Shown in pieces: positions 1-64,000 of a DNA stretch of 64,000 bases. The notes beneath the pieces are model-generated. The model did no database searches and was not told the origin of the DNA. It was given only the letters and a program-made list of their open reading frames with translations. Position numbers and translations under genes: made by a program. The stretch is from Bartonella senegalensis OS02 (GTDB lineage: Bacteria > Pseudomonadota > Alphaproteobacteria > Rhizobiales > Rhizobiaceae). The stretch covers positions 270,514 to 334,513 of the forward strand of contig NZ_HE997540.1 of NCBI RefSeq assembly GCF_000312545.1, written 5' to 3'. Position 1 is the first letter of the stretch. Every line of letters begins with the position of its first letter.

Positions 1-1144
1 CACCGGCAACAAGAAGAGATAGATCTCGAGCCAGCGTAACGGGATTGCACGAAATGGCCACTACACGGGGGATTGTTGTTTTCGCTAGCTCACGTACCTG
101 TTCTCGTGCACCAGCGCGTGGAGGATCAAAAACAACGCACTCAAAACACGACAGCTCCTTCGCAGAAAGTGGATGACGAAAAAGATCACGTTTTTCACAA
201 GTGACTGTTTTTAAACCCGTCGCAAAACGTGCTGCCCGATCTAAATTTGCTAATGCTGTCTCATCATTTTCTACCGCATGAACATTCATCTTTTTTGCCA
301 TACGTAAGGTGAATGTTCCTACCCCTGAAAACAAATCAACGGCATTCTTTGCTTTCTTTAAATAGGCTAAAATAATATCGCCCATAATATTTTCTGCCTC
401 ACAAGTCGCTTGGAGAAACCCACCAGCAGGAAATTCAACACAAACATCTCCAAAGTAAATGAGTGGTTTTTCTTGTTCAACCAAAACTTCACCTTCAACA
501 GATAAACGTGTCATTCCACATGTAAGAGCTGTATGAACCATTTTCTGTCGGATATACTCGTCCCTTACAATACACCCTTCAAAAGCAACATCTAAACCAT
601 TTGCAACAGATGTCATTGTAACCTGAAAACGCTTGGTATGATTGCCTATAAGAGCGCAAAGTAGCTTGATAGAATCGAGTTTAGAGATAATCTCTAAACG
701 TGTAACTGGACATTCCTCAAGTGCGATAACATCATGAGATAAATAACGGTTGAAGCCAACAATATGACCTTTCCGAGTAGCAAGGGCTGTTAAAGTGATT
801 CGACGGCGATTTTGATATCCACATTCAATTAAAGGAGAAACAAAAACATAAATCCCATATCTTTTTAACGCATCAACAACCAATTGTCGTTTCCAAGAGC
901 GATAAGTATCAGCATGCCAATGCTGAAGAACACACCCTCCACAATTTTCAAAATGCTGGCAGACAGCATCAATGCGTTCTGATGATTTTTCTTCTAAAGC
1001 AATAAGTTTTCCATATTTTCCATGAAGAGAAACTATAGCGACTTCGCCTGGTAAAGTAAAAGGAACAGAGATAACGCCATGTGAGCTGTTGGAAATACCG
1101 TGACCACTTGCTCCAATATGGTCGATTACAACTCTGTTACTCAC
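1..1144 (-). CDS. TrmA/RlmD-family 23S rRNA (uracil-5-)-methyltransferase, 3' end cut by window
   Basis: SAM-dependent RNA m5U methyltransferase of the RumA/TrmA family. I translated it by hand because it runs off the window edge. It has an N-terminal Fe-S cysteine cluster of the form C-x5-CGGC, a SAM site DLFSGVGTF, the DPPRAG motif, and the catalytic cysteine in SCNP. The visible reading frame is open over about 380 codons. I chose a GTG start at 1144 because GGAG lies nine bases upstream; this start overlaps the 3' end of tlyA by eight bases, so the two genes are probably translationally coupled. The exact target uridine cannot be told from sequence. Only the last few residues should be missing. 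Confidence 0.85.
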   Translation of the reverse strand, partial: MSNRVVIDHIGASGHGISNSSHGVISVPFTLPGEVAIVSLHGKYGKLIALEEKSSERIDAVCQHFENCGGCVLQHWHADTYRSWKRQLVVDALKRYGIYVFVSPLIECGYQNRRRITLTALATRKGHIVGFNRYLSHDVIALEECPVTRLEIISKLDSIKLLCALIGNHTKRFQVTMTSVANGLDVAFEGCIVRDEYIRQKMVHTALTCGMTRLSVEGEVLVEQEKPLIYFGDVCVEFPAGGFLQATCEAENIMGDIILAYLKKAKNAVDLFSGVGTFTLRMAKKMNVHAVENDETALANLDRAARFATGLKTVTCEKRDLFRHPLSAKELSCFECVVFDPPRAGAREQVRELAKTTIPRVVAISCNPVTLARDLSLLVAG

Positions 1145-1886
1145 TCTTTTTTTCTCCGAATAACAAATATTCCAAATTGCCATCAGCACCTGTAATGGAT
1201 GAGGGAAGCAAACCTTTTGCGGTCCACCCTCTTTGCGTATTGAGCCAATCAAAAAGTCCCTCAGCAGTTTGTTTTGCTCTTGAGAAATCTCTCAATATCC
1301 CCCCCTTACCAAGAAATTCTCGACCAATTTCAAATTGTGGCTTTACCAATAAAACGGCTTGTGCTCCCTGCTTTGCTAAAGACAAAACAGGAGGTAATGC
1401 AAGTTTGAGAGAAATAAAACTAACGTCTGAAACAATAAGATCAATCTCCCGTCCATCTAAATGTTCCTGTTTTAAATCTCTAACATTGAACCCTTCTAAT
1501 AAGGTTATCGCACTGTTACCAACTAAACGTGCATCCAATTGATTATGACCAACATCAATAGCAATAATATGCTCTGCTCCACGCTCTAAGAGAACTTGTG
1601 TAAAACCACCTGTCGATGCTCCGATATCAATGGCTGTCACTTTATCGGTTATAATCGGAAATGCATCAAGTGCACATATCAATTTCAGAGCTGCACGTGA
1701 AACATAATTCTGTGCAGGATCACAAACGGTAATTTCTGCGTCATCAGAAATGATTTGCCCAGCTTTTAAAATAATTTCACCATTAACCTTAACCGTTTGG
1801 CGTACAATAGCATCACGTGCTCGCGAACGCGTCGTAAAAAAGTTTTTTTCAACTAAAAGAATATCGAGCCTTTTTCTAACGGCCAT
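1137..1886 (-). CDS. tlyA: TlyA-family rRNA 2'-O-methyltransferase
   Basis: A 249-residue protein with an S4 RNA-binding domain (about residues 4-65) followed by an FtsJ/RrmJ-like methyltransferase domain. The SAM motif DIGASTGGFTQ lies at residues 87-97, the acidic motif SDVSFIS near 153-159, and VKPQFE near 181-186. TlyA enzymes methylate 2'-hydroxyls of cytidines in 16S and/or 23S rRNA; older annotations call them hemolysin A. It begins one base after the dxs stop codon and its end overlaps the next methyltransferase, so dxs, tlyA and the methyltransferase look like one transcript. Length is normal for the family. Confidence 0.9.
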   Translation of the reverse strand: MAVRKRLDILLVEKNFFTTRSRARDAIVRQTVKVNGEIILKAGQIISDDAEITVCDPAQNYVSRAALKLICALDAFPIITDKVTAIDIGASTGGFTQVLLERGAEHIIAIDVGHNQLDARLVGNSAITLLEGFNVRDLKQEHLDGREIDLIVSDVSFISLKLALPPVLSLAKQGAQAVLLVKPQFEIGREFLGKGGILRDFSRAKQTAEGLFDWLNTQRGWTAKGLLPSSITGADGNLEYLLFGEKKSE

Positions 1887-1887
1887 C

Positions 1888-3810
1888 TCATACTCGAACT
1901 TTCTGCACTGTCCGAATCTTACGTCCTAGAGCAGAAAAAACCGTATTAACAATACCAACAGCATCCAGTCCTATACGCGAAAGAACTTTCTCTGGTGAAC
2001 CATGGTTCAAATATTCATCAGGAAATTTTAACGTGCGAACTTTTAAACCCTGTTCTAAAAGCCCTTCTTGCGCCAAAAATTGCAATAAGTGCGCTCCAAA
2101 CCCGCCTATTGCGCCTTCTTCAATGGTTACTAACACTTCATGCTCACATGCTAAACGACGCATCAAATCTTTATCTAAAGGCTTCGCAAACCGCGCATCT
2201 GCAACTGTCGTAGATAATCCTTCCGCATTCAACCTATTAGCTGCCACCAACACTTCCGACATCCGCGTTCCAAAACAAACCAAAGCTATCCTGCTTCCCT
2301 CACGTAAAACACGTCCTTTACCAATCTCTAATAACTCACCGCGCTGCGGTAAATCCATGCCAATCCCTTCACCACGTGGATAACGAAAAGAAATTGGCCC
2401 CTGATCATATGCTGCAGCGGTACGCACCATATGCATCAGTTCCACTTCATCAGAAGGCGCCATGACAACAAATTCAGGAAGAGTCGTCAAAAAAACAATA
2501 TCAAAACTGCCAGCATGCGTCGCGCCATCTGCGCCTACAAAACCTGCTCGATCAATCGCAAAACGCACAGGTAATTTTTGAATCGATACATCGTGGATAA
2601 TCTGGTCATAAGCGCGCTGTAAAAAAGTAGAATAAATCGCAACAAAAGGTTTGTATCCTTCACAGGCCATACCAGCAGCAAAAGTGACTGCATGCTGCTC
2701 CGCGATACCAACATCAAACATTCTTGTAGGAAATCTTTCAGCGAAAGAATCAAGACCTGTTCCAGTGGGCATTGCCGCTGTTATAGCAACAATCTTATCA
2801 TCATGACTTGCCTCTTCGCTTAAAGCTTTAGAAAATACTTTCGTATAGGGAAGAACATTGCTTGATGCTTTAACTTGTTCACCTGTTATAATATCAAAAC
2901 GATTAACACCATGATATTTATCCAATGACGCTTCCGCAGGTGCGTATCCCTTGCCCTTATGCGTAACAACATGTATTAAAACAGGACCGGTAGGATATTC
3001 ACAAACATTCTTTAAAACAGGTAACAAATGCTTGAAATTATGACCATCTATTGGTCCAACATAGTAAAAGCCAAGCTCTTCAAATAACGTTCCTCCAACC
3101 AAAAGTCCACGTGCAAATTCCTCTGAACGGCGTGCTTTATCTAAAAAGAATTTTGGTAATTTTTCGCCTATTGTCTTTACTCGTTCACGCAAACTACGGT
3201 AAGCGGGACGAGAAACCAATCGTGCAAGATGAGCACTCATTGCACCTGTTGGTGGTGCAATGGACATATCATTATCATTAAGGACAACAATCAAGCGTGC
3301 ATCCAAAGCACCAGCGTTATTCATCGCTTCATAAGCCATGCCAGCAGACATAGCACCATCACCAATCACTGCAACAATGTTGCGTTTCGTTTCTGCTTTT
3401 AAAGCACTTGCTACCGCCATACCAAGACCAGCTGAAATAGAAGTCGAAGAATGCCCCGCACCAAAGGGATCATACACACTTTCTGAACGTTTTGTAAAAC
3501 CTGACAATCCCCCCTCTTGACGCAATGTACGAATTCTAGCTCTACGTCCCGTTAAAATTTTATGCGGATAAGCTTGATGACCAACATCCCAGATAATCCT
3601 ATCCTCAGGTGTATTAAAAACATAATGCAAGGCAATAGTAAGCTCAACAACACCCAGTCCCGCACCAAGATGACCACCTGTTACGGAAACCGCATCAATT
3701 GTTTCTGCACGCAACTCATCAGCTAACCGCACCAAATCAGATTCAGGCAATGCCCGCAAATCTTGTGGTACACGAACACGATCAAGCAATGGCGTTAATG
3801 TTCGAGACAA
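1888..3810 (-). CDS. dxs: 1-deoxy-D-xylulose-5-phosphate synthase
   Basis: This thiamine-diphosphate enzyme condenses pyruvate with glyceraldehyde 3-phosphate, the first step of the non-mevalonate isoprenoid pathway; it also feeds thiamine and pyridoxal synthesis. At 640 residues it has the usual length. The cofactor motif [16 protein letters not shown] lies at residues 150-165, with [15 protein letters not shown] near 75-89. The transketolase-type pyrimidine domain carries [17 protein letters not shown], and the ligand motif SFRYPRGEG follows. It lies downstream of xseB with a 190-base gap and is tightly followed by tlyA. The same pathway is represented in this window by ispE. Confidence 0.97.
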
Positions 3811-4002
3811 AAAAAACTCCCTAAATATTATCTTATCAAGAAAACGAAATAAGAAACTGTCTTCTTCACTTTTTGGTTTACAGTGTATGCATTTCTATCG
3901 GAATATTTTATCTCTGTGGAATTCTCTACAAATTTTCTTGATAAAAAAACCGATAAAAGGTGCTCCCTATAAAATTACAACCAATATTCCAAATATTTAG
4001 CA

Positions 4003-4260
4003 TTATTCAGAATCAAGTAGTTCTACACCTTGTGGAGAACCTTCTTCTGAAAGTTGAATTCTTTCAACTTTAGCTTCTGCAGCTTTCAAAAGTTTCTCGC
4101 AATGTTTTTTAAGAGCTTCACCACGCTCATAAATATCTATTGATTGTTCTAAAGGTACATCCCCACGTTCCAAATTCTCAACAATCACTTCAAGCTGCTT
4201 TAGCGCTTGCTCAAAACTCAATGTCGTAACATCATCCGCCTTTTGTATCTCTTGTTTCAT
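4003..4260 (-). CDS. xseB: exodeoxyribonuclease VII small subunit
   Basis: An 85-residue acidic helical protein containing the XseB signature: [33 protein letters not shown], given here by its key stretches FEQALKQLE and [11 protein letters not shown]. It partners the large subunit XseA, which is not in this window, to degrade single-stranded DNA. An open frame extends upstream to 4302, but I prefer the ATG at 4260: GAGG sits five bases before it and the extra residues would overlap ribBA. It follows ribBA by seven bases, so the two are probably cotranscribed. Confidence 0.9.
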
Positions 4261-4267
4261 GCGATCC

Positions 4268-5374
4268 TCACAAGATATCTGTTCTGGAGATACGAATTCC
4301 AAAACCCTCTAAACCTACATAATGACGCTCTTTAGAAGCGTAAAGAATAACAGAACTAATCCCTAAATGTTTTAAGATTTGTGATCCTAAACCAATTTGA
4401 CGCCATTCTTCTTCGCGTTCAATCGCTTGCGCATGGTTTTCTAAACCCTTCATTGCCAGTATCTGACTGCTAACAGCTGATTGTACACCAACAGATCCTT
4501 CACGCAAATAAACAAACACACCACGTTTTTCTTTTTCCATCATCCGCTGCGTAATCTCTAAAATATCTGAAGTTTGACCAAAAACATCATTCATAATATT
4601 TTCACGATGCAAACGCACAGGAATATCCTCACCATCACGGATATCACCAAAAATGATTGCAACATGTTGAACAGCCTCCCAAGGAAGTTGATAACTTTGA
4701 ACAACAGCTGGTCCTACTGATGTTTCAATATGCATCTCTCCAACATGCTGGATCAACATTTCCTTACGTTGGCGATAAGCAATCAGATCTGCAACTGTTA
4801 TGATATGCAATTGCTTCTCTTGTGCAAATCTTGTAACTTCCTCTCCATGTTTCACGCTGCCATCATCATTAACCAATTCACCAATAACGCCAACCGGTGG
4901 TAAACCAGCCAATCTGCATAAATCAACAGCTGCCTCTGTATGACCGGAACGCATGAGAACTCCCCCTTCATGCGCAATCAGAGGAAAGATATGTCCTGGA
5001 CGGACGAAATCGCTTGCACCAGCATTTGAATTAGCAAGATTACGCACCGCTAATGCACGATCGTGTGCTGAAATCCCTGTCGTTGTTCCATGTTTAAAAT
5101 CAACAGTCACAGTAAATTGGGTACGATGCGCTGAATTATTCTCTAACACCATAGGAGTAAGATTAAACCGTTGCGCTTCTTCTTTTGGCATCGGAGCACA
5201 AACAATACCGGTTGTATGGCGAATGATAAATGCCATCTTTTCTTCTGTGCAATGCACAGCAGCAACAGTCAAATCACCTTCGTTTTCACGGTCATCATCA
5301 TCTGTAACCACCACAATTTCACCGCGTTCAAAAGCGCGAAGTGCAGCAACAATTTTTTTTTGATCATATGTCAT
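4268..5374 (-). CDS. ribB: 3,4-dihydroxy-2-butanone 4-phosphate synthase with degenerate GTP cyclohydrolase II domain
   Basis: A 368-residue two-domain protein of riboflavin synthesis. Residues 1-205 form an intact RibB domain that makes dihydroxybutanone phosphate from ribulose 5-phosphate: [10 protein letters not shown] at 25-34, SAHDRA at 102-107, and [11 protein letters not shown] near 142-152. Residues about 208-368 resemble GTP cyclohydrolase II, but the zinc motif is lost. Where active enzymes read DVFGS-x-RCDC, this one reads NDVFGQTSD at 262-270 with no cysteines. The second domain is therefore probably inactive, as reported for many alphaproteobacterial RibBA-like proteins. It lies three bases after aroC. 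Confidence 0.92.
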
Positions 5375-5377
5375 TAT

Positions 5378-6478
5378 TTACCTTTCGAAACACCCAACTT
5401 GTCCGCGATGCCTAAGATAATGATCCGCAAGGGCACAAGCAACCATTGCTTCACCAACAGGAACAGCACGAATCCCAACACATGGATCATGACGCCCTTT
5501 CGTTATAACATCTACATTATTGCCATCAATATCAATTGAACAACGAGGAATCAAAATCGAAGAAGTAGGCTTTACTGCAAAACGTGCAACTATTGGCTGT
5601 CCACTCGATATTCCACCTAAAATACCACCAGCATGATTGGATAAAAATAGCGGTTTTCCATCACTCCCCATCCGCATTTCATCTGCATTTTCTTCTCCCC
5701 TCAAGCGTGCTGCAGCAAAACCATCACCTATTTCAACACCCTTCACCGCATTAATCGACATCAGCAATGATGCGATATCTTGATCAAGTTTTGCGTAGAT
5801 AGGTGCTCCTAAACCCGCTGGAACATTTTCTGCAACAATCTCGACAACAGCACCAACAGATGAACCCTCTTTACGAACTTTATCAATATAATCACTAAAA
5901 ACCTGTACCATCTCTGCATCAGGCGTAAAAAAAGGATTGTTATCAACCTCTGACCAGCTCCAACGATTGCGATTAATCGTATGAGGACCAATTGCTATCA
6001 CAGCTCCCCGTACAATCAAATCAGGAATAATTTTACGAGCAACAGCACCTGCTGCAACACGTGCTGCTGTCTCACGGGCTGAAGCACGTCCACCACCTCG
6101 AAAATCACGGATGCCATATTTAACATCATAGGTATAATCTGCATGCCCTGGACGATACTGATGAACTATTGCGCTATAGTCCTTAGAACGCTGATCCGTA
6201 TTTCGAATCAAAAGGGAAATTGGTGTTCCTGTTGTCACCAATGTCATCCCATCATTCTGAATAATAACTCCTGAAAGGATTTCTACTTGATCCAACTCTT
6301 TGCGCTGTGTTGTATATTTGGATTGTCCTGGTTTACGTTTATCAAGATAAGATTGAATTTCCCAAAGAGTAAAAGCAATGCCAGGAGGACAGCCATCGAT
6401 GACACAACCGAGAGCCTCACCATGACTTTCACCCCATGTTGTTACACGAAATAAATGACCAAATGTATTATGTGACAT
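5378..6478 (-). CDS. aroC: chorismate synthase
   Basis: This enzyme converts 5-enolpyruvylshikimate 3-phosphate to chorismate, the last step of the shikimate pathway, using reduced FMN. The 366-residue length is standard. Family signatures are visible: [18 protein letters not shown] near residues 16-33, the central [20 protein letters not shown], and [18 protein letters not shown] near the C terminus. Chorismate also supplies 4-hydroxybenzoate, the substrate of the ubiA product in this window. The stop is three bases from the ribBA start, and the ribosome-binding site of ribBA sits inside the aroC end, suggesting coupling. Confidence 0.97.
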
Positions 6479-6608
6479 AAAAAATGACTCGTTTCTTTGT
6501 CAGAGATATGCAGCTAACGCATATATCGAACTTTGCACAAACAGCCCCCTTTTTAAAATACCCTTGGCCGTTTTGAATTCGGTTAAATCACCGCTGTTTC
6601 ATAAAATT

Positions 6609-7427
6609 TTATTCTTTAACAACAGAAATATCTGGTGCATCAACAGCTTTCATACCTATGATGTTATAACCTGAATCTACATGATGCACTTCACCGGTAA
6701 CAGAACGAGACAAATCTGAGAGCAAATAAAGAGCAGAATCACCTACCTCTTCAATTGTCACTGTACGACGTAAAGGAGCATTATATTCATTCCATTTTAA
6801 AATATAACGGAAATCACCAATACCAGAAGCAGCCAACGTTTTGATTGGACCAGCAGATATAGCATTCACACGAATATGTTTGGGACCTAAATCTACTGCA
6901 AGATATTTCACACTCGCTTCAAGAGCTGCTTTTGCTACTCCCATCACATTATAATTGGGAACAACCTTTTCTGCACCATAATAAGTTAGCGTTAAAATTG
7001 ACCCGCCATCCGACATTAATTTTTCTGCCCGCTTTGTCAAAGCCGTTAAGGAATAAACAGAAATATTCATGGTCATCATAAAATTCGATTCGCTTATATC
7101 GACATAACGACCACTTAATTCCTCTTTATCAGAAAAACCGATAGCATGAACTAAAAAATCGAGCTTGCCCCATTTCTTCTCTATTGCGCTAAAGACTGCA
7201 TCAATGGATGCACCATCAGACACATCACAATGACCACAAACAAAACCCTGTACTTCTTCAGCCAGAGGCTCAACACGCTTTTTCATTGCCTCACCTTGAT
7301 AGGTAAAAGCAAGCTCTGCACCTGCGCTATTTGCCGCTTTAGCTATCCCCCAAGCGATAGAACGATTATTGGCTAATCCCAAAATTAAACCACGCTTGCC
7401 ATATAATAAACCATTACCCTTAGCCAT
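6609..7427 (-). CDS. fabI: enoyl-[acyl-carrier-protein] reductase (NADH)
   Basis: This short-chain dehydrogenase performs the last reduction of each fatty-acid elongation cycle. It has the FabI nucleotide motif LGLANNRSIAWGIAKA, the active-site pair Y-x6-K in YGAEKVVPNYNVMGVAK, and AISAGPIKTLAASGI. The usual length is about 270 residues. Two ATGs lie six bases apart; I chose the second (7427) because AGGG is eight bases upstream of it and only two from the first. It stands alone between aroC and the J-domain gene, with AT-rich gaps of more than 100 bases on both sides. Confidence 0.95.
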   Translation of the reverse strand: MAKGNGLLYGKRGLILGLANNRSIAWGIAKAANSAGAELAFTYQGEAMKKRVEPLAEEVQGFVCGHCDVSDGASIDAVFSAIEKKWGKLDFLVHAIGFSDKEELSGRYVDISESNFMMTMNISVYSLTALTKRAEKLMSDGGSILTLTYYGAEKVVPNYNVMGVAKAALEASVKYLAVDLGPKHIRVNAISAGPIKTLAASGIGDFRYILKWNEYNAPLRRTVTIEEVGDSALYLLSDLSRSVTGEVHHVDSGYNIIGMKAVDAPDISVVKE

Positions 7428-7540
7428 TAGCATTGCCCTGTTGCTACTTGAAATTAATAACTGTTTATTTGCCTATGACATAGGTTAACTTTTTCTTCAA
7501 GCAATTGCTTTAAAACCAAACAAATATATCTCGAAAATCA

Positions 7541-8440
7541 TCATTTTTGCATTTGTAAAAACTGTTCTAATGCAGCATCTCCTCCTTCTGGCAACATGAC
7601 ACGAATATGCACATAAAGATCGTCTCTTTTGCCGTTTTTTAAACGAAGCCCTTTCTCTTTCAGCCGTAAAATACGGTCAGAACTCGACCAAGCAGGAATT
7701 GTTAAAACTACACGTCCCTCCAAAGTTTCAACTTCTTCTTTTGCTCCTAAAACAGCGTGCTTAAGAGGAACTGGTAAATCAAGATGGAGAGCCCTTCCTT
7801 CAACCCGCAAACGAGGATGTTTTTGAATGTGAATGGTTACCAATGCATCTCCTGTTTGTCCATAAGCAACCTCTTCTCCCTGACCTTTTAAACGAATAGT
7901 TTGCCCATCTTCAACATAGTCTGGAAGCTTAATTTTTAACTTTTTCCCATTAGGAAAAACAGCTTCCACTTTTTCTACACCAACCATCTGCTCTAATGTT
8001 ACCGTAAGATTAGCACGAATATGAGCCCCCTGTTGAGGTCGATTATATTGCGCAGAATTTGAAAAGCTCCCTCCTCTGCCAAAAAGATCGCGAAAAATAT
8101 CGCTCGGATCAAAACCTGCACTCCCTGAAGAACCAAAATCAAATCCCTTTGCTCCTCCTGAAAAAGGATTGTGTCTATTGCTAAAATTTTCACCAGCACC
8201 ATAGGTTTGATAAAGTGGTTTTCCCTCCATATCAATTTCACCACGATCAAATTGCGCTTTTTTGTCTTGATTACCTATAATTTCATAAGCTTGATTAATT
8301 TCAGAAAACTTCTCTTTAGCCTTTGCATCATCCATATTGTGATCTGGATGATATTTTTTTGCTAATCTTCTGAATGCTGATTTAATTTCTTGCGGTTTTG
8401 CAGTACGGGACACACCGAGAATCGTATAGGGATCACGCAT
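7541..8440 (-). CDS. J-domain co-chaperone, CbpA type
   Basis: A 299-residue Hsp40 protein. An N-terminal J domain (about 1-66) holds the DnaK-stimulating HPD at residues 31-33. A Gly/Phe/Ser-rich linker with repeated GG and FG follows (about 80-130), then two C-terminal substrate-binding domains (from about 140). The zinc-finger CxxCxGxG repeats of classical DnaJ are absent, so this is a class II, CbpA/DjlA-like co-chaperone rather than DnaJ. The motif [18 protein letters not shown] is typical of the C-terminal domain. The partner is presumably DnaK, not in this window. Confidence 0.9.
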
Positions 8441-8710
8441 ATTACCCTCTTTTCAATCTTTTCATTTTCAAAATATCAACTGATACGTTATTCAATATCC
8501 CTCACAGCTTCACCAAGCACTCCTCAAGAATAATATTTCTCTCTCTATATATGTCTACAAAGAAACTAAAATACCAGATAAAGTAGATATTTTTTTACTA
8601 TAGCGCTTATATTCTATGCTAAAGAGAAAAAACAGCTTTTTAAGTTTCGATGATAAAATAAATTAATTCCTCAAAAGCCTCACACGTGCTCACTGACATC
8701 CGGAGATACT

Positions 8711-9334
8711 ATGAGCAACACAGTACAAACAGATAATGACTTTATGCAAATGCAAAAACCTTTTGCACTCTTCGCAAAATGGCTTGAAGAAGCAACAGTA
8801 AGCGAAATCAATGATCCTAACGCTATGGCGTTAGCAACAGTTGATCCAACAGGTTTACCGAATGTTCGTATGGTTCTTCTTAAAGACTTCAGTCCCCAAG
8901 GTTTTGTCTTCTATACCAACTATGAAAGTACTAAAGGACAAGAAATTTTAAAATCAATGAAAGCATCCTTAGTTTTTCATTGGAAATCACTCCGCCGCCA
9001 GGTCAGAATTCGTGGAATTGTTGAAAAAGTTACTCCTCAGGAGGCAGATGCCTATTTTCAATCGCGACCACGTGGCAGCCGAATCGGTGCGTGGGCTTCT
9101 AAACAATCTCAACCATTAGAAAGCCGTTTTGTCCTCGAAAAAGCAATTGCGCAATATACTGCGCGTTACGCAGTAGGCAATATCCCACGCCCATCTTATT
9201 GGTCGGGTTTCCGTGTTAAGCCTCTTTCTATTGAATTTTGGTGCGACCGCCCATTCCGTTTACATGATCGCCTACTTTTTACACGCGATTCTATTGAATA
9301 TGCCGATTGGCAAAAGCAAAAACTCTACCCTTAA
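8711..9334 (+). CDS. pdxH: pyridoxamine 5'-phosphate oxidase
   Basis: This FMN enzyme oxidises pyridoxamine or pyridoxine 5'-phosphate to pyridoxal 5'-phosphate. It is 207 residues long, as usual. Recognisable parts are the N-terminal [47 protein letters not shown], and the substrate-binding [17 protein letters not shown]. The C-terminal [17 protein letters not shown] matches the family, but it ends in QKLYP where many homologues end in RLAP. The start has CCGGAG seven bases upstream. It is transcribed away from the J-domain gene across a 270-base divergent gap that should hold both promoters. Confidence 0.95.
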
Positions 9335-9424
9335 TCCTTCAAGCTTTTAAAAATAAACCCTTTGTTTTTCTTATAAAGAAACAAGTTTGTACCATTATTA
9401 GCCAGCTCAAAATGCTGCACCATC

Positions 9425-9600
9425 CCTTACTACTTGAAACGGTTCATTGAAAGCATTTTTATTCCTTTCTTAATCGTTTTTTATCCACATGCTCATCCTA
9501 TTTGTGACATAAGTGATTTTCATTGATTCAACGTAAATTTGAAATGAGAGAGTCGTACGATATTAAGTTCTCTCATTCACGTTGCGAAATGATAAATTAT
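9425..9600 (-). repeat. Dispersed leader repeat, copy A (solo)
   Basis: This segment resembles the upstream regions of two decayed P4-type integrases in this window (31704-31885 and 56241-56445) and a fourth copy at 32295-32430. Shared blocks, read on the minus strand, include a CTCTCATTTCA-like segment, TGAATCAA with a following AAA, a TGTCACAA-like stretch, TGTGGGTAAAA and TTAAGAAAG. This copy contains a clean inverted repeat, AATGAGAG at 9543-9550 and CTCTCATT at 9570-9577, separated by 19 bases. No integrase body is recognisable next to it; pdxH ends 90 bases away. The similarity is by eye; identity was not computed. Confidence 0.6.
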
Positions 9601-10046
9601 CATTATTAATTAATATATTATCTAATTAAACGACTTATTTGCAAAAATATTAGAGTGAAATGTTGCTTTCAATTTAAATCAGAGAAATACATCCTTTAGG
9701 CAAAACTTATGTGAGAATAATCTTTTGCCAATTGTACAGCTTGAAGAGAGGTTACAACTATAAAGCTTATCCAAGTAAATGCTTTAGTTCAGCAAAACCA
9801 GATAAGGTAATTAGAAATAATCTGATTTAATTAAGAACATAGAGTTGTTAATTGCAACATCCTATCTCAAGCCTGTTTTAAACTTTTTTCTACAAATTGC
9901 GAAAATGTAACAAGATACTAATTTTACATGGAAAAGAATTTAAAGACTGAAATAAAAAATTTTAAAATCAAGAACAACACCCTTAGCTCTTCATTCCCTT
10001 CCTTTTCAGCATTAAAGAATATATGGATTTTATTCTCTTTTTCTGT
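9601..10046. other. AT-rich gap between pdxH and ubiA, no gene seen
   Basis: Both flanking genes end here, so this is a convergent spacer. I see no open frame with a ribosome-binding site, no tRNA-like fold and no recognisable protein remnant beyond the leader repeat just before it. Confidence 0.5.
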
Positions 10047-11054
10047 CTAGCTAAATGTAGGATAAAGTATCCTTCCTATACCACCGCATATTAAACCGAC
10101 AAAAATTACAAAACCAATAAACGAATTCGATTTGAAGAGCTTTAGACATTGCGAACCGTCATCTATATTAATAACTTTAATTTGAAGAAACATATGGATG
10201 CTTGCCACAAAAATCCCCAAAAAGCTTATAATGGGAACCTGCGCCAAATAAAACGCTAAACTGACGAACAGCAAAAAACCACTATACAAGTATACCAGAG
10301 CACGCTTGGTCCCTTTACCAAAAAGAAGAGCTGTAGAAAATACACCAACAGTAGCGTCATCTTCCTTATCTTGATGCGCGTAAATTGTATCATACCCGAT
10401 TGTCCACAAGATTGATCCCACATACAATAAGATTGGTGCCCAACTCAAACGTCCACACACCACTGCCCATCCCATTAATGCGCCCCAATTAAATGCAATA
10501 CCTAAAAAAAACTGCGGCCAATATGTTACGCGTTTCATAAAAGGATACAATGCAACTGCTACTAATGACGAGATACCTAAGAAAAAACTAAACCAATTAA
10601 ATTGTGATAAAACGCCTAAACCAACCAAACATTGCACTAATATAAAAACTTTTGCTTGAAATCGACTCACATGACCTGTTGGTAATGGACGAGAACGTGT
10701 TCTCTCTACCTGAGAATCAATTTTGTAATCAATAAGATCGTTCCAAGTACATCCTGCACCCCGCATAGCTATAGAACCCAGAAAAAAAAGGAACAGATAC
10801 CAAAACCAATTCGTTAACATTGGTAAAAGAGATACTCTCTGCATCTCATAAGAGAGAAAAGCCATCGTTGTTGACCAAAAACAAGGCCACATCAACAATT
10901 GCCATCCGATAGGCCGATCCCAACGTGCCAGTTGAGCATAAAACCACAAAGAGCAAGGAAGAAAATTGTAAACCCACTGCTTAGAGGAGGCATCCATAAC
11001 CCTTCCCTGCTTCTCACAAGATTGAATATGTGCAACATTTTTATTTTTTTTCAT
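10047..11054 (-). CDS. ubiA: 4-hydroxybenzoate polyprenyltransferase
   Basis: This integral membrane prenyltransferase attaches the polyprenyl tail to 4-hydroxybenzoate in ubiquinone synthesis. It contains the two Mg-diphosphate motifs of the family, NDLIDYKIDSQVERTRSRPLP near residues 105-125 (quoted by its NDLID-x3-D core) and YDTIYAHQDKEDD in the second half. About eight hydrophobic segments are visible, including one at the extreme C terminus. Start choice is open: the ATG at 11054 has AGGTG ten bases upstream, while an ATG at 10997 has GGGA with good spacing and would remove 19 residues that precede the conserved part. The substrate tail maker may be the polyprenyl synthase at 21.6 kb. 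Confidence 0.93.
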   Translation of the reverse strand: MKKNKNVAHIQSCEKQGRVMDASSKQWVYNFLPCSLWFYAQLARWDRPIGWQLLMWPCFWSTTMAFLSYEMQRVSLLPMLTNWFWYLFLFFLGSIAMRGAGCTWNDLIDYKIDSQVERTRSRPLPTGHVSRFQAKVFILVQCLVGLGVLSQFNWFSFFLGISSLVAVALYPFMKRVTYWPQFFLGIAFNWGALMGWAVVCGRLSWAPILLYVGSILWTIGYDTIYAHQDKEDDATVGVFSTALLFGKGTKRALVYLYSGFLLFVSLAFYLAQVPIISFLGIFVASIHMFLQIKVINIDDGSQCLKLFKSNSFIGFVIFVGLICGGIGRILYPTFS

Positions 11055-11145
11055 CAAATGGCTTCACCTTTAGTCTTGCGATAGAAGCATTTCACTCTTA
11101 TGACAAGAAAACTGATTTCATCATCTTCTGTGATAGGAGCAAGCA

Positions 11146-12429
11146 ATGAACATTCTTCTTATCGGCTCAGGCGGACGGGAACATGCTTTAGCATGGAAAA
11201 TAGCAGCATCTCCACTGCTCACGAAATTATATTGTGCTCCTGGAAATCCTGCAACCATAGAATTGGGTGAAAATATTGATTTGGACATTAATAATCACCC
11301 TCTCGTCATTGATTTTTGCAAAACACATTCTATTGACCTTGTGATTGTTGGACCAGAAGCTCCACTGGTTGCTGGAATAACAGATTCCCTTAATAATGCT
11401 AATATCTGTGTATTCGGACCTACTCAAAAAGCTGCTCAGTTAGAAGGTTCAAAAGCTTTTACAAAGGATTTATGCCGTAAAAATAACATTCCGACAGGAA
11501 CTTACCAATGTTTTAATGATGCTGCAAAAGCAAAAGCCTACGTTCATCAACAAGGTGTTCCCATTGTCATTAAAGCTGATGGTTTAGCTGCTGGAAAAGG
11601 TGTTGTTGTTGCTATGACAATAGAAGAGGCATTTAACGCCGTTGATGCTTGCTTCAAAAGTGCTTTTGGTGATGCAGGACACAAAATCGTTGTAGAATCC
11701 TTTCTTGAAGGTGAAGAAGCAAGCTTCTTCTGTCTTTGTGATGGTAAAATTGCTATTCCCTTTGGATCTGCTCAAGATCACAAACGTGTCGGTGATGGTG
11801 ATACTGGAGCCAATACCGGCGGCATGGGAGCGTATTCACCAGCTCCCATCATGACTAAAGAAATGGTGAATCGTACCCTCAAAGAAATTGTTGAACCGGT
11901 TTTACATAGCATGAATCAGATGGGATCTCCCTTTAAAGGTATTCTCTTCGTTGGACTGATGATAACGAAAAAAGGACCTGAACTCATTGAATTTAATGTA
12001 CGATTCGGCGATCCAGAATGCCAAGTTTTAATGATGCGTTTACAAGATGATATTCTCCCGATTTTGCTTGCAGCAGCGCGGGGAAATCTTGAAAATACCT
12101 CTCTTCAATGGTCTGAAAAAACTGCGTTAACTGTTGTTATGGCGGCTGATGGTTATCCAGATTCTCCCCAAAAAGGAACTGTTATCCGCAACCTTGATAA
12201 GGTAAATGCTCTCCCTGATGTGAAAGTTTTTCAAGCCAGTACTCTATTGCGCAATGGAGAACTCATTGCCAATGGTGGACGTGTTTTAAATATAACAGCA
12301 ATAGGAGAAACTATTCTGCAGGCGCAAAAACGCGCCTATGAAGCCGTCGATTGTATTGATTGGCCAGAAGGTTTTGTCCGCCGCGATATCGGATGGCGCG
12401 CTGTTGCGCGAGAAAAATCAACCCTTTGA
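11146..12429 (+). CDS. purD: phosphoribosylamine-glycine ligase
   Basis: This ATP-grasp enzyme of purine synthesis joins phosphoribosylamine and glycine to give GAR. It is 427 residues long, complete by family standards. The N-terminal [12 protein letters not shown], the ATP-grasp lid [39 protein letters not shown], and the metal-binding [10 protein letters not shown] are all present. GGAG lies about nine bases upstream of the ATG. It is transcribed divergently from ubiA across a short gap. A broken partial copy of codons about 121-174 lies 350 bases downstream of the stop codon. Confidence 0.97.
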
Positions 12430-12773
12430 ACAATCTTTTTTGAGAATTCTATCATTTTATGGAAAAAGCACAGAGCATAAATTTGCTCCCTGTTCTGGGT
12501 GATTCATTATTTTAGAAAGAATATTGAATTTCCTCTTAAAAAAATTTGCTCATTACAAAATAGGTAAAATAAGAAGATTTTCTGAGTACGAAATAGTGAT
12601 TGCAATCTTGTAAGTATCGTTACTACTGCTTTTCTTTCAGAATCGCTCTCTGATTACTTTTTACAAACACTCTTTTTCTTTCCTCTAAGCTTGAAAACAA
12701 GCATGATAGCCTCCCCTTGCCTTTATAGAGAGAAAAGTAAAGCTATGAATTTTTTTTACCTCAAAACCCCATG
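12430..12773. other. purD downstream spacer, no gene seen
   Basis: An AT-rich spacer between intact purD and its relic. I see no supported frame. A weak stem, GAGCA-TAAATT-TGCTC, lies near 12474-12490 and could act in termination, but no strong U-run follows it. Confidence 0.4.
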
Positions 12774-12938
12774 CAATGTTTGAATGATGCTACAAAAGCA
12801 AAGTCTAACTTTGTCGATAAGATGTTCCCATTGTCATGAAAACCAATAGCTTAACTGTTAGAAGAAAAGGTGTTGGTATTTTAACGATAATAGCAGAAGC
12901 ATTTAACGCCACTAACACCTATAACACAGCGCTCTTTA
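12774..12938 (+). pseudogene. decayed partial duplicate of purD
   Basis: This stretch aligns by eye with purD bases 11506-11668 (codons about 121-174, the ATP-grasp entry region). Shared blocks are CAATGTTT-AATGATGCT, GTTCCCATTGTCAT, AAAAGGTGTTG and GCATTTAACGCC. In-frame stops and at least one three-base insertion are visible, and nothing of the flanking purD sequence remains. It is in the same orientation as the intact gene, so it is probably the relic of an old tandem duplication or of a lost second purD copy. It cannot encode a working product. Confidence 0.8.
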
Positions 12939-13039
12939 GAATAAAACCCTCATCTCAATTCGACAAAAATACAGAATATAGCGAAACTCAAAGACTCTAG
13001 CGGCATAACAGCGCATAACATGCAAACATATTAATATGA

Positions 13040-13564
13040 CTATAGTGCAACCCGATTCGCGATCATTAAACGCAAACCCAACGGATTGCGATAACGGAGC
13101 AAAAAGCGCTTTTGTTTAAAATGCAATGTCGTAGAAAAAAATCGACGTAAATCAGAACGATCTTTCACCACCATAAGACGATTATTGTCATCAATCATAA
13201 GCATCGGAAGACTATAAGTATCCGCCCATAATCGCCAATCTAGAAGAACATTATTCAAATCTCTAGAAACTAACAGCGGAATACAAGCTTCCTCATCTGC
13301 ATGAAGCAGCTCTAATGCAACAGCCCTCTCTCCTGAAAGAGTTGTTACAGTACGTGCCGCAATTCCTTTGAAATGGTAAGATAGCACTAAACGTGATAGG
13401 CTTGAAGAAGTATCCGTTTTTAAAAAAACACCCCGCTCACTTAACAAACAAATCATTTGATTGCCCGTTTTCGCTGAAAAATACGTCGTTGTTTGTGGCA
13501 AATGGCACGGATCTAATCGAAATTCAAGCACCGCTTTTGCCTGATTAAAGCATTGATTAGCCAT
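13040..13564 (-). CDS. DUF6101-type hypothetical protein
   Basis: A 174-residue protein with no catalytic motif I can identify. Its pattern matches what I know of the rhizobial DUF6101 family: an RLDPxxLP segment near the N terminus (RLDPCHLPQ), an early GVFLK strand, YHFKGIAART, LELLHADEEACIPLLVS, and a basic C-terminal tail (FKQKRFLLRYRN). There is no signal peptide and no membrane segment, so it is probably cytoplasmic. It stands alone, 150 bases from the FAD dehydrogenase gene. Function is unknown; the family assignment is from memory. Confidence 0.75.
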   Translation of the reverse strand: MANQCFNQAKAVLEFRLDPCHLPQTTTYFSAKTGNQMICLLSERGVFLKTDTSSSLSRLVLSYHFKGIAARTVTTLSGERAVALELLHADEEACIPLLVSRDLNNVLLDWRLWADTYSLPMLMIDDNNRLMVVKDRSDLRRFFSTTLHFKQKRFLLRYRNPLGLRLMIANRVAL

Positions 13565-13713
13565 ATAGAATGTCCCAATTTATCTTAACAATATACACCC
13601 TCTAACAGCTTTTCGTCATCGGATTATTAAAAGATTGAATAAAAAACAACTGGTTTCTTTTTTGGTTATTGAAATCTAAACAAAAATACATGACAAAATT
13701 CAACGCTCTTGAA

Positions 13714-15123
13714 CTATAATATTTTTCCAGGGTTCATAATTCCTAAAGGATCAAGAGTTTTCTTAATCTTCTGCATAATATCTAATGCAACAGGTGATTT
13801 GAAAGTGCGAAGCTCCTCGCGCTTAAGCTGACCAATTCCATGCTCTGCAGAAAATGTGCCCTGATAGTGCATCACTAGACCATGAATGCGGTGATTCATT
13901 TGTGACCATAATTGCAAAAATGCTATAGTATCGGCTCCAACGGGCTGTGTAACATTATAATGCAGATTTCCATCACCCATGTGACCAAAACAAACCACCC
14001 GAGCACCTGGAGCAATCTCTTCAACAATAAGAGCCGCCTCAGCAATAAAATCAGGAATGGAAGCAAGAGGCACAGCAATGTCGTGCTTAATAGATCCTCC
14101 CGCTAATTTTTGTGCATATGATATACTTTCACGCAATTGCCAAAAAAAATCTTGTTGCTTTAATGATTGGGCAATAATTGCATCTTCTATTACAGTATCT
14201 TTTAAAGACTGCTCTAAAATGGTTCTTAACACCGACAGCGCCTCATTATCACCCTGTAATGATGAAACATTAAGTAATACATACCACTCATGCTCATGTT
14301 CAAAAAGATGCTTCTCGCACATCTTATACTCTAAAGCCATTTGCAAACTCAGTTTGCCCATAAGCTCAAAACCAGTTAACATCTCCCCCCCAAAGCATTG
14401 CGCAAGAGATAAAAACTCAAGAGCTTTAACTGGACTGTGTAAGCCGACAAAAGCAACAGCTTTTCCTTTGACCTTTGGAAAAAGCTTTAAAACGGCTGCT
14501 GTTATAACGCCTAACGTACCTTCCGCACCAATGAAAAGATTTTTCAAATCATAACCGCTATTGTCTTTCTTTACAAAACGCAAATCATCTAAAATACCGC
14601 CATCAGGTAAAACGACTTCTAAACCAAGACAAAGCTCACGCATATTGCCATAAGCTAAAACAGCTGTCCCTCCAGCATTAGAGGAAAGATTTCCCCCTAT
14701 CTGGCATGAACCTTCTGAAGCCAAAGAAAGAGGGAAAAAACGCCCCGATTCATCTACTTTTTTCTGTAAAGTCTGTAAAATGACACCAGCCTCCACCACA
14801 GCAAAATTACCCTCAAGATTTATACATCTAATCTTGTTTAATCGTTCCATGGATAAAAGAACGCTGCACCCATTTTCATCTGGCTGTTGACCACCGACAA
14901 GACCTGTATTGCCACCCTGTGGTACAATTGGTGTACGTGTTTGACTAGCCAATTGCATAATTGATGAGACTTCCACTGTGGAAGATGGACGTAAAAGCAA
15001 TGGTGTTTTTCCATGAAAAAGTCCACGCTCTTCACGCAAATAGGGTGCAATAAGAGCCTGATCTGTTATCGCGTGTGCAGCACCAACAATTTTTCTAAAT
15101 CTTTCAATTAAATCCTGCTCCAT
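13714..15123 (-). CDS. FAD-linked 2-hydroxyacid dehydrogenase (GlcD/D2HGDH-like)
   Basis: A 469-residue flavoprotein with an N-terminal FAD-binding type 4 domain (PIVPQGGNTGLVGGQQP near residues 65-81, EGSCQIGGNLSSNAGGTAVLAYGNMRE near 137-163, FIGAEGTLGVITAAVLKLFP near 198-217) and a C-terminal FAD-oxidase domain (CFGHMGDGNLHYNV, FSAEHGIGQLKREEL, MNPGKIL). Such enzymes oxidise D-2-hydroxyglutarate, D-lactate or glycolate and pass electrons to the respiratory chain or an electron-transfer flavoprotein. The substrate cannot be settled from sequence. It lies two bases after the Sua5 gene in a probable rnhB-sua5-dehydrogenase transcript. Confidence 0.85.
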   Translation of the reverse strand: MEQDLIERFRKIVGAAHAITDQALIAPYLREERGLFHGKTPLLLRPSSTVEVSSIMQLASQTRTPIVPQGGNTGLVGGQQPDENGCSVLLSMERLNKIRCINLEGNFAVVEAGVILQTLQKKVDESGRFFPLSLASEGSCQIGGNLSSNAGGTAVLAYGNMRELCLGLEVVLPDGGILDDLRFVKKDNSGYDLKNLFIGAEGTLGVITAAVLKLFPKVKGKAVAFVGLHSPVKALEFLSLAQCFGGEMLTGFELMGKLSLQMALEYKMCEKHLFEHEHEWYVLLNVSSLQGDNEALSVLRTILEQSLKDTVIEDAIIAQSLKQQDFFWQLRESISYAQKLAGGSIKHDIAVPLASIPDFIAEAALIVEEIAPGARVVCFGHMGDGNLHYNVTQPVGADTIAFLQLWSQMNHRIHGLVMHYQGTFSAEHGIGQLKREELRTFKSPVALDIMQKIKKTLDPLGIMNPGKIL

Positions 15124-15125
15124 TT

Positions 15126-16088
15126 TTATTTCCCCTTTGGAGCCGCTGCACGTATGAGACGATCATTAATAGCCTCACCCAATCCGTAAGACGGAATAGG
15201 TTCTACCGCAATAGATCTTACTTTAAGTGAATCTAATTGTCTCATATATCGAAACAAATGAGAAGCTGCCTCTTCCAACCATCCGCTTTCACTAAGATTT
15301 AAAACAGAAACGGCATTTTCAACCCCCATAATGCGTTTTCGACCAAATGCTAAAAGTGCTTCTCCATGTTCTACCTTGTGAACATTCAAACGAACCACAG
15401 CATTGGGCGCATAATGCGATTTTAACATACCTGGTGCCTCAATCGCAGCACATTGATCTATCCTTTTCAATGATTTTCCAGCAACTTCTTCAATTTCTTC
15501 AGCAGCAATCCCTCCAGGACGCAAAAGATAAATATTTTCATTACAAACCTTAATAATCGTTGATTCAAGCCCTATTTTAGAAAATCCTCCGTCAAGTATC
15601 AAAGGAACAGATTCTCCTAAGGATGCCAAAACAGCTTCAGCTGAAGTCGGACTAAGGAATCCTGATCGATTTGCACTAGGAGCAGCGAGAGGTCGACCAA
15701 AACGTTGTACAACTTCTGCAAAACAGCTATCTGGAAAACGAACAGCCAATGTATTGAGACCAGAAGTGGTTAAAGGATGGATATTATGCCGTGCCTTTAA
15801 AGGGAGAACGAATGTCAAAGGACCTGGCCAAAATACTTCCATTAAGCGACGTGAAAGAAAATCAATTTCAACATAGTGTTCCGCCATGAAAATACTGCTT
15901 ACATGAGCAATAAGAGGGTTAAATTTCGGACGCTTCTTGGTAAAAAAAATAGAAGCGATAGTTTTCCCATTAGTTGCATCACCAGCCAATCCGTAGACAG
16001 TTTCTGTCGGGAGTGCTACTAATCTCCCCTGTTCAAGCAGCGCAACTGCTTCTTTTATCGAAGCATCATTGAGAGGTAGAATCGTCAT
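15126..16088 (-). CDS. threonylcarbamoyl-AMP synthase, Sua5 type
   Basis: A 320-residue enzyme that makes threonylcarbamoyl-AMP from threonine, bicarbonate and ATP for t6A37 in tRNAs. The YrdC domain (about 1-200) shows [18 protein letters not shown] near residues 17-34, [16 protein letters not shown] near 48-63, and [17 protein letters not shown]-terminal Sua5 domain (from about 215) with SHYAPNA is present, so this is the long Sua5 form and not the short TsaC form. The start codon overlaps the rnhB stop in an ATGA arrangement, indicating coupling. Confidence 0.92.
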
Positions 16089-16756
16089 GATATATTCTCT
16101 CTGTCGCGATTCTTAAGCGGTGCAAAACTATAACGATGTAATCCCACAACCGGTCCATATTTTTCAAGAGCGGTACGATGTGCGAGCGTTGCATAACCTA
16201 CATGCTTTTCTAAACCATAACCTTTATAAACCTGCCCTGCGCATTCCATCATCTGATCACGCGTTACCTTGGCAATAATGGACGCTGCCGCAATTGAGAC
16301 CGAACGCTGATCGCCTTTAATCAAAGCAGTTGCTGGACATGGTAGCTGAAAGGGAATATCGCGTCCATCAACCAGCGCATAGTGGGCTGGAACGGCTAAT
16401 CCTCTAATACAGCGACGCATTGCTTCTAAGGTTGCTTTTCTAATATCAGATTGATCAATCGTACGGGCGCAAAGACTGGCTATTGAAACTGCTAAGGCAC
16501 TTTGTAAAATTTTATGATAAAGCTCATCACGCCGCTGGGCAGAAAGTTTTTTCGAATCATTCAATCCATCTGGAATACGCTCTTTATCCAAAATAACTGC
16601 TGCTGTTACCACAGGTCCAGCCAGAGGTCCACGTCCAACTTCATCAACACCCGCTATATACAAGAAACCCTGTTTCTGCAAATTCAATTCACACGAAAAA
16701 TTTGGTTTAAACGGCAAATTTAATATATGCGGTAAATTATCGATATTTTGAAACAT
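16085..16756 (-). CDS. rnhB: ribonuclease HII
   Basis: This enzyme cleaves the RNA strand of RNA-DNA hybrids and removes single ribonucleotides from DNA. It has the RNase HII signature [16 protein letters not shown] at residues 35-50, with catalytic D38 and E39, then [19 protein letters not shown] and [15 protein letters not shown] further on. It is 223 residues long with a somewhat long N terminus of about 30 residues before the core. It heads a tightly packed minus-strand group with the Sua5 and FAD dehydrogenase genes. Confidence 0.95.
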
Positions 16757-17324
16757 GAAGTTATTTTTGCACCGCTATACGTTTTCCGCAAGTCCTGCAG
16801 AAGAAATAGCCCATAGAGTAAATCATTCTGCCTTCTCCACAAACAACAAAAAAACTTCATATATGAAATGTCTTATCAATATTTTCAATTTCTTTAAATA
16901 TACCCCACAGCATCTTACATGCTACCGTATGAATTTGAAAAATATATACTCGGATAAAATGACACATCTGTGATAATACAATATTATCGCCTTTAAGCAA
17001 TTTTTAAAGTTCTGTGATTACTTGCTAAACCAGAGGATAATTCAATATCGACTGGGAATCCTGTAAAAGAAGAAGCTTTTATCTAATCACAAGGTAATAG
17101 ATTGAGAGTTTTCTGATTTATTGATGTGAAATTGCCATGCCCAATTCACATCCTCTTCATCTTGTCAAAGGAATCAAACAGCCATAGCAAAAATTTGCGT
17201 ATTTGATTGAGCAACGCATTAGAAATATGGATAAATCCATAGAACGTAAAAGTTTTTTGACAACTAAAAAATAGGCTTGCCGAATTTACACTGTATCATA
17301 CCTCTTAAACCAAGGTAAATTTAT
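16757..17324. other. AT-rich gap upstream of rnhB, no intact gene
   Basis: No supported frame. The part nearest rnhB should carry its promoter. An inverted repeat of nine bases, GTATCATAC at 17293-17301 and GTATGATAC at 17351-17359, straddles the start of the integrase relic. I cannot say whether it is functional. Confidence 0.4.
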
Positions 17325-18130
17325 TGAAGGGTCGTATGGATTGTAAAGGAGTATGATACCATTGGCAGAACCTTGCTAAAAGTCATAAAAAGACAGAGAG
17401 AATTCATTTTGATGAAATTTTTCAATACCGTAGAAAAATTCTATACCAAGCAATCAAAAAACGCATATCATAGCCGATGTTGAACAACGCAAAAAATACC
17501 ATCAACTGCTCAAAATTTTCTGAAAATATTCAAAGATCTTTTTAAGTGGGCAATTGAATAAAAATAATCTAGCTTTAGCGAATAAAAGCCCCCTCTCCCC
17601 AAAAGAGTGATTTGCTATTTGGACAAAAGAAGATGTTAAGAACATAGTTTCATAAATGGCATGATAGCTGTGAACACCTCTTGATTGATATTCTTTTTTA
17701 CATGAGTTTACGTTGTGGAGATGCTGTTCGTATTGGTTGAAAAAATGGCAAAGATAATATTTCTCTTAAGACAGAGAAAAAAATTCTAAACAGATTATTT
17801 TACGTCCAATTTTGTCTGAACTAGTGGAAAGCCTGTAAGTTGGTTCCATCCGTGATGAAAAATTCCTTTTTGGTGAAAAAGGTAAGAAACTAGCTAAAGA
17901 AAGCTTCAGGACTTTAGTTTAAAAGCATGCAACCAAGCAGGTATCAAAAATCACCAATCGTAAAAAAATGAGCAGCGATACGCATAGCAAACTTATATGC
18001 AACGCTATCACAACTGAAAGCACTTTTGAGATTGAGAGAGGCTATTCTAACATCTCCTTCATATTTATACACAAAGCACAGATCGTAAAAAAAACTTGCT
18101 CTTTAATTGAGCAAAAAACCCTCCAAAAGT
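17325..18130 (+). pseudogene. decayed tyrosine recombinase (phage integrase)
   Basis: When the reading frame is followed across shifts and stops, this reads as a phage-type integrase nearly end to end. Recognisable pieces in order are EGSYG, ILYQAIKKTHIIADVEQRK, IFKDLFKWAIE (the core-binding domain), FAIWTKEDVKNIVS, LRCGDAVRIG (box I), ISLKTEK, ILSELVESL, RDEKFLFGEKGKKLAKESF, and a box II-like ATLSQLKALL. At least several frameshifts and in-frame stops interrupt it, and the HxxR motif is destroyed. It is therefore inactive. It marks a former prophage or genomic island; no neighbouring phage gene or tRNA is left. Confidence 0.85.
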
Positions 18131-18305
18131 TAGAAATAAAGATAAAAAAATGAATAGAATCAATATTCTTCTTGCAACTGCTATAACCTATTGATTGTAT
18201 CGCTCTCTATTCTCTCGCTAGGATCATAACACCATTGCTTTTTACAAATCGTGATGTTCTCCATTACCTTATCTTTACTTTTAAATCTTAGCTTAACATC
18301 AAAAA

Positions 18306-19223
18306 CTAGGGTTTTGCTAAAGTTACAATAGGTCTAACAAACCAATCTGGATACATCGCTTTGATAAAAAGAGCAGCCTGTTGCGCTGTTTGCTTATCTT
18401 TAAAAATACCAAAACAAGTTGCGCCAGTCCCAGACATGCGAGAAAAAAGAGCTCCACTCTCATCTAATGCCCATAAAACTTCAGATAGTCGCGGTGCAAT
18501 TTTTAAAGCAGGAACAAAAAGATCGTTACGTGTTTCCCGTAAGGCTTCAACCAATGAATCAACAGTCTTGAGAGCTGCCAAATCAATTTTTAAGGGGGGA
18601 TGATCATGCTTCTCCAAAGCCTTAAAAACAGCTTGCGTCGCAATCTGTTGACCATGATTAACTAAAACCATTGCAACAGAACACGCCTCTTTTAGCCGTG
18701 TTATATCTTGCCCAATTTCTTTAACAAAAAGTGGCTGCTGATATTCCAATGCAAAAAGACACATCGGAACATCAGCACCAAGCACTAAGCTCATTTGCGC
18801 TAATTCTTCACAAGAGCAACCAAGAGCCCATCGCTGACGCAACAGACTTAAAACACCAGCCGCATTGCCCGAACCGCCACCAATCCCTGAAGCAACCGGC
18901 AGTAATTTAATAAGTCGAAAAAAAGCGGGTTGAGCACATTCAGGAAAGGTGTTACACATAAAATTATGCGCACGAACAACCAAATTCTCTGCATTAGAAA
19001 CAAGTCCATCTGCAAATGGACCTGTCAAAACAAAGCGATTACTCTCAAAAGGGGTATAGCTTAAACAATCACCACTGAGACTAAAATAAACCAAACTTTC
19101 TATTAAATGATAGCCATCAGGCCGTTGCCCTACAACATGCAAAGCTAAGTTCAATTTAATAGGGGTAAATACATAAGAAAACCCTTGGAATAAAGCCTGT
19201 CCATCTCTTATATCATTTGACAT
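18306..19223 (-). CDS. ispE: 4-diphosphocytidyl-2-C-methyl-D-erythritol kinase
   Basis: A GHMP kinase of the non-mevalonate isoprenoid pathway, 305 residues. The N-terminal [24 protein letters not shown] and the glycine-rich ATP site [17 protein letters not shown] are diagnostic, as is [12 protein letters not shown] near the C terminus. The ATP loop has GN where most homologues have AD (GGGSADAAA); the fold should tolerate this. The start overlaps the end of a small membrane-protein gene by 11 bases. Together with dxs, it shows that this organism uses the DXP route. Confidence 0.95.
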
Positions 19224-19416
19224 AATATTGATCAGTGCGGGGATCTTTTACCAGTGTTCCCCTTATGTCAACTTGTGATTTAAACTGTGCACGGTAAACG
19301 TGACACCATACCCTTTGTAATCTTTTCCTTAACACACAATAAGTATAAAGAGCTATAATACAAACCAAACTTACTGCTATCATTCGTATCATTTTAAATC
19401 TCTTCTTTTCTAACAA
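19213..19416 (-). CDS. small single-pass membrane protein, unknown function
   Basis: A 67-residue frame with one hydrophobic segment (about residues 10-26, [20 protein letters not shown]) followed by a basic stretch and the tail [15 protein letters not shown]. The DPxTxxY tail recalls short conserved segments in other small proteins, which favours a real gene. An internal ATG at 19392 (MIRMIAV) may be the true start. It overlaps ispE by 11 bases and follows the S49 peptidase gene by about 80 bases. No function can be assigned. Confidence 0.55.
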
Positions 19417-19471
19417 GTGTTTTCAGGCAAAATCATCAACCAAACTTAACCAATATGAAATCACTCCTCAT

Positions 19472-19508
19472 CATTATAAGCTATAATGCTTCATTATAAA
19501 CCATAATG
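19472..19508. repeat. two tandem AT-rich palindromes at the end of the S49 peptidase gene
   Basis: CATTATA-AGC-TATAATG (19472-19488) is a perfect seven-base inverted repeat. It is followed by CATTAT-AAACC-ATAATG (19492-19508), a six-base inverted repeat. The two start 20 bases apart. The second covers the stop codon of the peptidase gene. They could form a terminator or be a binding site; the sequence alone does not decide. Confidence 0.4.
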
Positions 19509-20345
19509 TTGCCAAAGTGCTCGCTCTTGCGCTACCGTCACCGCACTATCAATTGCTGTATGGACCGCATAAGCTGTAACTCCTGCAGGAGCTTTAGGTC
19601 CAAAAAGACTTTTTGGAGGCGTAATTAATCGCAGTTTTGCATCATCCCCAAACCGCTCCTTAATAACAGAGCGCACATCATTCAATCCATCAATAAGGCC
19701 GAGCTCAACCCCTTTCTTTCCGCTCCAAAACATTCCTGTAAAAATATTTGGATCATTAGATAACTTCTCTGCACGCCGCTCTTTCACCAAATCAATAAAA
19801 GTTTGGTGTACTTCGAGTTGCAGAGATTTCAAATGGTCAATATCCGCCTTTTTCTCCGGCTGAAATGGATCCAATGTAACCTTATTTTTTCCTGCTGTAT
19901 AGACACGACGCTCGACTCCTATTTTCTTCAAAAGCTCAGGAAAACCAAAAGAAGTTGTAACAACACCAATGGAGCCAACAATCGAAGAAGGATCAGCAAA
20001 AATTTCATCTCCAGCACAAGCAATCATATAGCCACCCGATGCTGCTATATCTTCAATAAAGATAAGAACCTGTTTCTTCTTTTCCTCTGCCAAATCACGA
20101 ATACGTTTGAAGATCAAACGTGATTGCACAGGGGAACCACCAGGAGAATTGATAATAAGTGCAACAGCTGGTGCTTTTTTGTAAGCAAAAGCCTTGTCCA
20201 AAAGATTTGCACACCTCCCTAATGAAAGGCTCCGCGTTATCGATGAATTTGAATCAATAATCGCACCATGAAGACGTACCACAGGAATTTCAGTTTTACT
20301 GGAACAAAAACGATGTGGAATACAATTTTTGATAAACTTAACCAA
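19494..20345 (-). CDS. S49-family signal peptide peptidase (SppA/SohB-like)
   Basis: A 283-residue serine peptidase. The core reads INSPGGSPVQSRLIFKRI near residues 66-82, then EDIAASGGYMIACAGDEIFA with the nucleophile serine at 103, SIVGSIGVV, and the general-base lysine region TAGKNKV near 150-156. It is the short single-domain form. There is no clear N-terminal membrane helix; the start MVKFIKNCIP is only weakly hydrophobic. Members of this family degrade cleaved signal peptides and some membrane proteins. The gene is followed by the small membrane-protein gene and ispE in the same orientation. Confidence 0.85.
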   Translation of the reverse strand: MVKFIKNCIPHRFCSSKTEIPVVRLHGAIIDSNSSITRSLSLGRCANLLDKAFAYKKAPAVALIINSPGGSPVQSRLIFKRIRDLAEEKKKQVLIFIEDIAASGGYMIACAGDEIFADPSSIVGSIGVVTTSFGFPELLKKIGVERRVYTAGKNKVTLDPFQPEKKADIDHLKSLQLEVHQTFIDLVKERRAEKLSNDPNIFTGMFWSGKKGVELGLIDGLNDVRSVIKERFGDDAKLRLITPPKSLFGPKAPAGVTAYAVHTAIDSAVTVAQERALWQHYGL

Positions 20346-20537
20346 AGTAAAATTTCCTTATAAGTTCTTAAGCATTAAATAAGCAGGGACAACAGAAAGG
20401 AAGGACCTTACAACACCCGAAAATACCAATCAAACCCCACATTGCAACCAAAAATAAAACTTCACCCAAAATTGAAGTCTCCTGAAAAAATAAAATCTTT
20501 GTTCGAATTTAAAGAATAAATTGGAAAACACAAGATA

Positions 20538-21329
20538 TCATTTTAAAAGTTCCCAAAAACTTATACGACCATTATTAATTGCATCAATTTCTGGTGAAAA
20601 AGCATGACTATCCCCTGCATGTATAACCAGTGGCGGCAATAGAGATAACGCCGCTCTACTGCCTCGTCTTGCATAAAACAAAACACGAATTGCGGCTTTT
20701 GTGGTACGTGCATGAATAGGAATTACACAAATATTGCCAAAACGTCCCTCTAGGGCACACAAGATATCAGTCAATGATTGCGGACGTGCAATTAATCCCA
20801 AATATCCACCCGGCTTAACAATTGCCGCTGCACTGCGCAACCAATCATCAAACATTGATTCAGGCATAACATGTGCCTCAAACTTCTGTTCATCAGGCGT
20901 ATTGCGATCAGCAGGATTATTAAAAGGTGGATTCATAATTGCAAAATCAAAAGTATTATCCCTTAGTCCTGCTTCCAAACGAAACCTCCCTTTGAAGGTG
21001 ATATCTGCTTTTAACAAGCAAACGCGCTTAGAAAGGCTTTCATTTTGTTTTAACAGAAGTGTTTTTTGAGCGTAAGAGACCATAAAAGCTGAACGTTCAA
21101 CCAATGTAACATGAGCCTCCAAACAACGCGAAGCCACTGCCAATCCTGCAGCACCAGCACCAGCACCCAAATCAACAACTTTACCCTTGAAATTATTGGG
21201 CACCAAACTCGCCAATAACATAGCGTCCATACCAGAACGGTGACCACGTAAACGTGGTTGAACCAAATAAAACTTTCCACGATGAAACGCATCTATTGTT
21301 TCATCGCTATAATCCTGTGTTTTATTCAT
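20538..21329 (-). CDS. TrmN6/YfiC-like adenine-N6 methyltransferase
   Basis: A 263-residue class I methyltransferase. It has the SAM site VVDLGAGAGAAGLAVA at residues 51-66 and the N6-adenine motif NPPFN at 133-137, followed by NPADRNTPDEQK. The N-terminal QPRLRGHRSGMDAMLLAS is typical of the tRNA1(Val) A37 methyltransferase family; the RNA target here is inferred. It stands alone, about 190 bases upstream of the peptidase gene, and is divergent from the polyprenyl synthase gene. Confidence 0.85.
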   Translation of the reverse strand: MNKTQDYSDETIDAFHRGKFYLVQPRLRGHRSGMDAMLLASLVPNNFKGKVVDLGAGAGAAGLAVASRCLEAHVTLVERSAFMVSYAQKTLLLKQNESLSKRVCLLKADITFKGRFRLEAGLRDNTFDFAIMNPPFNNPADRNTPDEQKFEAHVMPESMFDDWLRSAAAIVKPGGYLGLIARPQSLTDILCALEGRFGNICVIPIHARTTKAAIRVLFYARRGSRAALSLLPPLVIHAGDSHAFSPEIDAINNGRISFWELLK

Positions 21330-21586
21330 CTAAAATCCCAATATTTACCCTCATAATCCATACTCTTATCTGCCAAATCTTGTTACAATAAAAATGCTTT
21401 AAATTTCTCCCATAATTTCATAAAAACACGATGCCCCCCCCCAAGCATAAAAAATTTTTCCTTGCGGATATTACTCAAAGATTGCATTTTCAAACACGCT
21501 ATCAATGCTTGAGTCAAAGCAAAACCCCCTTTATGCTATGGATAGGATTCATATATGTTCATTACAATACTCTAGGAGTAAAAATA

Positions 21587-22603
21587 TTGCCTGCTGCCGT
21601 AAAATCAAATCAGAGACAAAATAATCCAATTTCTCTCCAATCCCTCATTAATCTCACCAAAAATGATATGGAATGCGTAAACCAATGCATCCTTTCTATG
21701 GCAAAATCAGATGTTGAAATGATTCCTGAAATTTCCAATCATCTCATTTCATCAGGTGGAAAACGATTGCGTCCAATGATCACATTAGCTGCCGCTCGTA
21801 TGTTTGATTATCAAAGTGATGGACATATAAAACTCGCAACAGCTGTTGAATTTATGCATACAGCAACCTTATTACATGATGACGTCATCGATGAAAGCAA
21901 TTTACGACGGGGGAAATCTACTGCAAGAATGATTTGGGGCAATCAGGCAAGCATACTTGTTGGTGATTTCCTATTAGGACAAGCTTTTAAAATGATGGTC
22001 GATGTTGGTTCCATAGAAGCGCTCTCTGTCTTAGCAAATGCTGCTGCAATTATTGCCGAGGGAGAAGTTATGCAACTTTCTGCGACAAAAAATATAGAAA
22101 CGAGCATTGCAGAGTATCTCACAATCATCAATGCAAAAACGGCTGCACTTTTTTCAGCTGCTGCTGAAGTTGGGCCCATTATTGCCGGTTATGGACATAA
22201 AGAGCGTCTTGCCTTGCGCGAATATGGAACATTTTTAGGGTTAGCTTTCCAATTGATTGATGATGCACTTGACTATGGTGGAACTACTAAATATTTGGGA
22301 AAAAATATCGGCGATGATTTTAGAGAAGGAAAAATCACCATGCCTGTTATTCTTGCCTATACCCGAAGCAACGCTGCGGAAAAAACCTTCTGGAAACAAG
22401 CACTTGAAAATGACAATAGCAATGATGAAACCTTCGCACATGCACAACACTTAATAGAAAAATATGATAGTCTTACAGACACAATAAAATACGCGCGCAG
22501 CTATGGACAACATGCAATCAATGCTCTTGCTATAATAAATGAAAGCCCCTTTCATAAGGCATTAGTTGAAACTGTTGACTTTTGTATTGCACGTGTAAAC
22601 TGA
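21587..22603 (+). CDS. ispB: long-chain polyprenyl (octaprenyl-type) diphosphate synthase
   Basis: This trans-prenyltransferase elongates the side chain used for ubiquinone. Both aspartate motifs are present, LLHDDVIDES with RRGKSTARMIWGN, and FQLIDDALDYGG. SSGGKRLRPMITLAAARMF matches the substrate region. The frame is open from 21431, but the added 52 residues look non-conserved and begin with ATG followed by nine cytosines. I prefer the TTG at 21587 because AGGAG lies eight bases upstream; this gives 338 residues, the usual length. An alternative ATG lies at 21533. The product would supply the substrate of UbiA. Chain length is inferred. Confidence 0.88.
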   Translation: MPAAVKSNQRQNNPISLQSLINLTKNDMECVNQCILSMAKSDVEMIPEISNHLISSGGKRLRPMITLAAARMFDYQSDGHIKLATAVEFMHTATLLHDDVIDESNLRRGKSTARMIWGNQASILVGDFLLGQAFKMMVDVGSIEALSVLANAAAIIAEGEVMQLSATKNIETSIAEYLTIINAKTAALFSAAAEVGPIIAGYGHKERLALREYGTFLGLAFQLIDDALDYGGTTKYLGKNIGDDFREGKITMPVILAYTRSNAAEKTFWKQALENDNSNDETFAHAQHLIEKYDSLTDTIKYARSYGQHAINALAIINESPFHKALVETVDFCIARVN

Positions 22604-22619
22604 TTATTTGTAATAATCA
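22601..22619 (+). terminator. possible hairpin at the polyprenyl synthase stop codon
   Basis: TGATTAT-TTGTA-ATAATCA is a perfect seven-base stem that begins at the stop codon and is followed by CAATATTTTTC. The stem is AT-only apart from one GC pair per arm, so it is a weak terminator candidate. Confidence 0.3.
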
Positions 22620-22694
22620 CAATATTTTTCAATAAAGTAACCGGATATGGTTTATAAGGACAGTCTATTGATTATCTTAAGAAGGGTTAGCTTT

Positions 22695-24389
22695 ATGCGC
22701 AGTGTAACAGTATCCGGCTTTTTTACTCTCATTATCACCGGTATTATACTGATACCATCCCACGGCTATAGTAAAATTGATACCACTCTCAATACAAGCT
22801 CATTTATAGGTGCTTATCTGGCTGGGAGAGTCGCAAATCACGAAAACAAAACTGATCTTGCCATCAATTATTTTAAAAAGGCTCTCAGTTATAAACCTGA
22901 AAATATTGAAACACAAATAGAGATGCTCGAAGCAATGCTCTTTTCAGGTGCTTTTAAAGAAGCTGCTCAACAAGCCCAAAAATTGAAGGAGCGAGGTATT
23001 ATGAATCCCTTTGTTTCCTTGACGTTATCGATCAAAGATCTCATCAAAAAAGACTACAATAAGGCTAAGTCTCTTCTGCAACTCAAAACACCTCCCGCTA
23101 GCAACAATCCAATACCTGAATTAATCAGTGCTTGGGCTACATTCGGGTCTGGGCAAAAATCTCAAGCCATTGCTGACCTTCAAAAAATTCAAGGACCCGC
23201 TTGGTATAAGCTTTTTATAAACTATCATCTTGCACTCATGTGCGATCTCGCAGGACACAAGCAAGACGCACAAACATATTTCACTCAAGCGCTCAAAAAC
23301 CAACAATCCCCTCTTATAGCCCCTAATACCTATGAACGTATTATCATAGCCTATGCTTCCTTCCAATTGCGTTCTAAAATGCGCACTCAAGCTATTGAGA
23401 CACTCAAACACGGCGAACAGGTGCTATCAGGTCGAGAAATACTTAAAAACATTCGAAAAAAAGTTGAAAAAGGTGTTCCTTTAGAAAGATTCATTAAAAC
23501 ACCTCAACAAGGAGCTGGCGAGGTCTTGTATAATTTTGGAACAGCCCTCAACCATAAAAACTCGCAAAGAATTGCACGTATTTTTACACAATTATCTCTA
23601 GTTTTGTCGCCTAAAAATGATGCAACAATGTTTCACCTGGCAAATATCTCTGCAAAAGTGAATGACCTCAGTCAAGCCGTTAAACTTTACCGCTCTCTAC
23701 CACAAAGCTCACCTTACTATAGAATTGGACAGTTACAGCTCGCCTTCATTCTTGCAAATAACGATAATTACAGTGAAGCTATCAAATTGCTCACTTCCTT
23801 AAAGAAAAAATTTCCCAATGATCATCACATTTTGATAACAATCGCTGCGCTTTATATGCAAGATCATAAATTTAGTGAAGCTGCCAAAACTTTGGATCAT
23901 GCTATTGCACAGATAAAAAATTTTCAACAAGATGATTGGAAGCTTTTTTATCAGCGCGGAATCGCCTTTGAACGTTTAGAGCAATGGCCAAAAGCGGAAA
24001 GTGATTTACGAAAAGCACTTGATTTTTTTCCCAACCAACCGCAAGTTCTTAATTATCTAGGCTATTCACTTGTTGAGCGTGGTGAAAAACTTGAAGAATC
24101 ACTTCATATGCTGCAAAAAGCTTCTGCCTTACAGCCTCAAAATAGTCATATCCTTGATTCTCTAGGGTGGGCTTACTACAAGCTTAAGCAATATAATCAA
24201 GCTGTTCAAATATTGGAAAATGCTGTCAGGTTACAACCTGAAGATCCAACATTGAATGATCATTTGGGCGATGCCTATTGGCAAGTTGGACGCAAACGCG
24301 AAGCAATATTTCAATGGAATCACGCAATCGATGGGGAGCCAAAAAATGCCAAGGAAATTCAAGAAAAATTGAAATTTGGATTGCAATAA
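22695..24389 (+). CDS. secreted/periplasmic TPR protein
   Basis: A 564-residue protein with a signal-type hydrophobic N terminus (MRSVTVSGFFTLIITGIILI), then tetratricopeptide repeats over nearly its whole length. Clear units read AINYFKKALSYKPENIETQ near the start, and DLRKALDFFPNQPQVLNYLGYSL, LQKASALQPQNSHILDSLGWAYYKLKQ and LENAVRLQPEDPTLNDHLGDAYWQVG near the C terminus. The frame extends to 22647, but the ATG at 22695 has AAGGG eight bases upstream and gives a better signal peptide. Homologous large TPR proteins are common in Rhizobiales; the role is unknown, perhaps scaffolding at the inner membrane or in the periplasm. Confidence 0.85.
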   Translation: MRSVTVSGFFTLIITGIILIPSHGYSKIDTTLNTSSFIGAYLAGRVANHENKTDLAINYFKKALSYKPENIETQIEMLEAMLFSGAFKEAAQQAQKLKERGIMNPFVSLTLSIKDLIKKDYNKAKSLLQLKTPPASNNPIPELISAWATFGSGQKSQAIADLQKIQGPAWYKLFINYHLALMCDLAGHKQDAQTYFTQALKNQQSPLIAPNTYERIIIAYASFQLRSKMRTQAIETLKHGEQVLSGREILKNIRKKVEKGVPLERFIKTPQQGAGEVLYNFGTALNHKNSQRIARIFTQLSLVLSPKNDATMFHLANISAKVNDLSQAVKLYRSLPQSSPYYRIGQLQLAFILANNDNYSEAIKLLTSLKKKFPNDHHILITIAALYMQDHKFSEAAKTLDHAIAQIKNFQQDDWKLFYQRGIAFERLEQWPKAESDLRKALDFFPNQPQVLNYLGYSLVERGEKLEESLHMLQKASALQPQNSHILDSLGWAYYKLKQYNQAVQILENAVRLQPEDPTLNDHLGDAYWQVGRKREAIFQWNHAIDGEPKNAKEIQEKLKFGLQ

Positions 24390-24489
24390 ATGATGTTGCT
24401 TGACCATAACCACATGAAACAATAGACAGTCATGGGGCTGAAATTTCTTTGGTCGCTATCTGTTGATAAAACATTAAAGAGTATAGAGC

Positions 24490-25443
24490 GTGAAACTGCC
24501 TGAATATCTCAATCCTACACATTCTTTTCAAGGACTTATTTTAACTTTGCAAAATTATTGGGCCCAGTATGGATGTGCAATTTTACAACCCTACGATATG
24601 GAAGTTGGAGCTGGAACTTTTCATCCAGCAACAACACTTCGCTCACTGGGACCACGTCCTTGGAAAGTGGCATACGTCCAACCCTCTCGACGCCCTACAG
24701 ATGGGCGATACGGTAAAAATCCAAATCGTTTACAGCACTATTATCAATTCCAAGTGCTTCTCAAACCCTCTCCTCCCAACTTACAAGATCTTTATATCAA
24801 ATCGCTACAAGCTATCGGTCTTGATACAAAACTTCACGATATTCGTTTTGTTGAAGACGATTGGGAAAGCCCAACACTGGGAGCTTGGGGACTTGGATGG
24901 GAATGCTGGTGCGATGGAATGGAAATTTCTCAATTCACTTATTTTCAGCAGGTTTGTGGCATTGAATGCGCTCCTGTTTCAGGAGAAATTACCTACGGAC
25001 TAGAACGTCTAGCAATGTATATCCAAGGTGTTAATAACGTCTATGATCTTAATTTTAATGGTTTAGATGGAGAAAACCAAATAAGTTATAGAGATGTTTT
25101 TTTACAAGCAGAGCAGGAATATTCATACTATAATTTCGAATTTGCTGATACCAAATTGCTCCATCAGCATTTTATTGATGCAGAACGCGAATGTATCGCA
25201 CTTCTTGAAGCTGGAAAACCAAATAAAGAAAATGGTTCACACTTATGTGTTTTTCCAGCTTATGATCAATGTATTAAAGCGAGTCATATCTTTAATCTTT
25301 TACAAGCACGTGGCGTTATTTCTGTGACCGAACGACAAAGTTATATTCTGCGCGTTCGTGATCTTGCACGCCGCTGTGGGGAAGCCTTCTTATTTACTGA
25401 AGCTGGGCAAATATACACTAACGGAGAAAAGCCTCATGTCTGA
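24490..25443 (+). CDS. glyQ: glycyl-tRNA synthetase alpha subunit
   Basis: Catalytic subunit of the tetrameric (alpha2beta2) bacterial glycyl-tRNA synthetase. It is 317 residues long and begins with GTG. Family segments include [44 protein letters not shown] (seen from residue 12 on), [29 protein letters not shown], and [13 protein letters not shown]-like [26 protein letters not shown] before the GTG gives a weak ribosome-binding site. The end overlaps the glyS start by eight bases (ATGTCTGA), the classical coupled arrangement. Confidence 0.97.
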
Positions 25444-27658
25444 TCTTCTTCTTGAACTTTTCAGCGAAGAGATCCCTGCTCGTATGCAGCGCAAAGCTGC
25501 CGCAGACCTCAAAAAATCTGTTACAGATCAACTTGTGAATGCAGGCTTAACCTATAAAGCTGCCCATGAATATTGGACACCTAGGCGCCTGACATTAGAC
25601 ATACGCGGTCTTTCTATACGTTCAAAAGATACCCATGAAGAACGCAAAGGCCCCAGTACAAAATCTCCACAGCACGTAATTGATGGCTTTCTTCGTGCAA
25701 CAGGATTAAGCGATATTTCTGAAGCCTATATTGCACATGATCATAAAAAGGGGGATTTTTATATCGCTAAAATCGTCAAAAAAGGGCGAAGTGCAGAAGA
25801 AATTATTGCCGATATTCTCCCCAATATTATTCGCAATTTTCCATGGCCTAAATCTATGCGTTGGGGCAAAGATTCAGAAAAAAATGGAGCTTTGAAGTGG
25901 ATTCGATCTTTACAAAACATTATTTGCGTCTTCGGACCAGAAATTGGTGAAACGCATGTTATTCCCTTTACAATTGGTTCTCTTAAAAGCAATAATTTAA
26001 CCTATGGTCATCGCTTCTTAAGTGACGGAAAACCTATCCAAGTTCGCCGCTTTGACGATTATATTACTCAACTTGAAATCCATAAAGTCATTCTGGATGC
26101 CGAAAGGCGAAAGAATATTATTTTAGCTGATGCGCAAAATCTTTGTTTTGCAAACGGTTTAGAACTGGTTCAAGATAATGCTCTCTTAGAAGAAGTTGCA
26201 GGACTCATTGAGTGGCCTGTTGTGCTTATGGGAAATTTTGATAAATCTTTCCTTGATATTCCTCCAGAAATTATTCGCTTAACCATTAGAGCCAATCAAA
26301 AATGTTTTGTAACCCGCAAACAAGGAGAAAAAATTAAACTCTCTCATCATTTTATTCTTGTTTCTAATATTCTTGCAAGTGATGAGGGCAAAGAAATTTC
26401 TAAAGGAAATAGTAAAGTTGTCTGCGCTCGTCTTTCTGATGCACTCTATTTTTGGCAAACAGACCAACATGATTTGCCAGATATTAAATATTTGCAATCC
26501 TCTGCTCAAAAACTTGATCTTGATCTAAATAAGCCTCTCGATCAGAGAATGGCTAGACTTGATCATTTAAATGTGACTTTTCATGCAAAATTAGGCACAC
26601 AAGGTGCGAGAGTCGAGCGAATCTCCATCCTTGCACAAAAAATTGCACCTTTGATACACGCAGACCCTTTCTTAGCTAAACGTGCAGCAATACTTGCCAA
26701 AGCTGATTTACAAACAGAAGTTGTTGGAGAATTTCCCGAACTGCAAGGGATCATGGGGCGAAAATATGCTCTTCTTCAAGGAGAAGATCCTCGGGTAGCT
26801 GAAGCCATTGAAGACCATTATAAGCCGCAAGGACCAGCAGATCGTATTCCGCAAGAACCTGTTGCTATAACAGTTGCACTGGCAGATAAAATTGACATGC
26901 TTGTCGGTTTTTGGCTCATTCATGAAAAACCAACCGGTTCAAAAGATCCCTATGCATTAAGACGAGCAGCATTAGGAATTATCAGACTTGTGCTTTTGCG
27001 TGACTGGAAAATCAATCTTATGCCGCTGTTTAATCTGGCAGCCAATCTTTTCTTACAACAAAAAATTCAATGTGAAATATTTCAAAGAGAATCTACGCAA
27101 TCGCAGAATATACTTTCAGAAAAAACAGAACATATTTTATCGGATTTGTTATTCTTTTTTCATGAACGTTTGAAAATCTATTTAAAAGAAGAAGGCGTTC
27201 GTTATGATGTTCTCGAAGCAGTCTTAAACAGAGATTCTGACGATCTTTTATTAGTTACGCGTCATGTCGAAGCACTTATCGCCTTTACTAATACAGATGA
27301 TGGAAAGAGCTTTTTAACTGCTGTAAAACGTACCGCAAACATTCTTGACACTGAATCCCAAAAAGTCTCAATCATAGAGGATGAAATTAACCCTGAACTC
27401 TTTATTGAAACAGAAGAAAAGCAGCTTTATCAAGCAATCAATGATATAGAAAAAAAAGTTCATGACTCTATCAAAACAACAAATTTACCACACATACTCA
27501 ATACACTAGCATCACTGGGCAAATTTGTTGATACATTTTTTGAAAAAGTATTGGTGAACGATAAAAATCCCCATGTTCGGATGAACCGTCTTGCTCTTCT
27601 CAAACGTATTCATACTCTCACACAAGAGGCTGCAAATTTCTCAAAACTTGTAGTCTAA
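25436..27658 (+). CDS. glyS: glycyl-tRNA synthetase beta subunit
   Basis: tRNA-binding partner of GlyQ, 740 residues from the ATG at 25436. The frame is open from 25358, but [21 protein letters not shown] is the conserved N terminus and the coupled start with glyQ supports this choice. Other family segments are [19 protein letters not shown]-like, [33 protein letters not shown], and [31 protein letters not shown]. The C-terminal DALR-like helical domain that contacts the anticodon is present. No T-box is expected or seen. Confidence 0.96.
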
Positions 27659-28350
27659 GCTGACTTTCTGTGCCCCTTAAGATTTGAGAAAGAGAAAAGC
27701 GTGAAAGCATTGCATTCGTAAAAAATAGAAATGCTATAATAGGGGGAGAGCATGACATCAACTACAGGGGTTCACAGAAAATTTACGATTTATTGAAGCA
27801 AATCTTTTAGAGTTCATGTGAAACTTAGCAAATCTTACTCACCCTTTTTTAGGGAAACACCACATAACTCTCATAAATCTTGAAAAAAAAACCTCCTTTA
27901 TCGAATGCTCCTTTAATAAACTCAAACACTTCAGATAGCTCCCTCCTCTCATGATTTACTAAAAAAGCTTCTTCTGTTATGGAATTCTTGCTCTACAGTT
28001 TCATTGCTCTTCTAGCTTAAAGAGTGAAGTGAAAAAAAACAATTGTTTTGCAAACTAAAAAAATAATAAAAACTAGAACTCTTCTTTTTCAAGCATCATC
28101 ATTGCATATTTTTAAAGAGCTTCATGCAATAAATTCACTGTAAATTTTAAGAAAACTTGAAAAAATTATAAGCATTTTTAGTATAAATAATACTTCATCA
28201 CACTTAATTAGAAAGCTGAGTTAATCACCAATTCTAAAAATTGAGAGAGATAAAAGTGAGAAAATCACTACCAATCTTGAAAATGAATGCTCGGCATCAA
28301 GGATTATAGCTTGCAGCTCAGTTTTATCTCCCCTTAAGATAGGTTAACTC
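27659..28350. other. 700-base AT-rich gap between glyS and atpF, no intact gene
   Basis: Convergent spacer. A promoter-like pair (TTGCAT with TATAAT, about 19 bases apart) precedes a GGGGGAG and a 14-codon frame starting with ATG at 27752. This could be the broken 5' end of a lost gene. I see no other recognisable remnant, no tRNA and no strong terminator. Confidence 0.4.
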
Positions 28351-28845
28351 TTAATTAAGATAGGCTTTCATCTTGGTGAGCGATTCCTCAACTAGAGACT
28401 CTTTAATGAGTTGATTTGCTTTATGAGCATCTAATTCCTTTTCGATAAGTTCACGTGCAGCAGAAACCGCCAAATCGATAGCAGAGGATGACACCATACG
28501 TATCGCATCAGCTTCTGCTTGAGCAATTTTTTGCTCTGCTAATTTATTACGATTCTTTACGTATTCTTCTGTTTTCATACGAGCCTGAGAGACAATAGAC
28601 TCAACTTCACGTTTAGCTGCAGCAATAATCTCTTGTGCATCCTTTTCCGCTTCCGCGTGTTTGCGCTGATATTCAGCCAAAACTTCCTGAGCCTCTTCAC
28701 GAAGACGAAGAGCTTCATCAAGCTCATCTTTTATACGCTTTGCTCGCGCATCAAGATGACGCAAGGCCATTTCTGGAACTTTGAAATAAACCAAAAGAGC
28801 TAGAAAAAGAACTAATCCAACAAAAGCCCAAAAAGTATCTGTCAT
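28351..28845 (-). CDS. atpF: F0F1 ATP synthase subunit b
   Basis: A 164-residue peripheral-stalk subunit. One N-terminal membrane helix (TFWAFVGLVLFLALLVYF, about residues 4-21) is followed by a long charged coiled coil rich in Ala, Glu, Lys and Arg (DELDEALRLREEAQEVLAEYQRKHAEAEK onward, as quoted here by its first residues DELDEALRLREEAQEVL). It is one of two b-type subunits in this operon, the arrangement typical of alphaproteobacteria. It is last in the minus-strand group and starts 11 bases after the b' gene. The F1 genes are elsewhere. Confidence 0.93.
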   Translation of the reverse strand: MTDTFWAFVGLVLFLALLVYFKVPEMALRHLDARAKRIKDELDEALRLREEAQEVLAEYQRKHAEAEKDAQEIIAAAKREVESIVSQARMKTEEYVKNRNKLAEQKIAQAEADAIRMVSSSAIDLAVSAARELIEKELDAHKANQLIKESLVEESLTKMKAYLN

Positions 28846-28856
28846 CTTTACAATCC

Positions 28857-29423
28857 TCAGTAACCTGCAGCTTTAACAGCCGAATGAACAGACTCTTTAC
28901 TGACATCAACATCAATCAATTTTTTCACAATTTCAAGGGCTACTTCCTCAGCAATGGAGCCAACATTTTGCATAGCTTTATTGCGAATCCTTTCTATCTG
29001 TTTTTCAGCATCCGTTAACTTTTTCTCTAAATCTGCTTCAATTTCCTTTCGTTCAAGCTCAACCTTTTGTTTTATCTCTTCACTAGCTGCTTGCGCTATA
29101 ATATGCGCTTGCGAACGGGCTTGCGCTAATTTACGCTCATAAGTTTCAACAACAATATCTGCTTCTTGTTTCATACGCATCGCTTGGTCCAGATCAGAGG
29201 CGATTCGATCCCGACGTGTCTCAATCACACCACCAATACGCGGTACAATCACGCGAGAAATGAAAAGATAAAAAAGCCCAAAAGAAATTGCCAACCAAAA
29301 AAGATGTGAACCAAAATGCACAAAATCAAAAGGTGGAAACACACGATCAATACGCTCTGCTACATCTTTAATACGCTCTAAAGGTGTTTCAGTGTTCTGC
29401 GCATAAGCACTGGAAATAAACAT
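28857..29423 (-). CDS. atpG: F0F1 ATP synthase subunit b'
   Basis: Second b-type stalk subunit, 188 residues, called AtpF' or AtpG in alphaproteobacteria. It has a short N-terminal extension ([17 protein letters not shown]), a membrane helix near residues 43-60 ([18 protein letters not shown]), and then a long coiled coil. [16 protein letters not shown] is the typical segment after the helix. It forms a heterodimeric stalk with the adjacent b subunit. The AYAQ in the N terminus resembles a signal-peptide cleavage site, a feature seen in several rhizobial homologues. Confidence 0.92.
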
Positions 29424-29565
29424 TCTCTCTCATCCTTTAAATAGCCTGACTTAAGGCTCTTTATTTTAGAAAAAATGACTGCCGATTAACGTTCCTTCCT
29501 CATACAAAACCAAAAGAGCACGCCTACCTCTCACAAAGAAAGCAGGTATACCCTTTTGAAAATGA

Positions 29566-29796
29566 TTAAACCGCAAAAAGAAGCAACAAAGCAACGAGCA
29601 ATGAAAAAATTCCCAAGGCCTCTGTTACAGCAAAACCAAAAACTAGACGACCAAACTGACTATCTGCAGCTGATGGATTGCGTAATGCACCAGAAAGATA
29701 GCTACCAAAAATATTTCCAAGACCCAAAGCTGTGCCTGCCATACCAAAGCAAGCAAGACCAGCACCAATATATTTTGCTGCAAGCACTAATTCCAT
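29566..29796 (-). CDS. atpE: F0F1 ATP synthase subunit c
   Basis: The 76-residue proteolipid that forms the rotor ring. It has two membrane helices joined by the polar loop with RNP (residues 39-41). The proton-binding carboxylate is E59 in FAVTEALGIFSLL, rather than Asp as in E. coli. GAGLACFGMAGTALGLGNIFGSYL is the glycine-rich first helix. GGAG lies upstream of the ATG. It sits between the a and b' genes with gaps of about 60 and 140 bases; the larger gap may carry translation signals suited to the high copy number of c. Confidence 0.95.
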   Translation of the reverse strand: MELVLAAKYIGAGLACFGMAGTALGLGNIFGSYLSGALRNPSAADSQFGRLVFGFAVTEALGIFSLLVALLLLFAV

Positions 29797-29854
29797 ATTA
29801 TTTATTCTCCTTTAAAGTGAAATTACACCATTTGACGGAAAACCGCCAGTTTTA

Positions 29855-30613
29855 TTAATGCCCCGGATGAACTGCATCATTAAGATACATACAAGTTAAA
29901 ACCGTAAAGACATAAGCCTGAAGAAACGCAACTAAAAACTCAAGAGCGGTAATCGCTACAGTCATGATAAGCGGTAAAACAGAACCGCCAACGCCCATGA
30001 TTCCTATTCCAATCATTGAGACAATAAAACCAGAAAAAACTTTGAGGGTAATATGGCCAGCAAGCATATTTGCAAACAAACGAAGCGAAAGACTGATAGG
30101 ACGAGAGAAAAAAGAAATAACTTCAATCATCGTAACCAAAGGTAAAATCACAACAGGGACACCACTTGGAACGAACAGTTTCAAAAAACCAACCCCATGC
30201 TTATAAAAACCATAACCAATCACCGTTAAAATCACCAACATCGCCAATGAAAATGTGATCATAATCTGAGAGGTAATTGTATAAAAATAAGGAAAAAGAC
30301 CAATAAAATTGGCAACCAAAATAAAAGTAAACAAGGAAAAAACCAAAGGGAAGAACTGCATTCCCTGCACACCAGATGCTTCTCGCAAAGTTGATGCTAC
30401 GAATTCATACGCCATCTCTGAGATAGATTGCATCCGTGTTGGCACCAATCCTCGACTTGACGAGGAAAGAAAGAGAAAGATTGAGGTTACAACGACAGTT
30501 GCAACTATAAAAAATGATACATTTGTAAAAGATAAATCCATATTTCCTATGGAAATATTAATCAGCCGTGAAACCTCAAATTGATGAACAGGATCTGGAG
30601 CGTGCGATGTCAC
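29855..30613 (-). CDS. atpB: F0F1 ATP synthase subunit a
   Basis: The 252-residue stator subunit that forms the proton half-channels. It starts with GTG, preceded by GAGG at five bases. About six hydrophobic helices are visible. The essential arginine lies in [15 protein letters not shown], and the C-terminal helix contains [23 protein letters not shown], both family signatures. It follows atpI by seven bases. Length matches alphaproteobacterial homologues. Confidence 0.96.
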
Positions 30614-30620
30614 TTCAACC

Positions 30621-31046
30621 TCATTTATCGGACCTTTTACCGGCCCCTTTATCTTGGCGCGATGCGCCTTTTTGACCTAATTGACTGAAGGCAATATAAC
30701 CCACAGACCGAAGAATACTCAAAACACCAGCAGCAAATCCAAGAAAAAGAAAAAATACCAATCCCCATGGTAATGAACCTGCTATCTGGTCAAATCCCAA
30801 ACCTAAAACAACGCCTACGATAATACTCGCCAAAAACTCACTGGAAAGCTTAACCGCACGCGCCATAGTTCCTTCTGGCTCGCCCCCCTCTTTTCTATGC
30901 TCCCGCTTCTTTAATGCTTGTTTACGCATTAAAGCTAAACCTAAATTCCGACTACGACATTTCAAATCCTCTGAATGAAAACAGTCTTCTCGCCTTTTCC
31001 CTTCAGCTTCCCTTTTGGGTAAAACGGGCTCGTAACCCTTTGCCAT
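30621..31046 (-). CDS. atpI: ATP synthase protein I (AtpI)
   Basis: First gene of the F0 operon, 141 residues from the ATG at 31046. I chose this start because AAGGAG lies six bases upstream; the longer frame to 31085 lacks such a site. A charged N-terminal half (about 1-70, rich in Lys, Arg and Glu) is followed by two membrane helices ([20 protein letters not shown] and [19 protein letters not shown]). AtpI is thought to help assemble the c ring or move Mg2+; it is not essential in most species. The charged N terminus is longer than usual. Confidence 0.88.
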
Positions 31047-31239
31047 AAATGGCTCCTTAATTAAAAAGCACAAGTCAAAACGCATTTCATAAGACCATGC
31101 GTAACATATTGGTCTGCAATTTATTCGTCAAGCTAATAAAAGAAATCTATCACAATTTATCGTAATAAATAACGTATCTTTCAATTTTATAAACAGTAAC
31201 CCTGAATACACCTTCAAATGCCCCCTCACCGCAAGTGAT

Positions 31240-31703
31240 AATACCCTATTGCATTACCTTGAAACAAAACCATAAATGCCTTCATATTCGTTTGGGTAAT
31301 TTCTGAAACAGGTATAAAGCTTAACTCGGGAAACATATGAAGTTTTAGAAGTGTAAACCAGTTCCCATCTGTATCATCTCCTTTGAATTCAGCTTTACGA
31401 CTTTCAAAAGCACTTAAGAAAAATATCTTTTAAATCATGCAGATTACGCACTGCCTCACGCTTTTGTCTCTCACGTTTTTTAAACAGGGTCACGCCCCTC
31501 ATGTAAAAGCGAATTCTATTGGGCTTCCAATTCACGCGCTTTTTTAAAAAACATTTCTCAATACTCGCAAGCCCATTTCGCAACGCCACCCGTAAATGGT
31601 ATAATGATAAAGCCATTGTGCACCAACCTCTTTACGCCTATGAAGAAGCAAGCTGACACCATCATTCTCTTTACCCCCCTAATTTTGCAACATCCCTTTG
31701 CAT
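31240..31703 (-). pseudogene. truncated, frameshifted P4-type integrase (copy B)
   Basis: Read on the minus strand from an ATG at 31703 and across frameshifts, this encodes the N-terminal half of a P4-family (DUF4102 arm-domain) integrase. Pieces in order are MQRDVAKLGG, KENDGVSLLLHRRKE, GAQWLYHYTIYGWRCEMGL, KKARELEAQ, LLHEGRDPV, KREAVRNLHD, ESRKAEFKGDDTDGNWFTLL and PVSEITQTNMK. Stops and shifts separate several of them. The catalytic half is absent; sequence after about 31240 is unrelated. A paralogue with the same 5' leader lies at 55213-56240. Confidence 0.82.
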
Positions 31704-31885
31704 TGAAATAGTCTATAAGAAGTATTTTTACTCTTTGTCTTTAACAGTTTTTTCCACACGCCCCCCCCTTAACAACACACAAGGAAATAGTTTTGTTTGA
31801 TTCAATATAAACACGTTTAGAATGACAGAATCTTAAGACCTTCAGGACTCTCATGCAACATGGAAAAATAATAAATTATATTTAT
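31704..31885 (-). repeat. dispersed leader repeat, copy B (upstream of integrase relic)
   Basis: The region directly upstream of the integrase relic resembles the same position upstream of the 55-kb relic and the solo copies at 9425-9600 and 32295-32430. Shared blocks on the minus strand are CATGAGAGTCCTGAA (identical or nearly so in the 55-kb copy), TTGAATCAA, and GTGTGGAAAAAA near the integrase start. It contains a run of eight cytosines on the plus strand at about 31751-31758. Confidence 0.6.
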
Positions 31886-32294
31886 AAATCAACTCATTGT
31901 ACAAAATATAGAAACACAGTGAGAAAATATTTTGCAAGATAAATCCGTTATTTTAGGTTTCATTCATAAATAAAACGCATCCCTCTTTCAATGCGGAAAA
32001 TACCTATAGATCTTCCCTTTCATACAGAATATGCACAAAGGGTTGTTAAACAGGATTTTAAACTACTTTGTGCAACTGCAGTCAAATTTGGCGCTTCTCT
32101 TCCTACCACTTGAATATTGATAACTTCTGAAAACGTTTTTATTTGCATAAATCACTGCAAACAATGGCATTTTTGCTCACCAATAATCTCTATCATCTAT
32201 AAAATAGAATGATAAAGATGCTGCAAAACACTTTGCACAATTTAGCATCATAATGCTATTCTTTCGTCTCCAATCTTGCATCTGCTCCTGCATT
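31886..32294. other. gap between two leader repeats, no gene seen
   Basis: AT-rich sequence between copies B and C. I find no open frame with a ribosome-binding site and no clear integrase residue matches, although an integrase relic could have decayed beyond recognition here. Confidence 0.35.
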
Positions 32295-32430
32295 TAGAAG
32301 ATTGTGTTCTTTCTTAAACGATTTTTACCCACAGGTTGATCTTTTCTCTACTGTGTAAGTCAATCATTTTTCTCATTTTGATAAAGGGAATTGAAATGAG
32401 AGAATATTATCCTTCTGGATTTTTTTATTT
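32295..32430 (-). repeat. dispersed leader repeat, copy C (solo)
   Basis: Same family as copies at 9425, 31704 and 56241. Recognisable blocks read on the minus strand are TTCTCTCATTTCAATT, ATTGACTTACACA-like spacing, CCTGTGGGTAAAAATCG and TTTAAGAAAGAA. It contains only one arm of the inverted repeat seen intact in copy A. It lies in the same orientation as copy B, about 500 bases away, between der and the F0 operon. Confidence 0.5.
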
Positions 32431-32624
32431 AATAAAAGTAGAGACATCAATTATTTTTATAAATCAATTTATTATAAGGTAATTTTTATTGAAAAGAAAA
32501 TTATTGTTTATTTTGTTGATCAATTGATTTTTGATATCAAAAGTCAATAATCCATGAAAAAGCTTCTTTTAAAAAACTTGTTTCTCAATACAAATTTTAT
32601 AAACTTTAAGAAAAGAGAGAGCAA

Positions 32625-34055
32625 TTATTTCTTTTTTGAACGTGCTGCAAAAGGATTTTCAGATGCCCTTAATGATATGCGAATTGGTATCCCAGGCATA
32701 TCAAACGTATTCCGCAATTCATTAGAAAGATAACGTAAATAGGACTGAGGCATTAGTTTTGGTCGCGAGCAAGAAAACACAAATTCAGGAGGACGCGTCT
32801 TAATCTGTGTGACATATTTCACCTTAAGTCGACGCCCCAAAACCGCAGGTGGGGGGTGATGCGCAACGATCGTTTCAAGCCATCGGTTCAATTTGCCCGT
32901 GGAAATACGACGATTCCACACACGGTGCATCATCATGACATTTTCCATCAATTTATCAATTCCTTGACCATATTGACCCGATAAAGGAACAGCTCTCAAA
33001 CCACGAACTTGAGGAAGAAGGCGCGTGCATTTTTCATGCAAATCAAACAATGTTGCTTGGCTATTTTCAATAAGATCCCACTTATTGAAAACAATAAGTG
33101 GAACACGCCCTTCACGGATCACAAGATCAGTAATTTGTAAATCCTGCTTTTCAAAAGGTGCTGTTGCATCAAAAACAATTACTACCACTTCCGCAAAACG
33201 AATTGCACGCAAAGTATCTGCAACAGAAAGTTTTTCTAATTTTTCTTGAATTTTCGACTTTCGACGTAAACCTGCCGTATCAAAAAGTTTAATCTGACGC
33301 CCTCGCCATTGCCAATCCACAGAAATAGAATCACGGGTTAATCCTGCTTCCGGTCCTGTCAACAAACGATCTTGCCCTAACATCCTATTGATGAGAGTTG
33401 ATTTTCCTGTATTTGGGCGACCAGCAACCGCAATCCGAAGGGGTTTGCTTTCATCATAAATATTCTCCTTTTCCTCTAAATGATCGATATCATCATCAAG
33501 AGAGGCTGACTGTACAGTAATATGCTTTTCTTCAAGCTTGCTTTCAAAAATTCTCTCTTCGCCAATAGCCTCCATAATTGCATCACGAAGATCCGAAAAA
33601 CCCAAACCATGTTCAGCGGATATTGGACAGGGCTCTCCTAACCCTAATGACCATGCCTCATATTCTCCCCCTGTTGCCGCTTTTGACTCAGATTTATTGG
33701 CAACAAGCACAATTGGTTTCCCTGATTTGCGAACCAGTGATGCAAAATTTAAATCACTCGGCGTTATTCCACTTTTTGCATCAAACACAAATAAAATAAG
33801 ATCCGCTTCATCAATCGCAGCTTTTGTGTGAAAACGCATACGACCTTCAAGTGTATGATCACTAGATTCTTCCAACCCAGCTGTATCAATGACATCAAAA
33901 CGCAAATCTTGCAGTCTCGCAGCGTGAATACGCCGATCGCGTGTCACGCCAGGTTTATCATCAACCAAAGCCAATTTTTGCCCAACCAAACGGTTAAAAA
34001 GTGTTGACTTGCCAACATTGGGACGACCAACTATAGCAATGGTAAGACTCATCAA
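32625..34055 (-). CDS. der: ribosome biogenesis GTPase Der (EngA)
   Basis: Essential GTPase with two tandem G domains, needed for 50S assembly. The first domain has [16 protein letters not shown] (near residue 9), [10 protein letters not shown] and NKSE; the second has [16 protein letters not shown] (near residue 211), [19 protein letters not shown] and NKWDLI. A C-terminal KH-like domain follows (about 380-476). Length 476 is typical for Rhizobiales. ATGs at 34055 and 34052 are adjacent; either may be used. It follows the YfgM-like gene by eight bases and is probably cotranscribed with it. Confidence 0.96.
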
Positions 34056-34063
34056 TTGATTCC

Positions 34064-34729
34064 TTAATTTGTCTTGCCTTCAGCTTGCATAAGCTCAAGC
34101 ATAATTCGTGCCCTCTCTGTTATTTTTGAACCTGGAGCATTCTCTTTAGAAATCTTACGAAAATAATCAACTGCCTCATCCACTTTATCAGCTTTATACG
34201 CAGCTAATCCCAAAGCCTCCCTTGCAGACATACGCATAGGATCAAGATCATTTGCCATGTCTTTGACGCGTTTTTTGACATCCTCCAAGCTTCCCGTATC
34301 AACCAAAATATAAGCCGCCCGGATTTTGGCAATTGCTCGCAAAATCGCTGGTGCTTTTTTATCGATCGCGACAGAATCAAAGACCTCTACTGATTTAACA
34401 GCATTCCCTTGTTCCATGAACAAAGAAGCCTCACGTAAACGAGCAAGAAAAGGGTACCCCCCAAAGTTAGAGGCTTTAACAGCTTCCAATTGCTTCATCG
34501 CCTCATCAAAATGACGTGTATCTGCCAAATCAAGGACTTCTATAAATGCATCACCAATATGACCGGCTTTCTTCATCTGCAAATGATGATAAATTTGATA
34601 AATCACAATCATCAATACAAAAACAATGGTTGCCACAACAACCCACAAACCATAACGCTTCCAAAAAGCAAGAGCCTTTTCCTGACGAAACTCTGCATTA
34701 ACTTCAGCAATAAAACTATCATACGACAT
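34064..34729 (-). CDS. YfgM-like TPR membrane protein
   Basis: A 221-residue protein with a short cytoplasmic N terminus ([24 protein letters not shown]), one membrane helix ([20 protein letters not shown], about residues 28-47), and a soluble TPR-type domain ([25 protein letters not shown]-like units). This architecture matches the TPR_21/YfgM family, reported as an ancillary subunit of the SecYEG translocon and of periplasmic chaperone networks. In many bacteria it neighbours bamB and der; here der follows directly and bamB is not between them. Confidence 0.82.
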
Positions 34730-34739
34730 ATATCATAAC

Positions 34740-35400
34740 CTTGAAAAAAATCACTTTCTGCACTTTTACGCATAAATGAATAAAGATGGTAGCCCTAATT
34801 AACTCAAAATCTTAAAATTGCCAGTCCATTCATTTCAAATCCCAGCCTATCTGTTTCAAATCACTGTATCTCTGATCAGATTGGATTTTCTCGAATGCAT
34901 CACTCAAAAACACTGTTTATACTTTTTGGTTCACATTATAGCTTTTAAAAACTTTGATTTTGTCAAAATAGATAAAGTTATCACTGCCTTATCTTTGACT
35001 ATTTTGCTTGCTTACAATCTCAATCGTGTCATCCTTACCACCTTAGCTATTTACTAGTTAGGATCCTGCTTCGTTGTATGTATAAAAAACCTTTTAAAAT
35101 CTTAAAAGTAACGGTTATGTTGCAGGTTTTCAAAAAACTCGATTGTACAATGGCAATAGAAAGGCAATTCATTATAAAATATCTCGCAAAAGCCATACCC
35201 CAATTTTCATAATTGTGAAAACACTTTAAAACAAATAAACAGACATTGTTACCCTGCCTAAAAGAAATGCTTCCAATGCATAGGGAATCTTAATGTAAAC
35301 TCGAAGCAAAACTCTTTGCCAAAAATCCCTCACTTCAACTTACCCTTTATAAGAAGATTAAAGACCTTTGTGAGGAATAATGATCGATTCTAAAAATATT
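34740..35400. other. 660-base gap, no gene supported
   Basis: AT-rich spacer upstream of the YfgM-like gene and downstream of the SLC13 gene. A 79-codon plus-strand frame (34818-35057) has no ribosome-binding site and looks random. An imperfect inverted repeat (AAAATAGATAAAG with CTTATCTTTGACTATTTT, near 34962-35003) is visible. No tRNA or integrase remnant is recognisable. Confidence 0.4.
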
Positions 35401-37173
35401 CTATTGTAATGGCCAAATCCACATGAGCATTGGAACTGCAACGATTATTATTAATACCGCCAAGGGAGCACCAAAGCGTGGATAATCACTAAAACGATAC
35501 CCCCCAGGTGCCATCACAAGCATATTACTTTGATGTCCAATAGGGGTGAGAAACTCACAGCCTGCACCAATGGCAACAGCCATCAGAAAAGCTTCAGGCT
35601 TATAATGAAGAGAATGTGCAAAACTTGACGCGATTGGAGCTACCATCATCACTGTCGCTGCATTATTCAAAAATGGTGTTACCAACATAGCTGTAATCAA
35701 CATAAGCGCTAATGCACCAGATGGAGGAAAAAATACCGCTAATTGGCTCAGCCACTGACCCATAAGAGCGGTACATCCGGTCTTCTCTAAGGCTTCACTT
35801 ACTGGAATAAGAGCTGCTAATAAGATTAATATTTGACCATCGAGTGCCTGATAAAAATCACGCGCTGGCAAAACGCGAAAGATAACCATTGCAGCCGCAG
35901 CAGAAAAAAAAGAAAAGGCGACTGGAACAATCTGAAAAGCAGTAAAAATGATCGCGATAAAGAGAATAGCTAAAGAAACAAAACCATGTCGTAAATTACC
36001 AAACACAATATTACGCTTTGCTAAAGGCAAACATTTCAGCTCCCGTAACAAGTTTGGGATAACCGTATCTTGTCCCTGCAAAACAATCACATCTCCAAGA
36101 TGAAAATCAATATCACTGATCCTCCCCCGCACCCTTTCATGCTGACGACTTAACGCAAGCAAATTCACATTATAGCGATCAAAGAGTGAAAAACCTTTTG
36201 CACTGATGCCAATAAGAGGTGAATTATGTGTGATGACTGCCTCAACAATATCAATGTCGCTGTCTTTATCACCCTTAGAAATAGTTCGACCACTAGAAAA
36301 CTCTAAACGAGCAGCACTCATCACACTATCTAGCCCTGTATGTGAGCCTTCCAGCAAAACAATATCATTTTCAGACAAAACAAAATCTGGCAATGGTGAA
36401 ATAGACACTTTGTTTCTGATGATTTGAATCACCATGACATCACCACCGGATGGCTTCACCAAATCAACAATGGTTTTTCCCACAATTGGTGAATTTGTTG
36501 TTATATGTACTTCTGAAACATAGTTACGAATATCAATCGCATCATCAAACGACATACCTGAACGGACACGCACAGGCAAACGCCAAGAAAAAAAGACCAA
36601 ATATAAAACACCAGCAGTAGCAACAGCTGCACCAACCGGTGTAAAATCAAACATGGTAAAAGAAGCCCCTGATAAACGTTCTCGCATAGCTGAAATAACG
36701 ACGTTAGGAGAAGTTCCTATCTGCGTCATAAGACCTCCTAACAAAGAACCAAATGCCATTGGCATCAAAAAGACAGACGGTGAAACCTGAGAACGACGAG
36801 CAAATTGAAAAGCAATCGGAAGCATGATAGCCAAAGCACCAATATTCTTAACAAACATTGATAAAAGCACAACAGAAATAACCAAAAAGGCTAATTGAAG
36901 ACGCACAGACTTTACCTCTGGCCAGATCCGTTGGATAATAAATTCCATGATACCAGAACGCGATACAGCCGTACTGACAACAAACACACTCCCTACAATG
37001 ATCACAATATCATTACTAAAACCGCTAAATGCTTCCTTCGGGCTTACAAGACCAACGGCACAAGCAATCAATAATGTACAAATAGCGACAAGATCATAAC
37101 GGAACCGATCCCAAATAAAAACAACCATCATCAGACCAATGATGGAAAAAGCCATTATTTGATGTTCTGTCAT
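35401..37173 (-). CDS. SLC13-family (DASS) permease with two TrkA-C domains
   Basis: A polytopic inner-membrane transporter of about 590 residues. Two blocks of hydrophobic helices flank a central soluble part with two RCK/TrkA-C-like domains (about residues 205-290 and 300-390; the second ends DFHLGDVIVLQGQ). SLC13-type features are the PSPIGTSPNV-like QIGTSPNVVISAMRE and, near the C terminus, FLNNAATVMMVAPIA and FLTPIGHQSNMLV. The family carries dicarboxylates, sulfate or other anions with sodium; the substrate here is unknown. The frame opens at 37182; the ATG at 37173 (MTEHQ) is equally plausible. It stands alone. Confidence 0.85.
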   Translation of the reverse strand: MTEHQIMAFSIIGLMMVVFIWDRFRYDLVAICTLLIACAVGLVSPKEAFSGFSNDIVIIVGSVFVVSTAVSRSGIMEFIIQRIWPEVKSVRLQLAFLVISVVLLSMFVKNIGALAIMLPIAFQFARRSQVSPSVFLMPMAFGSLLGGLMTQIGTSPNVVISAMRERLSGASFTMFDFTPVGAAVATAGVLYLVFFSWRLPVRVRSGMSFDDAIDIRNYVSEVHITTNSPIVGKTIVDLVKPSGGDVMVIQIIRNKVSISPLPDFVLSENDIVLLEGSHTGLDSVMSAARLEFSSGRTISKGDKDSDIDIVEAVITHNSPLIGISAKGFSLFDRYNVNLLALSRQHERVRGRISDIDFHLGDVIVLQGQDTVIPNLLRELKCLPLAKRNIVFGNLRHGFVSLAILFIAIIFTAFQIVPVAFSFFSAAAAMVIFRVLPARDFYQALDGQILILLAALIPVSEALEKTGCTALMGQWLSQLAVFFPPSGALALMLITAMLVTPFLNNAATVMMVAPIASSFAHSLHYKPEAFLMAVAIGAGCEFLTPIGHQSNMLVMAPGGYRFSDYPRFGAPLAVLIIIVAVPMLMWIWPLQ

Positions 37174-37182
37174 GATACCCAT

Positions 37183-37539
37183 CTTTCCCCATTAAATTGT
37201 AATGAATAGCAACATATCTTCTATGTTTTAACTGTTCCTCTCAACAGCAGCAAGACAAAAGCAAAAATAGGAACGTCTTAGAGTGATTTAAAGTGATCAA
37301 TAAGGGTCATCCTATACTTTCTTGTCTGCTATGAGTGCTTTTTTATAAAATGCTAAAACCAAAGAAAATTGGTGACAATTGATACAGTTGTATTATAAAA
37401 AAGTCGAGAATGACTCTGAAAAAAGAGAATAAAAATAGATAACTGTTGAAATTGGTGCATGCTATATTTTAACATTTGTCGTTATTTAAAGAAGTTTATT
37501 TTCATTCTTTGAAGAATAATAACAGCGAAAGAAGAAATA
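37183..37539. other. divergent spacer between SLC13 gene and a plus-strand gene
   Basis: It should carry promoters for both directions. AT-rich; no frame or structural element stands out. Confidence 0.4.
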
Positions 37540-39231
37540 ATGGTCAATCTTAATGGTGGGTACCAAAGCAATCTAAAACGTTGGCTTACACTGATTATTG
37601 GATTTTTTGCTATTCTGGCAATCATAGTTGTCGGAGGGTTTTATATGGCAAAACCCTATCTTGACAGTTTTGTGAGAAAAGAAATAGCGCGTCGTTTCAT
37701 AAAAGCAGAAACATCCGAAGTGAGTATCATAGGCAAAGTCAACTTGACGAATGTCACCTTACCAGTTCCTGCTGGAATATCACTGAAAATTGGTGCCATT
37801 TCAGCCCGTCCTCCTCTGGCTTTTATCCCTGGGACTTTCACACTTTATAATGTTGACTTAAAATATAATAATATTCGTGCAAAAATCCCCCAAATTTCCC
37901 TCAATAGTGTCTTCTTAAAGGGAAAGAATAGCGCAATCAAATCGCACCTTTTGCAAGCAATTATGCGTCTTGAACTTGCCTCTATTTTTGCTCCAGATAT
38001 CCTACTTTCTGTAGAAGATGCGATTAAGCGTGTTGAAAAATTTGAGATAAAGGGCTTTCAGCTTTCTAATCTTAAAAATGGTCGTATTGGTTCTCTTAGC
38101 ATCAAAAATATCGATCTTGTAACGATAGCTCCAAATGGTACAAAACAGATGTATCTGAACGCTAAAAGTAATACAATAAAAGCGCATGATATTGACATCA
38201 ATTACGCATATTCTATCATTCTCGGAAAAAGCAACGCTCTCAGTCAAGGAGAAACGGTTACTGGTTCTATTTCTCTAGAAAACATAATGGTCGATGTTTT
38301 TGCAGAAAAAGAGAAGAACACATCTTTCTCTCTTGGAAAATTCAAAACATCCGGCCTAAAAATGAAGCCGCTCCAGCAAACACCTGAAAAATTAGTTAAA
38401 GCTTATCTTAACGCAAAGAAAGCAAATAACCAAGAAGCTGAAAAAATAGCACGAAATGCTCTTATTCTAAACATTCTGCTTGCTACGACCTCAGCCGATG
38501 CCAAAATTGATAACCTCGCCATTGATACACCACAGTTAAAAGCAACCCTTGCATCATTCCAATTCAAACCAAGCCAATGGGAGCAGTCTATACCGAAAAA
38601 ACTTCTGCTTTCTCTCGATAATCTCTCGATTGTACCTAAAAAAATAGACGAAAAAGATTTGGAACTCCTCAAAAATATGGACCTTGAACGCCTTGATCTT
38701 TCAGGACAACTGGATATCTCCTATGATGAAAAAAAGCGTACTCTCCTTCTTCATCCAATGTCTTTCAACATAAGAAATATTGGCTCTGGAGAAATATCTG
38801 CTAAAGCTATTGATGTTGATACAAAATTCTTCTCTGGACAAAAAGAGGCAATGATTGCTGTTTCTCAAGATTTTGGTATAGCTGAAATAGACATACGCTA
38901 TAAGGATGCTGGCTTTATTGATAAGCTCTTTTCTTATCTCGCACAAAGTCTTAATGACAGCAAACATGATCTCAAGAAGGAACTTTATAATGATTTCTAT
39001 CTTATGATGACACAAAGCCCTCGAATATTGCTGAAAAATCATGAAAAAGCTGACAATATCGCAAAATCCTTTGGTGACTTTGCCCAAAATCCACGAACAT
39101 TGATTATTAAAATCAAAGCGAAAGACAGCAAAGGTCTTACAATAGCTGATCTCCAATCCGCTCTACAAAATGATTTGTCCACGGCTTTGAGCAAAGTAAA
39201 CCTCACTGTCAAGAATGAATCATCACCTTAA
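37540..39231 (+). CDS. membrane-anchored protein of unknown function (563 aa)
   Basis: One N-terminal membrane helix (WLTLIIGFFAILAIIVVGGFYMA, about residues 15-37) with a basic start, then a long exported part of some 520 residues made of alternating beta-strand-like stretches and charged helices. The order of features resembles AsmA-like or lipid-transfer proteins (LTNVTLPVPAGISLKIGAISARPPLAF), but I recognise no diagnostic motif. The ribosome-binding site is GAAAGAAGAA, rather weak. It is followed by nhaA in the same direction after 140 bases. I cannot assign a role; an envelope function is the likeliest inference. Confidence 0.75.
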   Translation: MVNLNGGYQSNLKRWLTLIIGFFAILAIIVVGGFYMAKPYLDSFVRKEIARRFIKAETSEVSIIGKVNLTNVTLPVPAGISLKIGAISARPPLAFIPGTFTLYNVDLKYNNIRAKIPQISLNSVFLKGKNSAIKSHLLQAIMRLELASIFAPDILLSVEDAIKRVEKFEIKGFQLSNLKNGRIGSLSIKNIDLVTIAPNGTKQMYLNAKSNTIKAHDIDINYAYSIILGKSNALSQGETVTGSISLENIMVDVFAEKEKNTSFSLGKFKTSGLKMKPLQQTPEKLVKAYLNAKKANNQEAEKIARNALILNILLATTSADAKIDNLAIDTPQLKATLASFQFKPSQWEQSIPKKLLLSLDNLSIVPKKIDEKDLELLKNMDLERLDLSGQLDISYDEKKRTLLLHPMSFNIRNIGSGEISAKAIDVDTKFFSGQKEAMIAVSQDFGIAEIDIRYKDAGFIDKLFSYLAQSLNDSKHDLKKELYNDFYLMMTQSPRILLKNHEKADNIAKSFGDFAQNPRTLIIKIKAKDSKGLTIADLQSALQNDLSTALSKVNLTVKNESSP

Positions 39232-39384
39232 AAAATATGTTGAGCTTTCAACATAATGATCTTGTCTATAAGATATAAGAGCTTTATTCCTCTTTTTTCT
39301 TTTGTATGGTACAAGAGGGCACCGTACAGGGTAATTTATACAGAAAATCTATATTGGTAAAATTGTCGATAGTTGGAGTTGTTC

Positions 39385-40734
39385 ATGTCTGATTTCTCTT
39401 CAAATCGCCTGCCTAATCGCGCTTCTCGTGTTACAGACCAAGCGCTTTCAGCTATTGAGCGTTTTCTCCATATTGAGGCCCTCAGCGGTATTGTGCTTTT
39501 ATTAGCTGCTGCTGCTGCACTCATATTTGCCAATTCTGAATATTCTTCTCTCTATGAATCCTTCTGGCATACACCTCTTGGCTTCAACTTTGGTCATTTC
39601 ACCCTTTCATGGGATTTACATTTCTGGGTTAATGATGCTCTTATGACTGTCTTCTTTCTCGTTGCTGGAATGGAAATCCGCCGTGAAATTCATGAGGGCG
39701 CTCTTGCCGATTTTAAACAAGCAATTTTACCAATTGTTGCCGCAATAGGTGGGGTTTGTCTTCCTGCCATTATTTATTTCAGCTTCAACTTTAACAGTGG
39801 ACAGACATATGGTTGGGCTGTGCCAACAGCAACAGATATTGCCTTTGCACTTGGCATTCTTACTCTTCTTGGAAAAAAAATTCCTGCTAACCTTCATATC
39901 ATTCTCTTATCCTTAGCAATTATTGATGATATTATTGCTGTTCTTATTATTGCTTTCTTCTATTCAACGAGTATTGATCCGAGCGGTCTCTTTATTGCAG
40001 CAATAGGCATTGCTTTAGTATTATTTTTTCAATGGATTGGTCTCGCATCGGCATGGCTTTACATTCTACCTGGTGCAATCATCTGGTGGGGTTTAATGGT
40101 AACAGGCGTTCATCCATCACTAGCAGGTGTAATTTTAGGTATGATGACTCCAGTTTTTCCTACGCGTACGCTTGTAGCTCCGCTTACAATCCTGAGCAAT
40201 GCCATGCAAATTCTCCAAGAAAAAAATACAAAAACAGATCTGCATCATATCTCAACGGCATTGAAAAAAATGCGCAAAGGGCAACGCGCTATGATTGCAC
40301 CAGTAACACGTATTCAAAAAGCATTGCACCCATGGGTAGCATATGGTGTAATGCCAATTTTTGCTTTTGCAAATGCTGGCGTTAGTTTTGCAAATTTTGA
40401 TCTTTCTTCTCATAAATCACTCTTGGTTGTTCTCGGTGTTGTAATTGGTCTCTTCGTTGGTAAACCTCTTGGTATCATCACTGCTAGTTATTTAGCAGTA
40501 AAATCAGGGTTATGCCGCTTGCCTCCTCAGATGACATGGACTGGGCTCTTGCTGATTGGTTTTTTAGCAGGAATTGGTTTTACAATGTCGATCTTTGTTT
40601 CAATGCTTGCTTTTAAGGATATTGTCTTGCTTGATTCTGCAAAAATTGGTGTTCTTTGTGGCTCTGGTTTATCTGCTCTTGTCGGACTTGGATATGGACT
40701 TGTTTATATCAAACGCAATAAAAAAGCATCTTAG
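39385..40734 (+). CDS. nhaA: Na+/H+ antiporter NhaA
   Basis: An 11-12 helix antiporter that expels sodium in exchange for protons. The paired transport aspartates lie in SLAIIDDIIAVLIIAFFY. Other NhaA segments are MTVFFLVAGMEIRREIHEGAL, VPTATDIAFALGILTLLG, and the C-terminal IGFTMSIFVSMLAF. I place the start at the ATG 39385 (MSDFSSNRLP), preceded by GGAG at six bases; the longer frame begins with a TTG at 39373 that overlaps this site. From there the protein has 449 residues, longer than the E. coli form by about 60, partly because of an extended loop near residues 270-310. Confidence 0.94.
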   Translation: MSDFSSNRLPNRASRVTDQALSAIERFLHIEALSGIVLLLAAAAALIFANSEYSSLYESFWHTPLGFNFGHFTLSWDLHFWVNDALMTVFFLVAGMEIRREIHEGALADFKQAILPIVAAIGGVCLPAIIYFSFNFNSGQTYGWAVPTATDIAFALGILTLLGKKIPANLHIILLSLAIIDDIIAVLIIAFFYSTSIDPSGLFIAAIGIALVLFFQWIGLASAWLYILPGAIIWWGLMVTGVHPSLAGVILGMMTPVFPTRTLVAPLTILSNAMQILQEKNTKTDLHHISTALKKMRKGQRAMIAPVTRIQKALHPWVAYGVMPIFAFANAGVSFANFDLSSHKSLLVVLGVVIGLFVGKPLGIITASYLAVKSGLCRLPPQMTWTGLLLIGFLAGIGFTMSIFVSMLAFKDIVLLDSAKIGVLCGSGLSALVGLGYGLVYIKRNKKAS

Positions 40735-41662
40735 AATTCTCAAGAAAACAAATAGCTATCGATTTTGTTATACCTATATTTGACAAAACAGTTTGACTGA
40801 GTTTTTATATTATGGCTGTTTCATGATTACAAAACTAAGTAAGGTAAAAGATTTTAATATCACCGGTGTGTAATTGAAAAAGACGTGTCTCTCTTTTAAA
40901 AACTCTCCAGTTCTGTCATGAAGTGTTATGATGGGGGGCTTATTATTATCATGCGCAATGCGTTTTTTCATTTAATTCTTTTAGATCCTGACATGTTAAT
41001 GGAAATACATTGCGCGTGTAAGATAAGTGAAAAAACACCAAATAAATTGTCTAGTATAATATTTATTCAAAGGCTCTAGTGAGCAATTTCAAGTGTTTCG
41101 ACTTTATTCTAGCTATAATGAATAATTATGCAAACTACGATTTTTATAAAGCAGTAAATTGTCATTCAATTTGATTAAGACTATGAACCTTTTTATCGCG
41201 GTTGATATAAACGAGGCCATATTCAAGCCTAATAAGGAAAGATAAATCAAATCAGCAAATTAGTGTGCAATGAAAAAAGGAATTTTGTACATTTTAAAAA
41301 TTTAAAGTTCCTTCAACTTACAATTGCTGTACATTTTCCTTTACTCTAGATTTTTATCTATTCTTATGCAAAAAATAACATTAAATCCACTGTACCCGTA
41401 GAAAGTTTTCAAGACTCATTTGAAAAAATAAAAAGTGTTCATAGGATATCTCTATTAGCCCTGTTTTGCATAATGGCTAGAATAATCCAATAAAATCAAA
41501 TCTATAGACCTCATAACCTTGATGAGCACGCACAAAATCTCCTACGTAAAATATATGTGTGAACCATTGGTATATTTCTCATCTTTCACTAAACGCTTAT
41601 GGAGGAAATTTTCCGTTCCCCTCCAGGTATAAATGATCACCTTATTTGAAAAGCTTTTATGC
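40735..41662. other. 930-base convergent gap between nhaA and lysC
   Basis: No supported gene. It contains an 11-base inverted repeat with one mismatch, CATGCGCAATG at 40950-40960 and CATTGCGCGTG at 41008-41018, and a TGTACATTTT direct repeat near 41286 and 41329. A 62-codon minus-strand frame (41542-41730) runs into lysC in another phase and is probably a shadow. No tRNA seen. Confidence 0.4.
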
Positions 41663-42916
41663 TTAACCCTTATCAAGTCCATAAACAGCATGTAATGTTC
41701 TGACCGCAAGTTCAGTATAAGCACTGTCAATCAAAATAGAAATCTTAATCTCTGAAGTCGTAATTGCTTGAATATTAATGCCCTTTTCAGCCAAAGCTCT
41801 GAAAGCCGTAGCAGCAACACCTGCATGGCTACGCATTCCAATACCAATAACAGATATCTTGGCAAGACCGCTTTCAGATTGAAGAACATCAAACCCAATC
41901 TCTTTACGATTTTTCTCAAGAAGTGCAACAGCCTTCTCTACATCTGCTGATGGTACCGTAAAAGTCATATCGGTCTTTGAACCATCTTCAGAAATATTTT
42001 GTACAATCATATCGACATTAATGCGCTCTTCAGCCAAGGGTCCAAAAATTGCTGCAGAGATCCCTGGGCGATCTGCAAGTCTACGGAGCGAAATTTGCGC
42101 TTCATCCTTAGCAAAAGCAATACCAGTAACATTCTGTTGTTCCACGATTTCATCCTCATCGCAAATAAGTGTTCCAGAAGAATTCATTGGATCCTCCATT
42201 AATGCATGAGGGTCCTCAAAACTTGAGCGCACGAAGGTACGGACGTTATGAACCATAGCTAACTCAACAGAGCGAACCTGTAAAACTTTTGCTCCAAGAG
42301 AAGCCATTTCCAGCATCTCTTCAAAAGCCACTTTTGGTAAACGACGTGCCTTAGGCTCTACGCGTGGATCCGTTGTATAAACACCGTCCACATCTGTATA
42401 AATATCACAACGATCAGCCTTTACAGCTGCTGCTATTGCGACAGCCGTTGTATCTGACCCACCACGCCCCAAAGTAGAAATCCGATTATCTGGCGCTAAC
42501 CCTTGAAAACCAGCAATAACTGCTACCTGACCTTCTTGAAAACGTTGTATTAAAAAAGATCCATCAATATCTGTAATACGCGCACTCCCATGCGCACTAT
42601 CCGTGTGAATAGGAATTTGCCAACCAAGCCATGAACGAGCATTTACACCTATTTCCTGAAGTGTAAGGGCCAGCAAACCAGCCGTTACCTGTTCACCAGA
42701 AGCAACGACCACATCATATTCGTAAGCATTTTTATGTCTTGGTGAAGCATCACGTGTCCACTGAACAAGCTCATTCGTTTTACCAGCCATTGCCGATACC
42801 ACTACGGCAACCTCATTGCCCGCATCTACCTCTCTTTTAACATGCTGTGCAACATTATAAATACGTTCAATGTCTGCTACAGATGTTCCGCCAAATTTCA
42901 TGACAATCCGCGCCAT
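41663..42916 (-). CDS. lysC: aspartate kinase
   Basis: It phosphorylates aspartate, the first step towards lysine/diaminopimelate, threonine and methionine. The N-terminal kinase domain has VMKFGGTSVAD and the later TLGRGGSDTTAVAIAAA with TDVDGVYTTDPR. Two C-terminal ACT domains follow (about 265-340 and 345-417), as in monofunctional, feedback-regulated enzymes. Length is about 417 residues, standard. Two ATGs are adjacent at 42919 and 42916. It is transcribed divergently from ubiG across a 190-base gap. Confidence 0.96.
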   Translation of the reverse strand: MARIVMKFGGTSVADIERIYNVAQHVKREVDAGNEVAVVVSAMAGKTNELVQWTRDASPRHKNAYEYDVVVASGEQVTAGLLALTLQEIGVNARSWLGWQIPIHTDSAHGSARITDIDGSFLIQRFQEGQVAVIAGFQGLAPDNRISTLGRGGSDTTAVAIAAAVKADRCDIYTDVDGVYTTDPRVEPKARRLPKVAFEEMLEMASLGAKVLQVRSVELAMVHNVRTFVRSSFEDPHALMEDPMNSSGTLICDEDEIVEQQNVTGIAFAKDEAQISLRRLADRPGISAAIFGPLAEERINVDMIVQNISEDGSKTDMTFTVPSADVEKAVALLEKNRKEIGFDVLQSESGLAKISVIGIGMRSHAGVAATAFRALAEKGINIQAITTSEIKISILIDSAYTELAVRTLHAVYGLDKG

Positions 42917-43109
42917 CAATAATACTCTTACCTTTACGTTTCTTATCTCAAACGACAGTAAGAATAAGGACTTACTCCCGTATCAAAAAACCCCTTTTCA
43001 CATACCCAATATCTATCCTTTGTGCAAGTCCACTCTATCTATGTTAATTTCCCTTCAATTTGAATAAAATCAACTTGACTTGATTATGAAAAAATAAAAA
43101 AAGAGCAAC

Positions 43110-43853
43110 ATGATAAATAAAACGCGCACCACACTTGATCAAAGTGAAATTGACCATTTTTCGCGCATTGCTGCTGAATGGTGGAATCCACAAGGGAAGT
43201 TTCGGCCACTGCATCAATTCAATCCAACACGCCTTGCTTACATTAGAGAAAAAATTTGTTTAGAATTTCATCGTGATCCTGTTTCACTGGCACCTTTTGA
43301 AAATTTAAAAATTCTCGATATTGGCTGTGGAGGTGGTTTGTTATGCGAACCAATGGCACGTCTTGGTGCTATGGTTGTAGGGGCTGATGCTGCTCAAACG
43401 AATATTGAAGTTGCAAAAATCCACGCAGCCCAAAATGGCCTTTCGATTGACTACCGCACCACTACTGCAGAAGCCCTCGCAACTGAGCGAGAACAATTTG
43501 ATATCATCCTTAATATGGAAGTTGTTGAACACGTCGCTGACGTTAATCTCTTGATAGAGGCTACAGCAAAAATGCTCAAGCCACAAGGATTGATGTTTAT
43601 TTCAACACTCAACCGTACATGGAAAGCATGGGGACTAGCTATTGTAGGCGCAGAATATATTTTACGTTGGCTTCCGAAAGGAACCCATAACTATAAAAAA
43701 TTTCTTAAACCTCGAGAACTGAAAAACATCTTATTACAAAACGCTCTCACTGTCATTGATGAGATCGGTATTACTTATAATCCATTAAACAACAGTTGGA
43801 ATCGTTCAAAAGATATGGACATTAATTATCTGCTTCTTGCAAAAAAGTCTTAA
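43110..43853 (+). CDS. ubiG: bifunctional ubiquinone O-methyltransferase UbiG
   Basis: A 247-residue SAM-dependent enzyme that performs both O-methylations in ubiquinone synthesis. The N-terminal [30 protein letters not shown] is diagnostic, followed by the SAM motif [33 protein letters not shown], and [19 protein letters not shown] and LKPRELKN mark the membrane-binding and C-terminal parts. The AAGAGCAAC upstream of the ATG is a modest ribosome-binding site. It is convergent with grxC, whose stop lies 11 bases away. Confidence 0.95.
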
Positions 43854-43864
43854 GCGAGCATGGT

Positions 43865-44128
43865 CTACAATTGCTGTACGTCCTGCAACAAAGAATCGAG
43901 CTTCCCCTCATCTTCTAAAGCGTAAAGATCATCACAACCACCAACATGGTAATTCCCTATAAAAATTTGTGGAAATGTATTACGTCCATTGGCTCGCTGC
44001 ACCATTTCTTGGCGAAGAGACGTTGATGCATCAATATTTGTATATTTTACCCCTTTTTTATCAAACAAATCACGTGCTCTCTTGCAGTAAGGACAGTTAG
44101 GACGTATATAGAGTATGATCTCTTTCAT
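43865..44128 (-). CDS. grxC: glutaredoxin 3
   Basis: An 87-residue dithiol glutaredoxin with the active site CPYC at residues 12-15 of MKEIILYIRPNCPYCKRARD. The cis-proline lies in NTFPQIFIGNYHVGG, and GGCDDLYALEDEGKLD matches the glutathione-binding end. I set the start at 44128, where GGAG lies nine bases upstream; a longer frame to 44179 overlaps comF. The comF gene ends 48 bases upstream in the same direction, an arrangement common in Rhizobiales. It draws on the glutathione made by gshA. Confidence 0.94.
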   Translation of the reverse strand: MKEIILYIRPNCPYCKRARDLFDKKGVKYTNIDASTSLRQEMVQRANGRNTFPQIFIGNYHVGGCDDLYALEDEGKLDSLLQDVQQL

Positions 44129-44175
44129 CGTGTTTTCTCCAATGTTTTCAAAGTATTTATAAATTAAAGATTCTC

Positions 44176-44961
44176 TCAAGAATCAGGAAATATAGAAGCC
44201 TCTTTTAGTACACGTGAAAATGTTAGCACATCAACTTGACGCGCCCCTGCATGTTTTAATGTTGCTGCTGCGGCTGTAACTGTCGCGCCTGTTGTGAAAA
44301 CATCATCAATGAGCAAAATAGAACGTCCCTTTAGATATTTTTTAACTTTACCCGGCACTTCAAAAGCATTCAGCACATTCAGTTTTCGTTCCCTGGCAGA
44401 TAAATTCACCTGCGGGCGAGTATGTCGACAACGTACGAGCCAACCGGGCTTAAATTCTTTTTTCTGTGCTTTTGCAATATAACGCGCAAGCTCAGCAGAT
44501 TGATTATAACGTCGCTTCAAAAAACGACGAAAATGCAAAGGAACAGAAATAATAATATCGCAATCCTCGATAATCTCCCGTCCAGCAGAAACCATCCAAT
44601 TTGCCATAAAAGATGCCAATTCTATATGATCACCATATTTCAATCGCATTACCAAAGATTGTGCCACCCCCTTATGAACAATAACCGAGCGAACACGCGA
44701 AAAAGGATGAGAATTTTGAAGCGCTTCACCACTGAGAAAACCATCCCCCATATCACAAACAAAAGGGACACCCATAACAGGACAATAAGGTTTCGTGATA
44801 AATTGGAGACCTTTCCAACACTCAGAACAAATGGTACCATAAGCAGAAACTTTTTGCTTACATCCAGGACACATCGGCGGATACAAAATTGCGAGCAAGC
44901 GTTCAATAAACTTACTAAATATATTCCCGCCATTTAAAGCCACTTCTTGAAAGCAGAACAT
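44176..44961 (-). CDS. comF: ComF-family phosphoribosyltransferase-like protein
   Basis: A 261-residue protein. The N terminus carries a probable zinc site with four cysteines (C31 and C34 in CPGC, C45 and C48 in CSECW). The C-terminal half is a type I PRTase fold with the PRPP motif LLIDDVFTTGATVTAAAATLK and the RRYNQSAELARYIAK segment. ComF proteins assist DNA uptake in naturally competent bacteria and also act in DNA metabolism elsewhere; no other competence gene is in this window. It precedes grxC. Confidence 0.87.
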   Translation of the reverse strand: MFCFQEVALNGGNIFSKFIERLLAILYPPMCPGCKQKVSAYGTICSECWKGLQFITKPYCPVMGVPFVCDMGDGFLSGEALQNSHPFSRVRSVIVHKGVAQSLVMRLKYGDHIELASFMANWMVSAGREIIEDCDIIISVPLHFRRFLKRRYNQSAELARYIAKAQKKEFKPGWLVRCRHTRPQVNLSARERKLNVLNAFEVPGKVKKYLKGRSILLIDDVFTTGATVTAAAATLKHAGARQVDVLTFSRVLKEASIFPDS

Positions 44962-45146
44962 CGTTAATTTAGGCTTTTATAGCTTCCCTATGCAAAAAAA
45001 TCCTTTTACATTTTTTAACTTTAATTCCTTTAAAAACTCTTACTTCTTATAAATTTGCTTTTCTTTCACATCATAAACTTGACAAAGCTTGTCAAAAATG
45101 AACCCTCTCAAAATATAAGCAGTACAAATCTAAAGACCTTAATGCT

Positions 45147-46031
45147 ATGTCGCATCCTTTCATTTTTGACCACAACCGCATTGAACAATTCCGCAAACGT
45201 GCTTTTCAAAAAGCAAAAAAAGGATATGACTTTCTACTGTCCTACATGGCTGAAGATCTCTCTAAACGTCTCAGTACTGTTGATCGTTTCTTTACATTAG
45301 CTTTAGATTTACACAGCCATACAGACCTTGCAGCGCAAACCCTCATAAAATCTGGAAAAGTCCATTCTATAGAACGCGTTGAAACCGACATGCTTTATCA
45401 GAGCCATGACGAAAAATTTCATTTACGTTCTCGAGAATTTCTTGATTTTCCTCAAAATTACTGTGACCTTATCGTTTCACTGCTTTCATTACAACTGACC
45501 AATGATACCCCTGGTGTTCTTAGTCAGATAAAAAATATCCTTAAACCAGATGGCTTATTTCTAGCTGTTATGGCGGGGGCTGGTACGCTCGCAGAATTAC
45601 GTGAATGCCTCTTGCAAGCTGAAATTGAAATCTATGGCGGAGCAAGCCCACGAATCTCTCCTTTTGCCGACATTCGTGAGGTAGGTGCTCTTTTACAGCG
45701 TATTGGTTTTGCTCTCCCTGTAGCAGATATTGAAGATGTCACAATACGTTACAATACAATGTTTGATCTCATAAATGACCTGAGAGCTATGGGAATGCAA
45801 AATGCGCTCATCAATCGCTCACGACGCCCTGTATCCAAGCGCTTTTTTCTCCGCGCGGCTGAAATTTATGCACAACGATTTAGCGACCCCGATGGCCGCA
45901 TTCGCGCGCATTTTTCTTTCATTTGGCTCTCTGGGTGGGCTCCTCATCCCAATCAACAAAAACCTATAAAACCCGGCTCAGCACAAATATCTCTTGCAGA
46001 TGCTTTAGTAAAACAGTCAAAAAAAACATAA
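45147..46031 (+). CDS. SAM-dependent methyltransferase, NDUFAF5/BioC-like
   Basis: A 294-residue class I methyltransferase with a family-typical N terminus (IFDHNRIEQFRKRAFQKAKKGYDFLLSYMAEDLSKRLSTV, beginning at residue 6) and the post-I region ALDLHSHTDLAAQTL. YCDLIVSLLSLQLTNDTPGVLSQIKNILKPDGLFLAV is the characteristic methyltransferase stretch. This pattern matches the alphaproteobacterial relatives of mitochondrial NDUFAF5, which modify a complex I arginine; the BioC family is related. The comF gene is divergent upstream, and the transporter gene is convergent downstream. Confidence 0.8.
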   Translation: MSHPFIFDHNRIEQFRKRAFQKAKKGYDFLLSYMAEDLSKRLSTVDRFFTLALDLHSHTDLAAQTLIKSGKVHSIERVETDMLYQSHDEKFHLRSREFLDFPQNYCDLIVSLLSLQLTNDTPGVLSQIKNILKPDGLFLAVMAGAGTLAELRECLLQAEIEIYGGASPRISPFADIREVGALLQRIGFALPVADIEDVTIRYNTMFDLINDLRAMGMQNALINRSRRPVSKRFFLRAAEIYAQRFSDPDGRIRAHFSFIWLSGWAPHPNQQKPIKPGSAQISLADALVKQSKKT

Positions 46032-46046
46032 GCTTCACCATGAAAA

Positions 46047-47402
46047 TTATTTTTCAAAGATGCTTTTATCCGTCATCCGTAACATCTGACTGGTTATAGT
46101 TCCAGCCAACATTGAATCACTTACATTGAGAGCTGTGCGTCCCATATCAATAAGAGGTTCAATAGACATCAGTACAGCAACCAAAGAAACAGGAAGCCCC
46201 ATAATTGGCAACACGATCAAGGCAGCAAAAATAGCACCACCACCAACACCAGCAACACCAATAGAACTCAGCGTTACAACACCAACAAGCGTAGCAATCC
46301 ACATAGGATCAAGAGGATTAATACCCATAGAAGGGGCTATCATGGTTGCAAGCATTGCTGGATAAAGACCTGCACAACCATTTTGTCCAATTGTTGCCCC
46401 AAAAGAGGCTGCAAAACTGGCTATTGATTGCGGTACACCAATCGATTGCGTTTGGGCCTCAATATTTAAAGGAATACTTGCAGCACTTGAACGACTGCTA
46501 AAAGCAAATGTCAAAACTGGTAAAACCTTTTTGAAAAAACGAAAAGGATTGATTCCTGATATACCAAGTAATACCCCATGAATTGCAAACATAAAAATAA
46601 TACCAACATAGGAGGCGATAATAAAAACCAATAAATTTAAAATATCTGCAACATGCGAAGATGCTCCTACTTTAGTCATAAGTGCAAAAATGCCATAAGG
46701 CGTCAAAGCAATCACAATACGGACTAACCGCATAATCCAAGCTTGTGCCACTTGAATAAATAAAAGTGCTTTTTCCCCTTTATCTGGATCATCTTTTTTT
46801 AAAAGAAGAACCGCTGCCCCTAAAAAAGATGCAAAAATAACAATACTGATAATTGAAGTACGCTTAGCCCCACTTAACTCAGCAAAGGGATTTTTAGGAA
46901 TCAAGGATAAAATCATCTTTGGAATATTCATGTCCCCAAGTTGAGAAATACGATCCCCGAGAACAGCAGAAACATTTTGCTCTTCATGCACCAAACCACT
47001 CGCCGTTAATCCAAAGGCATTAACAACCAAAACGCCAACCAACGCTGAAAGAGCAGTTGTAAAGAGCAATATTGAAATTGTCATTATACTCATTTTGCCA
47101 ACAGCATAAACAGAATGCAAATGAGCAACCGCTGAAACGATAGAGACAAAAACCAATGGCATAACAATCATTTGTAGCAACAAGATATAGCCGTTTCCAA
47201 CAATGTTAAACCATTCAACGGATTTCAATAAAGTGGCTTCACCTTCTCCATAAATAACTTGCAAAACACTACCAAAAATCAAACCAACGATAAGCCCTAG
47301 CATAACACGTAGTGAGAGGCTCCATTCCATCCTCTTACTTTGGGCAATCCATAACAAAAAAATAATAAATAGAAATACATTGATGAAAAAATTAAATGCC
47401 AT
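46047..47402 (-). CDS. L-cystine uptake transporter, TcyP-like (dicarboxylate/amino acid:cation symporter family)
   Basis: A 451-residue polytopic transporter of the DAACS family. The opening [40 protein letters not shown] (first residues) and [29 protein letters not shown] are typical of the cystine-specific TcyP/YdjN branch rather than of GltP/DctA. The hairpin [18 protein letters not shown] and [14 protein letters not shown] carry the substrate-binding region. Cystine uptake would supply cysteine for glutathione made by gshA, 2 kb away. Substrate is inferred from subfamily resemblance. Confidence 0.82.
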
Positions 47403-49487
47403 TGTATATGCCCACTATTGTTATGCGTGATATTTGAAAATGAAATATAAAGCTTACAAGGCATTTACAAAATCATTATTTTTTTTAATTTATAGGTTAG
47501 AAGAGAAATTTTTATCTACTAAAAATTCTTTAAGGAAGATAAAAAATCAATTGAAATTATTCCCCTGTTATTCATAAAATTTTCGAACAGCATCAAATAT
47601 AAAAACTATCCCTTAGATTCCGATATGAAAAAACAGCTTCATTATGCCTTATCCGTATGCATAATGTTATTATTCTTTCTTGATCTGTAAAGCAACAAAA
47701 TCTTTATTAATGATACATAAACTGCAGGACAATTGCAGAACGTCTGTTTCCGAATACAATAGCAAATCATCTTACCAATTTTATTATCGATATTTTGTGA
47801 GGGTCTTTATCACACCCTCTTTTAAAATATGCATCACTCTTATTGTTAAGAGCTTTTACACATCCTTTTCCATCTCTCAGCGTAATTCTCTTTTTTATAA
47901 AATATTCCTTCTAAACAATAAGAATATAAACGCGAAGATTTTTGAATCTATCACATCATGTTTAGAAAAATACGATATGTTTTATACGCCTCATTAATAT
48001 AATTTTGCACAAATTATCATCAAATAAAGACAATACATACCCTTTAACCGATGTAAAAAAATGAATCATTCATCACGGTAACGATTTTATGGAAAATTTA
48101 CCTCCTTATTCAAACGATAGCTAAGTTTCCTGATGCCGTATAACTTGATCTTCTGTATTGATCTTATTTGGATATAATCAGATAAATACTCCCAATCGGT
48201 ACAATAAATTTTACCAGACATACTTCAATAAAAACTAGGAGGATTTAGAGTACCGTGAACAAATGAAAATAGCGAAAGAATATATTTCAGGAGGCACATA
48301 AAACCTGTTATATTTACAGAATATGATAACGGGCAATTTCGGCAATATTGAACAGAGTTACAAATTAATCCTTACAAATTGGATATTTCAAAATATTACC
48401 ATATAATGCTTATTTTTGTGAACCCTTTACCGCTTTATGGCAAAGCGATAAAGAAAAATTAAGGCTGTTATCTTATAACTTCAAAACGAAATTTAAGACT
48501 TTTCCAAGCGAATACAATCAAATACAATGCTGATTGTAATAATTTAGAAAGAATTTTCTTTCTAGAAAAATGTCCTATAAATTTTCATGATCCAATGTTT
48601 GAGTAGGCAAAAAAGTTTTTACCTTCTCCAACTGATATGAGCTAATGAGAACAGATTATGCATCCAGAGAAAATGATAACGTGTAATTCTATAATTTTTA
48701 AAAAATATAACTATTTTTTACATTCTTACTATACAATTATATCATAAAAAAGAAGTGATAAGTCACCACTAAGATCGATAAAATCGCCAGTAAGATATTG
48801 TTATTTTAAAAGAGAAAAATAATGCACTCTCTGTCTTGAATTCACAACAAACTTTTTTGCTGCTTATCAGAACAAAAAATTAGCTCCTGTTCTGTGTTCC
48901 TATTTCAAGTAACAAAACGTTTTACATTTATAATAGATATTAACATGTCTTGATACAAAAAAGAAACAATTATAGGATAGACTATAGATAATGAGGAATA
49001 AAATAAGCGTTTACATTGAAAGCATATTAAAAAACACTTTTTAGAACAATGTATCAATTTATAAAGCTAATTTATTGTTTTTTCACTTTAATGAAAAGCT
49101 TTAATGCAACTATGTCTCCTCATTTGAAACCTGTCTTAGAATAAATTAAAAAAAATCTTTTTCTAGCTAAACCAAAAGGGGAATTGGTCTGTGAATAAAA
49201 AACTTAAGAAAGGGCTAAATACGCCTTTTCTTATTAAGAGTTTGAATGCAAAAATAGAGACAGCTTATGATTAAGAAAATATCATGATTGTGCTGATCTG
49301 TTGCTTGCATAAATAAAAAAGATAACAGTGCCTAATAAATTTTATGTTGTACACTTCATGGACAAGCACCAGAAAGTGGAATAAAGAAAAAGGTGAGAGA
49401 TCTCTCTTAAAGAAAGTCTGCGAATGAACTGCAACAATGGTATGTACTTCTTCCCAAAATATACAGGGATTTTTCTTGCTTTAAAAT
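47403..49487. other. 2.1-kb gap without an intact gene
   Basis: The longest gene-free stretch in the window. The 105-codon frame at 47680-47997 has no good ribosome-binding site and a random composition. Around 48255-48480 there is a stretch that reads like protein across frame changes (EYREQMKIAKEYISGGT, KPVIFTEYDNGQFRQY, INPYKLDISKYYH and RLLSYNFKTKFKTFPSEYN); see the separate entry. No tRNA, integrase or repeat match is recognised elsewhere. Confidence 0.45.
48250..48490 (+). pseudogene. possible decayed coding fragment, unidentified
   Basis: Successive frames give protein-like text broken by stops and shifts: EYREQMKIAKEYISGGT, then KPVIFTEYDNGQFRQY, then INPYKLDISKYYH, then RLLSYNFKTKFKTFPSEYN. 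The residue mix is less random than in the surrounding sequence. AGGAGG is present upstream at about 48238. I recognise no family. It may be a relic of a lost gene or chance. Confidence 0.3.
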
Positions 49488-50861
49488 TTAATAGACACAT
49501 TCTAAAAAAACAGGTTCCACAGATTGATCCCAAATAGAATGATAAAGAGATAAAAATTTATCAGCCTCTGTTTGTCCCATTGCAATCACCTCTTCTAAGG
49601 GAACCAAAAAATTTGTTTCATCTAAACCATTAGCATCACACTGCCGACGATTTTTTAAACCCTTGCGTGAAATAGCAACAGCCTGACGGGCTAGCTCTAA
49701 AATGATTGTCTGACGAAAAGGTGTTTTTAATCCTTCTTTAGGGACACGTTTGCGCATATCCAAAACTTCTTCAAAACACCAGTCTTTTGTTAAAGCCTCG
49801 GCTTCATTAAGCGCTTCACTATCATAAAGAATCCCAACCCAAAAAGCTGACAAAGCACAAATATGCTTCCAAGAACCACAATCAGCACCTCTCATTTCCA
49901 AAAATCGTTTTAAGCGGACTTCAGGAAATAAAGTCGATAGATGATTAATCCAATCCCCCATATTGGGTCTTGCATTTACAACCTGCCCTCTTAAGGCTCC
50001 ATTCATAAATTGACGAAAAGTTATATGTGTACAATCGTAATAGCGCCCCTCACGCAGAACGAAATACATTGGAACATCAAGCGCCCATTCAACGTAATCG
50101 ACAAAACCAAAACGCTCAGAAAATACAAAGGGAAGAACCCCTGTCCTCTGATTATCAGTGTCACACCAAATTTCAGAACGCCAAGACAAAAAGCCATTCG
50201 GACGCCCCTCAGTAAAAGGTGAACTGGCAAATAATGCTGTGGCAATGGACTGCAATTTCATTGACACTTGCATTTTTCGCCGCATATCCGTTTCTGATGA
50301 AAAATCAAGATTAACCTGAACAGTTGATGTGCGATACATCATATCAAGACCACTATGACCAACTTTTGGCATATAATCGGCCATAATCTGATAACGTGAC
50401 TTAGGCATTCGCGGAGTTTCAGCTAATGTCCACTTTGGACTAGCACCAATGCCTAGAAAACCAATACCCAAAGGCTCTGAAATTTTCTTGAGAAGAGTTA
50501 AATGCTCAATTACCTCGCAATAAGTATCACCAATCGTTTTTAGTGGTGCGCCAGATAATTCAAATTGTCCTCCAGGTTCCAAAGAAATAGCGCCTTGACC
50601 AACAGATCCGACAAGCCCAATAATATTTCCTTCATCTAAAATAGGCTTCCACCCTAACGCTCTTTGCATTCCCTCTAAAAGTGCGCGTATTCCCCTCGAA
50701 CCTTCATAAGGAACAGGACGAAAATCGCCTCTATAAAAGGGAAATTTTTCATGTTCTGTACCAATACGCCAATCATGCTCTGTTTTACATCCCCCTTGGA
50801 AATAGCTAACCAAGGAATCCAAGTTAGAAATTTCACTTTCATCAGCTATATCAAGCGCCAT
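49488..50861 (-). CDS. gshA: glutamate-cysteine ligase (plant/alphaproteobacterial type)
   Basis: It joins glutamate and cysteine, the first step of glutathione synthesis. At 457 residues it matches the GCS2-type enzymes of plants and alphaproteobacteria, not the E. coli type. Typical segments are WRIGTEHEKFPFY, GNIIGLVGSVGQGAISLEPGGQFELSGAPL, FLGIGASPKWTLAETPRMPKSRY and MMYRTSTVQVNLDFSSE. It lies 70 bases downstream of rsmE in the same orientation, as in several Rhizobiales. The mature enzyme is cytoplasmic. Confidence 0.95.
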   Translation of the reverse strand: MALDIADESEISNLDSLVSYFQGGCKTEHDWRIGTEHEKFPFYRGDFRPVPYEGSRGIRALLEGMQRALGWKPILDEGNIIGLVGSVGQGAISLEPGGQFELSGAPLKTIGDTYCEVIEHLTLLKKISEPLGIGFLGIGASPKWTLAETPRMPKSRYQIMADYMPKVGHSGLDMMYRTSTVQVNLDFSSETDMRRKMQVSMKLQSIATALFASSPFTEGRPNGFLSWRSEIWCDTDNQRTGVLPFVFSERFGFVDYVEWALDVPMYFVLREGRYYDCTHITFRQFMNGALRGQVVNARPNMGDWINHLSTLFPEVRLKRFLEMRGADCGSWKHICALSAFWVGILYDSEALNEAEALTKDWCFEEVLDMRKRVPKEGLKTPFRQTIILELARQAVAISRKGLKNRRQCDANGLDETNFLVPLEEVIAMGQTEADKFLSLYHSIWDQSVEPVFLECVY

Positions 50862-50929
50862 AACTTATTGTATCCCATCATCAGTTTCATCCTTTTAAAG
50901 GAATCGTTTAGAATGACTTTATAGATTTC

Positions 50930-51673
50930 TCAATCCATTGACCAATCTCCTATAGTAGCATTCAGGAGAGCCAAAGCAGCAACAGCTGCAGTGTCAGCGC
51001 GTAAAATACGCGGGCCTAATGGTATCGAAATTACAAAGGGGTGTTTTTTTAAAAAGTTCCGTTCCTCTTGACTAAAGCCACCTTCTGGTCCAATAAGAAC
51101 GCCCATTGCTGTCGTTCCACTCTTTTTTAAAAGAGGTAATGGATTATAGGGGGTGTACGCTTCATCACAAAAGAACAAAGGTTGTGTCTCATCCCAAAGT
51201 GTCAAAAATTCTGCTAACGACACAGCGGGTACGCATTGAGGCAAAGATAAAATACCACACTGTTGAGAAGCTTCAATAACATTAGATTCCATACGCGCCA
51301 TATTGACACGGGTAACCTGTGTATGATGCGTTATCACGGGCTGCAAAACCGATACCCCCATTTCTACAGCTTTTTGCACCATGTAATCCAAACGCGCAGT
51401 TTTGAGTGGAGCAAAACAGTAAATAAGATTCGAAAGCGCTGTTTGAAATCTCTCTTGATGGATGAGCTGAACCACAACAAACTTCTTCTTAATGGTGACG
51501 AGTTTAGCAAGCCATTCACCATCCTGTCCATTAAAAAGTAAAATTTCCGCTCCTTCTTGCATACGCAAGACATGTACAATATAAGCAGCTTGCTGTCCTT
51601 CTATTTTTATTTTTTCATTTATAACAAGTGGCTGTCGAACAAATAATCTTTTAAGTTTATAATTTATGCGCAT
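50930..51673 (-). CDS. rsmE: 16S rRNA (uracil1498-N3)-methyltransferase RsmE
   Basis: A SPOUT-class methyltransferase of 247 residues from the ATG at 51673 (MRINYKLKRLFV). The frame extends to 51730, but those residues form a hydrophobic stretch unlike the family. The N-terminal PUA-like part reads YIVHVLRMQEGAEILLFNG. The knotted C-terminal domain contains GVLIGPEGGFSQEE and SIPLGPRILRADTAAVAALALLNA, the SAM-binding signature. The gene is followed by gshA. It is transcribed divergently from the small membrane-protein gene at 51877. Confidence 0.94.
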   Translation of the reverse strand: MRINYKLKRLFVRQPLVINEKIKIEGQQAAYIVHVLRMQEGAEILLFNGQDGEWLAKLVTIKKKFVVVQLIHQERFQTALSNLIYCFAPLKTARLDYMVQKAVEMGVSVLQPVITHHTQVTRVNMARMESNVIEASQQCGILSLPQCVPAVSLAEFLTLWDETQPLFFCDEAYTPYNPLPLLKKSGTTAMGVLIGPEGGFSQEERNFLKKHPFVISIPLGPRILRADTAAVAALALLNATIGDWSMD

Positions 51674-51876
51674 AAAAAATTGTGCCAAACTCACTATGGT
51701 CGTTGAAAAAATAAAGAAAATATATAACAAAAAGGTAAAGTTACATCTATAGAACTATAAAGTTTTTTTACATTTATGAGATAAGAATTGGAACAAAGAA
51801 AACACTAAGCGATTCTGTTTTTAGAATAGTTTGTATAACATAACCATTTACCATTATGTTTGTATGGAGGGAAAGT

Positions 51877-52020
51877 ATGTCTGCTAAAAAAGCCACAATT
51901 ATCACCATTGGGACCCTCCTCACCTTTATTCTAATCACTGTAGGGATTGGCTCCGTTGGAGCAGATGGGAATCCTATCCCCCCTGAAGATGGTTATGGTA
52001 TTTCCTCTCAGATTCAATAG
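51877..52020 (+). CDS. 47-residue membrane protein, unknown
   Basis: This frame is too short for the usual length cut-offs. It starts with ATG, with GGAGG seven bases upstream, the best ribosome-binding site in this region, and ends with TAG at 52018-52020. The product has a lysine-rich start (MSAKKATIITIGT), one membrane helix (about residues 7-26, IITIGTLLTFILITVGIGSV) and a short polar tail (GADGNPIPPEDGYGISSQIQ). It is flanked by divergent rsmE and the convergent AsmA-like gene. Function and family are unknown. Confidence 0.65.
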   Translation: MSAKKATIITIGTLLTFILITVGIGSVGADGNPIPPEDGYGISSQIQ

Positions 52021-52110
52021 GTATAAGCACTACATTTTTAGAATTTTATACTCATATAAATATTTTTCAATCATTTTCTAAAGACTCCTGCTCATAATGA
52101 AGAACGGTGA

Positions 52111-53991
52111 TCAATTCGTGGTGTTAGTGTCTTTTGTAACCCAAAAATTGCCACGCTCCTGCCCTTTAGAGCTAAGAGAAAAAGAAAAAGGCAACGCAAG
52201 ACTGTTTGCAAGACATTCTACATCTCTACATAAAGTTTCCAGACTATTATTTTTTTGTAATTGTGCCTGTAATGTCAACTCATCCCGTCGCTCTTGAACA
52301 ATCGCTCCTTGAATGGATAAACTCCAATCGGCTGTATGCATCAATGATTCGATCACGGTAACTGTACCATCTGAAAATTTTGTTTGAATATCCCAACGAT
52401 TAAAGACTGTGGAGAAGGAATCATGATTCACTAAAAGAAATTTTTCCTTCTTAAAAAGCTTTGTCTGCAAATCATGCAAATCATATCCTAACAACCGTCC
52501 AGACAGCATATTCAGTGTTAATTCACCCTGCATTTTTGCAAAAATTTCCGACCAAGAACTGGCTAAAGTCTTCATTTTCATGATAAAATTGGTTTTGGAC
52601 TGTACAAATGGGTGTATCCCTAGCGCCTCTGCAGCATCTTGGATATCAATGGAAGTCCCTGAAGCACGTCCTTCAAATTGCACCTTTTGACCAACTGATG
52701 TTATTTGAATATTACTTTGAAGTGCCCCACCAAAAATATTAACATGTCCAAGATCAAAAATGCCCTGCCCATTTTTTATTTGTATAGCGGCTGCTAAATC
52801 AGTCAGTATAATATTTCCTGCTTTTGCCTGCGGTGCAGAAAGTCTTATATCTATCCCAATACGATCCGTTATATCAAGGAATTGATTCTTCTCTTTAACT
52901 GAAGAAAATATTGATCCCAAGAGGTTAAAATCTAGATTATCGAATGCCAAAGATCCCATTATAATGGGTACATAGTCCTGAAAATCAACTTCTAAAGCCC
53001 CACGTGCATTTGCTGTACCCATTGCAAATGTAACATTATCCATTTGAATATGCATTGGCTGTGCTAAAAAACGAGACTCCCATACGATAGGTTCTTTTAA
53101 TCTATACCCCCAAAACTGATTGCTTCCAATCCAGGCCAACGTCTGATTCCAACCCGGAGAACGCATCGATATTTTTCCGTCAAAAATATAGTATTCAGAT
53201 AACCGTACCTGTCCTATAAATGTTATACCGCCACGCACAGAATTAAGGCTTGCTTTAACCTGGCTTTTCCCTCCTGCTAAAAGCAGCAACGCTTGATCGG
53301 CATCAATTGATAATTTTGTCAACTCTCCGCGCCAACGAGCATCTGCATGAAACCGCGCTTCCTGCGTCGATTCTGGCCAATCTAAAACAGCATTTAATCC
53401 CGTTATTTTTTCTGCTACACGAGAAATGCTATCATGATACACGAGAACGCCATCTTCAATAATAATCCGTCCAAAAGGTTGCTTTAAAAGACGTTTTGTA
53501 TCTGGCTTATCAGGATTATGCTTTAATATTTCACGAGCATTGCGTATTGCTAATCCTAATACACCTCGTGACCGCGAAAATCTGGCAAAAAAATCCGCTA
53601 CTGTTTTAATGGGCTTTTCCATAACAAATTGAGGATGCACAATTCGAGTCTCTGAAAAAGAAATATGTCCCCAGAGAAGATCTACCAAAGAAAGATCAAC
53701 TTCTATCGATTCAGCTTCCATGAGTGGTGCAGTATTATTGATTTTTGATGTTAAAGTCAAACCGGAAAGATATGCTTTAGGATAAGGAAAAAGACTCAAC
53801 CGCGGAGGATCACGCAGTTGCACATGATAGCCTGTCCATGCACTCAAATCCTGCGCTAAACGAATACGAATCGTATCTGTCGACACAAGATACGGCAAAA
53901 TGAGAATACCAACTCCAAATAAAACAATAATTGTAATAAAAATCCCGCTCAAAAATTTTATTATAAAAAATTTTATTATTCTGGCGCGCAC
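52111..53991 (-). CDS. AsmA-family envelope protein
   Basis: A 626-residue protein with an N-terminal membrane anchor (FIIKFLSGIFITIIVLFGVGILILPYLV, about residues 8-35) and a large periplasmic domain of AsmA type. The N-terminal RIRLAQDLSAWTGYHVQLRDPPRLSLFPYPKAYLSGLTL (by its key pieces) is the AsmA start, and the C-terminal MQGELTLNMLSGRLLGYDLHDLQTKLF is the AsmA-C signature. AsmA-like proteins are now seen as bridge-like carriers of phospholipid to the outer membrane. It stands alone, divergent from folD. Confidence 0.87.
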   Translation of the reverse strand: MRARIIKFFIIKFLSGIFITIIVLFGVGILILPYLVSTDTIRIRLAQDLSAWTGYHVQLRDPPRLSLFPYPKAYLSGLTLTSKINNTAPLMEAESIEVDLSLVDLLWGHISFSETRIVHPQFVMEKPIKTVADFFARFSRSRGVLGLAIRNAREILKHNPDKPDTKRLLKQPFGRIIIEDGVLVYHDSISRVAEKITGLNAVLDWPESTQEARFHADARWRGELTKLSIDADQALLLLAGGKSQVKASLNSVRGGITFIGQVRLSEYYIFDGKISMRSPGWNQTLAWIGSNQFWGYRLKEPIVWESRFLAQPMHIQMDNVTFAMGTANARGALEVDFQDYVPIIMGSLAFDNLDFNLLGSIFSSVKEKNQFLDITDRIGIDIRLSAPQAKAGNIILTDLAAAIQIKNGQGIFDLGHVNIFGGALQSNIQITSVGQKVQFEGRASGTSIDIQDAAEALGIHPFVQSKTNFIMKMKTLASSWSEIFAKMQGELTLNMLSGRLLGYDLHDLQTKLFKKEKFLLVNHDSFSTVFNRWDIQTKFSDGTVTVIESLMHTADWSLSIQGAIVQERRDELTLQAQLQKNNSLETLCRDVECLANSLALPFSFSLSSKGQERGNFWVTKDTNTTN

Positions 53992-54312
53992 AATCTTCCT
54001 CTACACTTTTTGCCTCACTAACAGATTTAAAGCACATCTTAATGATCGTTAAAAACTTCTTATAAGCTTAAAATCCGTCATATCTTATTTAAGAACTGCA
54101 TTATCCTTGTTCTTATCCAAAGTTTATTGGAACAGCAATGTTGCTGCTGCTTAACAAAATCATTATTTTAAAATCTTTCAAAAGCCAAAAAATATATAAC
54201 ACTATCAAACCATCCTTAGCATTCCCAGATTAATACTGCTACAAAGCTCTATTGTATCGTCAGCAAATGCTTTACAAACAAAACAAATAGCCCTCATGAA
54301 AGGATCGCTCCC
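53992..54312. other. divergent spacer between AsmA-like gene and folD
   Basis: It should hold both promoters. folD has AAGGA eight bases before its ATG. I see no other distinct element. Confidence 0.4.
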
Positions 54313-55212
54313 ATGAACAATATTATTGACGGAAAAAAGCTCGCTGAAGAGATTATTGTGAAAGTTAAGGCTGAAACAATAAAACTACGCAATAACTACA
54401 AGATACAACCTGGTATCGCTGTCATTATTGTTGGAGACGACCCAGCAAGTCATGTCTATGTCACATCAAAAAGCAAAAAAGCTGAAGAATGTGGTTTTTT
54501 TTCAATCAAACATATGGTGCCAAAAGAAACACAGGAAAAAGAACTCCTGCAACTCATTGCAACATTAAATTCCGATCCTCAAATCCATGGTATTTTGGTG
54601 CAACTTCCCCTCCCTGACCATATGAACACAAATCGCATAACACAAGCCGTCGCTTTCCAAAAAGATGTTGATGGTTTTCATTATATCAATATAGGAAAAC
54701 TCGCAGCAAATGCATTTGAAGACGCTATCATTCCCTGTACACCAGCTGGTGCCATGATGATGATTGAACAACAATGCGGACGAGATTTATCTGGTCTTGA
54801 TGCCGTCGTTGTTGGACGCTCTAATATTGTTGGCAAACCTATGGCTGCTCTCTTAACAGCAGCAAATGCTACTGTGACAATCGCTCATAGCCGCACCCGT
54901 GATCTTGATGACGTGTGTCGTAGTGCCGATATCTTAGTAGCGGCTGTAGGCCGTCCACAAATGATTAAAAAAGATTGGATTAAAAATGGTGCTATTGTTA
55001 TTGACGTGGGCATTAATCGCATTGCAGCACCAGAGAAGGGTGTAGGAAAGACGCGTCTTGTTGGTGATGTCGATTTTGAAGAAATAAAAGAAAAAGCTGC
55101 CGCAATCACCCCTGTTCCAGGAGGGGTTGGACCCATGACAATCGCTATGCTTATGGTTAATACGCTCAAAGCTGCAGCTCGATTACATAATTTACCCGTA
55201 CCAAAATTCTAA
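54313..55212 (+). CDS. folD: bifunctional methylenetetrahydrofolate dehydrogenase/cyclohydrolase
   Basis: This enzyme interconverts methylene-, methenyl- and formyl-tetrahydrofolate in the cytoplasm. The 299-residue length is normal. Signatures are [26 protein letters not shown] (near residue 36), [27 protein letters not shown], and [18 protein letters not shown], ending with [17 protein letters not shown] weak stem (AGACT-AAAGC-AGTCT followed by TTTG) just after the stop codon might act as terminator. The integrase relic on the opposite strand begins right after its stop. Confidence 0.96.
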
Positions 55213-56240
55213 GGATTTTATAGACTAAAGCAGTCTTTGTTCTCTCATAAGAGGCATCTGTTGTTTTGGCTAACCAATCACGTAAACCAGAGAAAAAACC
55301 ATCAAGGCATGTGTCAAGTCAAATTTTTTCATTTATTATAACAGGCAATTTGCAAGGGATACGATAGAAAAAGAAAAGGTACAATCACTTTTGAAGAGAC
55401 AACGGACTTATTTAATCACTTTCAGTGTTTCTGATGAGAAAGGGAACATGAAACTCTTTTTTTAGTATTATATTTTCCTTTCATATTCTCAACAGATCCA
55501 TATATTGCCGTCAATCAGATCTTTGTGGAGATAAATATAACGTTCGTAAAGATAAGAAAATGTAACACCATATGTGTTTATAGTCGTTGTTTTGCAAAAT
55601 ATTTTATAAAAAATCTGGAATATCTCTCCGATCTATGAGGAGTTTTATGATATTGTTTACCTAATAAAGCCTTTGCTTTTTCTGTCACTTGTCAATCAAC
55701 ATCTAATCCTAGCGTAACAGCATATTCGAGACAAAGATTAGGACGATTTAGCACTTTATAAGTTTTTCCTTCTTTTGTATGCAAATAGGCGCAAGAGTGT
55801 TGCATATCTCTATTTGTGTAATTTTAAAAATGGGTATACAGCCTCATTTATGGAAAATGGAAAGTTGTAAAGATGAAAGCCAATTCCCATCTTTACCATT
55901 ATCTTTTAGTTCAGCTTTACGGCTTTCAAAAGTATCCAGAGCAATTTTTTTTAATAATAGAGATTGTACATTGCTTCACGTTTTTGTTTCTCTCGTTCTT
56001 TAATGGTATTACGCTCTTCACGTAAAACAGAACGCCATCGTGTTGCCAATTCACGTGCTTTTTTTAAGAGAAATCTCTCAGCGTATAAAAGTCCATTTCA
56101 CAGCGCTGCCCGTAAAGGGTATAAAGATAAATCCATTGAGCACCCCCATCTTTACGCTTGTGAAGGAGCAAGCCGACACTCTCATTCTCTTTGCTTCTCC
56201 TCACATGTTGATGCAATCCTTGGCACTTGAGAGGATTCAT
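55213..56240 (-). pseudogene. full-length decayed P4-type integrase (copy D)
   Basis: On the minus strand, from an ATG at 56240, this reads as a P4-family integrase across stops and shifts. The N-terminal arm domain gives VGLLLHKRKDGGAQWIYLYTLYGQRCEMDF, ARELATRWRSVLREERNTIKEREKQKREAMYN (by pieces ARELATRWRSVLREE and KEREKQKREAMYNL), and ESRKAELKDNGKDGNWLSSL. The middle gives QIEICNTLAPI and then MFPFSSETLKVIK. The C terminus gives SGLRDWLAKTTDASYERTK, the HGFRSxLRDW region. It spans the entire gap after folD. It is inactive and is a paralogue of copy B. Confidence 0.85.
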
Positions 56241-56445
56241 AAAAGCTATTTCTATCTCTTTCTTAATTAGTTTTACCCACGCGCCAGCCCCACTTGTGAC
56301 ATATAAGCAAATGATTTTGATTGCTTCACTCTAAAAGGATTTGCGGTGAGAAAATTACACTATTCAGGACTCTCATTCACCATGTAAAAAGATAAATTAT
56401 CCTTATAGATCAATGTTATAATATTTGTTACGCATGTGCACTTTA
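56241..56445 (-). repeat. dispersed leader repeat, copy D
   Basis: Upstream region of the integrase relic, shared with 31704-31885 and with solo copies at 9425-9600 and 32295-32430. On the minus strand it contains GAATGAGAGTCCTGAATAG, a TTCTCACC half-arm, ATATGTCACAAGTG and GCGTGGGTAAAACTAATTAAG. It begins about 20 bases after the edd stop codon. Confidence 0.6.
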
Positions 56446-56463
56446 TCTATTTTTCGCACTGAC

Positions 56464-58287
56464 TTATGCTATAAAAACAGATGCCCCTTGATCTGCATGA
56501 TTAACGGAGTGGCGAAAAATACGAAAAAGCTCACGACCAACGCCATATTCATTCTTTGAAAGGTCAGGAGGGATGATTGTTCGTGCGTTAAATTCTGCCT
56601 TATCTTCTAAAATAGCTAATTTACCCACATGAGCATCAAGACAGACAACATCACCATCCTGCAAACGAGCAATCGGCCCCTCATCCAAAGCTTCTGGTGT
56701 CACATGAATTGCAGCAGGTATTTTTCCTGACGCACCGGACATACGACCATCGGTTACCAATGCTACCTTTTGACCACGATCTTGTAAAACACCTAAAATT
56801 GTCGTTAATTTATGAAGCTCTGGCATACCATTGGCTTTTGGCCCTTGGTAACGAATGATAGCAATAAAGTCTTTATCACTCAATATCCCTGCTTTAAAAG
56901 CCTCTTGCAGCTCCTCTTGATTATTAAAGACTAGAACTGGAGCTTCAATCTGCCAATGCTCAGATTTGACAGATGAAACTTTCATAATGGCTGTACCTAA
57001 ATCTCCCGATAAAATACGAATACCACCATTAGGCTGAAACGGTTTTTTCCACCCTGCTAATACTTTATGATGAGCACTTTCATTGAGAGCAGGCTCGCGC
57101 ACTATATTGCCATCCGTGCCAAGCTTTGCTTCAATTGCATAAGCATTGAGACCTTTACCAAAAACTGTACATACATCTTCATGAACTAAACCTGCCTCAA
57201 TCAATTCGCGAATAACAAATCCCATACCACCAGCTGCATGAAAATGATTGATATCAGCCAGACCATTGGGGTAAATCCGTGCTAAAAGAGGTACAACTGA
57301 CGAAATTTCTGCAATATCATGCCATGTCAATCGAATCCCCGCAGCAGCAGCCATAGCAATTAAATGAATTGCATGATTTGTAGATCCTCCCGTTGCATTT
57401 AATCCTACAATAGCGTTCACGAAAGAGCGCTCATCCACAATCATACCAAGTGGACTATAACTCTCACCAAGAGCTGTCATTTCAAATACACGCTTTGTAG
57501 CTTCCTTTGTTAAAGCATCACGTAACGGTGTGTTGGCATTGATGAAAGAGCTTCCTGGCATATGAAGCCCCATCATCTCCAATATCAGCTGATTTGAGTT
57601 AGCCGTCCCATAGAATGTACATGTTCCTGGTCCATGATAAGAACGAGCTTCCGATTCCAGCAATGTTTGACGATCTATCTTATTTTCTGCATAAAGCTGG
57701 CGTATCTTTGCCTTTTCATCATTGCCTTGACCACTTGCCATGGGACCAGCTGGAACAAAAATTCCTGGTAAGTGACCAAATGTGAGTGCCCCAATCACCA
57801 AGCCAGGGACGATTTTATCACAAACCCCAAGGTAGAGTGCCGCATCAAACATATCGTGTGATAAACCTATAGCTGTCGCCATAGCAATTACATCACGCGA
57901 AAAAAGAGAGAGCTCCATTCCTGCATTCCCTTGTGTAACGCCATCACACATTGCAGGCACACCACCCGCTACTTGTGCCACACCACCAACGAGGCGAGCT
58001 GTCTCTTTAATTAAGTGAGGAAAACTCTCAAAAGGTTGATGCGCTGAAAGTATATCATTATACGCAGTAATAATACCAATGTTCCCAACAATATTATGCT
58101 TTAAAAGCTCCTTATCTAGTGGAACACAAGCCGCAAAACCATGGGCTTGATTAGCACATCCTAAAAAACTGCGCTTGGGACGATTTTCTTGCGCTTTTGC
58201 AATACGGTCTAGATAAATCTCCCGCGTTGGTAGAGAACGTTCACAAATTCTTCGCGTAACCGAAGCAATTGTCTTTGAAAGTGCCAT
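56464..58287 (-). CDS. edd: phosphogluconate dehydratase
   Basis: It dehydrates 6-phosphogluconate to KDPG in the Entner-Doudoroff pathway. From the ATG at 58287 it has 607 residues, the family length. Fe-S and active-site segments are [22 protein letters not shown]-like [25 protein letters not shown], the cysteine in [27 protein letters not shown], and [18 protein letters not shown]. The frame extends to 58326, but the added residues come from a tract of ten guanines that is also the ribosome-binding region. It is last in a zwf-pgl-edd group; eda is not in the window. Confidence 0.94.
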
Positions 58288-58329
58288 GTTTATTCCCCCC
58301 CCCCTTTTATTTATGCATCCTATCACGAG

Positions 58330-59097
58330 TCAGAGGGATTGCATCTCCACTTTACTCGTCTCATGTTCTGTTTCACCTATTTCATTTTCTGTAGGCGACC
58401 AATAAACCTGAACAAGATGATGGGCATTGCGTAAAACAGCTCGAACAGGCATTTCCATTTCAGATCCGTTCTGACAAACCGCTTCAAAACAATCGCGTTT
58501 CTGAAAACCTTCAAAATGGAGAATAATGCAACGAGATTGCATTATAACTGGCAAAGTCAGTGTGAGTCTTGGCTCAACAGCACTTTTCGCATGAAGTGGT
58601 AAAACCAGCGCTTGCGTCTTAAGATCAAGCGCTTGTTTCAAGCGATCAGCATCAGGAAAAAAAGAAGCCGTGTGTCCATCAACCCCCATTCCTAAAACAA
58701 CCACATCAAAGGGCTTAGGTAAAGTATTAATACGACTAGCTGCCGAAAAAGCAGCAAGTTCAACCGTAATTGCCTTCCGATAAAGTCCTACAAATCGTGC
58801 TTTAGCCGCAAAATTTTGTAACAAATAGCGTCGCACGACATGTTCATTTGAACGCTCATGATGAATAGGTACAAAACGTTCATCGACCAGAGTAATGATG
58901 ACATTTTCCCAATCAATATCAGCTTTTGACAAATAATGAAAAAACAATTCTGGTGTTTTACCACCAGAAACTGCCAAGATCGCTCGCTTTCGCTCAAGAA
59001 TAGATACACTAAGCTCTGCTGCGACTTGATCAGCTAATGCTAAAGCAAGAGCAGTGGGTGTTGCAAAATTTAAACGGTCGATATTTATTCCATACAT
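58330..59097 (-). CDS. pgl: 6-phosphogluconolactonase
   Basis: A 255-residue DevB-type lactonase that hydrolyses 6-phosphogluconolactone. Signature parts are ILAVSGGKTPELFFHYLSKADIDWENVIITLVDERFVP (by pieces AVSGGKTPELFF and TLVDERFV), and VVLGMGVDGHTASFFPDADRL. It sits between zwf and edd, with 16 bases to zwf upstream and about 40 to edd downstream, so the three enzymes probably share one transcript. The C terminus is slightly extended (GETEHETSKVEMQSL) compared with typical homologues. Confidence 0.94.
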   Translation of the reverse strand: MYGINIDRLNFATPTALALALADQVAAELSVSILERKRAILAVSGGKTPELFFHYLSKADIDWENVIITLVDERFVPIHHERSNEHVVRRYLLQNFAAKARFVGLYRKAITVELAAFSAASRINTLPKPFDVVVLGMGVDGHTASFFPDADRLKQALDLKTQALVLPLHAKSAVEPRLTLTLPVIMQSRCIILHFEGFQKRDCFEAVCQNGSEMEMPVRAVLRNAHHLVQVYWSPTENEIGETEHETSKVEMQSL

Positions 59098-59113
59098 ATT
59101 TATCTTTATCGCT

Positions 59114-60589
59114 CTAAACTAAGTTGTTCCATGTACGCCCATCACGTTCCATCAAAAGTGCCGAAGCAGATGGTCCCCATGAGCCAGCGCTATAACCATG
59201 AATAGGCTGCTTTATGGCTTCCCATCCGTTAAGAATAGGATCAATCCAATGCCAAGCAGCTTCAACTTCATCACGACGCATAAAAAGTGTTTGATCACCC
59301 CGAATAATATCCATCAATAAGCGTTCATAAGCATCAGGATTACGCTGAGAAAATGCAGAGGCAAAACTCATATCCAACGGAATATGACAAAATCGCATAC
59401 CACCAGGACCTGGATCCTTAATCATCAACCATTGTTTTACGCCTTCATCAGGCTGGAGACGAATGACGAGCCGATTCGAAAAAATTTTACCCGAATTCTT
59501 CTCAAAAATATTATGGGGGATAGGTTTGAAAACGACAACAATTTCAGACATCCGTGTGGACATACGTTTACCTGTTCGCAAATAAAAAGGCGTATCCGCC
59601 CAACGCCAATTATCAATCTTAATTTTAAGCGCTACAAATGTTTCGCTTTGACTGATCTCTTTCTCCAAATCATCAAGATAAGATTTTACACAAACATCAT
59701 CTACTATACCAGCAAGATACTGTCCACGTACAGTATATTGCTCTACATTATGAACATCGAGAGGCATTAAAGAATGCAAAACTTTAAGTTTTTCATCACG
59801 CACAGCATTCGCACTGTTGGTAAATGGTATTTCCATCGCAACCAAACAGAGCAATTGCAGCATATGATTTTGTACCATGTCGCGTAGTGCACCTGCACTC
59901 TCATAATATTCTACACGCCCTTCCAATCCTAAAGATTCAGCAACCGTTATCTGAACATGATCAATGTAATTGGAGTTCCATAACGGTTCATAAAGTGTAT
60001 TAACAAACCGCAATGCCATCAAATTTTGAACAGTTTCCTTGCCCAGATAATGGTCGATGCGAAAAATTTGATTTTCATCAAATACGCTTGCAAATGTATC
60101 ATTGAGTTGAACTGCTGTTTTTACATTACGGCCAATAGGTTTTTCAATGATAATCCGTGTTTTTTGCGTCACTAAACCATTTTGTCCCAATCTCATCGCA
60201 ATATCACCAAAAAGGGGCGAACTAACCGCTAAATAAAAAGCTCGAATATCAGCTGCATCCTCTGAGAGCAGTAAAACGAGATCTCTCCAGCCTCGGTTTG
60301 ATGTAATATCAACAGAAACATAGGTTAAACGTGCAAGAAAATGATTGAGTTCAGTTCGATTGAGATCTTTTGGATGAACATATTTTTCTAAAGAAGCACG
60401 AACAAAATTTTGATATTCTTCACTCGTCAACGCAGAGCGCGAAACCCCAATGATACGCGTTGGCTCGCTCAACTGCCCAACACACTGACAATGGTATAAA
60501 GCAGGGATAAGTTTGCGTGATGCTAAATCACCATTGCCACCAAAGACAATACAGTCAAAGGGAGAGACTGGAATAATTTTACTCACCAT
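59114..60589 (-). CDS. zwf: glucose-6-phosphate dehydrogenase
   Basis: It oxidises glucose 6-phosphate and reduces NADP+, opening the pentose phosphate and Entner-Doudoroff routes. I set the start at 60589 (MVSKIIPVSPFDC), giving 491 residues, the usual length; a longer frame to 60613 adds eight non-conserved residues. The nucleotide site is FGGNGDLASRKLIPALY. The catalytic motif RIDHYLGKETVQNLMALRF and the substrate lysine IIEKPIGRN are intact. It heads the zwf-pgl-edd group. Confidence 0.95.
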   Translation of the reverse strand: MVSKIIPVSPFDCIVFGGNGDLASRKLIPALYHCQCVGQLSEPTRIIGVSRSALTSEEYQNFVRASLEKYVHPKDLNRTELNHFLARLTYVSVDITSNRGWRDLVLLLSEDAADIRAFYLAVSSPLFGDIAMRLGQNGLVTQKTRIIIEKPIGRNVKTAVQLNDTFASVFDENQIFRIDHYLGKETVQNLMALRFVNTLYEPLWNSNYIDHVQITVAESLGLEGRVEYYESAGALRDMVQNHMLQLLCLVAMEIPFTNSANAVRDEKLKVLHSLMPLDVHNVEQYTVRGQYLAGIVDDVCVKSYLDDLEKEISQSETFVALKIKIDNWRWADTPFYLRTGKRMSTRMSEIVVVFKPIPHNIFEKNSGKIFSNRLVIRLQPDEGVKQWLMIKDPGPGGMRFCHIPLDMSFASAFSQRNPDAYERLLMDIIRGDQTLFMRRDEVEAAWHWIDPILNGWEAIKQPIHGYSAGSWGPSASALLMERDGRTWNNLV

Positions 60590-60706
60590 GAACGCGTCTC
60601 TCTTCCCATTCAATTATAAAAGATTAAACAATTCGTAGAAGCTTATCATTAAAGCAGACAGATGCTAAACAAGCGATTAATTTCTTTCATTTCAAATGCT
60701 ATTCCT

Positions 60707-61990
60707 TTAAAAATGATCCATCAAAGAAAACCAATGCATTGCCAAAAATACAAGCGGATAACGCAGTATTCTTCCCCCTGGAAAAGATGAAATCTTTAAA
60801 TTCTGAAAATATGCAAAACGCTCACACTTCCCAGTTAACCATTCAGCATATAACTTTCCCATAAAAGGAGCAAGCATAACCCCATGCCCCGAATAACCAC
60901 CGCAATAAATTACACCTGGTAGAAGTTGGCGAACATAGGGCATGCGTTCAACTGTGATGGCAACAGTTGCACCCCAACGATGCGTGAGATTTATAGATTT
61001 GAGATGAGGATAAATTTCTGCAATTTGTCTTCGTATACGCTCCTCTAAATCTGCGGGATGCCGATTATCATAACTTTCTACTCCGCCAAATAATAAGCGA
61101 TTATCAACGCTTTTGCGAAAATAGCGAACCATAAAACGTGAATCATCTACCGATTCGCTTCCTGGAAGAATTGGACTGTCTTTTGATAATGGTTCTGTTG
61201 CTCCAATATAAGAGCGGATAGAAACAATATTTTTTTCAACAAAGCGCTCAAGTCCAAGCTTATAGGCATTGGTTGCCAATAAAACATGCTCAGCCATTAT
61301 CTTGCCTCGTTCTGTTATCACTACCCAATGGCGCCCCTTACGATTTACCGCAGTAATTTGCGTCTTCTCATAAAGTTTAGCGCCAGCATTTTTAGCTTTT
61401 TTGGCCAACCAAACAACCAGCTTTAAGGGATTTATATGACCAGTCTGCGCATCATAAAGACCGCCAGAATAAAAAGACGAGCCAAGCCTTTTAGCTGTTT
61501 CATCTCTGTCCATAAAAGAAAGACCGTGATAACCATAACGCTGCATCAGCTCAACATGCCGTTGATAAGATACTACCTCACGCCTTTTATGAATCACAGA
61601 AAGTTGTCCTTCCATAAAATCACACTGACAATCAGGCATCGCAAACCAAGACAAAATCTCTCTTTTGGCTTCTTCAGCTAAATCAAACAGCGCTTTACTT
61701 CGTTCAAAACCATATTTTTTCTCTAAAGTTTCTACCCATTGTCGTTGCCCTGTTCCCAATTGCCCCCCATTGCGCCCTGAGGCACCATCCCCAAAACGCG
61801 AAGCTTCACACAAAACAACACGAACTCCAGCATTAGCAAGATGGTAAGCAGCTGAAAGACCGGTAAAGCCACCGCCAATAATAACGACATCACACTGTTC
61901 TTCTCCGTCAAAAAATGGATAAGAAGGACGCTCTTCTAAAGTATCTTCATACCAAGAAATCCCTGGAGAAATTGGATTATATTCAATCAT
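60707..61990 (-). CDS. puuB: FAD-dependent amine oxidoreductase, PuuB/OrdL-like
   Basis: A 427-residue DAO-family flavoprotein from the ATG at 61990 (MIEYNPISPGISWYEDT). The FAD dinucleotide motif is VVIIGGGFTGLSAAYHLANAG, followed by the family region GDGASGRNGGQLGTGQRQW. GVIYCGGYSGHGVMLAPFMGKLYAEWLTG near the C terminus is characteristic of gamma-glutamylputrescine oxidase and its relatives. The frame extends to 62035 but overlaps the upstream ligase gene. The ribosome-binding site is poor, so translation may be coupled to that gene 11 bases upstream. The substrate is inferred from the neighbour. Confidence 0.83.
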   Translation of the reverse strand: MIEYNPISPGISWYEDTLEERPSYPFFDGEEQCDVVIIGGGFTGLSAAYHLANAGVRVVLCEASRFGDGASGRNGGQLGTGQRQWVETLEKKYGFERSKALFDLAEEAKREILSWFAMPDCQCDFMEGQLSVIHKRREVVSYQRHVELMQRYGYHGLSFMDRDETAKRLGSSFYSGGLYDAQTGHINPLKLVVWLAKKAKNAGAKLYEKTQITAVNRKGRHWVVITERGKIMAEHVLLATNAYKLGLERFVEKNIVSIRSYIGATEPLSKDSPILPGSESVDDSRFMVRYFRKSVDNRLLFGGVESYDNRHPADLEERIRRQIAEIYPHLKSINLTHRWGATVAITVERMPYVRQLLPGVIYCGGYSGHGVMLAPFMGKLYAEWLTGKCERFAYFQNLKISSFPGGRILRYPLVFLAMHWFSLMDHF

Positions 61991-62001
61991 CGTGATAAAA
62001 C

Positions 62002-63429
62002 TTAAACATTCAGCAAAAGATATTCCCGTTCCCACGGGCTAATTACTTCCATAAAGGTTTCAAATTCTTGTCGTTTTATGGCAGCATAAGTACTTACAAA
62101 TACATCGCCTAGAATAGCACGGACTGCTGTATCTCGTTCAAATAAGTTGACAGCTTCAATCAGTCCACGTGGTAATTCAATATTATCAGCATTCACATTG
62201 TTTGTTGTCGGCTCATCAGGTTCAAGCTTTTGCTGCAATCCGATAAGACCACAAACTAAAGAAGCCGCAAGCGCTAAATAAGGATTAGCATCTGACGAAG
62301 GAAGTCTATTCTCAACACGCCGTGCTTGAGGAGCAGAACGAGGTACACGAAAAGCTGTCGTACGATTATCATATCCCCACCGCAAATTAACAGGTGCTGA
62401 AAGATCAGGAACAAGACGTCGATAAGAATTCACATAAGGAGCAAGCATCACCAAAACACCAGCCATATGTTTTTGTAATCCACCAATAAAATGGCGAAAA
62501 CAAACACTTTCCTCACCATTTTTCTGTGTAAAAATGTTCATACCCGTTTTTTTATCAACAACCGATTGGTGAATATGCATAGCAGAACCCGGTTGCCCTT
62601 GAATAGGCTTGGCCATAAAAGTTGCATACATGTCATGCTTCAATGCCGCTTCACGAATCGTTCGTTTAAACATGAAAACTTGATCAGCTAACTCAATCGG
62701 ATCACCATGGCGTAAATTGATTTCAAACTGACCAGCCCCTTCCTCATGAATAAGCGTATCAATTTCTAATCCTTGCGCTTCCGAAAAATGATAAATATCA
62801 TCAATCAGATCATCAAATTCATTCACACCAGCAATCGAATAACCTTGTCCTCCACCAATTGAACGGCCAGAACGGCCAACAGGAGGAACCAAAGGATAAT
62901 CAGGATCTGGATTTTTCTGCACCAAATAAAATTCAATTTCTGGTGATACAACTGGTTTCAAACCCATTTGTATGTAAAAATTAATGACTTTCCGCAAAAC
63001 ATTGCGTGGCGTATAATCAACAACTTCGCCATTTTGATACACAAGATCACAAATCACTTGTGCTGTAGGTGCTTCTTCCCACGGCACAATGCTTAATGTA
63101 GAAAGGTCAGGTTCAAGGCGTAAATCACCATCTGTTTTAGGATATTCAAAACCATGACCATCTTCAGGATAATCTCCTGAAATTGTTGCCATAAAAACGG
63201 CTGAAGGCAATGCCAACGATGTTTCCGATATAAATTTTTTAGAAAGCATCATCTTGCCACGGGGAACCCCCGCCTGATCAGGCGTAATACATTCAATATC
63301 TTCTACATTACGAAACGCAAGCCACTGCGAAACTTGCTCCCAATTCTCTACACCCCGTAAATTTTTGAGAAAATGAGAAACAAGCTTAGAATTTTTGCTT
63401 TTCATTTGTTTACCATTTTTCACCGCCAT
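62002..63429 (-). CDS. puuA: glutamine synthetase-like gamma-glutamylpolyamine synthetase (PuuA-like)
   Basis: A 475-residue member of the glutamine synthetase superfamily. The N-terminal VEDIECITPDQAGVPRGKMM, HEEGAGQFEINLRHGDPIELADQVFMFKR, and ATFMAKPIQGQPGSAMHIHQS hold metal- and ATP-binding residues. The C-terminal NRLPSSDANPYLALAASLVCGL is typical. These features match PuuA-type enzymes, which glutamylate putrescine, more than GlnA. It is paired with a PuuB-like oxidase. The other putrescine-utilisation genes are not in the window, so the true substrate is open. Confidence 0.85.
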   Translation of the reverse strand: MAVKNGKQMKSKNSKLVSHFLKNLRGVENWEQVSQWLAFRNVEDIECITPDQAGVPRGKMMLSKKFISETSLALPSAVFMATISGDYPEDGHGFEYPKTDGDLRLEPDLSTLSIVPWEEAPTAQVICDLVYQNGEVVDYTPRNVLRKVINFYIQMGLKPVVSPEIEFYLVQKNPDPDYPLVPPVGRSGRSIGGGQGYSIAGVNEFDDLIDDIYHFSEAQGLEIDTLIHEEGAGQFEINLRHGDPIELADQVFMFKRTIREAALKHDMYATFMAKPIQGQPGSAMHIHQSVVDKKTGMNIFTQKNGEESVCFRHFIGGLQKHMAGVLVMLAPYVNSYRRLVPDLSAPVNLRWGYDNRTTAFRVPRSAPQARRVENRLPSSDANPYLALAASLVCGLIGLQQKLEPDEPTTNNVNADNIELPRGLIEAVNLFERDTAVRAILGDVFVSTYAAIKRQEFETFMEVISPWEREYLLLNV

Positions 63430-63773
63430 AACATATCAACTTTAAAAATAATCAAGTCCTGTTCTTATTATATCAGCCATGTATGAATGACACGAAAAAA
63501 CTTATCAACGAATATTTTTAAAGAATGCTATAATATTCATTAAGGTAAGAGAACCTTACACTCAATAAGCTATCCTATCAACTATAGTAAAAATTGGTAC
63601 TGCACACGATAGGTGCTAACGTCCTGTTTGTAAAATAATAAAAGGCCTAAAGCCATTCTGGCAAGCAATAATCGTATAAAATCTCATAGTGGATGCTCAA
63701 CGTAATTATTATATCTCTACTCTTAATGGCCACAAAAACGCGATATGCATCGCCACTTCTGCTTCTCCTAAAT
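63430..63773. other. spacer upstream of the puuA-like gene
   Basis: AT-rich. It should contain the promoter of the ligase gene. A small inverted repeat TAAGGT-AAGAGA-ACCTTA lies at 63541-63558. A 63-codon plus-strand frame from 63693 overlaps the small minus-strand gene and looks like a shadow. Confidence 0.4.
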
Positions 63774-63989
63774 CTATACAGCGAAATAATTAACAAACAG
63801 GATAATAACTGTCAGAATGTTAGTAATCATCACGGGTTCTCCCTGTCGGACAATTTTAATATTCACAGCAATAATGGACAATAAGATCACAGTTAAGATG
63901 AGAGAGCGTTCGACCTGAGTTAAAACGTTTTCATTGATAACCCAGGAGTAAATACTCCACGGAATAAAAGAGATTATTACGTTAAACAT
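63774..63989 (-). CDS. 71-residue hydrophobic protein with about three membrane helices
   Basis: The frame starts with ATG, with GAGG seven bases upstream. Hydrophobic segments lie near residues 2-17 (FNVIISFIPWSIYSWV), 29-45 (RSLILTVILLSIIAVNI) and 53-71 (VMITNILTVIILFVNYFAV), with ERS and RQGEP loops between. The even spacing of helices and the good ribosome-binding site argue for a real gene. I recognise no family and no catalytic motif. It is transcribed in the same direction as the puuA-like gene but 340 bases away from it. Confidence 0.5.
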   Translation of the reverse strand: MFNVIISFIPWSIYSWVINENVLTQVERSLILTVILLSIIAVNIKIVRQGEPVMITNILTVIILFVNYFAV

Positions 63990-64000
63990 GGTGCATCCTC

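Follow-up and report, generated by a model that had tools for sequence, protein, structure and literature searches.

In the window, by which we mean the whole 64-kb stretch of Bartonella senegalensis OS02 DNA that was analysed, five copies of a leader repeat of about 180 nt are present, each running into what is left of an integrase gene (int). The features are as follows.

9454–9620, minus strand: leader copy A, left end of a truncated element (profile E 2.9e-28)
~9370–9622, minus strand: full footprint of copy A, including ~30 integrase codons (family-model positions 12–277 = 9622–9370)
9543–9577: inverted repeat in copy A, AATGAGAG (9543–9550), 19 nt, CTCTCATT (9570–9577)
31724–31898, minus strand: leader copy B (profile E 1.5e-26), in a 614-bp insert absent from genome G064
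31287–31723, minus strand: 5' integrase remnant of copy B, about residues 1–147 with several stops (to family-model position 627)
32302–32474, minus strand: leader copy C (profile E 3.7e-15), common to G064
32266–32301, minus strand: integrase piece of copy C, ~15 codons
49048–49221, plus strand: leader copy D (profile E 6.6e-16), matching place occupied in G064, G013 and G024
49222–49434, plus strand: 5' integrase remnant of copy D (to family-model position 392)
56248–56419, minus strand: leader copy E (profile E 9.7e-37, a member of the training set)
55244–56247, minus strand: decayed integrase of copy E (to family-model position 1225)

Four of these segments had been described in the initial annotation as resembling one another, and the resemblance is real, the leader profile matching all four and the BLAST and profile E values lying far beyond chance. 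By BLAST inside the window, 9425–9600 aligned with 56225–56400 (69% identity, E 4e-13) and 31704–31885 with 56239–56406 (69%, E 6e-11), the 56-kb copy being ~69% identical over ~170 nt to both the 9.5-kb and the 31.7-kb copy; 31704–31885 also matched 9517–9606 (71%, E 5e-6), and 32295–32430 gave just a 33-nt match (82%, E 5e-4). The profile, which uses sequence only, was built from 34 copies (25 from the same genome and nine from relatives) that match by construction, with the 56-kb copy as the single window member of the training set. It recovered the three other listed copies (E 2.9e-28, 1.5e-26 and 3.7e-15) and a fifth one missing from the initial annotation (49048–49221, plus strand, E 6.6e-16), the next-best match in the window standing at E 0.014. 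The common minus-strand sense attributed to the repeat holds for the four listed copies and fails for the fifth. Decayed integrase genes do lie behind two of the four, as had been claimed: tblastn aligned residues 12–150 behind the 31.7-kb copy (49% identity, six stops) and residues 16–279 and 83–355 behind the 56.2-kb copy (11 and 13 stops), while no more than ~30 codons remain at the 9.5- and 32.3-kb copies.

In 39 copies aligned in the direction of int, the repeat sets in abruptly at yAAnnnATTGATTTATAA and extends over ~180 nt up to AAGAAAGGAGTAAAAATG, where the ribosome-binding site and the beginning of the integrase lie. Each leader has the same sharp outer edge, ..ATTGATTTATAA. The eight-base inverted repeat with a 19-nt loop noted at the 9.5-kb copy was confirmed in the sequence and is part of a family-wide 11-pair arrangement, TTGAATGAGAG / CTCTCATTTCAA, which is Watson-Crick in 290 of 374 cells over 34 copies; its arms are candidate binding sites for the integrase arm domain or for an AlpA-like regulator. 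Open copies of the integrase have 388–393 aa, and the integrase of locus L038 exceeds the Pfam cut-offs for PF13356 (Arm-DNA-bind_3), PF22022 (Phage_int_M) and PF00589 (Phage_integrase), corresponding to the arm-binding, the central and the catalytic domain. When named genome contigs were scanned for the integrase, 222 stretches were confirmed and 80 loci kept, all of them from Bartonella; these favour full-length copies because they were picked by their integrase. The leader stands directly before int in 75 of the 80. The integrase and the DNA behind it are common to the named loci, and DNA farther upstream is mostly found in few or no others.

The copies in the window differ in the relatives with which they share their sites. 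Copy A is also present in the sister genome G064 (L198/L259), its site being empty in G067; among 29 other loci fetched, one (that of G064) has the leader in the same place, 25 have no leader and three have one elsewhere or in the other orientation. The exact place of copy B, a 614-bp insert, is without insert in G064, and copy E, an insert of ~1.19 kb, is absent from G064, L244 and L247. For the gene at copy E, which matches in 46 other genomes, 29 other loci were fetched: 27 are without a leader, L255 carries a leader in the identical place, and in L256 a leader lies close by in the opposite orientation. Copy C is common to G064, and copy D to G064, G013 and G024. Given this differing site sharing, the copies are separate insertions of different ages. 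A comparison of occupied with empty sites gave nine candidate insertions, of which four that were nested or poorly aligned (L068, L143, L170 and L220) were left out. At five insertions with an empty site, host DNA is flush on both sides: copy A as in G064 (266 bp), copy B (614 bp), copy E (1186 bp), L256 in G055 (627 bp) and L217 in G023 (454 bp, the weakest alignment of the five). The right end of the element is absent from all five window copies. Beside copy D, ~1.2 kb of the window (47810–49048) is missing from the sister genome G064.

The outcome that the initial annotation named as a refutation, no more copies in the genome, did not occur. In this genome (2,002,317 bases in 41 contigs), one leader copy used as a BLAST query gave 41 matches, and the profile gave at least 114 at E ≤ 0.05 and at least 108 at E ≤ 1e-5, counted among the best 150 of 1514 candidates. 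One interrupted leader is counted twice among the 108, once for each half, which leaves at least ~107 copies. By profile at 1e-5 the family is present in 39 of 61 Bartonella genomes and gave no match in the remaining 22; 19 of the 39 have at least 44 matches each, per-genome counts being lower bounds. With one copy as BLAST query, a match was found in 12 of 24 relatives from the same genus and in none of 16 genomes of other genera. Similar integrases do occur outside the genus, the nearest in the collections searched being from Sinorhizobium meliloti CP090106 (63% over 98% of the protein), followed by Tritonibacter (59%) and Sulfitobacter phages (43%), yet the leader had no BLAST match in those 16 genomes. 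The leader is not described in the titles and abstract openings of the open-licence papers found on Bartonella islands, repeats, satellites or integrases, which is weak evidence of absence.

Most copies are visibly decayed. In the surroundings examined for 112 of the 114 matches in the genome, some with flanks partly N, 47 leaders have no collinear integrase protein match and a single integrase is intact, preceded by the interrupted leader. Against G064, the leaders of copies A, C and D are 81, 80 and 79% identical, and the DNA beside A is 66% (119 nt of integrase piece and spacer) and 79% identical, and that beside C 79 and 86% (the latter the 36-nt integrase piece); for the remnant of the D integrase the figure is 78%, and for one other spacer 74%. 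The leader and remnant of D are 67 and 69% identical to G013, and 68 and 69% to G024. Orthologous leaders thus decay about as fast as neighbouring DNA, and selection is not indicated; by sequence comparison, the leader identities fit neutral decay. The suggestion that the repeat is selected finds no support here (79–81% for leaders against 66–86% for neighbouring DNA and 74% for the other spacer in the sister genome), and the alternative that it is still moving suits the family's full-length elements but not the copies in the window, every one of which is broken.

Both ends could be located in four full elements of 13.3, 15.7, 15.9 and 37.8 kb, in which the leader is the left end and which sit at different sites between direct repeats of 8–13 bp. 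Three are from Bartonella sp. B1099 and were delimited against the empty site: L172 (15.73 kb, direct repeat ATAATTCCAAC), L184 (13.28 kb, TACATTGA) and L118 (15.94 kb, TTCCGGGGTCTGG). The fourth is the window genome's own element, which runs from C1:583856 to ~C1:621699 (37.8 kb, a length taken from contig coordinates) and split an older leader, leaving its positions 2–53 on the left and 39–179 on the right, with CTTGAATGACAGA on both sides. Family elements have the order leader, integrase, small AlpA-like protein, Toprim primase, DUF3987 protein and cargo. In L164 of B. florencae, the genes behind int encode a 66-aa protein without a Pfam match (PHROG excisionase/regulator, E 5e-6), then a Toprim primase and a DUF3987 protein in two pieces. 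The large proteins of L172, L184 and L118, judged by eye from open reading frames, resemble those of L164, and the integrase and some replication genes of L184 appear broken. The L164 island also carries a 1655-aa type ISP restriction-modification protein (14578–19545), and similar proteins were seen by eye in L172, L184 and L118, which near the right end, at ~11–14 kb from the left end, also carry one to three genes for proteins of 200–390 aa with many short HVYGNA-like repeats.

Because the leader is the left end of an element lying between direct repeats, it is probably an attachment-side and promoter region rather than a free-standing repeat. The earlier proposal of an integrase promoter, attachment or arm-site region thus stands as to place, the leader appearing as a left terminus that runs into the ribosome-binding site and ATG of the integrase. 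The repeat is very probably the left terminus of a family of integrating islands of Bartonella, most copies being old remnants from which the rest has been cut away. Going inward from the host DNA, one would meet the element edge (..ATTGATTTATAA), a control region of ~180 nt with the inverted repeat, a Shine-Dalgarno sequence and the integrase ATG. Such islands have inserted many times in Bartonella chromosomes with the leader leftmost; some event after or during insertion would then strip away all that lies between a position within int and the right border, leaving a left-end scar to decay neutrally.

Comparison with described systems places the family among the P4-type tyrosine-integrase integrative elements. 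As in other P4-integrase islands, a protein with Arm-DNA-bind_3 and Phage_integrase domains lies at the left end with a small AlpA-like gene behind it, and direct repeats flank the whole, and the Bartonella family appears to work like those islands. It differs from them in lacking a tRNA gene in the 64-kb window and in having three different cores in three elements, none of the cores read by eye being a tRNA end, and also in the roughly one hundred left-end scars of one Bartonella genome; insertion into a tRNA gene is no required feature, and membership holds. The integrase, AlpA-like regulator, primase and helicase-like module recall the P4-like phage satellites (PMC8628076), a likeness of gene order that does not by itself class the Bartonella elements among those satellites; of the full elements, the gene scan covered L164. 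Closer to home, B. grahamii has repeated integrase-flanked islands, the fha-repeats, with seven copies of 10–28 kb according to passages of PMC2697382. Going by that description, these may well be members of the family, although the same passages mention neither a leader repeat nor scars.

How the right part is lost can be approached from the ends of the remnants. In the window's genome, left ends were found by BLAST at 41 places and right ends at four, a ratio resting on queries of unequal length (231 bp and 600 bp). Integrase pieces without a collinear leader are few (C4:35118, C1:701491 and C1:1025189). The integrase is truncated from the right, and the ends of 102 copies spread widely, but 21 of them lie at model positions 260–281, a stretch of 22 nt corresponding to integrase codons ~25–32; none of 5000 smoothed resamples was as clustered (for the 95 ends under position 1000). 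In other genomes, nine of 46 truncated copies end in the same stretch (p 0.035). Two further integrase-like stretches of this genome, C2:265528–266382 and C6:16559–17404, are 49 and 54% identical to the family's integrase; they sit within long open frames of ~867 and 812 aa and have no leader match.

For the removal event we tentatively favour a recombination in which the integrase joins the right border to weak sites within its own coding sequence; such a collapse is unproven, its two direct tests being negative. Direct repeats around 93 truncated copies were, as a set, not significant (140 of 2000 permutations as good). The likeness of cut sites to host targets, as good in 29 of 3000 cases for the 79 younger copies and in 76 of 3000 for all 137, was dropped because shifted controls, at 23 and 80 of 3000, were no less alike. 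One copy, C1:857776–857949, has TGCTTCTTCATAC on the left and TGCTCCTTCATAC on the right, a suggestive single case. An apparent collapse in place at L149/L163, with a full copy and a stub at one site, was rejected, L163 proving to hold two truncated copies head to head (~3480–4716), one of which runs into the other. Rather doubtful is a stronger form, in which the recombinase time after time fuses the right border to favoured positions within int, chiefly at codons ~25–32; this would delete the cargo and the catalytic domain and leave a fixed left-end scar.

Ordinary deletion is a less probable source of the loss than integrase recombination, and equally so the broader idea that random deletions in a shrinking genome pared the inserted islands with no special reaction. 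The many lengths and stops of the integrase remnants, the neutral decay of the leaders and the negative direct-repeat and target-likeness tests are what such paring would give; it accounts poorly for the excess of left over right ends (41 against 4 with the 231- and 600-bp BLAST queries), for the 22-nt cluster of 21 among 102 cuts, unequalled in 5000 resamples, and for the flush right host border at the five compared insertions. Insertion of already shortened molecules, helped in trans, is a somewhat weaker candidate still. Two further observations tell against the favoured account. Among truncated copies that share DNA behind the cut, 45 of 53 pairs lie at unrelated left flanks, and not every cut copy therefore adjoins plain host DNA. 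The other is the pair L034:998–1704 and L275:8446–9154, at two sites of one genome, which have in common a truncated integrase as well as the ~1.5 kb that follows it and are nearly identical from the integrase ATG on, with clearly different leaders; this looks like exchange between repeats.

That pair could also be claimed for a MITE-like, non-autonomous unit, consisting of the leader and a 5' piece of int and moved by the integrase of full elements, as could the ~107 copies and the flush insertions of 266, 454, 614 and 627 bp. We regard such a unit as unlikely. The left end of the copies is fixed while their right ends vary, and truncation classes do not cluster: on the leader tree, the 21 copies of the commonest class require 17 changes, the nearest neighbour falls within the class for seven of 21 against 4.5 expected (a weak signal from 180 nt), and mean identity within the class equals what random sets give, 222 of 500 being as high. 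Among 819 close pairs, defined by leaders at least 88% alike at unrelated sites, nine are doubly truncated and none of the nine shares its end, and of the 13 truncated copies that have a close partner, seven are nearest to a full-length or nearly full-length copy, with an integrase extending past position 1200. The leaders of L034 and L275, moreover, differ despite near-identity from the ATG on. The earlier idea of a small mobile unit that outlived its genes is not supported, with L034/L275 as the exception.

That the leaders are a conserved regulatory RNA, like the Brt family of B. henselae, is highly improbable. As described in the parts of PMC5387305 drawn on here, Brt RNAs are a genus-limited intergenic family of ~200 nt (194–203 nt reported) with variable copy number, in all of which they resemble the leaders. 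They precede helix-turn-helix genes and fold strongly, whereas the gene behind a leader, where one is left, is the integrase, and five leaders folded no better than shuffles (z -1.25 to 0.85), with minimum free energies of -22.6 to -30.7 kcal/mol against -56 to -85 reported for Brt. RNAalifold on 34 leaders gave -1.3 kcal/mol, five pairs and no consensus fold; there was no Rfam match at the gathering score, and neutral decay again argues against such an RNA. Set beside that description, the leaders are not the Brt family.

For the annotation of Bartonella islands, the leader family supplies exact borders. It also carries a warning that a conserved-looking intergenic repeat may be neither an RNA nor a selected element. 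The scars, roughly one hundred per genome, amount to a datable record of island insertion in a genus of mammal-associated bacteria, and if the element does curtail itself, those of a single genome would record its past insertions. Should the integrase indeed make the recurrent internal cut, the family would offer a testable route by which integrative elements destroy themselves.
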